Below are positions 1 through 64,000 of a stretch of 64,000 nucleotides of DNA, one piece after another. Within the stretch, counting starts at the first letter, position 1. The number at the start of each line of letters is the position of its first letter. The stretch is from contig NZ_BCRG01000003.1 of the NCBI RefSeq assembly GCF_001552475.1, forward strand, positions 1 to 64,000, given 5' to 3'. The position numbers and the translations under genes were made by a program. The notes under the pieces are model-generated. The model saw only the letters and a list, made by a program, of their open reading frames with translations, was not told where the DNA came from and ran no database searches. The stretch comes from Microbacterium oleivorans NBRC 103075 (GTDB lineage: Bacteria > Actinomycetota > Actinomycetes > Actinomycetales > Microbacteriaceae).

Positions 1-22
1 GGCGGGCGCTTCGGCGCCCGCC
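1..22. terminator. GC-rich hairpin upstream of dxr
   Basis: GGCGGGCG and CGCCCGCC form a perfect 8-bp stem around a CTTCGG loop. There is no U-tract. It may be the end of an upstream transcript cut off by the window edge, or a leader structure of dxr, whose ATG lies 16 bases on. Confidence 0.4.
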
Positions 23-37
23 GGTAGGGTGAAGCAC

Positions 38-1120
38 ATGCGACGCATCCTGATCCTGGGTTCCACCGGTTCGATCGGAACGCAGGCTCTCGACGTCATC
101 CGCGCGAACCGCGACCGTTTCGAGGTCGTCGGTCTCGCGGCCGGCCGTGACCGCGACGGCATGCAGGCTCAGGCCGACGAGTTCGGCGTCGACGAGACGG
201 CGCTGGGTGCGGAGGACGCGGAGCGCCTCGTCAGAAGCGTCGAGGCTGACGTCGTCCTCAACGGCATCACAGGGTCCGTCGGGCTCGGCCCGACTCTCGC
301 AGCCTTGGAGACCGGTGCGGTCCTCGGTCTCGCCAACAAGGAGTCACTCATCGTCGGCGGCCCGCTCGTCACGAAGATCGCTGCTCCCGGTCAGATCGTC
401 CCCGTCGACTCGGAGCACTCCGCCATCGCCCAGTGCCTGCGCTCCGGCGACGCCCATGAGGTGCGACGCCTCGTCCTGACGGCCTCCGGAGGACCGTTCC
501 GAGGACGGAACCGAGCTCAGCTCGCCGACGTGACGCCGCGTGAAGCGCTCGCCCACCCGACCTGGGACATGGGGCGCGTCGTAACGACGAATTCCGCGAC
601 CCTCGTGAACAAGGGTCTCGAAGTCATCGAGGCCCACCTCTTCTTCGACGTCCCCTACGACCGCATCGACGTCACGGTCCACCCGCAGTCCATCGTCCAC
701 TCGATGGTCGAGTTCGTCGACGGCTCGACGATCGTTCAGGCATCCCCGCCCGACATGCGCCTGCCGATCTCGCTCGCACTCGACTGGCCGCATCGCGTCG
801 CGGGTGTCGGAGCGCCGCTCGACTGGACGACCTCGTCGAGCTGGACCTTCGAGCCGTTGGATGCCGAGGCGTTCCCGAGCGTCGCTCTCGCCAAGCAGGT
901 CGGTGTCGCCGGAGCGACCTACCCCGCCGTCTTCAACGCCGCCAACGAGCAGGCGGTCGACGCCTTCCACGACGGCGCCCTGCCGTTCCTCGGCATCGTC
1001 GACACGATCGCGCAGGTCGTCGACGCACACGAACCTCCCGCGGAGCTGACGCGGGAGTCTCTCGCCGCGGCCGAGCAGTGGGCGCGCGAGACGGCGGACC
1101 GGCTCATCGCCGCTCGCTGA
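38..1120 (+). CDS. dxr: 1-deoxy-D-xylulose 5-phosphate reductoisomerase
   Basis: This cytosolic enzyme rearranges and reduces DXP to 2-C-methyl-D-erythritol 4-phosphate with NADPH, the first committed step of the MEP isoprenoid pathway. The protein is 360 residues, normal for the family. It opens with the Rossmann motif GSTGSIGTQ, then has NKESLIVGG, the metal/substrate block [16 protein letters not shown], and HPTWDMG with [11 protein letters not shown] chose the ATG at 38 over an in-frame GTG at 29 because the Rossmann strand follows directly. It ends 6 bases from the convergent MurE-like gene. With the site-2 protease at 4.2 kb and ispG at 7.6 kb it matches the actinobacterial dxr-rip1-gcpE order, here interrupted by other genes. 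Confidence 0.96.
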
Positions 1121-1126
1121 TCCCGA

Positions 1127-2701
1127 TCAGTCGGGAGCCGGCCACCCGCCGCCGCGGAGCGCTTCCCGCGCCGCGCCGGCGGCGTCGAAGGGCGTCCGCA
1201 CGCCCTGGATCTCGCGGTAGTGCTGGTGCCCGGGACCCGCCCAGAGGATCGCGTCACCATCGCCCACGAGCGAGACGGCGGTCGCGATCGCATCCTCGGG
1301 CGGAGTCACCTCGTGCACGACGGCATCGGGCCGCGCCGCCAGGGCTCCCTCGATGAGGGCGCGACGGATCGTCGCCGGATCCTCCGACCGCGGGTGCTGA
1401 TCGGTGACGACGAGGATGTCGCTGCCGAGAGCCGCGACGGCCCCCATGTCGGCGCGCTTGGTCGTGTCGCGGTCGCCGTTCGCGCCGCACACCATCACGA
1501 GGCGGCCCGGAGTCACGCGCCGGACGGCGTCGAGCGTCTTCTCGAACGCGTCGGGGGAGTGGCCGAAGTCGAGGTAGAGGGCGGGTCCACGGTCGCCCGA
1601 CAATCGCTGGATTCGGCCGGGCAGATGCGCGTCGATGCGCCCGTCGCCGACGAGACGGCTGAGCGCCGCCCACTCCCAGCCCGCCTCGAGCAGCATGACG
1701 ATCGCGAGGCCCGCGTTGGAGGCCATATGCGGCCCGATCACGGGGACCGTGGTGGTGAGCGAGCCGGCCGGGCCTGTCAGCGTGAAGGTCGTTCCCGTGG
1801 GGGTCTCCGCGACGATCTCGACGCGCCAGTCGGCGGGGGCCGTCGGGTCCTCCGCGATGGCCGGGGTGAGGATCGTCGTCACCGGGATGCCGGCGGTCGC
1901 CGCGATCTCGATGCCCGCGGGCTGGTCGACGCAGATGACGGCGCGCCGTGAGCGGGCGGGGTCGAAGAGGGCGGCCTTCGCCGCGAGGTAGGCGGTCATG
2001 TCGCCGTAGTCGTCGAGGTGATCGTGCGTCAGGTTCGTGAACCCGGCGACATCGAAGTGCAGCCCGTCGACGCGGTGACGGGTGAGCGCCTGAGCGCTGA
2101 CCTCGACGAGGATCGCCTCGACATCCCGTTCGCGCATCAGGGCGATGAGCGCGTGCATCTCGGATGCTTCGGGTGTCGTCAGTCGCGACGGGATGACCTC
2201 GCCGGCGATGTGACGCTCCGCCGTGGAGGACAGGCCGGTCACGACGCCGAGGCCGTGCAGCATGCCCTCCATGAGGTGGGTGACGCTCGTCTTTCCGTTG
2301 GTGCCGGTGACGGCGATAAGCGGCGGGAGGGCGGCATCCGCTCCCGTCCCGTAGACGAGCGCGGACAGCTCGCCCAGCACCGCTCGGGGGTCGTCGACGA
2401 CGAGGACGGGCACCCCGGCGCCTGCGAGGAGCGCGGCACCGTCGGCATCCGTTACGACCGCGACAGCGCCCTTTGCGATCGCGTCGCCGGCGAACTCGGC
2501 GCCGTGCCGGTGCACGCCGCGGACGGCGACGAACAGCTCACCCGGCCGGAGGTCCGCCGTGGCGAGGGTGACTCCGCGGGCGGAGACGCCATCCAGGCTC
2601 GCTTCCGACACCGCGCCGAGGTGGGCGGCGACGTCGGCGAGGGGCACCGTCGGGGAATCCGACGGCCGGAGGACGGGGGGCGGAGCGGAGGGGTTCTGCA
2701 T
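1127..2701 (-). CDS. MurE-like Mur ligase (UDP-MurNAc-tripeptide synthetase family)
   Basis: Mur ligases add amino acids to the UDP-MurNAc peptide with ATP in the cytoplasm. The 524-residue protein has the three-domain Mur layout: an N-terminal UDP-binding domain, the P-loop GTNGKTS at 133-139, a TTPE motif near 175, the likely carbamylated lysine at 242 (AAKAALFD), and a C-terminal domain. The third-residue motif is DQHPRSEDP at 434-442 rather than the DNPR of DAP-adding or DNPA of Lys-adding enzymes, and the usual DYAHTPD is DFGHSPD at 378-384. The start is backed by GGAGGG upstream. It sits outside any cell-division cluster, between dxr and the site-2 protease, so it may be a second MurE or a ligase with another acceptor. 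Family is sure, the amino acid added is not. Confidence 0.85.
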   Translation of the reverse strand: MQNPSAPPPVLRPSDSPTVPLADVAAHLGAVSEASLDGVSARGVTLATADLRPGELFVAVRGVHRHGAEFAGDAIAKGAVAVVTDADGAALLAGAGVPVLVVDDPRAVLGELSALVYGTGADAALPPLIAVTGTNGKTSVTHLMEGMLHGLGVVTGLSSTAERHIAGEVIPSRLTTPEASEMHALIALMRERDVEAILVEVSAQALTRHRVDGLHFDVAGFTNLTHDHLDDYGDMTAYLAAKAALFDPARSRRAVICVDQPAGIEIAATAGIPVTTILTPAIAEDPTAPADWRVEIVAETPTGTTFTLTGPAGSLTTTVPVIGPHMASNAGLAIVMLLEAGWEWAALSRLVGDGRIDAHLPGRIQRLSGDRGPALYLDFGHSPDAFEKTLDAVRRVTPGRLVMVCGANGDRDTTKRADMGAVAALGSDILVVTDQHPRSEDPATIRRALIEGALAARPDAVVHEVTPPEDAIATAVSLVGDGDAILWAGPGHQHYREIQGVRTPFDAAGAAREALRGGGWPAPD

Positions 2702-2750
2702 GGTCCCTCCATCATCGCACCCGGCCTCCGGCCGCCCGGATCGGAGCGGA

Positions 2751-3449
2751 TCAGGCCCGGCGGCGGTTCAGCAGGGCGACCACGAGCGCGGTCGCTGCGA
2801 GAACGAGTGCCCCGCCGCCCAGCCACGTCGCGACGGGCTGGTCGGTCGACGTCTCCGCCGCGGCGGGCGCAGCCTCGGCGGCCGCTCCGTGGTGGTCACC
2901 GTCGTGGTCGCCGTCGTGATCCGACGAGGTCGCGGCGGATGCCGGGGCGACCGCCACGATGGGCGCGGGAGATTCGAGCGTCTCGGGGTCCTCACCGTCC
3001 TTCGCGATCTGCGTCCAGGCGGTCTCGCCCGTGACGCACTTCTGCGTGACGGGGAAGGCGATGTCGGTTCCGCCGACCTTCGACGAGAACAGTGCGTCGA
3101 GCGAGACGGAGGCGGCGAGGCCGTCCTCGATGGGCGTCACTGCGGTGTACGTCACCTGGGTGGGGACGTTGTTCTGGCCGAGGGCGCGGCTGATCTTCCA
3201 CGACGCGTCGACGACGGGGGTGACGTTGTCGACGCCCTTCGGAACGTCGAACACGAGGGCCCTCGTCGCGGCCCCGTCGCAGCCGTGGCTGAAGGAGAAC
3301 TCCAGCCGCGAGGTGGCGCCGGCGGCAGCGTCGTCCGAGTGGACGTGGACGTGGGCGGATGCCGCGAGGGGAGCGGCGAGGACGAGGGCGCCGCCGAGGG
3401 CGAGGCCGCTGAGGGTGAGCGCCGAGCGGCGCGCGGAACGAGTGGTCAT
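2751..3449 (-). CDS. YcnI-like DUF1775 copper-binding exported protein
   Basis: This is a probable exported, membrane-anchored metal-binding protein of 232 residues. The signal peptide ends ASA just before HVHVH, so cleavage would expose an N-terminal histidine, as in the mono-histidine brace known for Bacillus YcnI. A DUF1775 beta-domain follows, with a tryptophan in ETAWTQ that could complete the site. A His/Asp-rich linker (DHDGDHDGDHHG) precedes a single C-terminal membrane helix and an RRR stop. I chose the ATG at 3449 because GGGAG lies upstream and a Sec signal follows. It lies downstream of, and probably in one transcript with, the His-rich membrane protein at 3526-4110. A copper role is inferred from the family. 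Confidence 0.85.
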   Translation of the reverse strand: MTTRSARRSALTLSGLALGGALVLAAPLAASAHVHVHSDDAAAGATSRLEFSFSHGCDGAATRALVFDVPKGVDNVTPVVDASWKISRALGQNNVPTQVTYTAVTPIEDGLAASVSLDALFSSKVGGTDIAFPVTQKCVTGETAWTQIAKDGEDPETLESPAPIVAVAPASAATSSDHDGDHDGDHHGAAAEAAPAAAETSTDQPVATWLGGGALVLAATALVVALLNRRRA

Positions 3450-3525
3450 GTCGAGATCTCCCGGTGGGATGCGGGGCGTGCCCGCGAGTGAATGGTGAGC
3501 AAGGCGCCGCTGGTGAGCGGCTGGC

Positions 3526-4110
3526 TCAGCGGGGAGGTCCGCGACGGGAGAGGTCGGCGAGGAGAAGACGCGGGCGGAGCCCGTGCGGGGCCGAGGTCGG
3601 CAGTGCCGGGATCGTCGACCTCGGCGGGACGATGACAGCAACGGCGGGGCGCAGGAGTTCCCGGATGCCGCGGGCCACGGCACGCAGCATCCGTTCGCCG
3701 TGGCAGACCGCCACCGCGGTGAGGATCCCAGCGACGACGTGACCGGCGAGCATCGCGGCGTCGACCGGCATGGCGGCGCCGCTGACGGGGCCGAGGAGGA
3801 TGTCGCCGTGGTGATGCCCGGAGAGCGCGGCGCTTCTCGGCGCGGTGTCGCCGACGAGCGCGAACGCGCTGTGGAGGAGCGCCTGAGCGGCGGCGACCGC
3901 TGTGGCGGTCCGACGCGAGGATGGACGCGTGCCGACGATCAGGACGGCGATCGGCCAGGCGAGGAGTGCGACCGCGACGACGAGCCAGGGTGCGGGCGGG
4001 GTGCCTCCGCCCACGGTGTGGGCTGCCGCCGCTGTGAGGGTGGCGATGCTTGCCGCTCCGCCCGCGCGGACGACGCGCACGAGGCGCGAGTCGACGGGGC
4101 GGGGGATCAC
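3526..4110 (-). CDS. His-rich polytopic membrane protein (copper-associated, paralogue of 57542-58135)
   Basis: This 194-residue protein has about four to five hydrophobic segments. A loop carries GHHHGD near the middle, after an AQALLHSAFAL helix, and a basic tail follows. No named domain is recognised. It clearly resembles the protein at 57542-58135, which shares the HS/HT-xF-xL helix, a GHHH/GHGHH loop and a PP-R C-terminal region. It is upstream of ycnI on the same strand with a 76-base gap, so a joint metal-handling role is inferred. A GTG start fits a TAGGCT box at 4117-4122 exactly six bases upstream, suggesting a leaderless transcript. Confidence 0.7.
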   Translation of the reverse strand: MIPRPVDSRLVRVVRAGGAASIATLTAAAAHTVGGGTPPAPWLVVAVALLAWPIAVLIVGTRPSSRRTATAVAAAQALLHSAFALVGDTAPRSAALSGHHHGDILLGPVSGAAMPVDAAMLAGHVVAGILTAVAVCHGERMLRAVARGIRELLRPAVAVIVPPRSTIPALPTSAPHGLRPRLLLADLSRRGPPR

Positions 4111-4195
4111 GCCTCCAGCCTAGATCCGCCGCACCGAGGCTGCGGCGGGCGACGTCATCGACGGTTCATAGCGTGCGGGGGTAGCGTGTCGGCTC

Positions 4196-5512
4196 GTGAC
4201 CGTTCTCGCATTCATCATCGGCGTCGTCGTGCTGGTGCTCGGGCTCGCCGTGTCCATCGCACTCCACGAGGTCGGCCACCTGCTGCCCGCCAAGGCGTTC
4301 GGCGTGCGCGTCGGCCAGTACATGATCGGTTTCGGTCCCACGATCTTCTCCCGCCGGAAGGGCGAGACGGAGTACGGCTTCAAGCTCCTGCCTCTCGGTG
4401 GCTACATCTCGATGGCGGGCATGTACCCACCCTCGCCCCGCGCCGCCGAGGCGGAGGCGGAAGGCCGCCCTCCTCGTCGTCGCCGACTCTTCGAAGCGAT
4501 GATCCAGGACGCGCGCGTGGTCAACGAGGAGACTCTGCAGGGCGACGGCGCCGACCGGGCGTTCTACCGTCTGCCGGTCTACAAGCGCGTCATCATCATG
4601 CTCGGCGGCCCGGCGATGAACCTCATCCTCGCCATCATCCTGTTCGCGATCATGTTCTCGGGTATCGGCGTGCAGACCGCGACCACCACGATCGCCTCCG
4701 TGAACGAGTGCGTCCTTCCTGCGGGCACGTCGAAGACTTCTTGCGCGGATGGAGACCCCGCGTCCCCGGCGGCCGCCGCCGGCATCCGTCCGGGTGACGT
4801 GATCGTCTCGGTCGACGGCACCACCGTTGACACCTTCGCCGAGGCGTCGGCGATCATCCAGAAGTCGCCGGATGCCACGATCCCCGTCGTCGTGGAACGG
4901 GACGGTGCGCGCCAGACGCTCCAGGTCACGCCCGTCCTCGCCACCCGCGAGGTCGCGGCGGCGGACGGCACGACCAAGACCGCGGAGGTCGGGTTCGTGG
5001 GCATGTCCGCCCGCGTCGCCTTCGTTTCGCAGCCGATCTGGGATGGCCCCCAGGCCGCGCTCGACCAGACCGGCCGCGTCGTCGGCATCATCTGGCAGCT
5101 GCCCGCCCGGGTCTACCAGACCGCCGTCGACACGGTCACGGGCGCCGGTCGCGATCCGAACGGGCCGCTGTCGGTCGTCGGCGCGGGGCGCCTCGCGGGA
5201 GAGGTCGCCGCGACGGAAGCTCCGATCCTCAATCGCGTCTCGGGCATGCTCGCGCTGCTGGGCTCGCTCAACATCGCCCTGTTCGTGTTCAACCTTGTGC
5301 CGCTCCTTCCGCTCGACGGCGGGCACGTCGTGGTGGCGCTCTGGGACGGACTCAAGCGCGTCTGGGCGAAGCTCACCGGTCGTCGTGCGCCGCGGCCGGT
5401 CGACGCGACGAAGCTCGTGCCGGTCACGTACATCGTGGTGATCGCGCTCGTCCTGATGGGCGGGACGTTGATCCTCGCCGACATCGTCAACCCGGTCCAG
5501 CTGTTCGGCTGA
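4196..5512 (+). CDS. M50 site-2 protease with PDZ domain (RseP/Rip1 family)
   Basis: This intramembrane zinc metalloprotease cleaves transmembrane substrates such as anti-sigma factors. The 438-residue protein has the zinc motif HEVGH at 24-28 in the first helix, a PDZ domain around 170-260 (RPGDVIVSVDG), and the third zinc ligand in LDGGH at 373-377. The final helix ends near the C-terminus. A TAGCGT box 8 bases before the GTG suggests a leaderless start. By synteny it is the Rip1 counterpart between dxr and ispG. Its end converges on the anthranilate synthase gene, and a 7-bp GGCTGAG/CTCAGCC hairpin spans both stops. Confidence 0.93.
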   Translation: MTVLAFIIGVVVLVLGLAVSIALHEVGHLLPAKAFGVRVGQYMIGFGPTIFSRRKGETEYGFKLLPLGGYISMAGMYPPSPRAAEAEAEGRPPRRRRLFEAMIQDARVVNEETLQGDGADRAFYRLPVYKRVIIMLGGPAMNLILAIILFAIMFSGIGVQTATTTIASVNECVLPAGTSKTSCADGDPASPAAAAGIRPGDVIVSVDGTTVDTFAEASAIIQKSPDATIPVVVERDGARQTLQVTPVLATREVAAADGTTKTAEVGFVGMSARVAFVSQPIWDGPQAALDQTGRVVGIIWQLPARVYQTAVDTVTGAGRDPNGPLSVVGAGRLAGEVAATEAPILNRVSGMLALLGSLNIALFVFNLVPLLPLDGGHVVVALWDGLKRVWAKLTGRRAPRPVDATKLVPVTYIVVIALVLMGGTLILADIVNPVQLFG

Positions 5513-5521
5513 GCCTGACTC

Positions 5522-7423
5522 TCAGCCCTCGACGGGGCTGAGCGCGTGGGTCACGAGACGCTCCAGCGTCGTGAGTCCGTCGCGCGACAGGATCGACTCG
5601 AGGTGGCCCTGCACGGACGCGTACCCGGGGCCGCGGAGCGCGTAGACGTCCCCGGTGGCCGCGTCGGCGGCGATCTCGGTAGCCGCGACGCGGTCGGTGC
5701 CGGGGGAGACCCGCGCGGTGAAGGTGTTGTAGAACCCGATGGATGCCGGGGTCCCGAACACGTCGACGGTCTTCTGGAGTCCCTGGTGCGGGCTCGCCAG
5801 CGGCGCGAGGTCGAGACCGACCCTGTCGGCGAGCACCTGGTGACTGAGGCAGACCGCGAGAAGCGGTGCTCCCGCGTCGAGGCGCGCGGCGACCACATCG
5901 CGGATCCGCGCGATGCGCTCGCTCTCCTCGTCACGCGGATCACCGGGGCCGGGGCCCGAAACGACAAGGTCCGCCGCCGCGACGGCGTCGGGGGATGCCT
6001 CGGACCAGTGCGAGATCGTCACGTCGAAACCGAGGTGGCGGAGCTGGTGGGCGAGCATGGTCGTGAAGCGATCCTCGGCATCCACCACCAGTGCACGGGT
6101 GCCCGCGAACGGGCCTCGCTCCGGCTCGCCCTGCGGGTTGAGCCAGAACGCCGCCAGTCGAGCGTTCCGAGACGACAACAGCTCCGCGATCGCGGGGTCC
6201 TCGCCCAGCGGGCGGGCGGCGGCAGCGGGGGCGTCCTCGTCGACCGGCGCGGGGACGACGTCGCGCGGGATGGCGCCGATGGCACCGAGCACGCCGGCAG
6301 CCTTGCCATGGGTCTCGCCGACCTCACCGTACGGATCGGAGTGGCGCACGAGGGTCGCACCGACCGGCACCCGCAGCCGTCCGTCGACGACGTAGGCGGT
6401 GCGGATCAGGATCGGGGCGTCGAGGTCGTGGCCGCCGTCGGGGCGCGGCGTGAAGAGGGCCGCGACGCCCGAGTAATAGCCGCGGGGGCTCTGCTCGTGC
6501 CGAGCGATCACGGTGCAGGCGTTCTGCATGGGGGAGCCCGTGACGGTCGGAGCGAACATCGTCTCGCGGAGGATGTCGCGCGGGTCCATCGTGCTCGTCC
6601 CGCGCAGCATGTACTCCGTGTGCGTCAGGCGCGACATCTCCTTCAGGTGCGGCCCCGTGATGCGGCCGCCGTCGCTGCAGACGGCGGACATCATCTTGAG
6701 CTCCTCGTCGACCACCATGAAGAGCTCTTCGGTCTCCTTCGTCGAGGAGAGGAACTCAGTCAGCGTCTCGGCCGTGGCCCCGCCCGCCGGGTGGCGGAAC
6801 GTCCCCGAGATCGGATTCATCGTGACGACGCCGTCCTGGGCGCTGACGTGCGCCTCAGGGCTCGCGCCGACCGCGAGGTGGTCCGGGGTGGAGACGAGGA
6901 ACGTCCAGTACGCCCCGCGCTCGTGCTCGAGGAGGGCGCGGAACCAGGTGAGGCCCGCGGTCAGCGGATCCCCGCCGACGCTCGCGGTGTAGTCGCGGCG
7001 GATGACGAAGTTCGCGCCCTCACCGCGGCCGATCTCGTCGGCGATGACGCGGCGCACGATGTCGGCGTACGCCTCGTCGTCGATGTCGAACCCGGCGTCC
7101 TCGAGCGGGATGCGGGCGGTCGGCAACTGGGCGAGCGCATCGGCGAGGGGGAGCGAGTGGCGCTCGCCGACCACCAGGCAGCGCAGCGGCGCGGCGTCGT
7201 CGTGACACGCGAACCCGCGCTCGACGACCTGACGGAAGGGCACCAGCGCCAGGACCTCGCGGGCTCCGCCTGTCGCGTCGGTGAGAGGGATGTCGGCGAG
7301 CAGATCGACATCGACGACATCGCCGGTGAGCACCTCGACCGTCTCCCCGTCGCGAGCGAGGAGGGCGAACGGGATGCCGCGGGCGGCGAGGTCGGCGAGG
7401 ATGATCGGGGCGGTGCCGGACAT
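5522..7423 (-). CDS. trpE(G): Fused anthranilate synthase TrpE-TrpG (PhzE-like clade)
   Basis: It makes anthranilate from chorismate and glutamine for tryptophan synthesis. The N-terminal chorismate-binding half carries NPISGTFRHP, KETEELFMVVDEE and TVTGSP. A linker near 430-470 leads into a class I glutaminase with catalytic Cys525 (AVCLSHQ), His607 and Glu609 (QGHLE). Several blocks resemble PhzE, the phenazine ADIC synthase, as remembered from family sequences. However, no other phenazine gene is nearby, and the gene is preceded by a Trp-Trp leader peptide and attenuator, which points to tryptophan control. The ATG at 7423 follows GGAAG. The 633-residue length fits a bifunctional fusion. 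ADIC synthase activity remains an alternative. Confidence 0.88.
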   Translation of the reverse strand: MSGTAPIILADLAARGIPFALLARDGETVEVLTGDVVDVDLLADIPLTDATGGAREVLALVPFRQVVERGFACHDDAAPLRCLVVGERHSLPLADALAQLPTARIPLEDAGFDIDDEAYADIVRRVIADEIGRGEGANFVIRRDYTASVGGDPLTAGLTWFRALLEHERGAYWTFLVSTPDHLAVGASPEAHVSAQDGVVTMNPISGTFRHPAGGATAETLTEFLSSTKETEELFMVVDEELKMMSAVCSDGGRITGPHLKEMSRLTHTEYMLRGTSTMDPRDILRETMFAPTVTGSPMQNACTVIARHEQSPRGYYSGVAALFTPRPDGGHDLDAPILIRTAYVVDGRLRVPVGATLVRHSDPYGEVGETHGKAAGVLGAIGAIPRDVVPAPVDEDAPAAAARPLGEDPAIAELLSSRNARLAAFWLNPQGEPERGPFAGTRALVVDAEDRFTTMLAHQLRHLGFDVTISHWSEASPDAVAAADLVVSGPGPGDPRDEESERIARIRDVVAARLDAGAPLLAVCLSHQVLADRVGLDLAPLASPHQGLQKTVDVFGTPASIGFYNTFTARVSPGTDRVAATEIAADAATGDVYALRGPGYASVQGHLESILSRDGLTTLERLVTHALSPVEG

Positions 7424-7464
7424 GGGGGATCTTCCGTTCGGGGCGGTCGCCGGTAAAACGAGAA

Positions 7465-7496
7465 ACGACCGCCGGGCTGTCAGCTCAGGCGGTCGT
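7465..7496 (-). terminator. trp attenuator terminator hairpin
   Basis: Read on the minus strand, ACGACCGCC and GGCGGTCGT form a perfect 9-bp stem with a 14-base loop, followed by TTCTCGTTTT. This is a standard intrinsic terminator between the leader peptide and the anthranilate synthase start. An upstream GGCGGACG could pair with the first arm (7 of 8 positions) as antiterminator, giving classic alternative folds. Confidence 0.85.
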
Positions 7497-7518
7497 CGGG
7501 ATGCTCGCAGCGTCCGCC

Positions 7519-7554
7519 TCAGGCGGGGCGCCACCACGTGCGGTTCGCGAACAT
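7519..7554 (-). CDS. trpL: Tryptophan leader peptide MFANRTWWRPA
   Basis: This is an 11-codon ORF with two adjacent Trp codons at positions 7 and 8, ending about 100 bases before the fused anthranilate synthase. Tandem Trp codons ahead of competing hairpins are the hallmark of ribosome-mediated attenuation. When tryptophanyl-tRNA is scarce the ribosome stalls at the pair and the antiterminator forms. Streptomyces trpE leaders are recalled to begin similarly with MFA and carry tandem Trp. CCGCC within its end can pair with the GGCGG just after its stop to form the protector hairpin. Confidence 0.85.
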   Translation of the reverse strand: MFANRTWWRPA

Positions 7555-7640
7555 GGGGTGAACCTACCACAGGCGCCTTTGGCGGCATCCTCGCGGGCAG
7601 GCGCCGTGCCGCCAGGGCCTGCGCGGCTTAGGCTGGAGTC

Positions 7641-8792
<1,152 letters not shown>

Positions 8793-8799
8793 CACGAGA

Positions 8800-8831
8800 C
8801 GGATGCCGAGGGGTGCGACCCCCGGCATCCG
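8800..8831 (+). terminator. Terminator after ispG with GGATGCC arms
   Basis: CGGATGCCG-A-GGGG pairs with CCCC-CGGCATCCG around a TGCGA loop, with one bulged A. No strong U-tract follows. The gene beyond, acdS, is convergent, so the hairpin may serve both strands. Confidence 0.6.
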
Positions 8832-8838
8832 CATCGCG

Positions 8839-9858
8839 TCAGCTCCAGAGGGAGTGGTACGCGTTGATCGCGGGCTGCCCGCCGAGGTGCGCGTAGAGGA
8901 CCGTTGAGTCCTTCGGGATGTCGCCGTCCTTCACGAGGTCGATGAGCCCGGCGAGCGACTTGCCCTCGTAGACGGGGTCGGTGATCATCGCCTCGAGCTG
9001 TGCGCCGAGCGCCATCGCCGACATCGTCGAGTCGACGGGGATCCCGTACAGCTCGCCCGCCCAGCCCTCGAGCACCTGGATCTCTTCGTCGCGGAGGTCA
9101 CGGCCGAGCTCGATGAGCTCCGCCGTGTTGCGGGCGATGCGGGCGACCTGGTCGCGCGTCTTCTGGAGCGTCGCCGAGGCGTCGATCCCGATGACGCGGC
9201 GCCGCACGCCGGTCAGATCTTCGAGGGCGGCGAAGCCGGCAATCATTCCCGCGTGGGTCGACCCGGTCACGGTGCAGACGACGATCGTGTCGAAGAAGAC
9301 GCCGAACTGCTTCTCCTGCTCGGCGACCTCGAACGCCCAGTTCGCGAAGCCGAGACCGCCGAGGCGGTGCTCCGATGCTCCGGCGGGAATCGGGTACGGG
9401 GTGCCGCCGGCATCCTCCACGTCCTGCAGGGCCTGCTTCCACGAGTCACGGATGCCGATGTCGAAGCCGGCGTCGTCGAGACGGGAGTCGGCGCCCATCA
9501 TGCGCGACAGCAGGATGTTGCCGACCTTGTCGTTGACCGGCTCATCCCACGGCACCCACTTCTCCTGCACGAGGCGTGCCTTGAGCCCGAGGTGGGCGGC
9601 GACGGCGGCCACCTGCCGCGTGTGGTTGGACTGGTAGCCGCCGATCGACACGATCGTGTCGGCGCCGCTCGCGAGCACGTCCGGGACGATGTACTCGAGC
9701 TTGCGGGTCTTGTTGCCGCCGAAGGCCAGGCCGCTCGAAACGTCTTCACGCTTGGCCCACACCTGCGCGCCGCCCAGGTGCTGGGTCAGCCGCTTCAGGT
9801 GGTGGATCGGGCTCGGCCCGAAGGTGAGCGGATGCCGGGGGAACTGGTCGAGGATCAT
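8839..9858 (-). CDS. acdS: 1-aminocyclopropane-1-carboxylate deaminase
   Basis: This PLP enzyme opens the cyclopropane ring of ACC, the plant ethylene precursor, giving 2-oxobutyrate and ammonia. The 339-residue protein follows the family along its whole length: [12 protein letters not shown] start, Lys50 in GGNKTRK as PLP lysine, and [12 protein letters not shown]. Tyr297-Glu298 in DPVYEGKS and Leu325 in YAHLGG match the residues that separate true ACC deaminases from D-cysteine desulfhydrases, as recalled from Pseudomonas AcdS. AGGAGA precedes the ATG. The start overlaps the gntR stop (ATGA), so the two are translationally coupled. A plant-associated lifestyle is a reasonable inference. Confidence 0.88.
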
Positions 9859-10517
9859 GCGGTCTCCTGAGGGGTGGTGTCGGCGAGCAGGTCGAGCCAG
9901 AGGCTCTCGGCCACACTGGCCGCGGCCTGGGCGTCGCGGGCGGCGCAGTGTCGGATGAGGTCGGCATGGCGGGCCGCGGAGGCGTCCGCGTCGTCCGACG
10001 AGAAGCGGAGGCGCTCTGCTCGCTCCAGGACGGGGCCGTAGAGGGCGAGGACGGTGCGGACCGCGTCGTTGTCGGCGCGATCGACCGCGACGGCGTGGAA
10101 GTCGTGGTCGGCGCGAAGGGCGGCCGCGGTGTCGCCGGCGGCGTGGGCGGCGATGAACGCCTCGTTCGCCTCCCGCATCCGCTGGATGTCGTCGTCGGTC
10201 AACAGTGGGGTCGCCTCCACCACTGCGACCCGGTGCATCGACGCGACGACGGCCGCGGCATCCCGGACCGCCCGTCCGTCGACGGGAGCCACGATCGTCG
10301 ACCGGCCCGGCAAGGCGAGCACGAGGCCCGAACGCGCGAGGTCGAGGAGCGCCTCCCGAACCGGAGTGCGAGATACGCCCAGCCACCTCGACAGTTCGAG
10401 GTCGCGGAGCTGCTCGCCCGGGGCGAGGGTTCCGTCGACGATCGCGTCGCGCAGGCGGGTGCGGACTTCGTCGCGGAGGAGGGCTCGTGGCGGGAGAGAC
10501 GTGGCGGGCACCGGCAT
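9855..10517 (-). CDS. GntR-family regulator (FCD type), likely controls acdS
   Basis: This 220-residue transcription factor has an N-terminal winged helix (about 12-75, with [17 protein letters not shown]) and an all-helical FCD-like ligand domain with His/Asp pairs (DHDFH). It is the first gene of a two-gene operon with acdS, overlapping by ATGA. The ATG at 10517 abuts a perfect 14-bp palindrome, and the putative -10 lies seven bases upstream, so the mRNA appears leaderless and autoregulated. The ligand is unknown; ACC or its degradation product is plausible. Confidence 0.87.
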
Positions 10518-10530
10518 GCAATATATTGCA
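10517..10530. promoter_or_regulatory. Palindromic operator over the gntR -10 and start
   Basis: TGCAATATATTGCA is a perfect palindrome and the only AT-rich island nearby. On the minus strand TGCAAT can be the -10, with TTGCGC 17 bases upstream as -35, and ATG begins seven bases after the -10. A bound GntR dimer would block RNA polymerase directly. Confidence 0.65.
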
Positions 10531-10563
10531 CACCGAGGTGAGCTTCCGCGCAAATCGGCGCGC

Positions 10564-12000
10564 TCAGGCCCGTATGAACTCGCTTCTGCCCCGGGTGACG
10601 TCGACGCTGACCAGACGGATGCGGACGGTGCTGCCCGGCTCCGCGTCGACGCCCGGGACGACGGTTTCGAGAGGCGGGTCCGAAAGGGCGACGCGCGCGC
10701 CGTTCTCCCGCCGCCGGAGGACCACGGCATCGAGCTCCTCGCCCTGACGGCTGGCGAGCACCGCCGCGGCGACCCGCTCGACGGCGGCCCCGTCGACCTG
10801 CGACGCGACCCTCGAGGTTCGCTCCATCGCTTCGGGGATCTCCGCGAGCGAGGCGCGGATCTCGCCCGGGACGTCGCGGCCGTTCGCCAGTGCATCGCAG
10901 ACGAGAAGGGCCCACCGGTCCACGAGGCGACGCAGCGGCGCCGTCACGTGCGCGTAGGGCGCGGCGATCGCCGCCTGCAAGGTCAGCTCGGGAAGCTCGC
11001 CGTCGAAAGCGGCGTACCCGGCGCCCCGGAAGAGCCCGGCGGCGTGCTCGCGGATGGCCCGACCGGTCGGCGTGCGCGGGAGGTCGTTCAGGTACTCGCC
11101 GTAGGCGACACCCTCGCGCCAGGGCAGCCCGAAGCCCACGGTCTGGGCACGGAAAGTCGTGATGTCCTCGTCGGATGCCGGGGGCATCGTCCGGAGAATC
11201 CCGACTTTCCCGGCGATCATGATCTCCGCCGCCGCCATCCCGGTCAGGAGCGAGACCTGCGCGTTGGCGTCCTCGAGGGCCACGCCGTCGTCGGCCTCGA
11301 GAGCGTACCCCGCGGCCGAGGTCACGACGCGGATCTCGGGCAGGTTCAGGCTCGCGCCGCCGCGTTCGATCTCCCGTTGCGCGCGCTCGTCGCCGAACCA
11401 CACGAGGTGGCGGAGAGTGTCGGGAGCATCGCCGCGGTCGAGCGCGGCCTGCGCGTCCACATACGACCACTGGGCGCGGGAGCGGATGACTCCGCGCGTC
11501 AGCGTCGTCGCCACCGGGCGGGCCCCGGCATCCAACTCGAACCGCCAGACGTAAGCCCGACGGTCCTGATCCGGGAGGAGGGAAGCGGCATCTTCGCTGA
11601 GGACCGCGGGGTGCAGCGGAATGCGCCCATCGGGTGTGTAGATGGTCTGCCCGCGGCGGCGGGCTTCGGCATCCACGGCCCCGCCGAAGGCGACGAAGGC
11701 GGGGACGTCGGCGATGGCGTAGTGCAGGATGCCGCCGCCGTCATCGGTGCGCTCGAGATGCATGGCCTGATCGAGGTCGGTCGATCCCGCCGGGTCGATC
11801 GTGAGGAAGGGGATGCCTCGCAGATCCGCCAGCGCGGGTTCGGCCGGCTCGACGGAAACCGTCGATGCGGCACGCTCCGCTTCGGCGTTCACCTCGGCAG
11901 GGAAGCCGTTGGGAAGCTCGAACTCGTCGCGAAGGGCCGCGAGGGCGTCCTTCAGCTCCGACTGGGCGGGAGAGACGAGGCGGGCGCGGCGGGAGGGCAC
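10564..12000 (-). CDS. RNB-domain ribonuclease (RNase II/R family, short actinobacterial type)
   Basis: This is a probable 3'-5' exoribonuclease of 478 residues, largely an RNB domain with a short C-terminal extension and no clear S1 or cold-shock domains. The catalytic loop is DPAGSTDLDQA (Asp69, Asp75, Asp77), with Gln78 where RNase II has its fourth aspartate. The start is a GTG at 12000, six bases after TACACT, and so leaderless. It is on the same strand as gntR-acdS, but those have their own promoter, so it is probably monocistronic. Confidence 0.85.
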   Translation of the reverse strand: MPSRRARLVSPAQSELKDALAALRDEFELPNGFPAEVNAEAERAASTVSVEPAEPALADLRGIPFLTIDPAGSTDLDQAMHLERTDDGGGILHYAIADVPAFVAFGGAVDAEARRRGQTIYTPDGRIPLHPAVLSEDAASLLPDQDRRAYVWRFELDAGARPVATTLTRGVIRSRAQWSYVDAQAALDRGDAPDTLRHLVWFGDERAQREIERGGASLNLPEIRVVTSAAGYALEADDGVALEDANAQVSLLTGMAAAEIMIAGKVGILRTMPPASDEDITTFRAQTVGFGLPWREGVAYGEYLNDLPRTPTGRAIREHAAGLFRGAGYAAFDGELPELTLQAAIAAPYAHVTAPLRRLVDRWALLVCDALANGRDVPGEIRASLAEIPEAMERTSRVASQVDGAAVERVAAAVLASRQGEELDAVVLRRRENGARVALSDPPLETVVPGVDAEPGSTVRIRLVSVDVTRGRSEFIRA

Positions 12001-12006
12001 GCGGTC

Positions 12007-12012
12007 AGTGTA
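12007..12012 (-). promoter_or_regulatory. -10 box of leaderless RNB gene
   Basis: TACACT on the minus strand is followed by six bases and then the GTG start, placing transcription initiation at or next to the start codon. Confidence 0.55.
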
Positions 12013-12091
12013 GGCCGGGCGCCGCTGCCGGTCAGCGGAATCCTCGATCCCGTCCAGGCGCTCCATAACGCGGACGCATACCGTGACGGGC

Positions 12092-12916
12092 ATGAGCAAG
12101 CTCTCGCGACTGATCGGCATGGCAACCAAGGCACTCGACTCGACGTCCGGCGGCTCCGCGTCGTCGTCCGCACCGCCCGCACGCTCGGGCGACTGGCGGA
12201 CGATGGCACGGTCGGCAGCGGACGCGCTGATGGGCGAGGGACGTGCCCCCGCAGCGTCGGGTTCCGCGCCTGCGCCCACCGCACGGTCGGCGGCCACGTC
12301 GCTCACGCCGCCGCCCGCGAACGGCGCCCCGTCATCCTCGTCGTCGAGTCCGCTCTCTCCCGCCGACCGTCAGGCGATCGCGCGATATGACTACCTTCTG
12401 CAGACCGCGGACCCGCACCAGGTGGAGCAGATCCATCAGGAGGCGTTCTCGCGTCTCACTCCGGAACAGCGCGCGCACGTCCAGGCGCGCATGGTCGCCG
12501 AGCTGCCCGCACACGAACACCCTCGGTCAGCTGCTCCCGCTGACCTCGCCCGCGTAGCAGCGCGCACGGAGGCCGCGCGGCCGGGAATGCTCCGAGGCTT
12601 GCTTTCCCGCGTGAACCGGGGTGGTGCGGGGCGCGCCGCCGGTGGCGCGGCGATCGGTGCCGGCGTGGGTGTTCTCGGCGTCGTGGCGGGCGGGGCGATC
12701 CTCACCTCGGTCGCGGGGCCGCTCCTGGCGCAGGCCACCGGCATGGGCGTCGACATCGACGCGCTCGCGCAGGGCGTCGACCTCGAGGGACTCGCGGGCG
12801 GTGCGCTCTCCGATGTCGGCGAGCACGTCAGCGGCGTCGGCGAGCAGGTGGCCGGGTTCGGTGAGAACCTCGGTGGCTTCGAGCTCCCGGGTCTCGGCGA
12901 CCTGTTCGGTCGCTGA
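12092..12916 (+). CDS. Conserved hypothetical protein with Ser/Ala-rich linker and glycine-rich hydrophobic segment
   Basis: The 274-residue protein has no recognised domain. It begins with a short basic helix (MSKLSRLIGMATKALD). A low-complexity Ser/Ala/Pro region runs to about 90, then a helical region (ADRQAIARYDYLLQTADPHQVEQIHQEAF, split at the middle by charged turns) to about 170. A glycine/alanine-rich hydrophobic stretch near 175-215 could insert in a membrane, and an acidic tail follows. TACCGT lies seven bases before this ATG, supporting a leaderless start here rather than the GTG nine bases upstream. Related proteins carry unreliable transporter names, and I infer no function. Confidence 0.7.
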   Translation: MSKLSRLIGMATKALDSTSGGSASSSAPPARSGDWRTMARSAADALMGEGRAPAASGSAPAPTARSAATSLTPPPANGAPSSSSSSPLSPADRQAIARYDYLLQTADPHQVEQIHQEAFSRLTPEQRAHVQARMVAELPAHEHPRSAAPADLARVAARTEAARPGMLRGLLSRVNRGGAGRAAGGAAIGAGVGVLGVVAGGAILTSVAGPLLAQATGMGVDIDALAQGVDLEGLAGGALSDVGEHVSGVGEQVAGFGENLGGFELPGLGDLFGR

Positions 12917-12928
12917 GCGCGCTCCGAC

Positions 12929-13564
12929 TCAGGGGAGCTCGCCGCCGGCCGCCGCGACATCGGTGTCGACGTCGAGTGAGACGCGGACAGCGAGCTCGAC
13001 GGCGTCGACGATGTCCGCGAAGTCGAGAGCGGGTGCGCCTGCGGGAGCGGTGCCTGCGGCCCACGGCACATGAATGAACCCGGCACGAACCGGCGTTCCC
13101 GTCGTGGCGTGCAGGGCCGCGTACATCGTCGCGTTGCAGACGAAGGTGCCCGCCGTGTGGGACACGGTCGAGGGGATGCCGCGGTTCGCCAGGCCCGCAG
13201 CGATCGCCTTGACGGGGAGCGTGGCGAAGTAGGCGGCCGGTCCGCCGGCGACGACCGCCGCATCCTGCGGGCGATGCCCTGCGTTGTCGGCGATCCGCGC
13301 GTCGGCGAGATTCACCGCGACACGCTCAGGTGTGACGGTGGATCGGTCCCCGGCCAGCCCGACCGAGACCACCACGTCGGGTCGGTGCTCGTCGAGCAAC
13401 GCCGCCAACCGGGCCGTCGCGCCGTCGAAGGTGACGGGCAGGACGTCGACGATCAGGCGTTCCGGGCCCGCCCACCTCTCCGCGACGGCGCGGACGGCGT
13501 CCCCAGACGGGTTGACGGTGTCACCCGCGAAGGGCTCGAACCCGGTCAGCAGCACGGTAGGCAT
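12929..13564 (-). CDS. pcp: Pyroglutamyl-peptidase I
   Basis: This cytosolic C15 cysteine peptidase removes N-terminal pyroglutamate. The protein is 211 residues, typical length, with the opening LLTGFEPFAGDTVNPS. The triad is visible as Glu80 (TPERVAVN), Cys143 (TAGTFVCNATMY) and His165 (AGFIHVPW). TAGCCT sits six bases before the ATG, a leaderless arrangement. The gene is divergent from proS and convergent with the hypothetical protein before it. Confidence 0.93.
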   Translation of the reverse strand: MPTVLLTGFEPFAGDTVNPSGDAVRAVAERWAGPERLIVDVLPVTFDGATARLAALLDEHRPDVVVSVGLAGDRSTVTPERVAVNLADARIADNAGHRPQDAAVVAGGPAAYFATLPVKAIAAGLANRGIPSTVSHTAGTFVCNATMYAALHATTGTPVRAGFIHVPWAAGTAPAGAPALDFADIVDAVELAVRVSLDVDTDVAAAGGELP

Positions 13565-13625
13565 CCCTCCAGGCTAAGCGCCTACCGCCACGCGCGCTCG
13601 GCCGGCACACCTAGACTTGACCTTC

Positions 13626-15419
13626 GTGGTCACCCGTCTCTCGACATACTTCCTCCGCACGCTCCGCGAAGACCCGGCCGACGCCGAGGTCACCAGTCAC
13701 CGCCTCCTCGTGCGCGCCGGCTACATCCGTCGCGCCGCACCCGGCATCTTCACCTGGCTGCCGTTGGGCCTGCGCGTCAAGGCGAAGCTCGAGCAGATCA
13801 TCCGCGACGAGATGGCGAACGCGGGTGCCTTCGAAGTGCACTTCCCGGCGCTGCTGCCGCGCGATCCCTACGAGGAGTCGGGTCGCTGGACGTCGTACGG
13901 TGATGGCATCTTCCGCCTCCAGGACCGCAAGGGCGCCGACTACCTCCTCGCTCCGACGCACGAGGAGATGTTCACCCTCCTCGTGAAGGACCTGTACTCG
14001 TCGTACAAGGACCTGCCGCTGACGATCTACCAGATCCAGGACAAGTACCGCGACGAGGCTCGTCCGCGCGCCGGCCTCCTGCGTGGCCGTGAATTCACGA
14101 TGAAGGATGCCTACTCCTTCGACTACACCGACGCCGGACAGGACGTCTCGTACCAGTCGCAGCGCGACGCGTACGAGCGCATCTTCACCCGCCTCGGCAT
14201 GGAGTACGTGATCGTCGCCGCCGACAACGGCCTCATGGGAGGTGCCCGGAGCGAGGAGTTCCTTCACCCGATCGCGGTCGGTGAGGACACGTTCGTCCGA
14301 TCTGCCGGGGGATACGCCGCCAACGTCGAGGCGTTCACGACTGTTGTTCCCGACGCGCTTCCGATCGCGGAGGGCTCGCCCGTCGTCTTCGATTCGCCGA
14401 ACACCCCGACGATCGACACGCTCGTCGCCCACACCAACGCGCACCTCGACGCACCCGCGCCCGGGATCGCCGGTCCCGCGACCGACGGCGCCGCGTCGTG
14501 GACGGCAGCGCACACGCTCAAGAACGTCGTCCTCGCCCTCACCCACCTCGACGGCACGCGTGAGCTCGTCATCGTCGGACTCCCCGGAGACCGCGACATC
14601 GACGACAAGCGTGCCGAGGTCGCCTTCGCGCCTGCCGCCGTCGAGGCGGCCACCGAGGCCGACTTCACGAAGCACCCCGGTCTCGTCAAGGGGTACATCG
14701 GCCCCTGGTCCGCTTCGGGCGCCGTGCTGGGCGAAGAGTCGACCACCGGCATCCGCTACCTCGTCGACCCCCGCGTCGTCGACGGCACCGCATGGGTCAC
14801 CGGCGCGAACGAGCACGAGAAGCACGCCCACTCCGTCGTCGCCGGTCGTGATTTCGTCGCCGACGGCATCGTCGACATCTCCGACGTCCGTGCCGGCGAC
14901 CCGGCACCCGACGGCTCCGGGCCCGTGGAACTCGCGCGCGGCATGGAGATCGGTCACGTCTTCCAGCTCGGCCGGTTCTTCGCCGAGAAGCTGGGGCTCA
15001 AGGTCCTCGACGAGAACGGCAAGCTCGTCACCGTCACGATGGGCTCCTACGGCATCGGCGTGACCCGCATCCTCGCGATCCTCGCTGAGCTCAACAACGA
15101 CGACCGCGGTCTCGTGTGGCCCGAGTCCATCGCGCCGTTCGACGTCCACGTCGTCGCGACGGGACGGGATGCCGTGGCCTTCGACCTTGCAGAGAAGCTC
15201 GCCGCCGAGCTCGAGACAGCCGGCCGCGACGTCCTGCTCGACGATCGGCCGAAGGTCTCCCCGGGCGTCAAGTTCGGCGACGCCGAGCTCGTGGGCGTCC
15301 CGTGGATCCTCATCGTCGGTCGAGGCGCCGCCGATGGCCAGGTCGAGCTGTGGGATCGCCGTTCGGGCGAGCGGACGACGCTCACGGCCGCCGAGGCGGT
15401 CTCTGCGCTCACGGCCTGA
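13626..15419 (+). CDS. proS: Prolyl-tRNA synthetase
   Basis: This class II aminoacyl-tRNA synthetase charges tRNA-Pro. The 597-residue bacterial-type protein has motif 1 near the N-terminus ([14 protein letters not shown]), motif 2 around [20 protein letters not shown] (split here by its turn), an inserted editing domain near 225-390, motif 3 ([13 protein letters not shown]), and a C-terminal anticodon domain. The GTG at 13626 is chosen because a TAGACT box ends eight bases upstream. An in-frame TTG at 13617 would overlap that box. Confidence 0.95.
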
Positions 15420-15427
15420 CTCGCTCC

Positions 15428-15476
15428 CGGCATCCGTCACTGACAGAAACCCTGTCGTTCACCCGACGGATGCCGG
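15428..15476. terminator. Inverted repeat after proS with GGATGCC arms
   Basis: CCGGCATCCGTC pairs perfectly with GACGGATGCCGG over a 25-base loop that itself holds GACAG/CTGTC. There is no U-tract. It separates proS from the LOG-family gene and may be a terminator or 3'-end stabiliser. Confidence 0.5.
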
Positions 15477-15495
15477 ATCGTGACAGCCTGGGGAC

Positions 15496-16575
15496 ATGTC
15501 GCCGAGTTCCGCCTCCTTCCTCGACGGTGACGTCACCGACGCCATCCGCACGCTCCTGACCGACGCCGGCGTCGAGGAGGATGCGGATCTCGTCGCGCGC
15601 ATCCTCATCACAGGAGTCGGGATGGGGATCGACGACACCGACCGCCTCGATCTGAAGATCGCGTCGGCTGCTCTGTCCGAGATGCGCTCCGCGTTCTCCC
15701 TGTTCGCGCCCTACCGCTCGTCGCCGAAGGTGACGATCTTCGGCTCGGCCCGGACGCAACCGAACGACCCGCTCTATCGGGCGGCGGCCGACATCGCCCG
15801 CGCGCTCGCCGACCGTGGCTGGATGGTCGTGACAGGAGCCGGTCCGGGGATCATGCAGGCCGCTGCGGAGGGGGCGGGGCCCGAACGCTCGCTGGGTGTG
15901 TCGATCCGGCTGCCCTTCGAGGAGAAGCCGAACGCCGTCATCGCCGAGGCCGACCGGGTGGTCGCGATGAAGTACTTCTTCACCCGAAAGCTCATGCTCG
16001 TCAAAGAGTCCCGCGGCTTCGTCTGCGTGCCCGGTGGCTTCGGCACCCTCGACGAGCTGTTCGAGCTGCTCACCCTGCAGCAGACCGGCAAGGCCGAGCC
16101 CACCCCCATCGTCCTCCTCGACGCACCAGGCGGCAGGTTCTGGCAGGGCCTCGAGGACTTCGCCGCGGACCACCTGATCCCGTCGGGCGTCATCTCGCCC
16201 GATGACCTCGACCGCGTCCTCGTGACCGACTCGGTCGAGGAGGCAGAGGCGGAGATCACGGGCTTCTGGCGCAACTACGACTCGCTCCGGTGGATCGGAT
16301 CCCGACTCGTCCTGCGCCTGTGCGCGGAGCCGACCGATGCCGAAGTCGCCGACCTCTCCACTCGCTTCGCGCACCTGCTCACCAGCGGTCGCATCGAGCG
16401 GACCGCGCCGCTTCGTCGTGAGCTGCAGGACGAAGACCGCCTCGCACTCCCGCGTCTCCTCATGGATTTCGACCGGCGCCGCGTCGGCGAGCTCCACCAC
16501 CTCATCCGCGCCGTCAACGAGCTCGACTCGGCGCCCCCGGCCACTCCTCCGATCGAACCCCACGCCGTATCGTGA
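15496..16575 (+). CDS. LOG-family nucleotide-binding protein (possible cytokinin-type phosphoribohydrolase)
   Basis: This Rossmann-fold protein of 359 residues carries the LOG signature GSART, TGAGPGIMQAAAEGA and PGGFGTLDELFELLTLQ near 180-200. Small LOG proteins hydrolyse nucleoside 5'-monophosphates to free bases. This one has about 70 extra residues at the N-terminus and a long C-terminal extension, so it belongs to the longer, less characterised branch. The ATG at 15496 is the first sensible start after the proS hairpin. The substrate is not predictable. It is followed four bases later by a lipoprotein gene and may be cotranscribed. Confidence 0.82.
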   Translation: MSPSSASFLDGDVTDAIRTLLTDAGVEEDADLVARILITGVGMGIDDTDRLDLKIASAALSEMRSAFSLFAPYRSSPKVTIFGSARTQPNDPLYRAAADIARALADRGWMVVTGAGPGIMQAAAEGAGPERSLGVSIRLPFEEKPNAVIAEADRVVAMKYFFTRKLMLVKESRGFVCVPGGFGTLDELFELLTLQQTGKAEPTPIVLLDAPGGRFWQGLEDFAADHLIPSGVISPDDLDRVLVTDSVEEAEAEITGFWRNYDSLRWIGSRLVLRLCAEPTDAEVADLSTRFAHLLTSGRIERTAPLRRELQDEDRLALPRLLMDFDRRRVGELHHLIRAVNELDSAPPATPPIEPHAVS

Positions 16576-16579
16576 GCTC

Positions 16580-17428
16580 ATGAGCCGGATGCCGCGACCC
16601 CACCGGTCGCGACTGTCCGCGCTCGCGGCGCTCACCGCGGTGCTCATCGCCTTCGGGGGCGCCGCCGCGGGCTGTTCCCCTCCTGCCCCGACACCGACGC
16701 CGAGTTCGGCAGACGCGGGCGTCCAGGTCTGGATCCATCAGCAGCGCGGCGATGAGCAGCGCCGCCGCGCATTGGTGCGCGTCAAGAACGACTCGACGAG
16801 GGCCCTGGACATCTCCGCGATCCGCATCGTCGACGACCGGCTGGGTGGTGCCGTCCGCGCGGATGGGGGACGGGTCGCCGCGGGGGAGTCGTTCGATTTC
16901 CCGCTCGTGCTCCCCGCATCGGCGTGCGACGGAGGCTCTCCCGACCGCCGGTGGGAGCTTCAGCTCGCGGACGGCACCGACCGGACCGGCGTCCTGACCG
17001 ACGCCCTCGGTTTCCTCGGACGCCTGAACGAACGTGAGTGCCTCGAGAAGGCACTGGCGACCACGCTGCAGGTGTCGTGGCACGACGCTGTGCTCCCCGC
17101 ATCCGGCCCCGGAGTCCTCCCTCTCGAGATCACGCCGATGAGCACCGGCGGCGATGCGCGTGTGGTCGCGGTGCAGTCCACACCCCTCCTGCAGTTCGGA
17201 AGCCGGACCACACGATTCCCCGTGCCCGATGGCAAGACCCTCGTCGACGTCCCGATCGAGCCGCAGCGCTGCGATCCTCACGTCGTCCAGGAGGACAAGC
17301 GCGGCACGGTCTTCGCCCTCGAGGTCGACGTCGACGGCAGCACCGGCGTCGTCGACGTGCCGGTATCTGACGACGAGCGGGGCAGGATCCTCAGCTGGGT
17401 CGCCGAGCGATGCCACTTCGGCGGGTGA
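16580..17428 (+). CDS. Predicted lipoprotein, unknown function
   Basis: The 282-residue protein has a basic N-region, a hydrophobic core and a lipobox ending in AAAGC at Cys32, followed by a short Pro/Thr spacer (APTPTPSS). It is therefore predicted to be anchored outside the membrane. The rest looks like two beta-rich domains with cysteines that could pair (SACDGG, RECLEK, QRCDPH, ERCHFG). I recognise no family. It starts four bases after the LOG-family stop, suggesting an operon. Confidence 0.75.
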   Translation: MSRMPRPHRSRLSALAALTAVLIAFGGAAAGCSPPAPTPTPSSADAGVQVWIHQQRGDEQRRRALVRVKNDSTRALDISAIRIVDDRLGGAVRADGGRVAAGESFDFPLVLPASACDGGSPDRRWELQLADGTDRTGVLTDALGFLGRLNERECLEKALATTLQVSWHDAVLPASGPGVLPLEITPMSTGGDARVVAVQSTPLLQFGSRTTRFPVPDGKTLVDVPIEPQRCDPHVVQEDKRGTVFALEVDVDGSTGVVDVPVSDDERGRILSWVAERCHFGG

Positions 17429-17429
17429 G

Positions 17430-18230
17430 TCAGAGCTTCGCGTAGCGCGTGCGGAGGAAGCTGAAGGCGGCATACACCACGAGGCCGAACCCGATGAGGA
17501 AGACCAGGAACGGGCCGAACATCTGCTCCAGCAGTGCCGCGATGGCCGCGTCGAACCCGCCGGCGGCTGCGGCCTCCTGCTTGACGGCAGCGACCGTGAG
17601 CAGCACGCCGACGATCGCGACCGACATCCCCTTGCCGAGGTAGCCGACGATCCCGGTGACCGTCACGGCGACGCCCATCCGACCGCGAGGAATGCGGACC
17701 TGCTTGTCGAAGGAGCGTCGCACCCCGATCGAGGCGAAGACGAGACCGCCGATAGCGAGTCCGAGCCCCGCAGCCGCAACCACGAACACGCCGCCCGGCG
17801 TGCCGAGCAGGTCGCGGGCCACCGCCTGCGCGCTGCGGTCGCCGTCGGGGCGGGCTCCGAGGGCCACAGTGAGTGCGATCGCCGACAGCGCGAGGTAGAC
17901 GACAGACTGTCCGGCCGCCGACATCCGCCTGCCCCAGGCCGCCCCGTCAGACCCCTTCGCCGCGAACGCGCGCAGCGCCTGGAATAGCCCCAGCGCCGCG
18001 AGGAGCAGGCCGAGCAGCCAGACGAGGGCGAGCCCGAGCGGGGCGGCGAGGATGCTCTTGAACACGCCCGCCTGATCGGATTCGCCGCGCCCGCCGAGGG
18101 AGATGACGATGACGACCACGCCGAACAGAAGGTGCACGACGCCGTTGGCGGCATAGCCGCCGCGCGCCAGCATCCGGGCGATGGGGGACCGGCGGACGCT
18201 CTTCGCAGCGTCCTTCACGGCATCGGTCAT
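17430..18230 (-). CDS. DUF1206 membrane protein
   Basis: This 266-residue integral membrane protein has about six helices arranged as three repeats of roughly 75 residues. Each begins with an RxGYxAxGVVHLLFG-like helix pair (ARGGYAANGVVHLLFG; GQSVVYLALS; GIVGYLGKGMSVAIVG), which is the DUF1206 pattern. The biochemical function of the family is unknown. It is divergent from nusA and occupies the position where rimP usually lies in actinobacteria. The ATG at 18230 opens a soluble N-terminal tail (DAVKDAAKSVRRSPIARML). Confidence 0.88.
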   Translation of the reverse strand: MTDAVKDAAKSVRRSPIARMLARGGYAANGVVHLLFGVVVIVISLGGRGESDQAGVFKSILAAPLGLALVWLLGLLLAALGLFQALRAFAAKGSDGAAWGRRMSAAGQSVVYLALSAIALTVALGARPDGDRSAQAVARDLLGTPGGVFVVAAAGLGLAIGGLVFASIGVRRSFDKQVRIPRGRMGVAVTVTGIVGYLGKGMSVAIVGVLLTVAAVKQEAAAAGGFDAAIAALLEQMFGPFLVFLIGFGLVVYAAFSFLRTRYAKL

Positions 18231-18267
18231 CCCTCGATCTTCTCAGGTCGCTCGCCATCCGATCGGG

Positions 18268-18273
18268 TAACGT
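18268..18273 (+). promoter_or_regulatory. Candidate -10 box for the nusA transcript
   Basis: TAACGT sits in the divergent gap between the DUF1206 gene and nusA, seven bases before the ATG of a 17-codon ORF. It is the best -10 candidate in this gap. Confidence 0.4.
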
Positions 18274-18280
18274 TGACGGG

Positions 18281-18334
18281 ATGCCGCGACGCACCGGAAC
18301 ACCGGGTGCGAGCGGCGCCGTGTTGAGCAACTGA
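18281..18334 (+). CDS. Candidate 17-residue upstream ORF of nusA
   Basis: MPRRTGTPGASGAVLSN begins seven bases after a TAACGT box, so it could be translated from a leaderless transcript. Its TGA lies 15 bases before the nusA ATG, next to the nusA ribosome site AAGGGAGG. It could act as a translation-coupling leader. Length and composition alone do not prove that it is coding. Confidence 0.3.
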   Translation: MPRRTGTPGASGAVLSN

Positions 18335-18349
18335 AAAAGGGAGGCACCT

Positions 18350-19339
18350 ATGGACATCGACCTGGGGCTGCTGCGGACTGTCGAACGCGAGCGGGAGATT
18401 CCGTTCGAAGAACTGATCCGGATCATCGAGCAGGCCATCCTGACCGCCTACGCGAAGCACACGTCTCCCGACGGCGAACTCCCCGAGGGCGCCCGCGCTC
18501 AGCTCGACCGCAAGACCGGCCACGTCGCGGTCTACATCCCGCTCCGTGATGAGGACGACGTCATCATCGGCGAAGAAGAATCGACGCCCGACGACTTCGG
18601 CCGCATCGCCGCCTTCGCCGCGAAGCAGGTCATCAGCCAGCGTCTCCGCGACATCGCGGACGACGCCGTGCTCGGCGAGTTCAAGGGCAAGGAAGGCGAC
18701 ATCGTCGCGGGCGTCGTGCAGCAGGGGCCCAACCCGCGCATGGTGCACGTCGACCTCGGCACGATCGAGGCGATCCTCCCGCCCGAGGAGCAGGTGCCGG
18801 GTGAGAACTACGCGCACGGTTCGCGCCTCCGCGTCTATGTGACGTCGGTGTCGAAGGGCATGAAGGGCCCGCAGATCACCGTGTCCCGCACGCACCCGGG
18901 TCTCGTCCGCAAGCTCTTCGCACTCGAGGTTCCCGAGATCGCCTCCGGCGTCGTCGAGATCATCTCGCTCGCCCGCGAAGCCGGTCACCGCACCAAGATC
19001 GCCGTCAAGGCGAACGACCCCGCCGTCAACGCGAAGGGCGCCTGCATCGGCGAGCTCGGCCGCCGCGTCCGTGCCGTCACCGAGGAGCTCGGCGGCGAGA
19101 AGATCGACATCGTCGACTACGACGAGACTCTTCCGAAGTTCGTCGCGAACGCCCTGTCGCCGGCCAAGGTGACGTCGAGCTTCGTGCTCGACCAGGCTAC
19201 GAAGGCCGTGCGGGCGCTCGTTCCCGATTACCAGCTTTCCCTGGCGATCGGCAAGGAAGGTCAGAACGCCCGGCTCGCGGCCAAATTGACCGGCGCCAAG
19301 ATCGACATCCAGCCCGACAGCATTCTCGACGAGTCCTGA
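18350..19339 (+). CDS. nusA: Transcription termination/antitermination factor NusA
   Basis: NusA binds RNA polymerase and nascent RNA, modulating pausing, termination and rRNA antitermination. The 329-residue protein is the short actinobacterial form: N-terminal polymerase-binding domain to about 110, an S1 domain near 115-190, then two KH domains (NDPAVNAKGACIGELG; SLAIGKEGQNARLAAKL). It lacks the C-terminal acidic repeats of E. coli NusA. GGGAGG precedes the ATG. It starts the nusA-ylxR-infB-rbfA run. The usual upstream partner rimP is not present. Confidence 0.97.
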   Translation: MDIDLGLLRTVEREREIPFEELIRIIEQAILTAYAKHTSPDGELPEGARAQLDRKTGHVAVYIPLRDEDDVIIGEEESTPDDFGRIAAFAAKQVISQRLRDIADDAVLGEFKGKEGDIVAGVVQQGPNPRMVHVDLGTIEAILPPEEQVPGENYAHGSRLRVYVTSVSKGMKGPQITVSRTHPGLVRKLFALEVPEIASGVVEIISLAREAGHRTKIAVKANDPAVNAKGACIGELGRRVRAVTEELGGEKIDIVDYDETLPKFVANALSPAKVTSSFVLDQATKAVRALVPDYQLSLAIGKEGQNARLAAKLTGAKIDIQPDSILDES

Positions 19340-19348
19340 CGCGGTAGG

Positions 19349-19615
19349 ATGGAACCTGTTCGAACGTGCGTGGGATGCCGCGCGCGTGCCCCCCGGTCCT
19401 CGTTGCTCCGCATCGTGGCCAGGGACGGTGCCCTCGTCATCGACGAGAAGGCCGTCCTCCCGGGTCGGGGCGCGTGGGTGCATGACACGGACAGATGCGT
19501 GAGCACCGCGGTCAAGCGGCGCGCATTCGGACGCGCACTACGGGTATCCACCCCGCTGGACACAGCGGGACTGGATGCGCGGACCACCAGAGAATCCCTC
19601 CAGCGAAACGGCTGA
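19349..19615 (+). CDS. ylxR: YlxR (DUF448) nucleoid/RNA-associated protein
   Basis: This small basic protein of 88 residues is nearly always found between nusA and infB. The family signature RTCVGCRARAP is at 5-15, and GRGAWVHDTDRCV near 40-52 carries the second conserved cysteine. Homologues bind nucleic acid, and one in Bacillus has been reported as a nucleoid-associated regulator. The ATG lies nine bases after nusA. Confidence 0.92.
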   Translation: MEPVRTCVGCRARAPRSSLLRIVARDGALVIDEKAVLPGRGAWVHDTDRCVSTAVKRRAFGRALRVSTPLDTAGLDARTTRESLQRNG

Positions 19616-19707
19616 ACGGCTATGGACACAAAGTGAACGGCTCGAAATGAGACCCGTCCGCGATTGACGGTCCACCCTGTCCGGGGTGGGCCCCAGACAG
19701 GAGAATT

Positions 19708-22458
19708 GTGGCAAAACCACGCGTGCACGAGATCGCTTCCGAGCTCGGCGTCGACAGTAAAGTCGCCCTCGCGAAGCTGAAGGAGCTCGGCGAATTCGTC
19801 AAGAGCCCCTCATCCACCATCGAGCCCCCCGTGGCTCGCAAGCTCCGCGCCGCCCTCGAGGCGGAAGGCGTGAAGGCACCCGCCGCCGCCCCCGCGAAGC
19901 CCGCTACCAAGGCACCGGCATCCGGCGCGACCCCCGGACCCCGTCCGTCGGCGCCGAAGCCCGCCCCGGCTCCCGAGCCCGCTGCCCCGGCAGCGCCTGA
20001 GCGGCCCGCGGCCGCCGAGAAGCCCGCGGCGTCTGCACCGGCTCCCGCGCCTGCAGCTGCGGAGAGCGACGCTCCCAAGCCCGGCGGCACGCCCGCGCCG
20101 GGTGCGACCGGTTCGCAGCCGCCCCGTCCCGGCGGCGCCGCGCCGCGTCCCGGCAACAACCCGTTCGCCAGCGCACAGGGCATGGGTCAGCGTCCCGCCG
20201 GCCCCCGCCCCGGCAACAACCCCTTCGCTTCGGCGCAGGGGATGGGCCAGCGTCCGAGCCCCGGCAACATCCCGCGCCCTCAGGCCCCGCGTCCGGGTGC
20301 CCCGCGTCCGGGTGCGCCCCGTCCCGGTGGTGCTGGTCGCCCCGGTGGCGCAGGTCGTCCCGGTGCTCCGTTCCAGCAGCGTCCCGGCGGTCCCGGCCGT
20401 CCCGGCGGTGCCGGTGGTTTCGGTGCAGCCCGTCCCGGTGGTGCACCTGCCGGCGGTTTCGCCGGTCGTCCCGGCGGTGGTGGCGGTCGAGGCCGTGGCC
20501 CCGGCGGCGGCACGGCCGGTGCCTTCGGTAAGGGTGGCGGCAAGTCCAAGCAGCGCAAGTCGCGCCGGGCGAAGCGGCAAGAGTTCGAGATGCGGTCGGC
20601 GCCTGTCGTCGGCGGCGTCAACGTCTCCAAGGGCAACGGCGAGATCATCCGCCTGCGTCGCGGTGCGTCGATCTCGGACTTCGCTGACAAGCTCGAGGCC
20701 CTCCGCGGGTACAACGTCCAGCCCGGCACCCTGGTGACGATTCTCTTCAACCTCGGCGAGATGGCCACGGCCACCGAGTCGCTGGACGAGGCGACGTTCG
20801 AGATCCTCGGGGAGGAGCTCGGCTACAAGATCCAGATGGTCTCGCCCGAGGACGAGGACAAAGAGCTCCTCGAGGGCTTCGGTCTCGACCTCGAGGCCGA
20901 GCTGGAGGCGGAGAGCGAGGATGACCTCGAGATCCGTCCTCCCGTGGTCACCGTCATGGGCCACGTCGACCACGGTAAGACGCGACTGCTCGATGCGATC
21001 CGTCAGACCAACGTCGTCGGTGGTGAGGCGGGTGGCATCACCCAGCACATCGGTGCGTACCAGGTGTGGACCGAGCACGAGGGCATCGAGCGCGCGATCA
21101 CCTTCATCGACACCCCGGGTCACGAGGCGTTCACCGCCATGCGTGCCCGTGGTGCGCAGGTGACCGACCTCGCGATCCTCGTGGTCGCGGCCGACGACGG
21201 CATCATGCCGCAGACGGTCGAGGCGTTGAACCACGCTCAGGCAGCCAACGTGCCGATCGTCGTCGCGGTCAACAAGGTCGACAAGCCCGACGCCAACCCG
21301 GCGAAGGTCCGTCAGCAGCTGACCGAGTACGGCCTCGTGGCAGAGGAGTACGGCGGCGACGTCATGTTCGTCGACGTCTCGGCTCGCCAGGGCACCAACA
21401 TCCAGGAGCTTCTGGATGCCGTCCTGCTCACCGCCGACGCGGGTCTGGACCTCACGGCCAACCCGAACAAGGCGGCGCGTGGTGTCGCGATCGAAGCCAA
21501 GCTCGACAAGGGCCGCGGTTCGGTCGCCACGGTGCTGATCCAGTCCGGAACGCTGCGCATCGGTGACGCGATCGTCGCCGGCACGGCTTACGGCCGCGTC
21601 CGCGCCATGATCGACGAGAACGGCGATGCCGTGGACGAGGCGTACCCGTCGCGTCCCGTGCAGGTGCAGGGTCTGAACTCCGTGCCCCGCGCCGGCGACG
21701 TGTTCATCGTCACCGAAGAGGACCGCATGGCGCGCCAGATCGCTGAGAAGCGTGAAGCGGTCGAGCGCAACGCTCAGCTGGCCAAGGCCCGCAAGCGCAT
21801 CTCGCTCGAGGACTTCACCCGCGCTCTCGAAGAGGGCAAGGTCGAGTCGCTCAACCTCATCATCAAGGGTGACGTCTCGGGTGCCGTTGAGGCCCTCGAG
21901 GAGTCGCTCCTCAAGATCGAGGTCGACGACAGCGTCCAGCTGCGCATCATCCACCGCGGTGTCGGTGCCGTCACCGAGTCGGACATCAACCTGGCGACGA
22001 TCGACAACGCGATCGTCATCGGCTTCAACGTCCGACCCGACGCGAAGGCCCGCGAGCGTGCCGCCCGTGAGGGCGTGGACGTCCGGTTCTACTCGGTCAT
22101 CTACAACGCGATCGACGACGTCGAGCAGTCCCTCCAGGGCATGCTCAAGCCGGAGTTCGAAGAGATCCAGTCGGGTGTCGCCGAGATCCGCGAGGTGTTC
22201 CGCTCCTCCAAGTTCGGCAACATCGCCGGTGTCATCGTCCGCTCCGGAACGATCACGCGAAACGCCAAGGCCCGCGTCATCCGCGACGGTGTGGTCCTGG
22301 CCGATGGCCTGGCCATCGAGTCGCTGCGTCGCTTCAAGGATGACGTCACCGAGGTCCGTACGGACTTCGAGGCCGGTATCGGTCTCGGCAAGTACAACGA
22401 CATCCAGATCGGCGACGAGATCGAGACCACTGAAATGGTCGAGAAGCCGCGCGGCTGA
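19708..22458 (+). CDS. infB: Translation initiation factor IF-2
   Basis: This GTPase brings fMet-tRNA to the 30S subunit and promotes subunit joining. The 916-residue protein has an IF2N helix domain ([20 protein letters not shown]). A Pro/Ala/Gly/Arg-rich linker at about 55-285 includes a near-duplicate [18 protein letters not shown] second N domain follows, then the G domain with [14 protein letters not shown] and NKVDKPD, and the C-terminal barrels. The GTG start is preceded by GGAGAATT. The linker is of low complexity and probably disordered. A large hairpin separates it from rbfA. Confidence 0.97.
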
Positions 22459-22476
22459 TCTGAGTCTGTTTGCTAC

Positions 22477-22542
22477 GGCGATGGATGCCGCCGGGATAAC
22501 GGGACCCTTGAGACCCCGACTATCCCGGCGACATCCATCGCC
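22477..22542. terminator. Long hairpin between infB and rbfA
   Basis: A 22-bp stem with one mismatch (arms 22477-22498 and 22521-22542, starting GGCGATGGATG and ending CATCCATCGCC) encloses a 22-base loop. No U-tract follows, so it may be a partial terminator, RNase processing site or mRNA stabiliser rather than a full stop, since rbfA follows within 55 bases. Confidence 0.55.
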
Positions 22543-22596
22543 TCCGCACTTCCCCCGTCAGCCGACCGCGGGCGGGGAGAACAAGAGGAGAAAGAC

Positions 22597-23028
22597 ATGG
22601 CCGGAGAACGGCAGGCACGGCTGGCGGACCGCATCCGCGTCGTCATCGCGGAGCGCCTCGAGAAGGGGCTGCGCGACCCGCGGCTCGGATTCGTCACGAT
22701 TACCGACGTCCGCGTGACGGGTGATCTGCAGCACGCATCCGTCTTCTACACCGTCTACGGCGATGACGAAGCGCGGACGGACTCCGCCGCGGCACTGAAG
22801 GCGGCGACCGGACTGCTCCGCAGCGAGGTCGGGCGTCAGCTCGGCACACGGCTCACTCCGAGCCTCGAGTTCATCCTCGACGCCCTCCCCGAGAACGCGG
22901 GACACATCGAGGAGCTTCTGCGCGCAGCGCGCGAGCGCGACGCCGAGGTCGCGGGCATCGCGGCATCCGGCACCTACGCCGGCGAAGCCGACCCGTACGT
23001 GAAGGCGCGCGAAGAAGACGAAGACTGA
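22597..23028 (+). CDS. rbfA: 30S ribosome-binding factor RbfA
   Basis: RbfA assists 16S rRNA maturation and 30S assembly, especially in the cold. The 143-residue protein has a KH-like fold with RLADRIRVVIAERLEKGLRDPRL, split by its turn, and the hallmark FVTITDVRVTGDLQHASVFY strand. An acidic C-terminal tail ends EDED. AGAGGAGAAAG precedes the ATG. It is the last gene of the nusA cluster and converges on mutY six bases later. Confidence 0.95.
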   Translation: MAGERQARLADRIRVVIAERLEKGLRDPRLGFVTITDVRVTGDLQHASVFYTVYGDDEARTDSAAALKAATGLLRSEVGRQLGTRLTPSLEFILDALPENAGHIEELLRAARERDAEVAGIAASGTYAGEADPYVKAREEDED

Positions 23029-23034
23029 CCCGCG

Positions 23035-23901
23035 TCAGCGCGGCAGATGCAGCATCCCGCCGGTGGCCTCGACCAGGCCGTCGGCGATGAGTGAGTCGAT
23101 GGCCCGGTCCCGCTGACGCGGGTCGGGCCATTCGGCGATCACGTCCGCTGCGCGCGCGACGTGGTCGTCGGCATCCCGCAGCACCTTCAACACGGCGCCG
23201 CGGGCCTGCCGGTCGCTGCCCTCGTAGCGCGCCTGCTTGCGGCGCTCGTCGCCGGTGTCGGGATAACCCGCCGCTCGCCACGCGCAGGCGTCGGCGAGGG
23301 GGCAGACCTCGCAGCGAGGGGAGCGCGCCGTGCAGACGACGGCGCCGAGCTCCATCGCGGCCGCGTTGACGAGGGCGGCATCGTCGACGGCCTCGGGCAG
23401 GATCGCCGTCATCGCGGCGAGATCGGCCTTGGCGGGTGAGCCGGGCTGGGAGCGTCCGTCGACCGCGCGCGCGAGCACGCGTCGGGTGTTCGTGTCGACG
23501 ACGGGATGCCGGTCGCCGTAGGCGAACACCGCGACCGCGCGAGCCGTGTAGTCACCGATGCCCGTGAGGGCGAGAAGCGCGTCGACGTCGCGGGGCACGA
23601 CCCCGTCGTGACGATCGCGGATCTCCGTCGCCGCGCGGTGGAGCCAGAGCGCCCGACGCGGGTAGCCGAGGTTCGCCCACAGGCGCACCGCGTCCGCCGG
23701 GGGAGCGGCGGCGAGGTCGGCAGGGGTGGGCCAGCGCGTGAGCCACTCCTCGAGGCGCGGGATGACGCGGGCCACTGGAGTCTGCTGCAGCATGAACTCG
23801 CTCACGAGCGTGCCCCAGGCGCCGAAACCGTCGCGTCGCCACGGCAGGTCCCGGGCATTCTCGCGGTACCACGCGATCAGCGGCGGGGCGAGGTCGGGCA
23901 C
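23035..23901 (-). CDS. mutY: A/G-specific adenine glycosylase
   Basis: It removes adenine mispaired with 8-oxoguanine. The 288-residue protein has the helix-hairpin-helix LTGIGDYTARAVAVFAYG with the catalytic Asp in VVDTNTRRV. The LQQTPVARV motif near 38-46 contacts the lesion pair. Its 4Fe-4S loop is CTARSPRCEVCPLADAC (C-x6-C-x2-C-x5-C). The C-terminal Nudix-like 8-oxoG domain of E. coli MutY is much reduced, replaced by a short winged-helix-like tail. GTG start, leaderless, from a TAGGCT box shared in mirror image with truB. Confidence 0.93.
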   Translation of the reverse strand: MPDLAPPLIAWYRENARDLPWRRDGFGAWGTLVSEFMLQQTPVARVIPRLEEWLTRWPTPADLAAAPPADAVRLWANLGYPRRALWLHRAATEIRDRHDGVVPRDVDALLALTGIGDYTARAVAVFAYGDRHPVVDTNTRRVLARAVDGRSQPGSPAKADLAAMTAILPEAVDDAALVNAAAMELGAVVCTARSPRCEVCPLADACAWRAAGYPDTGDERRKQARYEGSDRQARGAVLKVLRDADDHVARAADVIAEWPDPRQRDRAIDSLIADGLVEATGGMLHLPR

Positions 23902-23907
23902 CGCTCC

Positions 23908-23917
23908 AGCCTAGGCT
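23908..23917. promoter_or_regulatory. Symmetric bidirectional -10 box for mutY and truB
   Basis: AGCCTAGGCT reads TAGGCT on each strand. On minus it is six bases from the mutY GTG, and on plus seven bases from the truB ATG. The flanks extend the symmetry to CCAGCCTAGGCTGG. Polymerase cannot occupy both directions at once. Confidence 0.65.
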
Positions 23918-23924
23918 GGAACCC

Positions 23925-24821
23925 ATGCAGCACAGCCAGGGGAGCGGCGGGATCCTCCTCGTCGACAAGCCGGGGGGCGTCACCAGCCACGACATCGTGG
24001 CGCGGGCCCGCCGCGCGTTGAACACGCGCAAGATCGGCCACGCCGGCACGCTCGACCCGATGGCGACCGGACTCCTCGTGTTGGGCATCGGGCACTCCAC
24101 AAGGCTCCTCACTTACGTCGTGGGCCTCGACAAGACGTACGAGGCCACGATCCGCCTGGGGGTCACGACGGACTCCGATGACGCCGACGGAGTTGACACC
24201 TCCCGGACGGATGCCGCCCACGTCACCGACGAGGCGATCCAGGGTGGCATCCGCTCGCTGACCGGGCCGATGGCCCAGGTTCCGAGCACCGTGTCGGCGA
24301 TCAAGGTCGGTGGACGCCGCGCGTACGACCTCGCACGCGCGGGCGTCGAGGTGGAGCTCAAGGCGCGCGACGTCGTCGTCAGCCGGTTCGAGGTTCGCGG
24401 CATCCATCGTCGCGACGGTGTCATCGACGTGGACGTCGTCGTGGACTGCTCGAGCGGCACCTACATCCGCGCCCTCGCCCGTGACCTCGGAGCCGACCTC
24501 GGCGTCGGCGGCCACCTCACGGCGCTCCGGCGCACGTGCGTCGGACCGTTCGACGTCTCCGACGCTGTCACCGAGTTGACCCCCGATGCGCCGCTGCAGG
24601 ATGCCGCGGGTGTCGCGGCATCCCTGCTCGGCGCCTTCCCGGTCACCGCCGACGAAGCGCGCGATCTCCGTCACGGCAAGCGACTGCTCGGTGCCGCCGA
24701 ACGACTGCAGGGGGAGACTCCGGCCGCGATCGCGCCCGACGGTGTGCTCGTCGGAATCGTCGGCCGGCGCGGCGACGACGTGAAGAGCCTCATGAACATG
24801 CCCGAGGAGCAGCAGCCGTGA
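23925..24821 (+). CDS. truB: tRNA pseudouridine(55) synthase
   Basis: TruB converts U55 of tRNA to pseudouridine. The 298-residue protein has GILLVDKPGGVTSHD at the start and the catalytic aspartate in GHAGTLDPMATG near 45. RRAYDLARAG and YIRALARDLG follow, with a C-terminal domain of about 80 residues. The ATG is seven bases from a TAGGCT box, so the mRNA is probably leaderless. Its TGA overlaps the GTG of the next membrane protein. Confidence 0.96.
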   Translation: MQHSQGSGGILLVDKPGGVTSHDIVARARRALNTRKIGHAGTLDPMATGLLVLGIGHSTRLLTYVVGLDKTYEATIRLGVTTDSDDADGVDTSRTDAAHVTDEAIQGGIRSLTGPMAQVPSTVSAIKVGGRRAYDLARAGVEVELKARDVVVSRFEVRGIHRRDGVIDVDVVVDCSSGTYIRALARDLGADLGVGGHLTALRRTCVGPFDVSDAVTELTPDAPLQDAAGVAASLLGAFPVTADEARDLRHGKRLLGAAERLQGETPAAIAPDGVLVGIVGRRGDDVKSLMNMPEEQQP

Positions 24822-25186
24822 TCGCCTGGTTCACTGTCGCGCAGATCGTCGTCGCGTGCGCCGCGGGTCTGCTTTGCACCGTGCTGGGACTCGTCGGACG
24901 ACGCCCGAGCGATCTGTCCGTCGGCACGCAGGCGCTCATCCTCGTGCTCCTGGTCGTGCAGGTGGTGATCGCGATCATCGCTCCGCTCGCGGGCAATCCG
25001 CCTACGGGCGACCTCCTCGAGTTCTGGGTGTACCTCGTATCGGCGGTGCTGATCCCGCCCGCGGCCGTCATCTGGGCGCTCATCGAGCGCAGCCGTTGGA
25101 GCACGGTGGTCATGGGATTCGCCGCGTTCGCGATCGCGATCATGGTGTGGCGCATGAACGTCATCTGGACCGTCCAGGTCGCCTGA
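24818..25186 (+). CDS. Small four-helix membrane protein
   Basis: The 122-residue protein has four hydrophobic segments (about 3-25, 37-56, 65-87 and 96-116) and very short loops. It has no recognised domain. The GTG start overlaps the truB stop (GTGA), showing translational coupling. In related genomes genes of this type sit between truB and ribF, but no function is known to me. Confidence 0.8.
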   Translation: MIAWFTVAQIVVACAAGLLCTVLGLVGRRPSDLSVGTQALILVLLVVQVVIAIIAPLAGNPPTGDLLEFWVYLVSAVLIPPAAVIWALIERSRWSTVVMGFAAFAIAIMVWRMNVIWTVQVA

Positions 25187-25243
25187 GCGCGACACGGGCG
25201 GGACGGCGAGGGCACCCCGCGCCGGTCGTAGGATTGAGGTGCC

Positions 25244-25708
25244 ATGCCTGAGACCGCGCCGCCCTCGACCGCTTCGTCGGCCGCATCCTCCTCGTCCCCT
25301 CGTCGGATGACCGGCATCGGGCGGGTCCTGGTCGTCGTGTACGCGATCATGGCGCTCGGAGCGACGGGACGCTCCTTCGTCCAGATCGTCCGGGACTTCG
25401 ACGATGCGCCGCTCGCGTACTCGCTCTCGGCGCTCTCAGCGCTCGTCTACATCCTCGCGACCCTCGCCCTGATCTTCAGCGCGTCGGAGCGGTGGTACCG
25501 CGTCGCCTGGGCGGCCATCGTCTTCGAGCTCGTCGGGGTTCTGGTCGTCGGGACACTGTCGCTCACGCACCCCGAGCTGTTCAACCATCCGACGGTCTGG
25601 TCGGGCTACGGCATCGGGTACGTGCTGATCCCGCTCGTGCTGCCCTTCTTGGGTATCTGGTGGCTCGTCGCGCATCGCCACATCCGTCCGACGGAGGTGG
25701 CGGCATGA
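25244..25708 (+). CDS. Small four-helix membrane protein upstream of ribF
   Basis: The 154-residue protein has a Ser/Ala/Thr-rich cytoplasmic N-terminus of about 25 residues, then four membrane helices with RIVRDF-like and RWYRV loops. It ends in a basic HRHIRP tail. No family is recognised. GAGGTG precedes the ATG, and a TAGGAT box lies nine bases upstream of it. Its stop overlaps the ribF start (ATGA), so it is cotranslated with ribF. Confidence 0.78.
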   Translation: MPETAPPSTASSAASSSSPRRMTGIGRVLVVVYAIMALGATGRSFVQIVRDFDDAPLAYSLSALSALVYILATLALIFSASERWYRVAWAAIVFELVGVLVVGTLSLTHPELFNHPTVWSGYGIGYVLIPLVLPFLGIWWLVAHRHIRPTEVAA

Positions 25709-26664
25709 TCGTCTTCCGCGACCCGATGGAGATCCCCGAGGGCTTCGGCCCGAGTGTCGTCGCGATCGGCAAGTTCGACGGTGTGCACTCCGGTCACCGC
25801 GCCGTCGTCGACCGTGCCCGGGTCACGGCGACGGATGCCGGGGCTCGCGTCGTCGCGGTCACCTTCGACCGTAACCCGCTCAGCCTGCTGCGTCCCGAGC
25901 GCTGCCCCGAGGCGCTCGTCAGCGTCGACCAGAAGATCGCGCTCCTCCGCGACGCCGGGGTCGACGCCGTCCTCGTCCTCCGCTTCGATGAGGCCCTCGC
26001 GGCGCTCGCGCCCGAGACCTTCGCCGAGCACATCCTGGTCGACGCGCTGGGCGCCGTCCGCGTCATGGTGGGCGCCGATTTCCGCTTCGGTCGCGGCGGA
26101 GTGGGGACCCCCGAGTTCCTCGTCGCCTTCGGGCAGGAGCACGGCTTCACCGTCGACGTCGTCGGTGACGTCCAGGGCGGCGGCCGCCGGGTCTCCTCGA
26201 CGTGGGTGCGCGAACTGCTCGCCGCGGGCCAGGTCGAGGACGCTGCACGCCTCCTGGGACGACCCCACGCCGTCCGCGCCGAGGTCGTCCACGGTCTGAA
26301 GCGCGGCCGCGAGCTCGGCTACCCGACGGCGAACCTCGCCACGGAGGCCGAGGGCTTCATCCCCGCCGACGGCGTGTACGCCGGCTGGCTCGTCGACGAG
26401 GGGACGGATGCCGGTGGCTACGCCCCCGCGACCCGGTACGCCGCCGCGATCTCCGTCGGCACGAACCCCACGTTCGACGACGTTCCCGTCCGCCAGGTCG
26501 AGGCCTACGTCCTCGACGAGACGGGCCTCGACCTGTACGGACACATCGTGCAGGTGCAGTTCACCGCACGCGTCCGAGGCATGGTGCGCTTCGACGGCGT
26601 CGAGGCGCTGATCGCGCAGATGGATGCCGACGTCACCGCCGTTCGGTCTGCGCTGCAGTCCTGA
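25705..26664 (+). CDS. ribF: Bifunctional riboflavin kinase / FAD synthetase
   Basis: It makes FMN from riboflavin and then FAD. The 319-residue protein has the adenylyltransferase half first (KFDGVHSGHRAVV, then GADFRFGRGG and VSSTWVRELL) and the flavokinase half from about 190 (GRELGYPTANL, GVYAGW, and GTNPTFDD). The ATG at 25705 is fixed by overlap with the upstream stop. It converges with deoC, three bases away. Confidence 0.95.
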   Translation: MIVFRDPMEIPEGFGPSVVAIGKFDGVHSGHRAVVDRARVTATDAGARVVAVTFDRNPLSLLRPERCPEALVSVDQKIALLRDAGVDAVLVLRFDEALAALAPETFAEHILVDALGAVRVMVGADFRFGRGGVGTPEFLVAFGQEHGFTVDVVGDVQGGGRRVSSTWVRELLAAGQVEDAARLLGRPHAVRAEVVHGLKRGRELGYPTANLATEAEGFIPADGVYAGWLVDEGTDAGGYAPATRYAAAISVGTNPTFDDVPVRQVEAYVLDETGLDLYGHIVQVQFTARVRGMVRFDGVEALIAQMDADVTAVRSALQS

Positions 26665-26667
26665 GCC

Positions 26668-27378
26668 TCAGTACGAGGTGTCGTCCACGGCGCCGGTCGC
26701 GCCTGCTCCGGCATCCACTCGACGTGCTTCACCGAGGATGACGGCGCTGCCGCTCGTGCCGAGGCGCGTCGCGCCGGCATCGATCATGGCGAGGGCGTCG
26801 GCGTAGCTGCGGACTCCGCCGGACGCCTTCACCTGCACGTCGGCACCGACGGTGCGACGCATCAGCTCGACGTGGGGGACCGTCGCGCCGCCGCCGGCGA
26901 AGCCCGTGGAGGTCTTGACGAAGTGCGCGCCACCCGCTTCGGTGAGGCGGCTGCCTCGCTCGATCTGCTCGTCGTCGAGGAGGGCGGTCTCGAGGATCAC
27001 TTTCGTCACGTGTCCGTCCGCAGCGTCGACGACCGCGCGGATGTCGGCGACGACCACGTCGTCGAAGCCGGAGCGGAGAGCGGCGATGTTGACGACCATG
27101 TCGACCTCGGCGGCGCCGTCGGCGATCGCCTGGCGGGTCTCGGCGACCTTCGCCGCGGTGGAGGTCGTGCCGTGGGGGAAGCCGATGACCGTGCCGACGG
27201 CCACGCCGGTGCCGGCCAGCCGCTCGACGGCGTGGGGGATGTCGCTCGGGCGCACGCAGACGCTGAAGACGCCCCACTCGGCCGCGATGTCGAGCTCTGC
27301 ATCGACATCGGCACGAGTGAGCTCGGGCTTCAGGATCGCGTGGTCGATGGTGGCGGCGAGTTCACGTTCGGTGGGCAT
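26668..27378 (-). CDS. deoC: Deoxyribose-phosphate aldolase
   Basis: This class I aldolase splits 2-deoxyribose 5-phosphate to glyceraldehyde 3-phosphate and acetaldehyde in deoxynucleoside catabolism. The 236-residue TIM barrel shows IDHAILKPELT, VIGFPHGTT, the Schiff-base lysine in HFVKTSTGF and the second lysine in VKASGGVR, with a RLGTSGS phosphate-binding turn. The ATG at 27378 is preferred over a GTG six bases upstream because GGTGAG lies before it. No other deo genes are adjacent. Confidence 0.93.
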   Translation of the reverse strand: MPTERELAATIDHAILKPELTRADVDAELDIAAEWGVFSVCVRPSDIPHAVERLAGTGVAVGTVIGFPHGTTSTAAKVAETRQAIADGAAEVDMVVNIAALRSGFDDVVVADIRAVVDAADGHVTKVILETALLDDEQIERGSRLTEAGGAHFVKTSTGFAGGGATVPHVELMRRTVGADVQVKASGGVRSYADALAMIDAGATRLGTSGSAVILGEARRVDAGAGATGAVDDTSY

Positions 27379-27436
27379 GCTCACCAGCGTACGCGTCCGC
27401 TCCGGTGCGGCGACGTGTCCCGCGTCCCGGACGCGC

Positions 27437-27605
27437 TAGACTGGCGCCTGAAGGATTCCTCCGTCGCCGCAGCTCGCAGAAGCGAGTACCCGCAGCCGGA
27501 GGATCCGAGGAACACACCTCGCCGCGACTCGTCCGTCGCGGTCCCGTAAGACGTCGTCACTGACGGCGATCGCCGGCATCCGCCGGTGTCACGCTCAGGA
27601 GGAGC
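27437..27605 (+). promoter_or_regulatory. Promoter and long structured leader of the SNF2 helicase gene
   Basis: TAGACT at 27437-27442 is the likely -10, giving a leader of roughly 155 bases. It contains an inner CTCGC-AGAA-GCGAG hairpin (27473-27486) inside an outer stem of GGATTCCTCCG (27453-27463) with CGGAGGATCC (27497-27506), with one bulge. AGGAGG precedes the ATG. Confidence 0.45.
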
Positions 27606-29762
27606 ATGCCGACCACGGCAGCCACCGCCCCCAAGACCGCCGCTCGGCGTCGCCGGGGATCATCGTCGCGTCGAGACGACGAAGCCCCCCTCATCCCGAT
27701 CCTCGCCCGCAAGGTCCGCGAGGTCGAGGCGAAGGCGCAGCGCGGAAAGCTGGGGCCGACCAACCGCGTCAAGTTCCAGGTGATCGCCTTCCTCGTCCGC
27801 GAGGAACGCGCCCGTGTCAAGGCCGCGACCGACATCGCCGACGGCGCCCGCGCCGAGCTGCTCAAGCGGCTCGACGGTGTCGCGACGATCCTCGCCAAGA
27901 CGGCAGCGCGCGACACTTCGCTGATCCAGCTGCTCGAGGTCGACCAGGCGACGTCGCCCGTCGCCCGTCGGATGCGGCGCGACTGGCTGATCGAATCGGG
28001 TGCCGATCTCCCCGAAGACGAGCTGATCATCACGGACGCGAAGCCGGCGCAGGCTCCGGTCGTTCCCGAGGGTGTCGTGGACCGTCAGGTGGTGCCTCCG
28101 CAGATCGAGGCGCGCAAGGAGTCCAATCCCTTCCTCGCCCCCGACAGCGCGCTCCGCGCCGCCGGTCCGACGCCGCGTCGTCGTCTCGACGGCTGGGAGC
28201 TCATGGGGCCCCTCTACAAGGCGTTCGAGATCGGTGCCGGTGGCGGTGCCGCCTCCATGGACCTGCCGCCTCTGCCCGAGTTCGATCGGCTGTCGCCCAA
28301 GGGCCTCGATGTCATGCCGCACCAGTCGCGGTTCCTCGAAGCCGTCCGCACCGGACACCGCAGCTTCCTCCTCGCCGACGAGCCGGGCCTCGGCAAGACC
28401 GCGCAGTCGGTGCTGGCGGCATCCGTCGCCAACGCGTACCCGCTGCTGGTCGTCGTCCCGAACGTCGTCAAGATGAACTGGGCGCGCGAAGTGCAGCGGT
28501 GGACCCCGCAGCGTCGCGCGACGGTCATCCAGGGCGACGGCGAGACGATGGACGCCTTCGCGGACATCTTCATCGTCAACTACGAGATCCTCGACCGTCA
28601 CCTGTCGTGGCTCGGCTCGATCGGCCTCAAGGGCATGGTCGTCGACGAGGCCCACTTCATCAAGAACCTGACCTCGCAGCGCTCCCGGAACGTCCTGGCC
28701 CTCGCCGGACGCATTCGCGAGCAGGTGCGGGACCCGCTCCTGCTGGCGCTCACGGGTACCCCGCTCATCAACGATGTCGAGGACTTCGACGCCATCTGGC
28801 GTTTCCTCGGCTGGACCAACGGCGAGAAGCCCGGTCCCGACCTCATGGCCCGCCTCGACGAGACCGGCCTCACGCCGGCTGACAAGGCGTTCTATCCCGA
28901 GGCCCGCTCCGCCGTGATCTCGATGGGCATCGTCCGCCGGAAGAAGAAGGACGTCGCCGCCGACCTCCCCGACAAGCTCGTCGCTGACCTCCCCGTCGAG
29001 CTCGACGACGAGTTCGGTCGCTCGATCCGCGCCGCCGAGCGCGAGCTCGGTGACCGCCTGGCTGCAAAGTACCGCCGCATCCTCGAAGCGCGCGGCGACC
29101 GTGTCGTCCGCGGCGACGTCGACGAGGACATCGTGCGCCTCGTCGCCCATGGCGAGCTCGAAGAGGCGAAGGCAGCGGGCAGCGGCTCCGAGAACGTCTT
29201 CACGATGGTGCGCCGCATCGGCCAGGCGAAGGCGCATCTCGCCGCCGACTACGCGGTGCAGCTGCAGCGCTCGGTCGGCAAGGTGGTCTTCTTCGCCAAG
29301 CACATCGACGTGATGGATGCCGCCGAGGCGCACTTCGCATCGGCGGGGCTGCGCACCGTCTCGATTCGAGGCGACCAGACGACGCCGGTCCGCCAGCAGG
29401 CCATCGACGACTTCAACGGCCAGCCGGATGTTGCGATCGCCGTGTGTTCGTTGACGGCCGCCGGTGTCGGCCTCAACCTGCAGGCCGCGTCTAACGTCGT
29501 GCTCGCCGAGCTCAGCTGGACAGCAGCCGAGCAGACCCAGGCGATCGACCGCGTGCACCGGATCGGTCAGGGCGAGCCCGTCACCGCGTGGCGGATCATC
29601 GCGGCGCACACGATCGACACGAAGATCGCCGAGCTGATCGACAGCAAGCAGGGCCTCGCCCAGCGAGCCCTCGACGGTGACGCGGTCGACCCGACGTCCA
29701 GCGACTCCGTGCAGCTGTCGGCGCTGATGCACCTGCTCCGGCAGTCCCTCGGAGCCGCCTGA
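27606..29762 (+). CDS. SNF2-family DEAD/DEAH-box helicase
   Basis: This is a predicted DNA translocase of 718 residues. About 220 N-terminal residues, basic then helical, precede a SNF2 core with motif I DEPGLGKT at 258-265, motif II DEAH at 347-350, LTGTPLIND (motif III), and a C-terminal RecA lobe ending in motif VI QAIDRVHRIGQ. The overall look is SMARCAL1/HARP-like or HepA-like rather than Swi2 remodellers. It may act in fork or transcription-complex remodelling; the substrate is not predictable. It has its own promoter and a structured leader. pfkA follows with a separate ribosome site. Confidence 0.87.
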   Translation: MPTTAATAPKTAARRRRGSSSRRDDEAPLIPILARKVREVEAKAQRGKLGPTNRVKFQVIAFLVREERARVKAATDIADGARAELLKRLDGVATILAKTAARDTSLIQLLEVDQATSPVARRMRRDWLIESGADLPEDELIITDAKPAQAPVVPEGVVDRQVVPPQIEARKESNPFLAPDSALRAAGPTPRRRLDGWELMGPLYKAFEIGAGGGAASMDLPPLPEFDRLSPKGLDVMPHQSRFLEAVRTGHRSFLLADEPGLGKTAQSVLAASVANAYPLLVVVPNVVKMNWAREVQRWTPQRRATVIQGDGETMDAFADIFIVNYEILDRHLSWLGSIGLKGMVVDEAHFIKNLTSQRSRNVLALAGRIREQVRDPLLLALTGTPLINDVEDFDAIWRFLGWTNGEKPGPDLMARLDETGLTPADKAFYPEARSAVISMGIVRRKKKDVAADLPDKLVADLPVELDDEFGRSIRAAERELGDRLAAKYRRILEARGDRVVRGDVDEDIVRLVAHGELEEAKAAGSGSENVFTMVRRIGQAKAHLAADYAVQLQRSVGKVVFFAKHIDVMDAAEAHFASAGLRTVSIRGDQTTPVRQQAIDDFNGQPDVAIAVCSLTAAGVGLNLQAASNVVLAELSWTAAEQTQAIDRVHRIGQGEPVTAWRIIAAHTIDTKIAELIDSKQGLAQRALDGDAVDPTSSDSVQLSALMHLLRQSLGAA

Positions 29763-29855
29763 ACGCGCTCCGCTGGCAGGCGCTGCCTCCGCGACGCTAG
29801 TGTCGTGGAGGCAGCGTCGCCCCCAGCATCAACCCGAATCACCAAAGGACGTCTC

Positions 29856-30884
29856 ATGAAGATCGGTATCCTCACGAGCGGCGGCGACTGCCCCGGCCTG
29901 AACGCCGTCATCCGAGGCATCGTGCTGAAGGGCACGACGACCTACGACATCGAGTTCGTCGGGATTCGTGACGGCTGGCGCGGCGTCGTCGACGGTGATT
30001 TCTTCCCCCTCACCCGCCACGAGGTGAAGGGGTTGTCGAAGGTCGGCGGCACGATCCTCGGCACGAGCCGCACGAACCCCTACGAGGGCCCGCGCGGCGG
30101 GGCTGAGAACATCTCGAAGACCATGTACGGCCACCGCCTCGACGGCATCGTCGCGATCGGCGGCGAGGGCACCCTTGCGGCCGCCGACCGTCTCCACAAG
30201 GACGGCATCAACGTCCTGGGTGTGCCGAAGACGATCGACAACGACCTGCACGCGACCGACTACTCGTTCGGGTTCGACACGGCCGTCAACATCGCCACGG
30301 AGGCGATGGACCGCCTGCGCACGACCGGCGATTCGCACCAGCGCTGCATGGTCGCCGAGGTCATGGGCCGCCACGTCGGATGGATCGCTCTGCACTCCGG
30401 GATCGCCGCGGGTGCGCACGTCATCTGCATCCCCGAGAACCCGATGTCGATCGACGACATCGCCGAGCAGGTCACCAAGGCGCATGACCGCGGTCGCGCT
30501 CCCCTCGTCGTCGTGTCCGAGGGCTTCACGCTCACCGGCATGGACGAAGCGTTCAGCGACAAGGGACTCGACGCGTTCAACCGTCCCCGACTCGGCGGCA
30601 TCAGCGAGATCCTCGCGCCCGAGATCGAGCGCATCACGGGCATCGAGACCCGCTCGACCGTCCTCGGTCACATTCAGCGCGGCGGCTCGCCTTCGGGCTT
30701 CGATCGTGTCCTCGCGACGCGACTGGGCCTCCACGCCGCCGACGCGATCGTCGACGGCGCATGGGGGCAGATGGTCGCCATGCAGGGCACCGAGATCGTC
30801 CGCGTCCCCTTCGCCGAGGCGCTGGGCTCGCTTCACACCGTGCCGCCGCACCGCTACGAAGAAGCCGCGGCGCTGTTCGGTTGA
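29856..30884 (+). CDS. pfkA: 6-phosphofructokinase
   Basis: It phosphorylates fructose 6-phosphate in glycolysis. The 342-residue protein has the opening ILTSGGDCPGLN, GGEGT at 102-106, and PKTIDNDL at 124-131 with the catalytic aspartates. E. coli numbering position 104 is Gly here, typical of ATP users, while the 124-equivalent is Lys (PKTIDND), typical of PPi users. This Gly/Lys mix is known in actinobacterial ATP-dependent enzymes such as that of Streptomyces. AAAGGACG precedes the ATG at 29856. A strong terminator follows. Confidence 0.93.
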   Translation: MKIGILTSGGDCPGLNAVIRGIVLKGTTTYDIEFVGIRDGWRGVVDGDFFPLTRHEVKGLSKVGGTILGTSRTNPYEGPRGGAENISKTMYGHRLDGIVAIGGEGTLAAADRLHKDGINVLGVPKTIDNDLHATDYSFGFDTAVNIATEAMDRLRTTGDSHQRCMVAEVMGRHVGWIALHSGIAAGAHVICIPENPMSIDDIAEQVTKAHDRGRAPLVVVSEGFTLTGMDEAFSDKGLDAFNRPRLGGISEILAPEIERITGIETRSTVLGHIQRGGSPSGFDRVLATRLGLHAADAIVDGAWGQMVAMQGTEIVRVPFAEALGSLHTVPPHRYEEAAALFG

Positions 30885-30909
30885 CCCGCGCCGATCACAG
30901 GTCGCACAC

Positions 30910-30950
30910 AACACCCCGGGGGAGCCAAGGCTCCACCCCGGGGTGTTTCG
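30910..30950. terminator. Intrinsic terminator after pfkA
   Basis: AACACCCCGGGG pairs with CCCCGGGGTGTT, extended inward by GAGCC/GGCTC with small bulges, then TTTCGG. It is likely to work for pfkA and for the convergent msrB transcript. Confidence 0.8.
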
Positions 30951-30992
30951 GTGTGATCTACGGCCCGCCCAGGCGGTCGCGACCTCCTCGAA

Positions 30993-31403
30993 TCAGGCCT
31001 CGTCGGCCTTGGGCTGGAACGACAGTGACAGCGAGTTCATGCAGTACCGGTCGCCGGTCGGCGTGCCGAACCCGTCGGGGAACACGTGCCCCAGGTGCGA
31101 ACCGCAGTTCGCGCAGCGCACCTCTGTGCGCACCATGCCGTGGCTGTTGTCCTCGATGAGTTCGACCGCCTCGGGACGTACGGACTCGTAGAAGCTCGGC
31201 CATCCGCAGTGCGAGTCGAACTTGGTTCCGCTCTGGAACAGCTCCGATCCGCACGCGGCGCAGGCGTACAGTCCGGCGCGGTCCTCGTCGAGGAGCTCGC
31301 CGGTCCAGGCGCGCTCCGTCCCGGCTTGGCGCAGGACGGCAAACTGCTCGTCCGTCAGTTCTTCACGCCACTGCTCGTCGGTCTTCTCCACGCGATAGCT
31401 CAT
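30993..31403 (-). CDS. msrB: Peptide-methionine (R)-S-oxide reductase
   Basis: It repairs oxidised methionine (R isomer) in proteins. The 136-residue protein shows zinc-binding CxxC pairs in CAACG and CANCGSHLGHVF, the SHCGWPSFY motif, and catalytic Cys121 in RYCMNSLSL. GGAAGGAAG precedes the ATG. No msrA is adjacent. It diverges from the DUF3263 gene. Confidence 0.95.
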   Translation of the reverse strand: MSYRVEKTDEQWREELTDEQFAVLRQAGTERAWTGELLDEDRAGLYACAACGSELFQSGTKFDSHCGWPSFYESVRPEAVELIEDNSHGMVRTEVRCANCGSHLGHVFPDGFGTPTGDRYCMNSLSLSFQPKADEA

Positions 31404-31490
31404 GTGTTCTTCCTTCCCTCGTCCTATTCAACCGGACGAACCGCGCGGATGTTCCGCGGTGTCGCCCGATGTCGGTCGTACGGTGGGGGA

Positions 31491-31751
31491 GTGCCCCTTT
31501 CCGACCGTGATCGCGCCGTGCTCGACTTCGAGGCGCACTGGCACGGGCACTCGGGAGCGAAGGAGGAAGCGCTCCGGGCCGAGCTCGCGCTGACGCCCGC
31601 ACGCTACTACCAGCTCTTGGGTCGCATCCTCGAATCCGCGGATGCCGTCGCCCACGACCCGGTCCTCGTCCACCGCCTGCGGCGCCTCCATGCCGCGCAG
31701 GAGCGCGAGCGTCGCAGCCGCGCCAGGGTCCTCCCGGCCTCGGCCCGGTAG
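31491..31751 (+). CDS. DUF3263 small protein
   Basis: The 86-residue protein has a helix-turn-helix look: DRAVLDFEAHWHGHSGAKEEALRAELALTPARYYQLLGRIL, interrupted by turns. This matches the actinobacterial DUF3263 family, often considered DNA-binding. The GTG start is six bases after TACGGT, a leaderless arrangement. Its TAG stop is part of the TAGCAT box of the next gene. Confidence 0.82.
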   Translation: MPLSDRDRAVLDFEAHWHGHSGAKEEALRAELALTPARYYQLLGRILESADAVAHDPVLVHRLRRLHAAQERERRSRARVLPASAR

Positions 31752-31754
31752 CAT
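31749..31754 (+). promoter_or_regulatory. -10 box overlapping the DUF3263 stop codon
   Basis: TAGCAT shares its first three bases with the upstream TAG stop and is followed by six bases and the GTG of the LytR_C gene. It suggests an internal leaderless promoter within a tightly packed pair. Confidence 0.5.
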
Positions 31755-31760
31755 TCTCGA

Positions 31761-32393
31761 GTGCCGTCTCCGACCTCCCCGCCCGAGCAAGAGCAGCCCG
31801 CCCCGACGGAACTCTCCGCCTCGACCGCGCGGCCCGCCATAAAGGACCGCTTCGACGACCTCCCCGCACGCACGTCGCGTGTCGGCGCGCACCGCGCGGA
31901 GGCCCCCCGCCTGCGCGTGGGTGTCATCGTGCTGTGGTCCGCCGTGGCGACCGTCGCCATCGTCGCCGCGGGTGTCTTCGGCACCTTGTTCGCGACGGGA
32001 CGGCTCGATCTGGCCCAGGCGTCGAAGCCGAGCGGCACGTCGCAGGTGGTGGCTCCGAAGGTGGACACGTCCTACGAGGTGCTCGTCCTGAACGCGACGA
32101 GCGAGTCGGGCCTCGCCGCTCAGGTACGTGACAAGGTCGTCGCAGCCGGCTGGGCGAAGGCCGACGTCGAGACGAGCAACGCGAGCGAGACGGACTTCCC
32201 GACCACGACGGTCTATTACGGCGCCCGCGCTGACGAGGCCGCCGCGCGTGGGCTCGCTGACGCGATCGGCGGAGCCGAGGTCTCTCTCGACGACTCCTAT
32301 CAGGTGGTCGCGCCGCCGGAGACGACCGCAGCGGGGGGCGCGAGCCGACCCCAGCTCGTGGTCATCGTGGGACTCGATTTCGGCACGGAATGA
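31761..32393 (+). CDS. LytR_C domain membrane protein
   Basis: The 210-residue protein has a Pro/Ser-rich cytoplasmic N-terminus with a basic patch (RVGAHRAEAPRLRV). One membrane helix lies near 55-77, and the extracellular C-terminal domain VLVLNATSESGLAAQVRDKV is the LytR_C fold. This domain is found at the end of LCP cell-wall ligases and as stand-alone envelope proteins in actinobacteria; its own activity is unclear. Pairing with a DUF3263 gene upstream is common in actinobacteria. The start is leaderless GTG. Confidence 0.83.
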   Translation: MPSPTSPPEQEQPAPTELSASTARPAIKDRFDDLPARTSRVGAHRAEAPRLRVGVIVLWSAVATVAIVAAGVFGTLFATGRLDLAQASKPSGTSQVVAPKVDTSYEVLVLNATSESGLAAQVRDKVVAAGWAKADVETSNASETDFPTTTVYYGARADEAAARGLADAIGGAEVSLDDSYQVVAPPETTAAGGASRPQLVVIVGLDFGTE

Positions 32394-32535
32394 CGCGGGT
32401 CGCGGCGGTGGCCGCCCTGCGTGTTTCGCCGTCGTAAACACTTCGGTTCCGGGGTGTCAACAAAGCCCGTAACGGCCTGTCGCAGCCTGACGGCGTGGTT
32501 AGCATTTCGATGTCCCACAGCTTCAGGAGATTCGC

Positions 32536-32739
32536 ATGACCCAGGGAACCGTCAAGTGGTTCAACGCCGAGAAGGGCTTCGGCTTCATCACCCTCGGTGA
32601 CGGACAGGACGTCTTCGTCCACTACTCCAACATCGACATGTCGGGCTTCCGCGTCCTCGAAGAGGGCCAGGCGGTCGAGTTCACCGTCGGCAGCGGGCAG
32701 AAGGGCCCGCAGGCCGAGTCCGTCCGCGTCGTCGCCTGA
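32536..32739 (+). CDS. cspA: Cold-shock protein
   Basis: This is a single OB-fold RNA chaperone of 67 residues with RNP1 KGFGFI and RNP2 VFVHY, beginning [13 protein letters not shown], a canonical CspA-type sequence. CAGGAGA precedes the ATG. Its upstream gap of about 140 bases holds a TAGCAT box near 32500 but no cold-box motif I can be sure of. Confidence 0.95.
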
Positions 32740-32797
32740 TCCTCGACGTGGGCTGCCCCGACGCAGCACCCGCAGCGCGCTCCGCTAGTCTGCACGC

Positions 32798-33850
32798 GTG
32801 ACCCGTCTCGCTGCCCCGCGCCTGTCCGCACTGGTGATCCTCGCGGTGCTGGCCGGCCCGCTCTCCGCGTGCACGCCCTCGCCCGAGGCTTCCGGAACGC
32901 CCTCGCCCGTGGCGACCTCGGAGCGTCCGCAGTCCACCCCGACCCCGACGCCACCGCCACCGCCACCGCCTACGACCGTGTCGGCGCCGTTGCGGGGGAC
33001 GGAGATGAGTGTGGCGGATGCCCGGCGCCCCGCGCTCTCGGTGAAGATCGACAACCACTACGACGCGAGGCCGCAGTACGGGATCGACCGGGCGGACATC
33101 GTCGTCGAGGAGCTCGTCGAGGGCGGGCTCACCCGCTACGTCGCCACCTGGCATTCCGACCTGCCGGCGGAAGTAGGACCGGTGCGGAGCATCCGCCCGA
33201 TGGATCCCGACATCGTCTCCCCGCTGGGCGGCATCATCGCCTACTCCGGCGGTCGTGCCCAGTTCGTCTCGATGATGCAGAAGAGCGGACTGCACAACGC
33301 CGTGCACGGCGGCGCGGACGACCGGTTCATGTACCGCACCGGGGAGCGTCGCGCACCTCACAACGTCATCCTGAAAGCGCCCCAGCTGGTCGCGGCATAC
33401 GACGACCTCGCCGCGCCGAAGGCTCAGTTCCGTTACACGGAGACGGGGGCGGCTCCGCTGTCCGGAACGAAGTCGGCCGGGATCGATCTCACGTTCTCGA
33501 GGGTGTCACCCCGTTCCTGGACGTGGGACCAGAAGTCGTCGACCTACGTGCGCTCCCAGCACGGTCGGGCCGACACCGCTGCCGGCGGTACACGCATCGC
33601 GGCGACGAACGTCCTCGTGCTGCGCGTCTCGATCGACGGGCGCTACGGCGATGTCCCGAAGACCGTCCTCGTCGGCTCCGGCAAGGGCACACTGTCCACA
33701 GGGGGATACGCCATGCCCGTCGTGTGGTCCAAGGAGTCACGGACGGCGCCGATCGTCCTGAAGGATGCCGCGGGCAGCGAGGTTCCACTGGGGATCGGGA
33801 AGACCTGGGTCGAGCTCGTTCCCACCGCGGGCGGCGTCGCGATCCGCTGA
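32798..33850 (+). CDS. DUF3048-family lipoprotein
   Basis: The 350-residue protein has a signal peptide with lipobox LSAC at Cys25 and a Pro/Thr-rich spacer (TPTPTPPPPPPPTT). A DUF3048 region follows with RPALSVKIDNHYDARPQYGIDRADIV, split at its turn, and EVGPVRSIRPMD. Bacillus YerB belongs to this family, whose role is unknown. Predicted anchored outside the membrane. The GTG start is six bases after TAGTCT (32786-32791), so it is leaderless. Confidence 0.87.
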   Translation: MTRLAAPRLSALVILAVLAGPLSACTPSPEASGTPSPVATSERPQSTPTPTPPPPPPPTTVSAPLRGTEMSVADARRPALSVKIDNHYDARPQYGIDRADIVVEELVEGGLTRYVATWHSDLPAEVGPVRSIRPMDPDIVSPLGGIIAYSGGRAQFVSMMQKSGLHNAVHGGADDRFMYRTGERRAPHNVILKAPQLVAAYDDLAAPKAQFRYTETGAAPLSGTKSAGIDLTFSRVSPRSWTWDQKSSTYVRSQHGRADTAAGGTRIAATNVLVLRVSIDGRYGDVPKTVLVGSGKGTLSTGGYAMPVVWSKESRTAPIVLKDAAGSEVPLGIGKTWVELVPTAGGVAIR

Positions 33851-33861
33851 CCTCCGATCGG

Positions 33862-33888
33862 CTTGCACTCCCTAGGGTCGAGTGCCAG
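33862..33888. promoter_or_regulatory. CIRCE-like HrcA operator 1 upstream of groEL
   Basis: CTTGCACTC-N9-GAGTGCCAG matches the CIRCE pattern TTAGCACTC-N9-GAGTGCTAA with a few changes. It lies about 100 bases before groEL and is followed by a second copy. Confidence 0.75.
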
Positions 33889-33894
33889 AATGAT

Positions 33895-35608
<1,714 letters not shown>

Positions 35609-35622
35609 TCCACCGCTGAGTA

Positions 35623-35662
35623 CGACGAAGGGCCCCTCCTCCGGGAGGGGCCCTTCGTCGTT
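35623..35662. terminator. Strong hairpin terminator after groEL
   Basis: Perfect 17-bp stem, arms 35623-35639 and 35644-35660, capped by a TCCG tetraloop. Only TT follows before C-rich sequence. It lies between convergent groEL and the WXG100 gene, so it can serve both. Confidence 0.85.
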
Positions 35663-35686
35663 CCCGGGTCGCCGTTCCCGGCTGCG

Positions 35687-35974
35687 TCAGCGGAACATAC
35701 CCGCGGCGGCCATCTCGGTCTGCGCGTACTGCTGACCGACGGTCCCGAGCGCCGTGCTGATGTCTGCGAGAGCGGCATCCAGCTCTCGCTGCGCGGCGCG
35801 CCAGCGCTCGACGACGGACTGGAAGGCGACCGACGCGCTGCCGGTCCACGACCCTTGCAGCTGCGTGAGGTGCCCGAGCATCGCGGCGGTCTCGGACTGC
35901 ACCCGGTCGCCCGTCGCCCGGATCGTGGAAGTGGCGGCGAGGACGGCGTCGCTGTCGACGGTGAAGGCGGTCAT
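35687..35974 (-). CDS. WXG100-family (ESAT-6-like) protein
   Basis: The 95-residue helical-hairpin protein has the central W-x-G turn in GSWTGSASVAF. It starts TAFTVDSDAVLAATSTI and ends without a YxxxD/E export motif that I can see. WXG100 proteins are usually exported by type VII (ESX) systems, but no ESX component is in this window. AAAGGAA precedes the ATG at 35974. It may be an orphan substrate or have a cytosolic role. Confidence 0.83.
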   Translation of the reverse strand: MTAFTVDSDAVLAATSTIRATGDRVQSETAAMLGHLTQLQGSWTGSASVAFQSVVERWRAAQRELDAALADISTALGTVGQQYAQTEMAAAGMFR

Positions 35975-36089
35975 GACGGTTCCTTTCGAATGAGATGCCG
36001 CCACGCTAGGAACCCCGAACGGCATCCGCAGCGGGCCCCACGCCTCTGGGGATGATCCCGTGCGTCGGCATCCTGGGGAGGAACCGGGC

Positions 36090-37730
36090 TCAGTCCTCGG
36101 TGCGGGCGGCGCGGGGGAGCGGCTGGGTCGCCAGGTCCACTGCTTCGCCGGCTGTCGCCCGGTCGATCGCGAGGGGGAGTGAGACCGTGAACGTCGCGCC
36201 GCCACCGGGGGTGTCGGTGACGTCGATCGTGCCCTGAAGCGTCGCGACGATCGAGGCGACGATCGAGAGCCCCAGTCCCGAGCCGCCGGTCTCGCGGGTG
36301 CGCGAGGAATCGGCACGCCAGAAGCGTTGGAAGATCTTGCTCCGGATCTGCTCCGGCACGCCCTCGCCGTGATCGGCGACGGAGATCCAGCCGCGTGCCG
36401 AGTCGAGGTCAGCGCCCACGAACAGCTCGATCGGTGAGCCCGGGGGCGTGTAGCGCCGGGCGTTGCCGAGGAGGTTCGCGACGACCTGGCGGATGCGATT
36501 CTCGTCGCCGAGCACGATCGGCGTGACACTCAGCGGCGGCTGCATCAGCACCGGCTCGGTCTCGAGCGTGGGGGACGCGGCATCCGTTCGAGGACGGCGT
36601 CGAAGAAGGCGCCCCGCGCCCGCGATCCCACCGCTCCGCTTCTTGGGGGAGGGATCCTGCGCGGCGAATACCGCGATCGGGACCGTGGAGGTGGGGGTGT
36701 GGCCGGTGAACGTGACTTCACGGTCGGGGGACGCGGCGCGCGCGTCGAGAGCGGCATCCCTCGCGATGGGGCGCAGATCGATCGGAACGACGGCGACATC
36801 GCGCTGCTCGTCGAGACGGGCGAGGGCGAGGAGGTCTTCGACGAGGGCGCCCATCCGGATCGCCTCCTTCTCGATGCGCTCCATGGCCTGCGCGGTCTGT
36901 TCGGGGTCGCCGATGGCGCCCATGCGGTACAGCTCGGCGTAGCCGCGCACGGTGACGAGGGGCGTGCGGAGTTCGTGGCTCGCGTCACCGATGAAACGCC
37001 GCATCCGTTCGACGGTTGAGTCGCGCTCGCCGAGGGCTTCGTCGATGCGTTCCAGCATCACGTTGATCGCCGTCTTCAGTCGCCCGACCTCGGTGCCCGG
37101 CGCGATGTCGCTCATGCGCTGACTGAAATCGCCCTTCGCGATCGTCATCGCGGTCGACTCCACCTGCCCGAGGCCGCGGAAGGCGAGGGTCACGAGGCCG
37201 CGGGTCAGAATCGCGCTGCACACGATGGTGAAGAGCGCCAGTGCCGTGTAGATGCCGATGTAGTTGGCGACAGTGCGGTTCACGTCGTTCAGGGGAAGTG
37301 CGACGAGCTGCGTGTAGTACTCGCGCGAACCTGCGATCGGCAGGGTGTCGACACTCGCCCGGTACCGCACGGTGCCGTCGGCCGATGTGAGGTCGAAGGG
37401 GGTGGTGCCGTCGAGCACGGTCTGGTCGAGGGCGAACGTCTCGGGGAACGCCGGCGGGGAGAGCGATGCGTCGCCGCCGGCGACCGCGAGGCGCTCTCCC
37501 TCGCCCTTGCCGCTGTAGACGGCGACGGAGAAGTCGGTCGGAGCGGCTGCGATCGGTGTGAACGTCGCCTCGCCGTCGTCGAGCGTCACGTTCATGAGGT
37601 TGCTGGCGATGTCGGTCGTGACGGTCTGCGTCAGCGACTGGTCGACGGCGCCGAGCTGGGCGTTGCGGAGGAAGATCATGGTCCCGACGCCTGCGGCGAT
37701 CATGCCGAAGGCGAGGATGCTGACGGTCAC
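36090..37730 (-). CDS. Two-component sensor histidine kinase
   Basis: The 546-residue membrane kinase has TM1 at the very start, an extracellular sensor of about 150 residues, and TM2 near 165-185. A HAMP domain follows, then the HisKA box DASHELRTPL, a long insertion (PTSTVPIAVFAAQDPSPKKR, partial) before the N box, and the ATPase with NLLGNARRY, DHGEGVP and GGSGLGLSIV. It is downstream of and cotranscribed with the OmpR-type regulator, resembling actinobacterial TcrY/TrcS pairs. The GTG at 37730 starts inside the expected cytoplasmic tail and has no ribosome site. An in-frame CTG at 37805, six bases after GGAGG, may be the real start. The signal sensed is unknown. Confidence 0.9.
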   Translation of the reverse strand: MTVSILAFGMIAAGVGTMIFLRNAQLGAVDQSLTQTVTTDIASNLMNVTLDDGEATFTPIAAAPTDFSVAVYSGKGEGERLAVAGGDASLSPPAFPETFALDQTVLDGTTPFDLTSADGTVRYRASVDTLPIAGSREYYTQLVALPLNDVNRTVANYIGIYTALALFTIVCSAILTRGLVTLAFRGLGQVESTAMTIAKGDFSQRMSDIAPGTEVGRLKTAINVMLERIDEALGERDSTVERMRRFIGDASHELRTPLVTVRGYAELYRMGAIGDPEQTAQAMERIEKEAIRMGALVEDLLALARLDEQRDVAVVPIDLRPIARDAALDARAASPDREVTFTGHTPTSTVPIAVFAAQDPSPKKRSGGIAGAGRLLRRRPRTDAASPTLETEPVLMQPPLSVTPIVLGDENRIRQVVANLLGNARRYTPPGSPIELFVGADLDSARGWISVADHGEGVPEQIRSKIFQRFWRADSSRTRETGGSGLGLSIVASIVATLQGTIDVTDTPGGGATFTVSLPLAIDRATAGEAVDLATQPLPRAARTED

Positions 37731-37818
37731 CCCGGTGACTTTGGTGCGCAGGCTGAGGCCACGCCACCAGTGGGTGACGCGGTCCTGCGATGCCGTCGGG
37801 CCCAGGGGGCGCCTCCGT

Positions 37819-38511
37819 TCAGGCGGTGCGGTCGGCCTTCAGCATGTATCCGAAGCCCCGCTTGGTCTGGATGAGCGGCTCGGAGGAGTGCGGATCGATC
37901 TTGCGGCGGAGGTACGAGATGTAACTCTCGACGATGCCGGCGTCGCCGTTGAAGTCGTACTCCCACACGTGGTCGAGGATCTGCGCCTTGCTGAGCACCC
38001 GGTTCGGGTTGAGCATCAGGTAGCGGAGCAGCTTGAACTCGGTGGGGGAGAGGTCGATCGAGACATCGCCGACCTGGACGTCGTGGGTGTCCTGGTCCAT
38101 CGTGATCTCGCCGGCCTTGATGATCGAGTCCTCGTCGGCCTGCATGGTCCGGCGGAGGATGGCCTGGATGCGGGCGACGATCTCGTCGAGGCTGAACGGC
38201 TTCGTGACGTAGTCGTCGCCGCCGGAGTTCAGGCCCTCGATCTTGTCCTCGGTGGCATCCTTCGCCGTCAGGAAGAGGATGGGGGCGGTATAGCCCGCCC
38301 CTCGGAGACGCTTCGTGACGCTGAACCCGTTCATGTCGGGGAGCATGACGTCGAGGATGATCAGATCGGGTTCCTCTTCGAGGACAGCCGAGATGGTCTG
38401 GGCGCCGTTCGCGACGGCACGGACCTGGTATCCGGCGAACCGGAGGCTGGTGACGAGCAGGTCCCGGATGTTCGGCTCGTCGTCCACGACGAGGATTCGT
38501 GCAGCGGTCAT
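37819..38511 (-). CDS. OmpR-family response regulator
   Basis: The 230-residue protein has a receiver domain with the acidic pocket VVDDEP, phosphorylation site Asp54 (IILDVMLPD), and KPFSLDE with the conserved Lys. A C-terminal winged helix (LSPTEFKLLRYLM and TKRGFGYML) follows. It resembles TcrA/TrcR of mycobacteria. It is the first gene of the operon with the histidine kinase, whose coding sequence follows within 14 to 88 bases depending on its start. CAGTAT lies six bases before the ATG, so it may be leaderless. Confidence 0.94.
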   Translation of the reverse strand: MTAARILVVDDEPNIRDLLVTSLRFAGYQVRAVANGAQTISAVLEEEPDLIILDVMLPDMNGFSVTKRLRGAGYTAPILFLTAKDATEDKIEGLNSGGDDYVTKPFSLDEIVARIQAILRRTMQADEDSIIKAGEITMDQDTHDVQVGDVSIDLSPTEFKLLRYLMLNPNRVLSKAQILDHVWEYDFNGDAGIVESYISYLRRKIDPHSSEPLIQTKRGFGYMLKADRTA

Positions 38512-38607
38512 GAGCCCATACTGGCACCGGAATCAATCGGTTTGCTGGACATTCCGGTTCCGGGTTGCTCCGGGGTACGATCCCTGGCCACGGTGAGACA
38601 GGATGGA

Positions 38608-39957
38608 ATGGTGACTGTCCCGCAGCCCGTCCCCGTTCCGTACCGACCCGCGTCGACGTTGCCCGCCGATGTCACCGGGCCGGGCGCCGCCTTCCACCGG
38701 CTGCTGTTCGCGCGCCAGCGTCGCGGCTGGTGGACGCCGCTCGCCACGGGGGCGATCGGGGTCGTTCTCTACCTCATCGTGAGTACTGTCATCGGTCTCG
38801 TCTTCGCGCTGGGTGTCCTGGCGTGGGATCCCTCCGCCGACATCTTCACGCTGACGGACCGGCTGTTGACCATCGACGTGACCGACCCCGTCGGGCTGGC
38901 CGTCATCCTGCTGTCGCTCGCGGTGATGTGGCCCATCTACCTCCTGTCATCGTTCCTCGTGAACGGTCGCCGCGTCGGACACATCTCCTCGGTGGCGGGT
39001 CGGCTCCGCTGGAAGTGGCTGCTGCTCTGCGCCGGCGCGGCAGTCGTCGTCTACGTCGTCATCTCCGCCCTGTCGTTCCTCCTGCCGGCGGATGAAGGAT
39101 CGGAGGGCAACCTGGTCTCACCCGCGGAGAACCCCGCGTTCGTGGCATCCCTTCTCGTCGTCCTCCTGCTCGTGCCGTTCCAGGCGGCGGCGGAGGAGTT
39201 CGTCTTCCGCGGATACCTCATGCAGACCGTGGGGCGCTGGCTGAAGCACCCCGCATGGGCGATCCTGCTGCCCGTGCCGCTGTTCGTCCTGGGGCACATG
39301 TATGACTGGGTGGGGCAGGCGAGCGTCGGCGTGTTCGCCATCGCCGCAGGGTGGCTGACCTGGCGCACCGGTGGGCTCGAGGCGGCCATCGCCCTGCACA
39401 TCGTGAACAACCTCGCCGCGTTCGGCTTCTCTGTCTTCGGCCTCAGCGACGCTGCGGCGACCGACACGAGCATCGTCAGCCTGGTGTCGTCCGTCGTCAT
39501 GATCGGCGCTTTCGTCGGCGTCGTCGAATGGCTCTGGCGTCGTGGCGACGGCCGGCGCACGCTGCGCCTCACACCCCCGCCGGAGCCTGTCTACGCCCCG
39601 CCGGTGTACGGCCAGCCGCCGGTCTACGGGCAGCCACCGGTCTACGGGCAGCCGCCGGTGTACGGGCAGCCGCCCGTCTACGGGCAGCCGCCCGTCTACG
39701 GTCAGGCGCCTATGTACGGCCAGCCGCCGGTCTATGGCCAGCCGCCGGCTGTCGATCCGACACCGGCGCCGGCGCCGGCGCCCTACGACGGTCCGCCGCT
39801 CGAACCGCACCAGGCGCCGCGGTGGGGCGAGTACGCTCCCACGCCGGACTCGACGCCCAGCCCCGACCCGACGGCTCCGTTCGAAAGCGGCTCCGGGTGG
39901 TCAGGATCGGACGCTGGTGGCTCCGACGGATCGTCGGGCTCGTCGTCCTCTGACTGA
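38608..39957 (+). CDS. CPBP-family intramembrane metalloprotease with PVYGQP repeats
   Basis: The 449-residue protein has about eight membrane helices. Motif 1 is EEFVFRG, motif 2 is FVLGHMYDW, and motif 3 is HIVNN, the CPBP (Rce1-like, Abi) signature for glutamate-type intramembrane proteases. After the last helix a cytoplasmic tail of about 120 residues carries eight tandem PVYGQP units, then a Pro/Ala and Ser/Gly/Asp-rich end. The tail is unusual for the family and probably disordered. The ATG at 38608 lies in GGATGGAATG, with no strong ribosome site. Confidence 0.85.
   Translation: MVTVPQPVPVPYRPASTLPADVTGPGAAFHRLLFARQRRGWWTPLATGAIGVVLYLIVSTVIGLVFALGVLAWDPSADIFTLTDRLLTIDVTDPVGLAVILLSLAVMWPIYLLSSFLVNGRRVGHISSVAGRLRWKWLLLCAGAAVVVYVVISALSFLLPADEGSEGNLVSPAENPAFVASLLVVLLLVPFQAAAEEFVFRGYLMQTVGRWLKHPAWAILLPVPLFVLGHMYDWVGQASVGVFAIAAGWLTWRTGGLEAAIALHIVNNLAAFGFSVFGLSDAAATDTSIVSLVSSVVMIGAFVGVVEWLWRRGDGRRTLRLTPPPEPVYAPPVYGQPPVYGQPPVYGQPPVYGQPPVYGQPPVYGQAPMYGQPPVYGQPPAVDPTPAPAPAPYDGPPLEPHQAPRWGEYAPTPDSTPSPDPTAPFESGSGWSGSDAGGSDGSSGSSSSD
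39601..39744 (+). repeat. Eight tandem 18-bp repeats coding PVYGQP
   Basis: Eight consecutive 18-bp units in frame encode PVYGQP. Unit 6 ends QA and unit 7 begins PM; the others differ only at wobble positions. Copy number may vary between strains by slippage without frameshift. Confidence 0.9.
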
Positions 39958-39966
39958 CGTGATCGC

Positions 39967-41610
39967 TCAGGCGGCGCGGACGTTGTCCGCGTCGAGGATT
40001 GTGTAGCTGTAGCCCTGCTCCGCGAGGAACCGCTGACGGTTCTGAGCGAAGTCCTGGTCGACGGTGTCGCGCGCGATCAGCGTGTAGAAGCTTGCCTTGT
40101 GCCCGTTCGACTTGGGACGCAGGAGGCGTCCGAGTCGCTGCGCCTCTTCCTGGCGGGACCCGAATGAGCCCGACACCTGGATTGCGACGGATGCGTCGGG
40201 CAGGTCGATGGAGAAGTTGGCTACCTTCGACACGACGAGCACGGGAATGCGCGCGTGCCGGAAGTCGTCGAACAGCACCTCGCGCTCATCGACCGGCGTC
40301 GAGCCGGTGATCTTCGGTGCACCCAACGCCTCGGCGAGCACATCGATCTGATCGAGGTACTGACCGATCACCAGGATCTGCTCGCCCTCGTGCTTGGCGA
40401 CCAGATCGCGCACGACGTCGATCTTCGCGTGAGCCGTCGCCGCCAGGCGGTAGCGCTCGTCGTCGGCGGAGGCCGCGTACTCGAGCCGATCGGATGCCGG
40501 GAGGTCGATACGGACCTCGTAGCAGACAGCGGGGGAGATGAAGCCCTGGGCCTCGATCTCCTTCCACGGGGCGTCGAAGCGCTTGGGCCCGATGAGGCTG
40601 AAGACGTCGCCCTCCCGGCCGTCCTCGCGGACGAGCGTCGCGGTGAGGCCGAGGCGCCGGCGCGCCTGCAGATCGGCGGTGAGCTTGAACACCGGCGCGG
40701 GGAGCAGGTGTACCTCGTCGTACACGATGAGGCCCCAGTCGAGGGCGTCGAGCAGCGCGAGGTGGGCGTACTCGCCCTTCCGCTTCGCCGTGAGGATCTG
40801 GTAGGTCGCGATCGTGACCGGCTTGACCTCCTTGACCTGGCCCGAGTACTCGCCGATCTCCTCAGGTGTGAGCGAGGTGCGCTTGAGCAGCTCGTCGCGC
40901 CACTGGCGGGCGCTGACGGTGTTGGTCACGAGGATGAGCGTCGTGGTCTTCGTGTCGGCCATCGCCGCAGCTCCGACGAGCGTCTTGCCGGCGCCGCAGG
41001 GGAGCACGACGACGCCTGATCCGCCCTCGCTGAAGATGTCGACGGCCTTCCGCTGGTAGGGGCGGAGCGACCAGCCGTCCTCGTGCAGCTCGATCTCGTG
41101 CGGCGTTCCGGGGGTGAAGCCGGCGTGGTCTTCGGCGGGCCAGCCGATCTTCAGGAGCTCCTGCTTGATCTGTCCGCGGGCCCAGGCATCGATGACATAG
41201 GTGTCGGGAGTCGGGTGGGCGATGAGAAGCGGCTGGATGCGGCGGTTCCGCGCGATCTCGGAGAGCACGGGCTTGTCGGTCGAGCGAAGGATGAGGGTGC
41301 CCTCGTCGTCGCGCTCGATGATCAGACGGCCGTAGCGTCCGACGGTCTCGCGGATGTCGATCGACACCGACGGCGGAACGGGGAACTTGGCCCAGCGCTC
41401 CAGGGTCGCGAGCATGTCCTCCGCATCGTGGCCGGCGGCCCGCGCATTCCACAGTCCCAGGCGCGTGACGCGGTAGGTGTGGATGTGTTCGGGGGCGCGC
41501 TCGAGTTCGGCGAAGATCGCCAGCTCGTGACGCGCGTTCTCCGCGTCGGGGTGCGCCACTTCGAGCAGCACGGTGCGGTCGCTCTGGACGATGAGGGGGC
41601 CGTTAGCCAT
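39967..41610 (-). CDS. XPB-family DNA repair helicase
   Basis: This SF2 helicase of 547 residues is like archaeal/bacterial XPB (mycobacterial Rv0861c, Ercc3). An N-terminal domain of about 170 residues precedes the helicase core: Q-like RPYQRKAV, Walker A PCGAGKT at 204-210, DEVH at 298-301, LTATLVREDG with the RED motif typical of XPB, and EEAQRLGRLLRPK motif VI. It is the last gene of a three-gene operon with a helicase-associated protein. Bacterial XPBs have 3'-5' helicase activity, but their repair pathway is unclear. Confidence 0.93.
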   Translation of the reverse strand: MANGPLIVQSDRTVLLEVAHPDAENARHELAIFAELERAPEHIHTYRVTRLGLWNARAAGHDAEDMLATLERWAKFPVPPSVSIDIRETVGRYGRLIIERDDEGTLILRSTDKPVLSEIARNRRIQPLLIAHPTPDTYVIDAWARGQIKQELLKIGWPAEDHAGFTPGTPHEIELHEDGWSLRPYQRKAVDIFSEGGSGVVVLPCGAGKTLVGAAAMADTKTTTLILVTNTVSARQWRDELLKRTSLTPEEIGEYSGQVKEVKPVTIATYQILTAKRKGEYAHLALLDALDWGLIVYDEVHLLPAPVFKLTADLQARRRLGLTATLVREDGREGDVFSLIGPKRFDAPWKEIEAQGFISPAVCYEVRIDLPASDRLEYAASADDERYRLAATAHAKIDVVRDLVAKHEGEQILVIGQYLDQIDVLAEALGAPKITGSTPVDEREVLFDDFRHARIPVLVVSKVANFSIDLPDASVAIQVSGSFGSRQEEAQRLGRLLRPKSNGHKASFYTLIARDTVDQDFAQNRQRFLAEQGYSYTILDADNVRAA

Positions 41611-41655
41611 AGCGGGAAAGTCTACCGGCCACGCCGGTCATCGCGGTCGGTCGGC

Positions 41656-43362
41656 TCAGACCGGCCGGACGCTCACGATGCTCGACAACGGCAGGGTCCG
41701 CTCGACATCGGCCGCGCGATCGCGACCGCGCAGGCGACCACCGCCGAGACCTGCGGCTTCGAGCGTCACATCACGCGTGGAGCCGTCCGGCATCCGTACC
41801 GTGATGCCGATCGTCGCGCGGGTGCGTACCGCCTGCTCGAGCTCGCGCTCGAGCCAGGCGGCATCCGCATCCTCCGACAGGCTCGCTTTCAGCGTCTCGA
41901 TCAGAGGGCGGTACCGATCGGATGCCGAGGGTTCCGGCGCGGCGGTCTCGGCGACCTCGTGCCGACCGAGGGCGCGGGGGGCGCCGTCGGCATCCACCGC
42001 CAGCACCGGGTAGCGGGCATCGGAGAGCATCCAGAAGGTCGTGTCGGCGCTCGTGCGCGTGACGAGGTCTTCGCCGTCGGGAACGAGCCCGAGGGGGCGG
42101 AGGGCCTGATCGACGTTGATCGCCTCGAGGAGGTCGCGGTCGCCCGAGACGCGGGTGTCACCGTGCCGGTCGAGCCCCACCCGGAGCGTTCCGTGGCGCG
42201 TCGCGGCGCGTTCGATCTCGTACGCGAGGGGCTGCGGCACGCCCGTCAGCGAGAGCTCGGTGAGGAACGCTGTCAGGGATGCTGCGGTCTCCCCGCCCGC
42301 GAACGCCGCCCCGATCGTGTCGGCGGTGAAGCGGTAGGTCGCTGCCTGCGCCCGCGATTCCCGGCGTGCCGTCGTGCGGAGGCGGAGGTCGAGCTGCGGT
42401 TCCAGCGGCCCGGGAGCGATGGCCGTCAAGTCGTTCTGCAGGTAGACCTTGTCGACCTCGTGCGGCAGGAGCGAGCGAAGCGCGTCAGCGTCGGCATCCT
42501 TGCCGTCGGCCAGCTCCGTCGCCCATGCGGGCGGGGTGCCGTCGGGGGTGAACATCGCCCACTGCGTGAGCATTGCGGCGAGGCGCCGCACCCGCTCGGG
42601 CCACGCCGGGTCGAACGGGTGGGCTCCAGGCCAGTCCGCCGGCTTCCGCCAGCCGCCGTCGGGAGAGCGGAGAGAGTGGGGGAGCCGGTCGCGGAGGCGA
42701 TGGGCGACCTCCGTCCACCGCTCGACGGTGCGGGTGCCGAGCCATGTCGAGCCGGCCTGCGTGATCGTCCAGTTGCGGTCGGAGCCGGCGAGGAGGCCGG
42801 TCTCGGCGGCGATGGCGACCAGGGTGTCTGCGTCGTCGGGCGTCGCGGCGGCTCCCGCTTCGACGAGGCGTCTCCGGTCGCCCGCGCTCAAGGCGCCGGA
42901 TCCGATGCGTCCCAGCGGTGTGCGCGTGGCGGCATGGAGGATGTCGGCGAGGGAGGCGACGGCGTCGAACGCGCGCTCGGCACTCGCGGCATCCGACTCC
43001 GGTTCGCCCTCGAAGACGGCCGGCGCACCGACGGGTGCGGCGGAGCCGAGGGCGGCTGCGACGGCGTCATAGGGCCGGCCGGTCTCGTCGGCGAGCGCGC
43101 GGGCTACGAGGCCCGCGCGGAAAGGCTGTGCGACGGGGGAGGAACGGTCGACGGCCTCCCGGAGGGCTGCCGCCTCGAGGTCGGAGACGTCGCCGAAGGC
43201 GCGGGTCAGCTGCGCCGGGTCGAGCAGGGAGTCGGCGGCGTCGAAGAAATCCGTCCAGGACGTGTTCGGCGCGATGTGCCGAGCATCGAAGAGTGCGGCG
43301 AGGGCATCCGGATCGAGCGTGGCGAGGCGGGTCGCAAGGGCACGAGCATCGGAAGCTGTCAC
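41656..43362 (-). CDS. Helicase-associated domain protein, XPB partner
   Basis: The 568-residue protein is largely helical with repeated winged-helix-like segments (PAQLTRAFGDVSDLEAAALREAVDR, split at its turn), and carries the helicase-associated C-terminal domain found with XPB/Ssl2 proteins. In mycobacteria the equivalent Rv0862c also neighbours xpb. It lacks ATPase motifs, so it is probably a regulatory or nuclease-type partner, by analogy with archaeal Bax1. That analogy is not supported by visible catalytic residues. GTG start one base after the upstream stop, so coupled. Confidence 0.82.
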   Translation of the reverse strand: MTASDARALATRLATLDPDALAALFDARHIAPNTSWTDFFDAADSLLDPAQLTRAFGDVSDLEAAALREAVDRSSPVAQPFRAGLVARALADETGRPYDAVAAALGSAAPVGAPAVFEGEPESDAASAERAFDAVASLADILHAATRTPLGRIGSGALSAGDRRRLVEAGAAATPDDADTLVAIAAETGLLAGSDRNWTITQAGSTWLGTRTVERWTEVAHRLRDRLPHSLRSPDGGWRKPADWPGAHPFDPAWPERVRRLAAMLTQWAMFTPDGTPPAWATELADGKDADADALRSLLPHEVDKVYLQNDLTAIAPGPLEPQLDLRLRTTARRESRAQAATYRFTADTIGAAFAGGETAASLTAFLTELSLTGVPQPLAYEIERAATRHGTLRVGLDRHGDTRVSGDRDLLEAINVDQALRPLGLVPDGEDLVTRTSADTTFWMLSDARYPVLAVDADGAPRALGRHEVAETAAPEPSASDRYRPLIETLKASLSEDADAAWLERELEQAVRTRATIGITVRMPDGSTRDVTLEAAGLGGGRLRGRDRAADVERTLPLSSIVSVRPV

Positions 43363-43363
43363 G

Positions 43364-43642
43364 TCAACGACCCTTGTTGGCCCGTCCCCGTCGCACGAAG
43401 GTCATGATCAGCAGTGCGAGCAACAGGGCGAACGCGACCGGCGGGGCGACGTAGACGACGAGGCTCACCACGGGCCACACCCCGGTTGCGAAGTCGGCCT
43501 GCTTCAGCCCACCCGGACCCGACGCGAGGATGATCGCGAAGAAGCACACCACCGACAGGATCAGCAGCCCCAAAGACATGAACGCCAGGATGCGGTCGAT
43601 GCGACGGACGGGAAGGTCGCCGGCCGGGGGCGGAGTGCTCAT
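43364..43642 (-). CDS. Small two-helix membrane protein
   Basis: The 92-residue protein has two hydrophobic segments (about 19-41 and 60-82) and a basic RRGRANKGR tail. No family is recognised. It is the first gene of the operon with the helicase-associated protein and XPB, its stop lying one base before the next GTG. The function is unknown. Confidence 0.78.
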   Translation of the reverse strand: MSTPPPAGDLPVRRIDRILAFMSLGLLILSVVCFFAIILASGPGGLKQADFATGVWPVVSLVVYVAPPVAFALLLALLIMTFVRRGRANKGR

Positions 43643-43747
43643 CCGATCAGAGTAGCGGCTCGCCGCGGTGCCGTAGTCTGGTGGTGGGGCTGAGACGGTC
43701 CCACTTTTCCATGCCCGCACGCGGGCTCGAGCAGCGAGGTTCGACAC

Positions 43748-44131
43748 ATGCCCACCGGCAAGGTCAGGTTCTACGACGAGGCGAAGGGCTTCGGCTTCAT
43801 CACCGGCGACGACGGTCAGGACGTCTTCCTGCACGCGACCGCGCTCCCCGCCGACACCACGACGATGAAGCCCGGCACCCGGCTGGAGTACGGCGTCGCC
43901 GACGGCCGCCGTGGTCTGCAGGCGCTCGCCGTCCGCGTGCTCGACGCGCCCGTCAGCCTCAGCAAGCGCAACCGCAAGCCGGCCGACGACATGGCGGTCA
44001 TCATCGAGGACCTCGTCAAGCTGCTCGACGGCATCGGCGGGGACCTTCGCCACGGACGGTACCCGAGCGGTGCACACGGCAAGAAGGTCGCCGCTGTGCT
44101 CCGCAAGGTCGCCGATGAACTCGATGCCTGA
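43748..44131 (+). CDS. Cold-shock-domain protein with C-terminal extension
   Basis: The 127-residue protein starts with a cold-shock OB fold (TGKVRFYDEAKGFGFI, VFLHAT) of about 65 residues and has a helical C-terminal extension (VIIEDLVKLLDGIGGDL). It matches mycobacterial CspB (Rv0871). A TAGTCT box at 43674-43679 gives a leader of about 65 bases. The DUF3027 gene begins before its stop, so the two are coupled. An RNA chaperone role is likely. Confidence 0.9.
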   Translation: MPTGKVRFYDEAKGFGFITGDDGQDVFLHATALPADTTTMKPGTRLEYGVADGRRGLQALAVRVLDAPVSLSKRNRKPADDMAVIIEDLVKLLDGIGGDLRHGRYPSGAHGKKVAAVLRKVADELDA

Positions 44132-44813
44132 GTCGACCGAACCGGACTCCGCCCCGGCGGACCCGCGTCTGATCGAGGCCCACGACCTCGCGCGCGCCGC
44201 GCTCTTCGAGGTCACGCCCGAATCGACCGTCGGCGACGCCGCCGGTTACCTCGTCGAGGACGGCGGAGTGGTCTCGTTGCGCTTCGCGAACCGGATGGCG
44301 GGCTACCCCGGCTGGTTCTGGACCGTGAGTGTCGCCGTTGTCGAGGGCTCCGCCCCGACCGTGCTCGAGATCGAGCTGCTCCCCGGCGACGGTGCGCTTC
44401 TCGCTCCCGAGTGGCTGCCGTGGGCCGAGCGCCTCGCGGAGTATCAGGCTGCTCAGGCCGCGTCCGACGAGGACGAGGGCGACGACTCGGATGACGACGA
44501 CACCGACGACACCGACGAAGACGACACCGACGATGACGATGATGTCGACGCAGAGGACCTCGACGTGAGCGACTTCGACGGCGACGGCTCGTCGATCCTT
44601 CACGCGGGCGACGTCGACGGCGTCGACATCGACGAGCTCGACGAGACGGCTCCGGACGATGATGAGGCGGACGACGACTCTGATGTCGACGAATCGGATG
44701 ATGACTCAGACGACGACTCTGACGACGACGACTCTGACGACGACGAGTCGGACGACGACGATGAGTCCGACGACGATGACGACGAGAACTCCGAGGTCCT
44801 GCGCGAGTACTGA
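44115..44813 (+). CDS. DUF3027 protein with long Asp-rich tail
   Basis: The 232-residue protein has a compact N-terminal DUF3027 domain (about 20-115, with FANRMAGYPGWFWTVSVAVV split at its end, and EWLPWAERL). A tail of about 115 residues follows, dominated by Asp, Glu and Ser. The function of DUF3027 is unknown. Gene order Csp-DUF3027-serC matches mycobacterial neighbours (Rv0871, Rv0883c, Rv0884c region). An ATG at 44124 is an alternative start. The acidic tail may mimic nucleic acid or buffer cations. Confidence 0.82.
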   Translation: MNSMPESTEPDSAPADPRLIEAHDLARAALFEVTPESTVGDAAGYLVEDGGVVSLRFANRMAGYPGWFWTVSVAVVEGSAPTVLEIELLPGDGALLAPEWLPWAERLAEYQAAQAASDEDEGDDSDDDDTDDTDEDDTDDDDDVDAEDLDVSDFDGDGSSILHAGDVDGVDIDELDETAPDDDEADDDSDVDESDDDSDDDSDDDDSDDDESDDDDESDDDDDENSEVLREY

Positions 44814-44833
44814 CGCGCGGCATGCGCTCTGAA

Positions 44834-44873
44834 ACGACGCGGCCCCGGGAATCACTCCTCGGGGCCGCGTCGT
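44834..44873. terminator. Hairpin terminator between DUF3027 and serC genes
   Basis: ACGACGCGGCCCCG pairs perfectly over 14 bp with CGGGGCCGCGTCGT around a 12-base loop. Convergent genes on either side make it a likely bidirectional terminator, though no long U-tract is present. Confidence 0.75.
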
Positions 44874-44887
44874 CGTATGAGCAGAGG

Positions 44888-46111
<1,224 letters not shown>

Positions 46112-46113
46112 TC

Positions 46114-46818
46114 ATGACCGACCTCATCGACACCACTGAGATGTACCTGCGCACCATCCTCGAGCTCGAGGAGGAGGGGATCACTCCCCTTCGCGCGCGC
46201 ATCTCGGAGCGCCTCGGCCACTCCGGCCCCACGGTGTCGCAGACGATCGGCCGCATGGAGCGCGACGGACTCGTCGTCGTCTCGGAGGACCGCAAGCTCG
46301 AGCTCACGGATCCGGGTCGGCAGAAGGCCGTCGACGTGATGCGAAAGCACCGTCTCGCGGAGCGTCTGTTGTCGGACGTCATCGGCCTCGACTGGGCGTA
46401 CGTCCACGAAGAGGCGTGCCGCTGGGAGCACGTCATGAGCGAGCTCGTCGAACGCCGCCTCATCGAACTGCTCGACCACCCCACCGAGTCGCCGTACGGC
46501 AACCCGATCCCCGGACTCGACCAGCTCGGCGATGTGCCCGCGAATGCGTTCGACAACGGTGTCGTGGGTCTCGTCCGCCGACTGAACGATGCCGGCGGTC
46601 CGGTGACCGGCAGCATCCGTCGCCTCGCCGAGCCCATGCAGGTCGACCCGGAGCTGCTGACCCAGCTGCGCGACGCGGGCGTCATTCCCGGTCGCACCGG
46701 CTCGTTCCGGTTCAACGAGGGCTACGTCCTCGTGGAGATGGACGACGTCGATGAGGCTCTCGAGCTGCCCGTCGAGGTCGCCTCGCACATCTTCATCGTG
46801 GACGCGCGCGAGATCTGA
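46114..46818 (+). CDS. DtxR/IdeR-family iron-dependent repressor
   Basis: This metal-sensing repressor has 234 residues. The N-terminal HTH includes ISERLGHSGPTVSQTIGRME. Metal ligands match DtxR numbering exactly: Met10, Cys102, Glu105, His106 for the primary site and His79, Glu83, His98 for the ancillary site. A C-terminal SH3-like domain follows. Conserved Cys102 favours iron (DtxR/IdeR) over manganese sensing (MntR). The ATG at 46114 follows AAAAGG. No clear iron box lies at its own promoter, and no target is assigned in this window. Confidence 0.93.
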   Translation: MTDLIDTTEMYLRTILELEEEGITPLRARISERLGHSGPTVSQTIGRMERDGLVVVSEDRKLELTDPGRQKAVDVMRKHRLAERLLSDVIGLDWAYVHEEACRWEHVMSELVERRLIELLDHPTESPYGNPIPGLDQLGDVPANAFDNGVVGLVRRLNDAGGPVTGSIRRLAEPMQVDPELLTQLRDAGVIPGRTGSFRFNEGYVLVEMDDVDEALELPVEVASHIFIVDAREI

Positions 46819-47038
46819 CCCCCGAGCCCGACGCCGGCCATCGGCGACGAGAGCGTGACTTATTCGTTACCTTCCGGTAGCCTCGGAGAGTCCATCGGCG
46901 AGAAGCCCGCCACGGACCGCTCCGCGAGTTGCCTTTCCGGCTCGTCATTCACGGAGTGCCCCGTACATCTGTGCCCGATCACTGATTGCCGACGAGCCAG
47001 CATCCTTCCCCCTGGATGCGAAGGCGCCGGAGGACAGC
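46819..47038 (+). promoter_or_regulatory. Intergenic region with structured leader of the M23 gene
   Basis: The 220-base gap holds two candidate stem-loops before a GGAGGA-preceded TTG start. Stem A: CGGAG-GTCC (46884-46893) with GGAC-CTCCG (46914-46924). Stem B: GGCTCGTC (46939-46946) with GACGAGCC (46991-46998), enclosing ACGG/CCGT. A small GCATCC/GGATGC hairpin follows near 47000-47019. This is a possible cis-acting RNA of unknown class. Confidence 0.4.
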
Positions 47039-47932
47039 TTGGCTGAAGAGTTCCACCCGTCGAACGAGATTTCTGAGGCATCGACGGCCCATCGCACTGG
47101 TCGTCTGAGCCGTCGCGTCGCCGCTAAGGCGCCCGCCACTCGTTCGGCCTCCACCCGTCCGCACCCGATGCGCAGCTTCCTCACGGTCGCCGCCGTCGCC
47201 GGTATGGTCGCCACTGTCGCCATTCCCGCCTTCGCCGCGGCTGACCGGGGCGACGCCGCCCAGGCCCGCACGTTGCAGCAGGTCTCGGCAGACGATGCGC
47301 AGTCGCTCGTCGTCGCCTCCGAGGGCAGCCCCGCCACGCTCGAGCGCGGCGGCTACTCGGCCACCACGCCGGAAGAGATCGAGAAGGCCAAGGCGAAGGA
47401 AGCCGCGGAGAAGGCCGCCAAGGCTGCACTCGCTGCACGTCTCGCCGCCTCCTCCAAGGCTCGCACCTCGTCGTCCGACTCGTCGTCGTCCTCGGGATCG
47501 TCCTCGAGTTTCTCGTCGGACGTTCCGCTCGTATCGCCCGGATCAGGCACCGTGCGTCGTCCGCTCGCGCACTTCGACAACTTCGGTCGTCCGTACGCCG
47601 GCCACAAGGGAACCGACTACATGGTCGGCCGTGGTGAACCCATCTACGCCGTCGCAGATGGCACCGTCGTCGCGTCGTCCGAGTCCGGTCCGGGCTGGGG
47701 TGTCTACGTGAAGATCGCCCATAACATCGGCGGTGTGCGGGTCACCTCGCTCTACGCGCACATGAATTGGGGTACGCGCCGCGTCTCCGTCGGCGACACC
47801 GTCTCCGTCGGTCAGCTCATCGGCCAGGTCGGCGACACCGGCCGTGCGAACGGCACCCACCTGCACCTCGAGATCCGCATCAACAACGGGTACACCAACG
47901 CCGAGTCGTGGCTGCAGGCCAACGCCGGCTGA
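47039..47932 (+). CDS. M23-family cell-wall endopeptidase
   Basis: This exported LytM-type zinc peptidase of 297 residues probably cleaves peptidoglycan cross-links. An N-terminal basic region of about 40 residues precedes a signal-like helix (FLTVAAVAGMVATVAIPAFA) ending near 65. A helical and Ser-rich linker follows, then the M23 domain with HKGTDYM and HLHLEI zinc ligands and the YAHM motif. TTG start, supported by GGAGGA six bases upstream and a continuous reading frame. The long structured 5' leader suggests RNA-level control. Confidence 0.88.
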   Translation: MAEEFHPSNEISEASTAHRTGRLSRRVAAKAPATRSASTRPHPMRSFLTVAAVAGMVATVAIPAFAAADRGDAAQARTLQQVSADDAQSLVVASEGSPATLERGGYSATTPEEIEKAKAKEAAEKAAKAALAARLAASSKARTSSSDSSSSSGSSSSFSSDVPLVSPGSGTVRRPLAHFDNFGRPYAGHKGTDYMVGRGEPIYAVADGTVVASSESGPGWGVYVKIAHNIGGVRVTSLYAHMNWGTRRVSVGDTVSVGQLIGQVGDTGRANGTHLHLEIRINNGYTNAESWLQANAG

Positions 47933-48026
47933 CGACACACGGCATCCGTTCTTCTGCTGTTCGCCCTCAGGCATCCCGGGGTGTAATACCCTGACCCCGA
48001 CGCTCGTTCGAGCCGAGGGGAGCCGT

Positions 48027-48140
48027 ATGGACATCCAACCCCGCATTCGCAACCGGAATGCGCTAGGTCGGCATGTGCTGCGGCATCGTGTGCACGAATG
48101 CCACGACGTCGGTCGTGCGATTAAGGCGCTGTCTTCATGA
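48027..48140 (+). CDS. 37-residue basic small ORF with overlapping terminator
   Basis: The ORF starts with MDIQPRIRNRNALG and ends AIKALSS. It is rich in Arg and His (RHVLRHRVHECHD). AGGGGAG lies seven bases before the ATG, and TAATAC at 47983-47988 is a good -10. The TGA falls in the loop of an intrinsic terminator, so ribosome position could influence termination. I recognise no family. It may be a regulatory leader peptide for the HNH gene or a free-standing small protein. Confidence 0.5.
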   Translation: MDIQPRIRNRNALGRHVLRHRVHECHDVGRAIKALSS

Positions 48141-48154
48141 CGGCGCCTTTTTTC
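48123..48154 (+). terminator. Intrinsic terminator overlapping the small ORF stop
   Basis: AAGGCGC and GCGCCTT form a 7-bp stem with a 13-base loop, followed directly by a run of T (CCTTTTTTCG). It is the best U-tract terminator on the plus strand in the window. The loop contains the TGA of the 37-residue ORF. Confidence 0.85.
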
Positions 48155-48198
48155 GTACCCGCACCCCTCTCGACCCGCGCCGCGTCGGCGACACGGAA

Positions 48199-48219
48199 GG
48201 CCCTGAAGCCGTCAGGGCC
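48199..48219 (+). promoter_or_regulatory. Hairpin just upstream of the HNH gene ribosome site
   Basis: GGCCCTGA and TCAGGGCC form a perfect 8-bp stem with a five-base loop, ending seven bases before GAGAGGA. It could modulate access to the ribosome site or be a second termination point. Confidence 0.5.
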
Positions 48220-48237
48220 GTTCGAGAGGACACCCTT

Positions 48238-48735
48238 ATGCGCACTCTGGTGCTGAACGCAGGTTACGAACCCCTGGCCGTCATCTCCTTCAAGCGGGCT
48301 CTCGTGCTCGTCATGACGGAGAAGGCCACCATCGTCGAGCGCGTCGAGGGGGATCCCGTCTGGGGGTCCCATGACGTGTACGACCGACCCGCCGTCATCG
48401 TGCTGACCCGGTACGTGCGGATCCCCGCCGGACGCCGGGTGCCCGTCACCCGCCGCGGCGTGCTCCGCCGCGACGGGCACCGGTGCGCATACTGCGGCAA
48501 GAGCGCGTCGACCATCGACCACGTGCTGCCGCGCTCGCGCGGGGGAGCCGACTCGTGGGAGAACCTCGTCGCCGCGTGCCTCCGCTGCAACAACATCAAG
48601 GGCGACCGCACACCGCAGGAGATGAAGTGGGAACTGCGGTGGATGCCGCAACCGCCCCGCGGCGCCGGCTGGCGTGTGCGCGGTGCCGAGCGCGCAGAAC
48701 CCGCGTGGGAGCCGTACTTGGCGCTCGCGGCCTGA
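48238..48735 (+). CDS. HNH endonuclease domain protein
   Basis: The 165-residue protein has an N-terminal region of about 75 residues (TLVLNAGYEPLAVISFKRAL) shared by this family of chromosomal HNH proteins. The HNH motif follows as CAYCGK, IDHVLPRSRGG, ENLVAACLRCNNIKG with its zinc Cys pairs intact. GAGAGGA precedes the ATG. Such proteins are widespread in actinobacteria and their substrates are unknown; there is no toxin or restriction partner next to it. It lies downstream of a small ORF and terminator. Confidence 0.87.
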   Translation: MRTLVLNAGYEPLAVISFKRALVLVMTEKATIVERVEGDPVWGSHDVYDRPAVIVLTRYVRIPAGRRVPVTRRGVLRRDGHRCAYCGKSASTIDHVLPRSRGGADSWENLVAACLRCNNIKGDRTPQEMKWELRWMPQPPRGAGWRVRGAERAEPAWEPYLALAA

Positions 48736-48746
48736 GCCGAGCCGTT

Positions 48747-48782
48747 CGCTCTCGGTGCCTCGTGCGGCACCGAGAGCGTTCG
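48747..48782 (+). terminator. Terminator after HNH gene
   Basis: CGCTCTCGGTGCC and GGCACCGAGAGCG form a perfect 13-bp stem with a six-base loop, followed by TTCG. Confidence 0.75.
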
Positions 48783-48860
48783 CGTGTCTTGGGGTGGCAT
48801 CGCGCGGTTGGGGGCGGTGAGCCGCGGCATCCGCTCGGGTGTGGCGCGTGCTGTTTGCAG

Positions 48861-48936
48861 ATTCGGAGAAGTGTGCCGGATTCGGATGGATCAGGGTGTT
48901 GGGGTCCGAATCCGGGGTGGATGTCCGAATCCGGGG
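48861..48936. repeat. Cluster of CCGGATTCGGA repeats upstream of imuA
   Basis: CCGGATTCGGA (48876-48886) is inverted relative to two identical GTCCGAATCCGGGG copies (48904-48917 and 48923-48936, 19 bp apart). A partial ATTCGGA lies at 48861-48867. The first two full copies can form an 11-bp hairpin with an 18-base loop. The rest of the 313-base gap has a terminator at its start and the imuA promoter at its end. Confidence 0.75.
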
Positions 48937-49013
48937 CGATCCGGGGCGTGGGGCAGGGGCGCGGCATCCCTCAGGGGATGTCGGAACCCGTGCGTATCTT
49001 CGAGGTAGACCGC

Positions 49014-49042
49014 TTGAGTCATTCGAACAAAGCTTCTACCAT
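49014..49042 (+). promoter_or_regulatory. imuA promoter with LexA-like box
   Basis: TTGAGT (49014-49019), a 17-base spacer and TACCAT (49037-49042) precede the imuA GTG by six bases. The spacer contains TCGAAC-N4-CTTCTA (49023-49038). Its left half matches the actinobacterial LexA half-site TCGAAC exactly, and the right half matches GTTCGA at four of six positions. Confidence 0.6.
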
Positions 49043-49048
49043 GTCGAG

Positions 49049-49747
49049 GTGAGATCCATCGTGCGAAGCACCGCCACTGCCCAAGAGGTGCAGCGGCTGC
49101 GCGCGCAGATGGCCCAGATCCAGGGGCGCAAGCTCGACGCGCCGCCCCTTCCCACCCATCCTGCCCTGGCTGATCTGCTGCCGGGCGGGGGGCTGCGCCC
49201 CGGATCGTCGTATTCGATCGGCGGCTCGATGTCGCTGCTGTTCGGCCTGCTGGCGCAGCCGTCGCAGACCGGTAGTTGGTGCGGTGTGGTGGGCATGCCG
49301 GGGTTCGGCGCCGAGGCGGCCGAGAAGGCGGGCGTCGACCTGACGCACCTCGTGCTGATCCCCGAGCCGGGTCCGCGCTGGCTCGCTGTGACGGCGACGA
49401 TCGCTGATGTGCTGCCGGTCGTCGCGGTGCGGCCGCCGACCCGGGCGAAGGATGCCGACATCTCACGACTCGCGGCGCGCATGCGCGAGCGCGGGGTCGT
49501 GCTGCTCGTGCAGGGCCCGTGGCCGCAGACGGAGGCGATGATCGATGTGACGGATGCCCGCTGGTCCGGCCTCGGCGACGGGTACGGTGTGCTCTCGGAT
49601 CGCGAGCTGACCGTGACGGTCACGAGCCGGCGCTTTCCGGTGCCGCGGTCGTCGCGGATGCTGCTGCCCGCCCCCGACGGCGCGATCGCGGTGCGCCCGC
49701 AGCCTGTCACGCCGATCGTCGACCTGCCGATGCGGGCGGTGAGCTGA
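49049..49747 (+). CDS. imuA': ImuA' mutasome accessory protein
   Basis: The 232-residue protein is RecA-like in outline but without a clear Walker A. It includes LPGGGLRPGSSYSIGG where RecA has its P-loop. In mycobacteria ImuA' bridges ImuB, DnaE2 and RecA in damage-induced mutagenesis. The GTG at 49049 is six bases from the TACCAT box, hence leaderless; a GTG at 49061 is possible. Its TGA overlaps the imuB ATG (TGATG). Confidence 0.85.
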   Translation: MRSIVRSTATAQEVQRLRAQMAQIQGRKLDAPPLPTHPALADLLPGGGLRPGSSYSIGGSMSLLFGLLAQPSQTGSWCGVVGMPGFGAEAAEKAGVDLTHLVLIPEPGPRWLAVTATIADVLPVVAVRPPTRAKDADISRLAARMRERGVVLLVQGPWPQTEAMIDVTDARWSGLGDGYGVLSDRELTVTVTSRRFPVPRSSRMLLPAPDGAIAVRPQPVTPIVDLPMRAVS

Positions 49748-51348
49748 TGGATCCCGCGCTCGTCGACACCGGGACTGAGCCGGTGCGGAGCCTCGTCGTC
49801 TGGGTGCCCGACTGGCCGGTCGTCGCGCTCGGGCTCGAGGGGCTCGCCGAGGTCGGCCAGCCCATCGCCGTCTTCGCGAAGGGGACGGTCGCCGCGACCT
49901 CGCCGACCGCACGTGCCGACGGGGTGCGCCGGGGGATGCGGCGCCGCGACGCGCAGGCGCGATGTCCGCAGCTCCATGTGGTCGACGCCGACGACGCCCG
50001 CGACCACCGCACATTCGCGCCGCTCATCGCCCGGCTCGAGGAGATCGCGCCGGGTGTGCAGCTGCGCGAGCCGGGGCTCTGCGCGCTGCGGGTGAAGGGA
50101 CCCGCCCGGTTCTACGGCGGCGAAGCGGGCGCGGCGACCGCGCTGACCGGCGCGCTCGCCGAGCTCGGCGTGCACGATGTGCGCGCGGGAGTCGGCGATG
50201 GTCCGTTCACGGCGGAGCAGGCCGCCCGCACCACCGGCCCGGACGCGCCGATGCGGATCGTGCCGCCGGGTTCGGCGGCCGCGTTCCTGTCGACGCTGCC
50301 GGTGACGTCGCTGGAAGACGAGTCTGTCGCGAGCCTGTTCGCGCGTCTCGGCATCCACACGCTCGGTCAGCTCGCCGCCCTTCCGCCCGCGCGGCTCGTC
50401 GAACGGCTCGGCCCGCGCGGAGCGCGACTGCACGCGCTCGCGTCGGGGCTCGACTCGCAACCCGTGCAACCGCGCACGCCCCCGCCCGAGCTCGAACGAG
50501 AGGTCAGCTTCGAGCCGCCGCTCGAGATCGCCGACCAGGTCGCGTTCGGCGTACGCCTCGCAGCGGAGCAGTTCATCTCGGGGCTCGGCGCCGTCGACCT
50601 CGTCTGCACCGAGCTGCGCGTCGCGCTGACGGGCGACCGCGGCGATCACAGCGAGCGGGTCTGGCTGCATCCAGGCGCGTTCGATGCCGCTGCCGTCGTC
50701 GACCGGGTGCGCTGGCAGCTCGCCGAGCGCGGGCTCAAGAGTGCGGTCGCGAAGGTGCGGATCGCGCCCGAAAAGGTGGATGCGGCATCCCATCACGTGA
50801 CGGGGCTGTTCGGTTCGGGGCCGGAAGAACGCGTGCACTCGGCGCTGTCGCGCGTGCAGGCGATGCTCGGGCACGCCGGGGTCGTGACCCCGCAGCTGGG
50901 TGGCGGCCGGTGGCTCGCGGAGCGGCAGGTGCTCGTGCCCTGGGGAGACGGAGGGAGCAGGGGCGACCGTGCGGTCATCGCCGAGCGCGCTCGGCCGTGG
51001 CCGGGGAGTCTTCCCGATCCGCTGCCGGCGACCGTGTTTCCCGAGCCGATTCCCGTCGCGGTGATCGACCGCGATGACGACATGGTCGCGGTCGACGGGC
51101 GGGGAGAGCTGACCGCCGAGCCGGTCGCGCTGATCCTTCCCGGAGCGCCGGATGCGTCGGGGGCGCGGAGGCCCCGGCATCCGCGTCGCATCGCCTCGTG
51201 GGCGGGACCGTGGCCGGTCATGGAGCGGGGATGGGACCCCGCGCGTGCCCGCCGCGCGAACCGGTTCCAGATCGTCGACGAGGCGCAGACCGCCTGGCTG
51301 CTCGTCTGCGAAGAGGGCGTTTGGCACGCCGAGGGCAGGTACGACTGA
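49747..51348 (+). CDS. imuB: ImuB, catalytically inactive Y-family polymerase homologue
   Basis: The 533-residue protein has the palm, finger and little-finger layout of Y-family polymerases (LGIHTLGQLAALPPARLVERLG, split at its turn, in the HhH thumb). The metal-binding carboxylates are absent: the opening is VVWVPDWPVVALG rather than a D-x-D-x-F motif, and the SIDE-type loop is replaced around GLCALRVKGPARFYGG. This is expected for ImuB, which acts as a scaffold linking DnaE2 to the beta clamp. It overlaps both neighbours by stop/start TGATG. Confidence 0.9.
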   Translation: MDPALVDTGTEPVRSLVVWVPDWPVVALGLEGLAEVGQPIAVFAKGTVAATSPTARADGVRRGMRRRDAQARCPQLHVVDADDARDHRTFAPLIARLEEIAPGVQLREPGLCALRVKGPARFYGGEAGAATALTGALAELGVHDVRAGVGDGPFTAEQAARTTGPDAPMRIVPPGSAAAFLSTLPVTSLEDESVASLFARLGIHTLGQLAALPPARLVERLGPRGARLHALASGLDSQPVQPRTPPPELEREVSFEPPLEIADQVAFGVRLAAEQFISGLGAVDLVCTELRVALTGDRGDHSERVWLHPGAFDAAAVVDRVRWQLAERGLKSAVAKVRIAPEKVDAASHHVTGLFGSGPEERVHSALSRVQAMLGHAGVVTPQLGGGRWLAERQVLVPWGDGGSRGDRAVIAERARPWPGSLPDPLPATVFPEPIPVAVIDRDDDMVAVDGRGELTAEPVALILPGAPDASGARRPRHPRRIASWAGPWPVMERGWDPARARRANRFQIVDEAQTAWLLVCEEGVWHAEGRYD

Positions 51349-54300
51349 TGGGGTGGGGGAACAACCCGTCGGTCTCGTGGTCCGAGATGGAGCGGATCCT
51401 CAGCGACCGGCGCCGCCCCGAGGGAGCGCCGGCGGGCGCCGACGGCGGCGACAGTCCGGCGTGGTCGCACAAGCGCGGGAAGTATCGGACGCCCGAGATC
51501 GAGCGTCCGATCGATGCGGTGCCGTACGCGGAGCTGCACGCGCACTCGTCGTTCTCGTTCCTCGACGGTGCGTCCTCACCCGAAGACCTTGTCGAGGAGG
51601 CTGAGCGTTTGGGCCTTCACGCCCTCGCGATCACCGACCACGACGGGTTCTACGGCATCGTCCGTTTCGCCGAAGCCGCCGAGCATCTGCAGCTGCAGAC
51701 CGTGTTCGGCGCCGAGCTGTCGCTGGGACTCCCCGGTCCGCAGAGCGGCGAACCCGATCCGCACGGCAGTCATCTGCTGGTGCTCGCGCGCGGTGAGGAG
51801 GGGTACCACCGGCTCGCCGCCGCCATCACGCACGCGCAGCTGTCGGGCGGCGAGAAGGGGCGTCCGGTCTACGACCTGCGTGATCTCGCCGATCGCGCCG
51901 GCGGGCACTGGCAGGTGCTGACCGGATGCCGCAAGGGCGCCGTCCGGCAGGCACTCGCCGCCGACGGGGTGGATGCCGCCGCCTACGAGCTCGATCGGCT
52001 CGTCGACCTGTTCGGGGCGGAACGGGTCGACATCGAGCTCATCGATCAGGGCGCGCCGACCGACTCGCGCGACAACGACGTGCTCGCCGCGCTCGCCGCC
52101 GAGCGGGGGCTTCCGGTCGTCGCGTCGAACAACGTGCACTACGCCGTGCCCGAGAAGGTGCACCTCGCGGCGGCGGTCGCGGCGGTGCGTGCGAACCGCG
52201 GGCTGGACGAGCTCGACGGGTGGCTGCCCGCGCACGCGAGCGCACACCTGCGGTCGGGTGCCGAGATGGCCAGGCGCTTCCGTCGGTACCCGGGCGCCGT
52301 CGAGCGGACCGTCGCACTCGCCGACGAACTCGCGTTCCCCCTCCGCCGCGCGAAGCCCGCGCTGCCGAAGATGCAGGTTCCCGAGGGGCACACGCCGATG
52401 ACGTGGCTCCGGCACCTGGTGTGGGAGGCGGTGCCCCGCAAGTATCCGGATGCCACCGACGCGAACCGCGCGCGCATCGAGAAGGAGCTCGGCGTCATCG
52501 AGCAGAAGGACTTCCCCGGCTACTTCCTCATCGTGCACGGCATCGTGCAGGAGGCGCGGCGCCGCGGCATCCTGTGTCAGGGGCGGGGATCCGCCGCGAA
52601 CAGTGCCGTCTGCTATCTGCTCGACATCACGGCGATCGACTCGATCTTCTACGACCTGCCGTTCGAACGGTTCCTGTCGGCGCTCCGCGACGAGGAGCCC
52701 GACATCGACGTCGACTTCGACTCGGATCGGCGTGAGGAGATCATCCAGTGGGTCTACGAGACCTACGGACGCGAGCGGGCGGCGCAGGTCGCGAACGTCA
52801 TCCAGTACCGGCCGAAGAACGCGATCCGCGACATGGCGAAAGCACTCGGGCACTCGCCGGGGCAGCAGGATGCCTGGTCGAAGCAGGTCGAGCGGTGGGG
52901 GGCGACGCTCGACACCCCGGGCGATCATGACATCCCGGACCGGGTCGTGGAGTACGCGGGCGAGCTGTTGAAGGCGCCTCGGCATCTCGGCATCCACTCG
53001 GGCGGCATGGTGCTGACGGATCGTCCGGTCGGCGAGGTCGTGCCGATCGAGCACGCGCGCATGGAGAACCGCACCGTCATCCAGTGGGACAAGGACGACG
53101 CCGCGTGGATGGGTCTCGTGAAGTTCGACCTGCTGGGGCTCGGGATGCTCGCCGCCCTGCAGTACTGCTTCGACATGATCGAGGCCGCGACGGGGGAGCG
53201 GTGGTCGCTCGACGCGATGCCGAAGGAGGAGGCGGCGGTCTACGACATGCTGTGCCGGGCCGACTCGATCGGCGTGTTCCAGGTCGAATCCCGGGCGCAG
53301 ATGGGGCTCTTGCCGCGCCTCCAGCCGCGGAAGTTCTACGACCTCGTGGTCGAGATCGCGCTCATCCGTCCGGGGCCGATCCAGGGCGGCGCGGTGCATC
53401 CGTTCGTGCGGCGCAAGCTCGGCGACGAGCCGATCACGTACGCGCATCCCAAGCTCGAGCCGGTGCTGGAGCGGACTCTCGGCATCCCGGTGTTCCAGGA
53501 GCAGCTCATGCAGATGGGCATGGCCATCGGCGACCTGTCGGGGGAGGATGCCGACCTGCTCCGTCGCGCGATGGGATCGAAGCGCGGCATCGAGCGGATC
53601 GACTCGCTGAAGAAGAAGCTCTACGAGGGTATGGCTCGCAACGGCCTGACGGGCACGGCCGCCGACGACATCTACGTGAAGATCCAGGCGTTCGCGAACT
53701 TCGGCTTCGCCGAGAGTCACTCGCTGTCGTTCGGGCTGCTCGTATACGCGTCGTCGTGGCTGAAACTGCACTACCCGGCGGCATTCCTGGCGGCCCTGCT
53801 GCGTGCGCAGCCGATGGGTTTCTACTCGCCCGCGACCCTGACCGCCGACGCGCGCCGGCACGGAGTCGAGGTGCGGCGTCCCGACCTGCACGCGTCGGGG
53901 GTCGAAGCGGGGATGGAGCCGGTGGCGGAGGGGGCGACCTACCGCCGTGCCCCGACGGGCAGGGACTCGTGCACCGACCGCATCCAGCCGCCTGTGCCGA
54001 CCTTCGACCGGTCGCTGCCCGACGAGTCGGCGGCGCACCGGCGCGATGGGGAGTTCGCGGTTCGGCTGGGGCTCGCCTCGATCACGGGGATCGGGGTGCC
54101 GCTGGCGACGAAGATCGTGACGGAACGGGAGGCATCCGGTCCGTACCGGGACCTGCGCGACCTCGTGCGGCGCACCGGCGCGACGGCGGCGCACCTCGAG
54201 GCGCTCTCGACGGCGGGGGCGTTCGAGAGCCTCGGGATCACGCGGCGCGAGGGCATCTGGCTGGCGGGGGATGCTGCACAGGACCGGCTGGAGTTCCTCG

Positions 54301-54758
54301 AGGGCTCGCTCGTGTCGGTGCAGCCGCCGCTGTTCCCCGACCAGTCGAGTTACGACGTGCTCGCCGCCGACCTCTGGGCGACCGGGGTGTCAGCCGACGA
54401 CCATCCGCTGACGCACTACCGGTCGCAACTCGACGCGCGCGGGGTGATCACCTCACGCGGCATGCGCGAGCACGAGGTCGGCCGCCGCATCGAGGTCGCG
54501 GGTCTGGTGACGCACCGACAGCGGCCGGCGACGGCATCCGGCATCACCTTCCTCAACCTCGAAGACGAGCACGGCGTGATGAACGTGATCTGCTCGGTCG
54601 GAGTGTGGAACAGATACCGCCGCATCCTGCGCGACAGTCCCGCACTCATCGCCCGCGGCATGCTGGAGCGCTCTCCCGAGGGGGTGACCAACCTCGTTGC
54701 CGATGCGTTCGAGGATCTGCGAGTGGGGGTGACGCACCGCTCGCGAGACTTCCAGTGA
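51348..54758 (+). CDS. dnaE2: Error-prone DNA polymerase III alpha DnaE2
   Basis: The 1136-residue C-family polymerase is used in translesion synthesis. It has an N-terminal PHP domain (YAELHAHSSFSFLDGA, ITDHDGFYG) and catalytic aspartates in EPDIDVDFDSDRR. The palm and fingers include GIHSGGMVLTDRP and FGFAESHSLSFG, with a tandem HhH region (ITGIGVPLATKIV) and a C-terminal OB fold (FLNLEDEHGVMNVI). It lacks the tau-binding tail of replicative DnaE1. It is the last gene of the imuA'-imuB-dnaE2 operon, with the ATG overlapping the imuB stop. Confidence 0.95.
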   Translation: MGWGNNPSVSWSEMERILSDRRRPEGAPAGADGGDSPAWSHKRGKYRTPEIERPIDAVPYAELHAHSSFSFLDGASSPEDLVEEAERLGLHALAITDHDGFYGIVRFAEAAEHLQLQTVFGAELSLGLPGPQSGEPDPHGSHLLVLARGEEGYHRLAAAITHAQLSGGEKGRPVYDLRDLADRAGGHWQVLTGCRKGAVRQALAADGVDAAAYELDRLVDLFGAERVDIELIDQGAPTDSRDNDVLAALAAERGLPVVASNNVHYAVPEKVHLAAAVAAVRANRGLDELDGWLPAHASAHLRSGAEMARRFRRYPGAVERTVALADELAFPLRRAKPALPKMQVPEGHTPMTWLRHLVWEAVPRKYPDATDANRARIEKELGVIEQKDFPGYFLIVHGIVQEARRRGILCQGRGSAANSAVCYLLDITAIDSIFYDLPFERFLSALRDEEPDIDVDFDSDRREEIIQWVYETYGRERAAQVANVIQYRPKNAIRDMAKALGHSPGQQDAWSKQVERWGATLDTPGDHDIPDRVVEYAGELLKAPRHLGIHSGGMVLTDRPVGEVVPIEHARMENRTVIQWDKDDAAWMGLVKFDLLGLGMLAALQYCFDMIEAATGERWSLDAMPKEEAAVYDMLCRADSIGVFQVESRAQMGLLPRLQPRKFYDLVVEIALIRPGPIQGGAVHPFVRRKLGDEPITYAHPKLEPVLERTLGIPVFQEQLMQMGMAIGDLSGEDADLLRRAMGSKRGIERIDSLKKKLYEGMARNGLTGTAADDIYVKIQAFANFGFAESHSLSFGLLVYASSWLKLHYPAAFLAALLRAQPMGFYSPATLTADARRHGVEVRRPDLHASGVEAGMEPVAEGATYRRAPTGRDSCTDRIQPPVPTFDRSLPDESAAHRRDGEFAVRLGLASITGIGVPLATKIVTEREASGPYRDLRDLVRRTGATAAHLEALSTAGAFESLGITRREGIWLAGDAAQDRLEFLEGSLVSVQPPLFPDQSSYDVLAADLWATGVSADDHPLTHYRSQLDARGVITSRGMREHEVGRRIEVAGLVTHRQRPATASGITFLNLEDEHGVMNVICSVGVWNRYRRILRDSPALIARGMLERSPEGVTNLVADAFEDLRVGVTHRSRDFQ

Positions 54759-54813
54759 CTCTCGGTCGGATGCCGCGCCGCGGGCGCAGACCGCCCGTCG
54801 CCGTCCGGTCCGC

Positions 54814-55845
54814 TCACTCGCCGCTGCGGGTCACCTGCCACGTCGGGAAAGGATCCTCGAACTCCGCCCACGCCACCGGCCCCGCCGCGAGCTCATCGTC
54901 GGTCAACGCCGTCTCGTCGAGGGCAGCCCGCAGAGCCCGGTGGTGCAGGTCGAGACCCAGGAACGCGATGTCCTCGCCGACCGCGAGAAGCGCCTCGGGC
55001 TCCCGCATCCCGTCGTCCACCTGCACCGGCGAGAACGCGATCATCGCGCCGACGTGATCCCACTGCGCGACCGTGTGCGAGCGCGTCGCGAAACGGCAGA
55101 ACCCCGCCGAGCGGATCACGAAACCGAACTGCCCACTTTCGATGCGCTCGTCCAGAAGGGCGGCCAATCGTCCGGGATGCAGGGGCCGTACGTTCTCGTA
55201 GCGGAACGCGCTGATCCGCGGATCCGTCATGTGCGGTGCGAACTCGTCGTTCAGTAGTCGCACCCACCCCGGCGCCGGCTGGTGATGTCGCCCGACGGTG
55301 AAGGCCGGTAGGGGGTCGGCCGTCTCCTGATGGAGTCGCAGCCTCGCGGCGGGTGCGAGGTGACTCACGAGCGCCATCGTGATCGAGAGGTCGGGAGTCG
55401 ACAGCCCCGACCAGTTCACGAGGATGATCGTCGAGGCGTACTCGAGCTGCTGCACCGCCAGCAGGGCGTGCGCCGTGTACCGGACTCCCGGCGTGCCGGT
55501 CTCGTCCACGTCGGGTGCGCCTGCGTACGTCTCGCGTCGCAGGTCGTCCAGCAGATGCGGGGCGTCGACCACGCAGACGACGCCGGTGAGGCGCAGTCCG
55601 CTGTCGTGCTCCGAGAATGTTCCGATGACGTCGAGGATCGATGTGTCGGACGGAAACTCGGCGATGACACCGGGGCCGAGGTCGATCCACGGCAGGAACG
55701 CCCCCGCCTGCGCCGCGGGATCGTCCCCACCGAGTCGGGATGCCGGGAGGAGAGGCTTCCCCGTCGCCAGACTCAGGCGCTCGGCGTACACCGCCCGTTC
55801 AGGTCCGCACGCTCCCATCACGGCGATCACGTCCGTCTCGTGCAT
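54814..55845 (-). CDS. CobW-like protein lacking a P-loop, probably zinc-regulated
   Basis: The 343-residue protein follows the CobW/COG0523 plan (VVCVVDAPHLLDDL, a CobW_C domain with HPGRLAALLD and VIRSAGFCRFATR), a family of GTP-dependent metallochaperones. However, the expected N-terminal GxxGxGKT is MGACGPERAVYAERL, with no GKT, and no CxCC metal motif is seen, so GTP binding is doubtful. It diverges from a cysteine-free L36 gene across a Zur-like box, the classic zinc-starvation pairing. ATG at 55845; a GTG 12 bases upstream is possible. TTGAGA-N17-TACACA on the minus strand is a good promoter overlapped by the Zur-like site. Confidence 0.8.
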   Translation of the reverse strand: MHETDVIAVMGACGPERAVYAERLSLATGKPLLPASRLGGDDPAAQAGAFLPWIDLGPGVIAEFPSDTSILDVIGTFSEHDSGLRLTGVVCVVDAPHLLDDLRRETYAGAPDVDETGTPGVRYTAHALLAVQQLEYASTIILVNWSGLSTPDLSITMALVSHLAPAARLRLHQETADPLPAFTVGRHHQPAPGWVRLLNDEFAPHMTDPRISAFRYENVRPLHPGRLAALLDERIESGQFGFVIRSAGFCRFATRSHTVAQWDHVGAMIAFSPVQVDDGMREPEALLAVGEDIAFLGLDLHHRALRAALDETALTDDELAAGPVAWAEFEDPFPTWQVTRSGE

Positions 55846-55881
55846 TCGACACCCCACTCATCCCGGTTTGTGTAGCCTTGA

Positions 55882-55896
55882 TGATAACCGTTCTCA
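55882..55896. promoter_or_regulatory. Zur-like operator between cobW-like and rpmJ
   Basis: TGATAACCGTTCTCA is an imperfect inverted repeat resembling Fur-superfamily Zur boxes (TGAnAA-n-TTnTCA style). It sits in the spacer of the minus-strand promoter and 14 bases before the L36 start codon, so one bound dimer could repress both genes. Confidence 0.7.
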
Positions 55897-55909
55897 ATAG
55901 GAGTGTGTC

Positions 55910-56032
55910 ATGAAGGTTCGTGCGTCCCTCAAGTCCCTGAAGAACCAGCCCGGCGCGCAGGTCGTGCGTCGCCGGGGCCGGGTCTTCGTCATCAACAAGC
56001 TCAACCCCCGCTTCAAGGGCCGTCAGGGCTGA
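55910..56032 (+). CDS. rpmJ: Ribosomal protein L36, zinc-independent paralogue
   Basis: This 40-residue protein ([20 protein letters not shown] onward) has the L36 frame [21 protein letters not shown], split here at its turn, but none of the zinc-binding Cys or His of the standard form. Such C-minus paralogues replace the zinc protein during zinc shortage and are usually Zur-repressed. TAGGAG lies nine bases before the ATG. It is on the opposite strand to the CobW-like gene, sharing a Zur-like site. Confidence 0.93.
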
Positions 56033-56039
56033 GCCACCG

Positions 56040-57443
56040 TCAGGCCGCCGCGCGCCTCCGCTGCACGGCGTCCACGATCACGTCCACCACGACGAACGCG
56101 GCGAGCGTCCACCCGAGCAGCGGCAGCGCGAGACCGAGCAGCACGCCACCCGCGACGACGGCGGCGACACCCCACCACGGCGCGCCGTCGAGGACGCCTC
56201 GGCGCGGCGGCATCCCGACCCGTGCGGTCTTCGTCGGGCGGCGCTTCACCCACATGGCGTAGCCGAGCACGACCATGCCGGCGATGCTCATCGCGAGCAG
56301 GAACATGACGATCTGGTTCGCGAGGCCGAACATCGTGCCCATGTGGATCGAGACGCCCCACGAGGCCAGCTTCGCGGGCAGCGAGAAGTTCTCGAAGTCC
56401 ACGCGGTCGACGGGCTTCAGCGTCGTGCCGTCGATCGCGACGGCGTCGAGGTGGCCCGGGAAGCCGCGGTCGATCTCCTGCACCTTCCATGCCTGGTCGG
56501 CCGCCGCGGGCGGCGTGATCTGCACCAGCCCGGTGTCGATGTTGACGCGCTCCGCCTCGGCGAGCACGGCGTCGAACGTGGCGGGGTCGACGTTCACCGC
56601 TCCGGATGCCGCGCCGTGCCCGGCGTGCTCATCGCCGGCACCCGTGGCGCCACCGAGGCTCGTCGACACGGTGGGCGTCGTCCAGTCGAGCGCGGCGCGC
56701 AGGTCCGTGACGTTCTGCCCCCCGAAAGTCGACCACGTGATGCCGGTCGCCGACAGGAACACGGCGCCGAGCGCGATCCAGATGCCGAGGGACGTGTGCC
56801 AGCTGAAGAAGCGGCGGTACCCCGTGTGCTTGAGCGACGGCCGCACGAAGTCCTTCTTCGTGCGCGCGGTGCGGATGCGGATGATCCAGAGCGCCACGCC
56901 CGCGATCACGACGATGCCGAGCCAAGATGCCGCGAGCTCGCTGTACATCCGGCCGGGGTCGCCCAGCCCGAGGCTGCGGTGGAAGTTGCTGATCGTGGTA
57001 CGCAGCGGCAGCGATCCGCTCGTGCCGTAGACGGTCTCGTCGCCGCGGATCTCACCCGTGCCGGGGTCGACGAACACGGCGCGGGATTCGCTCTCACCGA
57101 GCCCGTCTTGCGCGAACATGACGCGCGTCGTATCGCCGGGCTTGGGGGCGGGGCGCACGGCCGACAGGGTGGCGGCGGTTCCGACATGGGCCTCGGCGAT
57201 CTCGACCTGTTGGCCGAGCGTGAGGGGCGCGTCGGTCACGGGTGCGTGTAGCTGACGCGCGTAGACGCCCTGCTCGATCGTCGGGGCGAGGGCGTAGAGG
57301 CCGCCGCTGAGCGCGGCGACGAGGATGAAGGGTCCGACGAGGATGCCGGCGTAGAAGTGCAGGCGCACGAGGAAGGCGCCGAACCAGCCCGGACGGCGGG
57401 TGGTGCGCGGGGGAGCGGGAGGGGTGGACAGCGTGGCGGTCAT
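56040..57443 (-). CDS. PepSY-TM family membrane protein
   Basis: The 467-residue protein has about four to five membrane helices and two PepSY domains on the outer face, typical of the PepSY_TM family (LHFYAGILVGPFILVAALSG, SNFHRSLGLGD, FSWHTSLGIW, HMGTMFGL). Conserved histidines in or near helices 1, 2, 3 and 4 suggest haem or metal contacts. A loop with GDEHAGHGAASG is His-rich. Members are linked to iron-siderophore or copper handling, with no settled activity. It is downstream of the His-rich membrane protein at 57542-58135, so a metal-related pair is likely. Confidence 0.87.
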   Translation of the reverse strand: MTATLSTPPAPPRTTRRPGWFGAFLVRLHFYAGILVGPFILVAALSGGLYALAPTIEQGVYARQLHAPVTDAPLTLGQQVEIAEAHVGTAATLSAVRPAPKPGDTTRVMFAQDGLGESESRAVFVDPGTGEIRGDETVYGTSGSLPLRTTISNFHRSLGLGDPGRMYSELAASWLGIVVIAGVALWIIRIRTARTKKDFVRPSLKHTGYRRFFSWHTSLGIWIALGAVFLSATGITWSTFGGQNVTDLRAALDWTTPTVSTSLGGATGAGDEHAGHGAASGAVNVDPATFDAVLAEAERVNIDTGLVQITPPAAADQAWKVQEIDRGFPGHLDAVAIDGTTLKPVDRVDFENFSLPAKLASWGVSIHMGTMFGLANQIVMFLLAMSIAGMVVLGYAMWVKRRPTKTARVGMPPRRGVLDGAPWWGVAAVVAGGVLLGLALPLLGWTLAAFVVVDVIVDAVQRRRAAA

Positions 57444-57541
57444 GATCGCTTTCGAACGGAGAGGAGGCAGCGGAAAGGCGCGCCGGAAGACGGCGCGGCG
57501 CACCGCGACATCCCTCATCGAGAGCGGGACGGCGGCGCGCG

Positions 57542-58135
57542 TCAGATCAGGAGTGCGCGCGGAGGACCGCGACCGGCGGCGACCCGGAGGACGACCGAGC
57601 GGAGCACCGGAACGACCGACACCGACGCGAGCGCGGGACGGTCGAGCGCTCCGAGTGCCAGGACGGCGACGAGGATGCGGCGACGCACCCAGCGCGCGAC
57701 GTCGGCCGCGAGGGCGAGTAGGCGCTGCGCGGCGCGTTCGCCGCGGTGCAGGACGGTGACGGTCAGGAGTGCGGCGACGCCGTGCATCGCCCACATGAGG
57801 GGATCGGCGCAGATGGCGGCGGTGGTGCCCCCGGCATCCGTCATCAGGGTCATGTGGTGCCCGTGGCCCCCTGCCGTCGGCGTGACGGCGCCGAGGACGA
57901 AGAGGGTGTGAAAGAGCAGCTGGCTGCCGGTCACGGCGAGGGCGAGTCGGATGAGCGAGAGGCGCCGCCCGGCGAGGGCCGTGCAGACGGCGACCGACAG
58001 GACGAACGGTACGGCGATGCCGAGCCAGCCGGGGACCTGTCCGCCACCGGCGACGTGCGAGATGAGGGCCGCCCAGGTGGCGACGGATGCTGCGAGTGCA
58101 CCGCGAGCAACGCGGGAGACTCGGGAGGGGCGCAC
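57542..58135 (-). CDS. His-rich polytopic membrane protein, paralogue of 3526-4110
   Basis: The 197-residue protein has about five hydrophobic helices. A GGHGHHMTLMTDAGG loop follows an LLFHTLFVLG helix, and another conserved element is MHGVAALLTVTVLHRGER. The paralogue at 3526-4110 has HSAFAL, GHHHGD and LAGHVVAGILTAVAVCHGER at the same places. GACAAT lies six bases before the GTG start, suggesting leaderless expression. It probably forms an operon with the PepSY-TM gene downstream. The function is unknown; metal binding is inferred from the histidines and context. Confidence 0.75.
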   Translation of the reverse strand: MRPSRVSRVARGALAASVATWAALISHVAGGGQVPGWLGIAVPFVLSVAVCTALAGRRLSLIRLALAVTGSQLLFHTLFVLGAVTPTAGGHGHHMTLMTDAGGTTAAICADPLMWAMHGVAALLTVTVLHRGERAAQRLLALAADVARWVRRRILVAVLALGALDRPALASVSVVPVLRSVVLRVAAGRGPPRALLI

Positions 58136-58251
58136 GGCTCCATTGTCGCAGGGTCGGTGACGCAAACGTGATCGGCGTCACTGCGCAACCCCTGGGGACC
58201 ACATCTCCTGCGGGATTACCGTGGAAGGACTTTCACCGGTCGGAGGACACC

Positions 58252-58536
58252 ATGACGAACTACGCGCAGCGCAACGAAGCGGTCCAGCGGAAGCAGATGG
58301 GCTCGGGCGCGTTCATCGCGATCTTCATCAGCATCGTCTTCCTTGTGGTCGCGGCGGGCTTCGTGATCCTCGGGATGCTGTTCCTCACCATCCCGAAGCC
58401 GGTCATCGTGCTCGGCATCGTGATGCTGCTCGGCGCCGTCGTGCTTCTCGTCGTCGCGGTGTCGTGCATCGTCGCGTCGGTGCGTGCGCTGATGCGTCCG
58501 GCGCAGGCGAAGGCGCGCGTCGAGCGACTCGCCTGA
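58252..58536 (+). CDS. Small two-helix membrane protein
   Basis: The 94-residue protein has a polar N-terminus (TNYAQRNEAVQRKQMG), two long hydrophobic helices (about 20-45 and 50-78) and a basic tail. No family is recognised. GGAGGACACC precedes the ATG at 58252. A hairpin terminator follows, so it looks monocistronic. Confidence 0.8.
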   Translation: MTNYAQRNEAVQRKQMGSGAFIAIFISIVFLVVAAGFVILGMLFLTIPKPVIVLGIVMLLGAVVLLVVAVSCIVASVRALMRPAQAKARVERLA

Positions 58537-58545
58537 GGCGAACGC

Positions 58546-58582
58546 ACGAAAGCCCCGGACCGTTCGGTCCGAGGCTCTCGCG
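58546..58582. terminator. Hairpin between convergent small genes
   Basis: AGCC-C-CGGACC pairs with GGTCCG-A-GGCT, ten pairs with one mismatch, around a GTTC loop (58551-58576). It lies between convergent genes and has no U-tract. Confidence 0.55.
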
Positions 58583-58595
58583 AAAGTCTGAGGTG

Positions 58596-58877
58596 TCAGA
58601 CGGCCTGCGCAAGCGCGAAGCCGACTGATCCGTCCTCTTCAACGCGGGCGTCGAGGATGCGGTCGTTGAGCGCGACGCTCGCGGCCGGGTCGACGAAGAC
58701 ACGGGCACCATCGGTCTCGACGACGGTGTCCCCGTCGGCGGGAGCGGGTGCGAGAGAGAGGGCGTACCCGTTCTGCGGGTCGGATGCCTCGGCGATCCGG
58801 AGTCCACCGGTCTCGGTGGGGATCTGCGTAGCGAGGCTCTTGACGGCGGTGCTGGCGTTCTCGGTGAGTGTGAGCAT
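58596..58877 (-). CDS. HesB/IscA-like protein without cysteines
   Basis: The 93-residue protein has the A-type carrier fold in outline (LTLTENASTAVKSLATQI, GGLRIAE, VFVDPAASVALND). It has no cysteine, whereas IscA/HesB needs three to hold an iron-sulfur cluster. Actinobacteria commonly carry such forms named HesB-like. An iron-sulfur role is therefore doubtful. GGAAGGGAGC precedes the ATG at 58877. Confidence 0.78.
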   Translation of the reverse strand: MLTLTENASTAVKSLATQIPTETGGLRIAEASDPQNGYALSLAPAPADGDTVVETDGARVFVDPAASVALNDRILDARVEEDGSVGFALAQAV

Positions 58878-58915
58878 GATGCTCCCTTCCGTGGAGTGCG
58901 TGCGTGAGCGGGCCA

Positions 58916-58930
58916 CGATTCCGAGAATCG
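58916..58930. promoter_or_regulatory. Perfect 6-3-6 palindrome in divergent gap
   Basis: CGATTC-CGA-GAATCG lies 38 bases upstream of the HesB-like start in a 183-base divergent gap. It may be an operator. The rest of the gap has two small GC hairpins (CCCGG/CCGGG and CGGGC/GCCCG) and no other gene. Confidence 0.4.
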
Positions 58931-59060
58931 GATGCCGGTGCAACCTCCGACGCACCTTCGGCTCGCACTCACACGGTTTACGGAGGTTCATCCGCCCGGT
59001 GTACGCCGGGTCATCACTCGGGCCGATTCGCCCGCGGGCCGTGGCGGATTGACTCGAGCC

Positions 59061-59513
59061 ATGCCTCACACCACTTCATCCCGCCGTCTCCGCCTCGCTG
59101 CGGCAGCGGGCCTCGTCGCTCCGCTTCTCGTCCTCGCGCTCGCCGCCTGCAACCCGATGGACGCCATCGAGAAGGTGCACTCGGAGGAGTTCGCCGACCG
59201 CGCCGCCGCGTCGAAGGGCTGGGTCGGGATTGCCCTGCCGTCGTGGATCCCCACGGACGCGAAGACGATCAAGAACACCGCGACGACGAACGAGACGAAC
59301 GCGGTCATCTCCATCGAGGGCGGCAGCGAGCCGGAGGGGTGTACGGAGACCGACCGCCGAGGACTCCCGTTCGACAGTCGGTACGGCAGTCTCGGCGAAC
59401 CGCTGCCGACGACCGTCTTCGCATGCGGACCCTACGAGGTCGTCGCAACCGAGACCGGCTGGCTCGGCTGGTTCAACGTGAAGAAAGAGGGGCAGACGCC
59501 CCAAGACGCGTGA
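59061..59513 (+). CDS. Predicted lipoprotein, unknown function
   Basis: The 150-residue protein has a signal peptide with lipobox LAAC at Cys30. A mature domain follows with one likely disulfide pair (GCTETD and FACGPY) and a WVGIALPSWIPTDAKTIKN segment. No family is recognised. The ATG at 59061 follows GACTCGAGCC with no ribosome site. It converges on the AraC-family gene. Confidence 0.75.
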   Translation: MPHTTSSRRLRLAAAAGLVAPLLVLALAACNPMDAIEKVHSEEFADRAAASKGWVGIALPSWIPTDAKTIKNTATTNETNAVISIEGGSEPEGCTETDRRGLPFDSRYGSLGEPLPTTVFACGPYEVVATETGWLGWFNVKKEGQTPQDA

Positions 59514-59517
59514 GCGA

Positions 59518-60408
59518 TCAGCTCGCCCGCATCCGTTCGCGCAGGTCTGTCGCGTCGGAGGCGGGGGAGCGTCCGTAGGCGGCGCGGTAGTCGCGCGAGA
59601 AGTGCGACGCGCTGATGTAGCCGACGGTGGCGCCTGCCTGCGCGGCGGTGTCGCCGTCGGCGATCAGCAAGCGCCGGGCCTCACCGAGGCGGAGCCGCTT
59701 GAGGTACCGCATCGGCGTGAGGCCGGTCAGTTCGCGGAAGTGCCGGCTCAACGTGGTCGGGCTGGCGCCGACGGATGCCGCGACGCCGTCGAGCGTCCAC
59801 GGCTCGGCGAGCCGGCGGGTCAGTGTCGTGATCGCCGCGTTCACGATGTCGGCGTTCGCGTGAGCCGCCGTCCCGAGCAGCCGCCCCGCCTGGTCGCTCT
59901 GCAGCAGGCGCACGACGAGCTCGCGGTTGAGCAGCGGCGCGAGCACGGGTGCTTCGTCGGGCGCGTCGAGGAGGGCCAGCATCCGGTCGACGACGTCGGC
60001 GATCTCGGCCGTCATCGTGCCGAGGCGATCCGGTGCCTCCGGCGCGGCGGTGCGAGGCAGTTGCGCGGCGACCTCGGCGACGGCCGTCGGGTCGAGTTGC
60101 CAGTTGACCGAGACGAAGTCACCCGATGCGCCGGTCTCGGTGACGCGGGCGAACAGGGGCAGGTCGACGGGTGTGATGAGGAACCGTTCGGGCCCCCACT
60201 CCTGCTCGGTCGCGGCGTCGTCGCCCGAGACCTTGCGTCCCGTGAGCACGACCGACAGGCACGGCTTGTACTGGACGAACATCGTCGGACTCGGCGCCGT
60301 CGTCCGCCCCAGGATCAGCCCGAGCGCCTCGGCTCGATGCGGGCGGTCGATGTGACGTCGCACGCGTTCGGCGCCACGGTCGAAGCTCGCCCTGATCCGT
60401 TGATCCAT
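59518..60408 (-). CDS. AraC-family transcriptional regulator
   Basis: The 296-residue protein has an N-terminal sensing domain of the AraC_N type (LILGRTTAPSPTMFVQYKPC, VVLTGRK) and a C-terminal double HTH (LDGVAASVGASPTTLSRHFRE; GYISASHFSRDYRAAYG). It is divergent from an SDR gene whose upstream region holds two identical 12-bp sites 21 bp apart, a spacing typical of AraC-type activators. A TTCAAT box six bases before the ATG suggests leaderless expression. The inducer is unknown. Confidence 0.9.
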   Translation of the reverse strand: MDQRIRASFDRGAERVRRHIDRPHRAEALGLILGRTTAPSPTMFVQYKPCLSVVLTGRKVSGDDAATEQEWGPERFLITPVDLPLFARVTETGASGDFVSVNWQLDPTAVAEVAAQLPRTAAPEAPDRLGTMTAEIADVVDRMLALLDAPDEAPVLAPLLNRELVVRLLQSDQAGRLLGTAAHANADIVNAAITTLTRRLAEPWTLDGVAASVGASPTTLSRHFRELTGLTPMRYLKRLRLGEARRLLIADGDTAAQAGATVGYISASHFSRDYRAAYGRSPASDATDLRERMRAS

Positions 60409-60462
60409 GTGTTCATTGAAGCGGATGCCGGTGGCCGCCGGCCCGCCCGGGCGAACACGCAG

Positions 60463-60495
60463 CGGATCAGGCAAGCATCCGACCGGATCAGGCAA
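60463..60495 (+). promoter_or_regulatory. Tandem direct-repeat operator for the AraC-family regulator
   Basis: CGGATCAGGCAA occurs at 60463-60474 and again at 60484-60495, identical over 12 bp with start points 21 bp apart (two helical turns). It lies 34 bases before the SDR ATG, in position to contact the -35 region. Confidence 0.75.
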
Positions 60496-60528
60496 CTCGA
60501 TCGGGCTGTCGACCGTCAGCGTGGAGTC

Positions 60529-61317
60529 ATGACCACGAATCTCCTGTCCCTTCCTCGCGACCAGCGTCTCGCCGGCCGCACCGCCATCGTCACCGGTTCG
60601 TCGAGTGGCATCGGCGAAGCGATCGCTCATGTGCTCGCGGCATCCGGTGCTCACGTCGTCGTTCACGGGCGCGACGTCGACCGTGCCGAGGCCGTTGCGG
60701 CGGCGATCACGGGTGGTGGGGGCGCGGCATCCGTCGTCACGGGCGACCTCGCGGAGAGTCCCGCTGCTGCGCGTGCGTTCGCCGCGCAGGCCGCCGAGGC
60801 GCTGGGCGGGTGGGTCGACGTGCTGGTGAACAACGCCGGAATCTTCCCGATCGGGCCGACGCCGGAGCTGTCCGACGACGATGTGGCCGCGCTCCTCGCG
60901 ACGAACGTGCGTGTGCCCCATGACCTCGTCGGCGCTCTCGCTCCCGGCATGGTCGAGCGGGGGTCGGGCGCGATCGTGAACATCACGTCGTGGATGGCGC
61001 ACGTCGGCACGCCGAACGTCGGGTTGTATCCGGCGACGAAGTCGGCGCTCGAGCATCTGACGCAGGCGTGGGCGGCGGAGTTCGGGCCGCGTGGTGTGCG
61101 GGTGAACGCGGTGGCGCCGGGCGCGACGCTCACCCCGGGGAACGCCTCGGCGCTGGAGATCTTGAAGATGATGACGGCGGTGTCGCCCGCGGGTCAGCCC
61201 GGGCGGCCGATCGACATCGCGCACGCGGTGCGCTTTCTCGCGTCGGACGAAGCGTCGTACATTCACGGGCAGGTGCTCAGCGTCGACGGGGGGATCGTCG
61301 CGGCCCGGGTCGGGTGA
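60529..61317 (+). CDS. Short-chain dehydrogenase/reductase
   Basis: This NAD(P)-dependent oxidoreductase of 262 residues has the cofactor motif TGSSSGIGEA near 22-31, NNAG, the catalytic Ser in NITSW, and the Tyr/Lys pair in YPATKSALEHL. PGATLTP follows the catalytic helix, with the C-terminal SVDGG signature. The substrate is not predictable. GTGGAG precedes the ATG at 60529. It is divergently paired with, and probably controlled by, the AraC-family regulator. Confidence 0.92.
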   Translation: MTTNLLSLPRDQRLAGRTAIVTGSSSGIGEAIAHVLAASGAHVVVHGRDVDRAEAVAAAITGGGGAASVVTGDLAESPAAARAFAAQAAEALGGWVDVLVNNAGIFPIGPTPELSDDDVAALLATNVRVPHDLVGALAPGMVERGSGAIVNITSWMAHVGTPNVGLYPATKSALEHLTQAWAAEFGPRGVRVNAVAPGATLTPGNASALEILKMMTAVSPAGQPGRPIDIAHAVRFLASDEASYIHGQVLSVDGGIVAARVG

Positions 61318-61385
61318 CCGGCCGCCGGTCGTCGGGCGGGGTCCGCAGGTGAGATGGTTGTCCTCTCGACGAGAAAGAGGCGACC

Positions 61386-61961
61386 GTGGCACGGATGAGG
61401 ATGCAGGCAGTCGGCGTGCTGGCGATGGCCGCTTTGCTGCTGGCCGGATGCGCCCCCGAGCCGTCGCCGTCGCCGTCGCCGTCGCCGACGGCATCCGTGT
61501 CGGTTCCGTCGCCGTCCCCGACGCCGACGGAGACTCCGGCGCCGAGCGACCCCGCGACCCCCTCGCCGACTCCGACGCCCACTCCGACGCCGACGGGTCC
61601 GCCCGCGACACGTCCCGTCGAGCCGCCGACCGACACCGATCCCGACGGTGATCCGGATGCCGCCGGGATGACCGCCGTGCAGGCCGGACAGCTTTGCGCC
61701 GCCGAGCAGACGAACGGGCAGGGAGCCGGCGATAAGCAGGTCGGCCAGCCGAAGGTCTACGAGCGGACGGTGTCGCCGCGCTGGTACGTCACCATCCTCG
61801 CCGAGAACGAGTTCGGGCAGTACTACCAGGAGTGCATCCTCGGCGGCTCGGTCGAGAACCCGGAGTGGTCGCTGACGCAGGGGACACCGAAGGACGAGAT
61901 GACGCCCGCGTACATCGAGAAGCAGCGCACGCAGAACGAAGAGTTCGACGACGATCACTGA
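61386..61961 (+). CDS. Predicted lipoprotein with Pro/Ser/Thr-rich stalk
   Basis: The 191-residue protein has a signal with lipobox LAGC at Cys22 and about 55 residues of SPSP, TPTP and PPT repeats that form an extended wall-spanning stalk. A compact C-terminal domain follows with two cysteines (QLCAAEQ, QECILGG) that could pair. No family is recognised. GTG start. It may be cotranscribed with the propeller protein 19 bases downstream. Confidence 0.78.
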   Translation: MARMRMQAVGVLAMAALLLAGCAPEPSPSPSPSPTASVSVPSPSPTPTETPAPSDPATPSPTPTPTPTPTGPPATRPVEPPTDTDPDGDPDAAGMTAVQAGQLCAAEQTNGQGAGDKQVGQPKVYERTVSPRWYVTILAENEFGQYYQECILGGSVENPEWSLTQGTPKDEMTPAYIEKQRTQNEEFDDDH

Positions 61962-61980
61962 CCGACGGTTACGGTGAAGC

Positions 61981-62877
61981 ATGGCCATCACCGTTTTCCC
62001 GCCGCGCGACTTCGCCCTCGACGGGCAGCGGTGCCGCGTCCACGTCTACGACGTCGTGACCGGCTCCGACCGAGTCGTCTTCGAGACCGACGAAGTCCTG
62101 CTCGAGGCGCCGAACTGGGCGCCGGAGGGTCTGCTGCTGAACGGCGGCGGGGTGCTGTGGCTACTCGATCCGGATTCGTCGGGGGAGGACTTCGTCGAGG
62201 TGCCGTTCACTGGCATCCCGCCGATCAACAATGATCACGTGCTCGTGCCGAAGTCGGGCGACATCCTGCTGTCGGCGAACGACGGGCAGATCTACCGCGC
62301 GCCGCGGACCGGCGGTGAGGGAACGCGGATCACCGATCCGGCCGATCCGTTCATGCACTTCCTGCACGGGGTGAGCCCGGATGGGGCGTGGATCGCGTAC
62401 ACGGCGCTGTCGATCGAGGACGGCGAGGTGCTGTCAGCGGACCTCCGGACGGCGCGGATCGACGGGTCGGAGGACGTCCCGTTGACGACGGGTGAGGTCG
62501 CAGACGGGAGTGAGTGGTCGCCGGGTGGGTCGTGGATCTACCTGAACACCGAGCAGTTCTCCGAGACGCCCGGGCACGCGCAGATCGCGCGGATGCGACG
62601 GGACCGTTCGGGTCTCGAGCAGCTGACGTTCGACGACCGGGTGAACTGGTTTCCGCACCCGTCGCCGACGGGCCGCGACGCGGTCTACATCAGCTTCCCG
62701 CCCGGGACGAACGGCCACCCGGCGGATGTCGAGGTCGAGCTGCGGCTCGTCCGGGGTGGGCACTGGCGGCATCCCGAAACCGTCGCGACGGTGTTCGGCG
62801 GGCAGGGCACGATCAACGTGAACAGCTGGACGTCCGACGGGTCGCGGTTCGCGTACGTCGACTATCCGGTGGGCTGA
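61981..62877 (+). CDS. TolB-like beta-propeller protein
   Basis: The 298-residue protein has repeated TolB/WD40-like blades (VLLEAPNWAPEGLLLN; HGVSPDGAWIAYTAL; SEWSPGGSWIYLN; NWFPHPSPTGRDAVYISF; NSWTSDGSRFAYVDY), and no signal peptide. Biopolymer-transporter TolB-like proteins of this kind are often cytosolic and of unknown role. The ATG at 61981 follows GGTGAAGC. Confidence 0.85.
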   Translation: MAITVFPPRDFALDGQRCRVHVYDVVTGSDRVVFETDEVLLEAPNWAPEGLLLNGGGVLWLLDPDSSGEDFVEVPFTGIPPINNDHVLVPKSGDILLSANDGQIYRAPRTGGEGTRITDPADPFMHFLHGVSPDGAWIAYTALSIEDGEVLSADLRTARIDGSEDVPLTTGEVADGSEWSPGGSWIYLNTEQFSETPGHAQIARMRRDRSGLEQLTFDDRVNWFPHPSPTGRDAVYISFPPGTNGHPADVEVELRLVRGGHWRHPETVATVFGGQGTINVNSWTSDGSRFAYVDYPVG

Positions 62878-62972
62878 GTCGGCGTCAGCAGTGGCTCGGC
62901 TCGGGAGTCATTGACGTGGACAACCGGCGGGTGTAATCATTCCTCAGACGCAATCTTTGGGGAGATGAGCGG

Positions 62973-63473
62973 ATGACTGCATACGCGGTGGGGCAGCGAG
63001 CGGTACGGACCGACTTCTCGGTGCTCGACAACAACGAGAATGCCGTGGCGAAGTCGCTCGGCGTGATTACGGAGTTGATACCGGCTGAGGCGATCGCCGC
63101 GTTCCTCGCCCTGCGGTCGGCGATCGCTGCGCTGGGGCCGGAGAACGATGCGGTGCGGGTTCAGCTGGACGTGTGGGTCGCGATGGGGGTGGCTGCGCTC
63201 GTCACTATCGCGTTCGCGTTCATCGGCGCGGCGTCCGACCTGCGCAACGCGACGGATACGCAGAGGCCGAAGAAGATCGCCAAGGTCCTCGCTCATGGGA
63301 TCGGGTTGTCGCTGCTGTTCGTCGTGTACGTCGCCGCGCTTCCTGCCAACCCCCTGCAGGCCCTCTACGGGATCGACCCGGCATGGGGCGGCCTGGTGGC
63401 GGTCGTGATCACGATCGTCTGGGGCGTCATCAAAGCGGCGATCGAGGCCGCGCGGCCGCCCGCGGGCGCCTAG
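62973..63473 (+). CDS. Membrane protein, unknown function
   Basis: The 166-residue protein has a polar N-terminal 30 residues and then three to four hydrophobic segments (about 33-52, 68-88, 108-125 and 135-155). No family is recognised. GGGGAG lies upstream of the ATG. Its TAG stop overlaps the stop of the convergent SGNH hydrolase by four bases. Confidence 0.75.
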   Translation: MTAYAVGQRAVRTDFSVLDNNENAVAKSLGVITELIPAEAIAAFLALRSAIAALGPENDAVRVQLDVWVAMGVAALVTIAFAFIGAASDLRNATDTQRPKKIAKVLAHGIGLSLLFVVYVAALPANPLQALYGIDPAWGGLVAVVITIVWGVIKAAIEAARPPAGA

Positions 63474-64000
63474 ACGGAAACGAGCGCCATCGCCGCGAAG
63501 CGCTCGCCGATGAGGCGGTGCGCCTCGGGGCTCGGGTGGAGCCGGTCGGGGAGTGGGTGGGCGGCGGCATCCGCTTCGCCGTAGAGGGCGAGGCCGTCGA
63601 CGAGGTGCAGGTTCGGATCGTCGCGGTGCGCGTGGACATCGGCGAGGGCGTCGCGGATGACCTCGAGGGTGAGGCGTCCGCCGGCAGTGTCGCCGGGGGT
63701 TCCCGCGGCACCGAACAGCAGTGTGCCGGTGGCGAAGGACTCGGGGTCGATGGTTCCGGGGCCGGGGGTGTTCTCGTGGATGCCGCACCAGATCGGCGTG
63801 ATGAGGTGACGTGGCGTGTCGGGGTGGCCGTCGCGGATTGTGTCGAGAAAGCCGTGGACGGCGGGGACGAACGCGCGCAGCCGCATCGCGTCGGCGTTCA
63901 CGACGTTGATGCCGAGCGCGACGCTGATGACGTCGGCGGGGGTGTCGCGGATGACGCGCGCCACGAACGGGTCGACCTGGGCGCTGCCGCCGACGCCGAG
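63470..64000 (-). CDS. SGNH/GDSL-family hydrolase, 5' end outside the window
   Basis: The visible 177 codons are open to the window edge. They include the block III-type SVALGIN motif and the C-terminal catalytic pair in DRLHPSPEAH (Asp and His). The edge residues LGVGGSAQVDPF suggest that the block with the second oxyanion residue lies near the window end, and that the Ser block lies beyond it. An esterase/lipase-type activity is likely; the substrate is unknown. The apparent GTG at 63964 is internal, since the frame continues upstream. Confidence 0.8.
   Translation of the reverse strand, partial: LGVGGSAQVDPFVARVIRDTPADVISVALGINVVNADAMRLRAFVPAVHGFLDTIRDGHPDTPRHLITPIWCGIHENTPGPGTIDPESFATGTLLFGAAGTPGDTAGGRLTLEVIRDALADVHAHRDDPNLHLVDGLALYGEADAAAHPLPDRLHPSPEAHRLIGERFAAMALVSV

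Follow-up and report, generated by a model that had tools for sequence, protein, structure and literature searches.

A tryptophan attenuator of the classical, ribosome-mediated type appears to control the first committed step of tryptophan synthesis in Microbacterium oleivorans NBRC 103075, and that step appears to be carried out by a fused anthranilate synthase of the PhzE family that has replaced canonical TrpE in the genus. We put the probability of this reading at about 90%, and consider it very likely that the observation and the type of mechanism are right. The window, the whole 64,000-nucleotide stretch of contig NZ_BCRG01000003.1 that was analysed, holds the following elements, with the basis for each in parentheses.

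7561..7569 (-): predicted extended -10 box TGG-TAGGTT, 6 nt 5' of the leader ATG (TAnnnT conservation)
7519..7554 (-): leader peptide ORF MFANRTWWRPA, 11 codons (ATG at 7554, stop TGA at 7521-7519)
7546..7554 (-): 5' arm of the outer protector helix, includes the leader AUG (ribosome-free fold, swap test)
7531..7536 (-): tandem Trp control codons UGG UGG (columns invariant in 40 aligned leaders, partly by construction, as these leaders were selected for WW)
7522..7526 (-): segment 1, CCGCC, the last leader codons, able to pair with segment 2 (complementarity)
7514..7519 (-): segment 2, AGGCGG, whose first base is also the final base of the leader stop codon (complementarity to segment 3)
7501..7509 (-): 3' arm of the outer protector helix, UGCGAGCAU (ribosome-free fold, swap test)
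7488..7497 (-): segment 3, GACGACCGCC, antiterminator or terminator arm (fold, pairing statistics)
7464..7473 (-): segment 4, GGCGGTCGTT, terminator arm (fold, pairing statistics)
7455..7465 (-): T-rich tract TTTCTCGTTTT, overlapping the terminator 3' arm by its first two bases
5522..7423 (-): fused chorismate-binding and glutamine amidotransferase enzyme, 633 aa, PhzE-like (Pfam PF00425 and PF00117; PDB 3r74)
4196..5512 (+): convergent neighbor of the PhzE-like gene, which, from its sequence, we take to encode an RseP-like protease (ORF list)
7641..8792 (+): divergent neighbor of the PhzE-like gene, presumably IspG-like (ORF list)

Read along the minus strand from 7566, the order is TAGGTT, six bases, the ATG at 7554, AGGCGG at 7519-7514, the terminator arms, TTTCTCGTTTT, and the enzyme start at 7423, with 95 nt between the leader ORF and the start of the fused gene. 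An earlier note had read the leader MFANRTWWRPA on the minus strand from the letters alone, and it is indeed there at 7554-7519 with UGG UGG at 7536-7531; a scan of both strands of the window for WW leaders returned it as the sole match. The intergenic region of 217 nt (7424-7640) is common to the attenuator promoter and the divergent IspG-like gene. Farther along, at 8839-10895, a minus-strand ORF whose second half has, to our eye, the look of an ACC deaminase or D-cysteine desulfhydrase adjoins what we presume to be a GntR-like regulator.

Conservation of the leader and its predicted promoter

The first set of loci with a relative of the enzyme numbered 105, made up of 25 from one group of searches and the best 80 of 575 matches from another. 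A WW leader lies upstream in 97 of the 105, giving 89 distinct leaders. The eight loci without one are L026, L038, L068, L023, Pseudomonas aeruginosa PA7 (L102), L104, L105, and L106. For L026, L038, and L068, upstream sequence is absent or the locus is a C-terminal fragment, and L026 is scored as lacking a leader although its N-terminal half, L025, has one. L104 adjoins what we take to be a PhzD-like isochorismatase and an oxidoreductase, in an apparent biosynthetic cluster. L023 (3200-3460, from a 1.4-Mb relative) has the same ispG neighbor and little intergenic room, and no WW leader was found there.

Loss of the WW codons or of stem pairing in close relatives, which the earlier note had named as evidence against an attenuator, is not what the relatives display. 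Where the enzyme is at least 70% identical (59 loci), a WW leader precedes it at 57 loci, and for the remaining two upstream sequence is absent. In the leader alignment, the terminator pairing is present in 99.1% of cells. Within the sequence available for each locus, the RseP-like and IspG-like neighbors are both present at 48 of the 59 loci above 70% identity and at none of the remaining loci. When the upstream regions of the gene and its relatives (210, counting that of the window gene) were scanned for a WW ORF no longer than 30 aa, with TAnnnT 5 to 9 nt upstream and at a set distance, 165 of them contained one; the same rule finds 0/210 on the opposite strand and 2/4200 in single-base shuffles.

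Placement of the TAnnnT box is tight, at 6 to 8 nt upstream of the leader start in 85 of the 89 distinct leaders; four other offset ranges gave between 0 and 4 of 89. This suggests that the leader is transcribed leaderless, and the spacing of the -10 box places the predicted transcription start probably at or adjoining A7554. A sigma-70 scan reported no promoter. The predicted leaderless leader fits the leaderless TrpL1 reported, in the available part of PMC8079986, for Streptomyces lividans.

Pairings of the leader RNA

The terminator arms, 7497-7488 and 7473-7464 (ACGACCGCC/GGCGGTCGT), form nine Watson-Crick pairs and one G-U around a 14-nt loop, and the minus strand from 7440 to 7560 folds at -54.5 kcal/mol (z -2.93, with 2/200 shuffles equally good). 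A consensus terminator scan did not report the hairpin at 7497-7464 because its 14-nt loop exceeds the limit of 8 in that scan. Among the distinct leaders, a 3:4 helix of at least 7 bp is present in 87/89, a 2:3 helix of at least 5 bp in 82/89, and a 1:2 helix of at least 4 bp in 85/89. The 2:3 pairing is matched by 185/1780 shuffled segments, and in the best fold of the window leader segment 2 pairs with codons 4 and 5, not with segment 1.

The covariation score of the terminator is 0.149 versus 0.058 for shuffled alignments, with 0/500 shuffles as high, a comparison in which related rows can exceed shuffles without any structure. The signal is carried mostly by one pair, A-U in 19/40 leaders and C-G in 18/40; two pairs are changed on both sides, a number reached by 36/500 shuffles, and the pair types are reached by 17/500. 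For the 2:3 antiterminator no covariation was found, with 84.1% of cells paired, 309/500 shuffles as high, and the score reached by 500/500. A partner-swap test of 2:3, the second search for covariation, gave z 0.1, with segment 2 placed after the stop codon, a position that is misplaced for Streptomyces-type leaders. The antiterminator core GGCGG/CCGCC is nearly invariant, and across 40 leaders the core of segment 2 is kept while its flanks vary.

A further helix, absent from the earlier description, joins the first leader codons (AUGUUCGCG) to UGCGAGCAU, RNA that lies a few bases 3' of segment 2. RNAalifold on a MAFFT alignment did not show this outer helix, probably because the variable region was misaligned, and paired the Trp codons with the bases that follow them; the partner-swap test was used in its place. 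In 48 representatives of the 89 leaders, native partners fold on average at -12.5 kcal/mol versus -9.8 kcal/mol for swapped ones (z -7.4, 0/10000 permutations), with 4/10000 in the subgroup above 70% identity and 0/10000 in that under 70%. The test repeated class-wide with 56 representatives gave 0/10000 overall, 0 in the nearer group, and 291/10000 in the farther group.

The 89 distinct leaders were also folded under a ribosome mask of assumed footprint, and the three states expected of an attenuator resulted. With the ribosome stalled at the first Trp codon, 2:3 forms before segment 4 in 84/89; with the ribosome at the stop codon, the terminator forms in 86/89; and with no ribosome, the protector pairing forms in 87/89 and the terminator in 86/89. 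At equilibrium with segment 4 present, 2:3 survives in 3/89, the window leader not among them, so that antitermination must be kinetic. Rfam models run over the 64-kb window at gathering scores gave no match to the attenuator, Trp_leader included, and a local search at E up to 1 gave only two unrelated weak matches on the opposite strand.

Set against these results, the observation made from the letters alone holds: the terminator has its 9 bp (10 with the G-U) and its T-rich tail at 7465-7455, and protector pairing forms in the ribosome-free folds. The antiterminator stands as a complementarity but not as a helix with compensatory change, which neither test found.

The ribosome positions, kinetics, and response to tryptophan that we infer from this layout would be as follows. 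When Trp-tRNA is ample, the ribosome would reach the stop codon and cover segment 2, leaving segments 3 and 4 to form the terminator. When Trp-tRNA is scarce, it would stall at UGG UGG, covering segment 1 and the arm of the outer helix; segment 2, left uncovered, would then pair with segment 3 ahead of the synthesis of segment 4, allowing RNA polymerase to read through. With no ribosome at all, the leader would fold on itself and the terminator would form.

The enzyme and the tryptophan genes of the genome

Compared to solved structures, the enzyme matches PDB 3r74, which we take to be PhzE, at 527 bits, and the next best match is at 77.5 bits, confirming the PhzE-like character claimed for it from the sequence. 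NCBIfam anthranilate synthase models also match, far below their cut-offs, among the 25 of 40 matching families listed. The layout is of the SvTrpEG type, with a chorismate-binding domain followed by a GATase domain in a PhzE-like sequence. Nine alignment columns split 94 WW rows from 22 PhzE-group rows at 75% each (e.g., L273/I, P353/G, and V378/L); they may be a lead to what separates anthranilate synthase from ADIC synthase and are not diagnostic. We infer that the product of the PhzE-like gene is the anthranilate synthase of tryptophan synthesis (TrpEG).

The surrounding genome (2.98 Mb, 20 contigs, 99.99% complete) agrees with such a role. It holds three chorismate-binding enzymes, namely, the PhzE-like one, one nearest PabB, and one isochorismate synthase; the PabB-like match, at 317.5 bits, falls just below the cut-off of 328.4, and canonical TrpE has no match at E up to 1e-100. 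The cluster that carries the other tryptophan genes reads hisG-hisF-hisI-ORF-trpC-trpB-trpA, without trpE, with hisI overlapping the next ORF by four bases (HisI, TrpC, TrpB, and TrpA named by NCBIfam, HisG and HisF by eye), and a trpD candidate lies on another contig. A relative in the family (L113) carries hisF-hisI-trpE-ORF, with TrpE named by profile match and the others by eye. The PhzE-like gene has RseP-like and IspG-like neighbors. The downstream gene would thus serve tryptophan synthesis. The earlier note is supported in assigning the enzyme to tryptophan, given that no canonical TrpE was found, but not in calling the attenuator the best clue, as the absence of another anthranilate synthase candidate is the stronger one and outweighs it.

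At the place of the missing trpE, between hisI and trpC, lies an ORF of 194 aa (L118, 6678-7262, minus strand) that looks by eye like a membrane protein and has no NCBIfam match at 1e-10.

Distribution in the genus, family, and class

At E up to 1e-80, the TrpE model matches 4 of 149 Microbacterium genomes. A single genome of the 149 (G571) has a full-length canonical match, at 646.9 bits and below the cut-off of 693; the three others are partial, at 272 to 284 bits, and the one that was checked is PabB. A leader model, R1, built from 40 leaders, matches 147 of the 149, counted as matches to the model alone, and the two genomes without a match are assemblies of 480 and 650 contigs. Weak R1 hits elsewhere in the M. 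oleivorans genome reach at most 21 bits, and the best of the four (L122) showed no WW leader at the hit. The PhzE-like enzyme seems to have replaced TrpE through nearly the whole genus. This near genus-wide replacement and the outer helix on the start-codon region of the leader are, as far as we have seen, new; in the open-licence literature no title on tryptophan attenuation in Microbacterium was found, and older work may already say so.

In the family, the PhzE-like enzyme occurs in 24 of 199 genomes. Canonical TrpE is missing in 11 of these 24 versus 12 of the 175 without the enzyme (Fisher p 4e-6, uncorrected for descent, from a table compiled by hand in which three unlisted genomes were placed by elimination), and the other 13 of the 24 also have canonical TrpE. 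By R1, the leader is present in 23 of the 24, with 22 hits scoring 54 bits or more, and a further one at 35 bits, directly upstream of the PhzE-like gene by coordinates; 13 of these genomes supplied training rows for R1, and others are near-copies of such rows. Three hits below 32 bits were inspected (L152 to L154), and none has such a leader.

In some family genomes without the PhzE-like enzyme, R1 located WW leaders in other places. Three lie before trpB and come with hairpins: MQIARNWWAA (L148, genome G161), MHTANQWWTA (L150, G158), and (MSRNA)MQSWWAA (L151, G136), with TrpB named by NCBIfam for one and by eye for two. In a fourth such genome (L147, G089), the WW leader MTTAWWPTFSVG, at about 1591-1553, and a terminator-like hairpin immediately precede a gene that by eye looks like a methyltransferase (about 1470 to 766, minus strand) and that NCBIfam does not match at 1e-10. 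A Trp attenuator would not be expected at such a gene.

Across the class, the enzyme is found at E up to 1e-60 in 109 of 296 genomes. Of 121 matches listed, 110 were read (30 already among the loci and 80 fetched, with 11 left out), and a WW leader precedes 73 of the 110 and is missing from 37. Nine genomes had two fetched copies, and in all nine exactly one copy has a WW leader; G308 has a third copy, and G336 a second, outside the fetched set. From the 210 proteins, 135 were kept for a tree after removal of near-duplicates, of short sequences and those with internal stops, and of most of those above 70% identity. The tree was built quickly, without bootstrap or outgroup and with a midpoint root for drawing only. 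On it, the leader and no-leader labels change 6 times versus 35.5 when shuffled (0/500), and 22 rows without a WW leader, P. aeruginosa PA7 PhzE included, form one group (SH-aLRT 99).

Within one family of the class (f33), 7 of 23 loci have a WW leader and 16 have the enzyme without one. Among these 16, 14 have, by a simple rule, TAnnnT 5 to 9 nt before a start codon near the enzyme start, and enzyme genes with the box in this position (e.g., at L238, L240, and L246) are apparently leaderless.

Alternative readings

That a short WW ORF lies by chance near an unrelated terminator is the least of the alternatives, and we give it a negligible probability: hairpins are common in G+C-rich DNA and shuffled segments do reach the 2:3 pairing at the rate given above, but the layout found in 165 of 210 upstream regions is nearly absent from shuffles and absent from the opposite strand, and it is conserved. 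The elements could be real and yet contain no terminator switch, with, for instance, translational coupling or a Trp-responsive pause at work and the hairpin merely terminating transcripts that read in. The 2:3 pairing, which is without covariation and loses to the terminator fold when segment 4 is present, would allow for this. We nevertheless think it quite improbable, given the nearly invariant core of segment 2 between variable flanks in 40 leaders, the formation of 2:3 in 84 of 89 masked folds, and a layout that agrees with the attenuators predicted in Corynebacterium and Streptomyces, as described in the available part of PMC1262725.

Hardly more probable, in our view, is that the enzyme, as an ADIC synthase, serves phenazine or related secondary metabolism and is regulated only incidentally by the supply of tryptophan. 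The protein itself leans this way, as its best structure match is 3r74 and the anthranilate synthase models fall so far short of their cut-offs. In the available part of PMC5958127, moreover, protein sequences give no hint of why PhzE stops before anthranilate. The genome argues the other way, with no canonical TrpE found elsewhere in it and none of the ORFs at 2.7 to 12.4 kb of the window looking phz-like by eye; PHZA_PHZB also has no match in the genome, a weak test in that 1 of 14 control genomes matches, and that one below the cut-off. In the tree, moreover, the group of 22 rows around P. aeruginosa PhzE is entirely without a WW leader.

Going further than an attenuated tryptophan enzyme of the PhzE family, one can suppose that Microbacterium lost canonical TrpE and runs tryptophan synthesis on this enzyme under a leaderless attenuator that folds its own start codon into a protector helix, so that only an early-loading ribosome opens the switch. 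Phenazine-type PhzE, an unattenuated group among many attenuated lineages, would then descend from such a tryptophan enzyme, the attenuator having been shed on entry into gene clusters. We offer this combined scenario tentatively and think it more doubtful than probable.

Relation to known systems

Mechanisms of this type are familiar from E. coli trpL, the Rfam Trp_leader family. The present leader differs in having no Rfam match and in a protector helix that pairs the start-codon region. PhzE (3r74; P. aeruginosa PA7, L102) has the same protein family and domain order and sits in a separate tree group; unlike the window gene, the PA7 gene has no WW leader found upstream. The TrpEG of Streptomyces venezuelae is reportedly an anthranilate synthase in the work of Ashenafi 2015 as well, as relayed by citing papers.

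The attenuator type is already known, with its nearest precedent in the trpL-trpE(G) attenuator of Streptomyces. The sources, in their available parts, describe classical attenuators predicted before the trp operons of Corynebacterium and Streptomyces (Seliverstov 2005, PMC1262725, which cites an experimental S. venezuelae case), a trp attenuator before the anthranilate synthase gene of S. venezuelae (Lin, Paradkar and Vining 1998, cited in PMC4833913 and PMC1262725), and a study of Trp attenuators in Actinobacteria (Korolev 2015, cited in PMC4833913). For the enzymes, they describe SvTrpEG as PhzE-like yet functioning as an anthranilate synthase rather than as an ADIC synthase (Ashenafi 2008, cited in PMC3111181), PhzE-like Lim6 as forming mainly ADIC and some anthranilate (PMC5958127), and a TrpEG-like enzyme in Rhodococcus equi (PMC2947987). 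Compared by description and not by sequence, S. venezuelae shares the fused PhzE-like enzyme, the Trp-codon leader, and the attenuator. The window leader has two Trp codons and a segment 2 that begins at the stop codon, whereas the Streptomyces-type leaders of our class sample have three Trp codons and then about seven residues; unlike the S. venezuelae case, moreover, the window enzyme is the only anthranilate synthase candidate found in its own genome.

Fused PhzE-like genes are easily mistaken for phenazine genes, and the leader, which can be read from DNA, seems to single out those that serve tryptophan synthesis. Three points may be of use to a specialist. One is the near genus-wide replacement of TrpE, by which tryptophan synthesis in this genus would depend on an attenuated gene detached from the others; another is the helix on the start codon. 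The third is the set of nine two-copy class genomes, each a natural pair of one attenuated and one nonattenuated gene, which bear on the question of ADIC versus anthranilate.

In S. lividans, TrpL1 (MFAHSTRNWWWTAHPAAH) precedes a monocistronic trpE and is transcribed leaderless, according to the available part of PMC8079986. The window leader is likewise predicted to be leaderless, with the start known there and predicted here, and differs in sequence and spacing. Leaders near-identical to TrpL1 (MFAHSTQNWWWTAHPAAH) precede PhzE-like genes in our class sample, and the S. lividans gene behind TrpL1 very likely belongs to the PhzE-like family.
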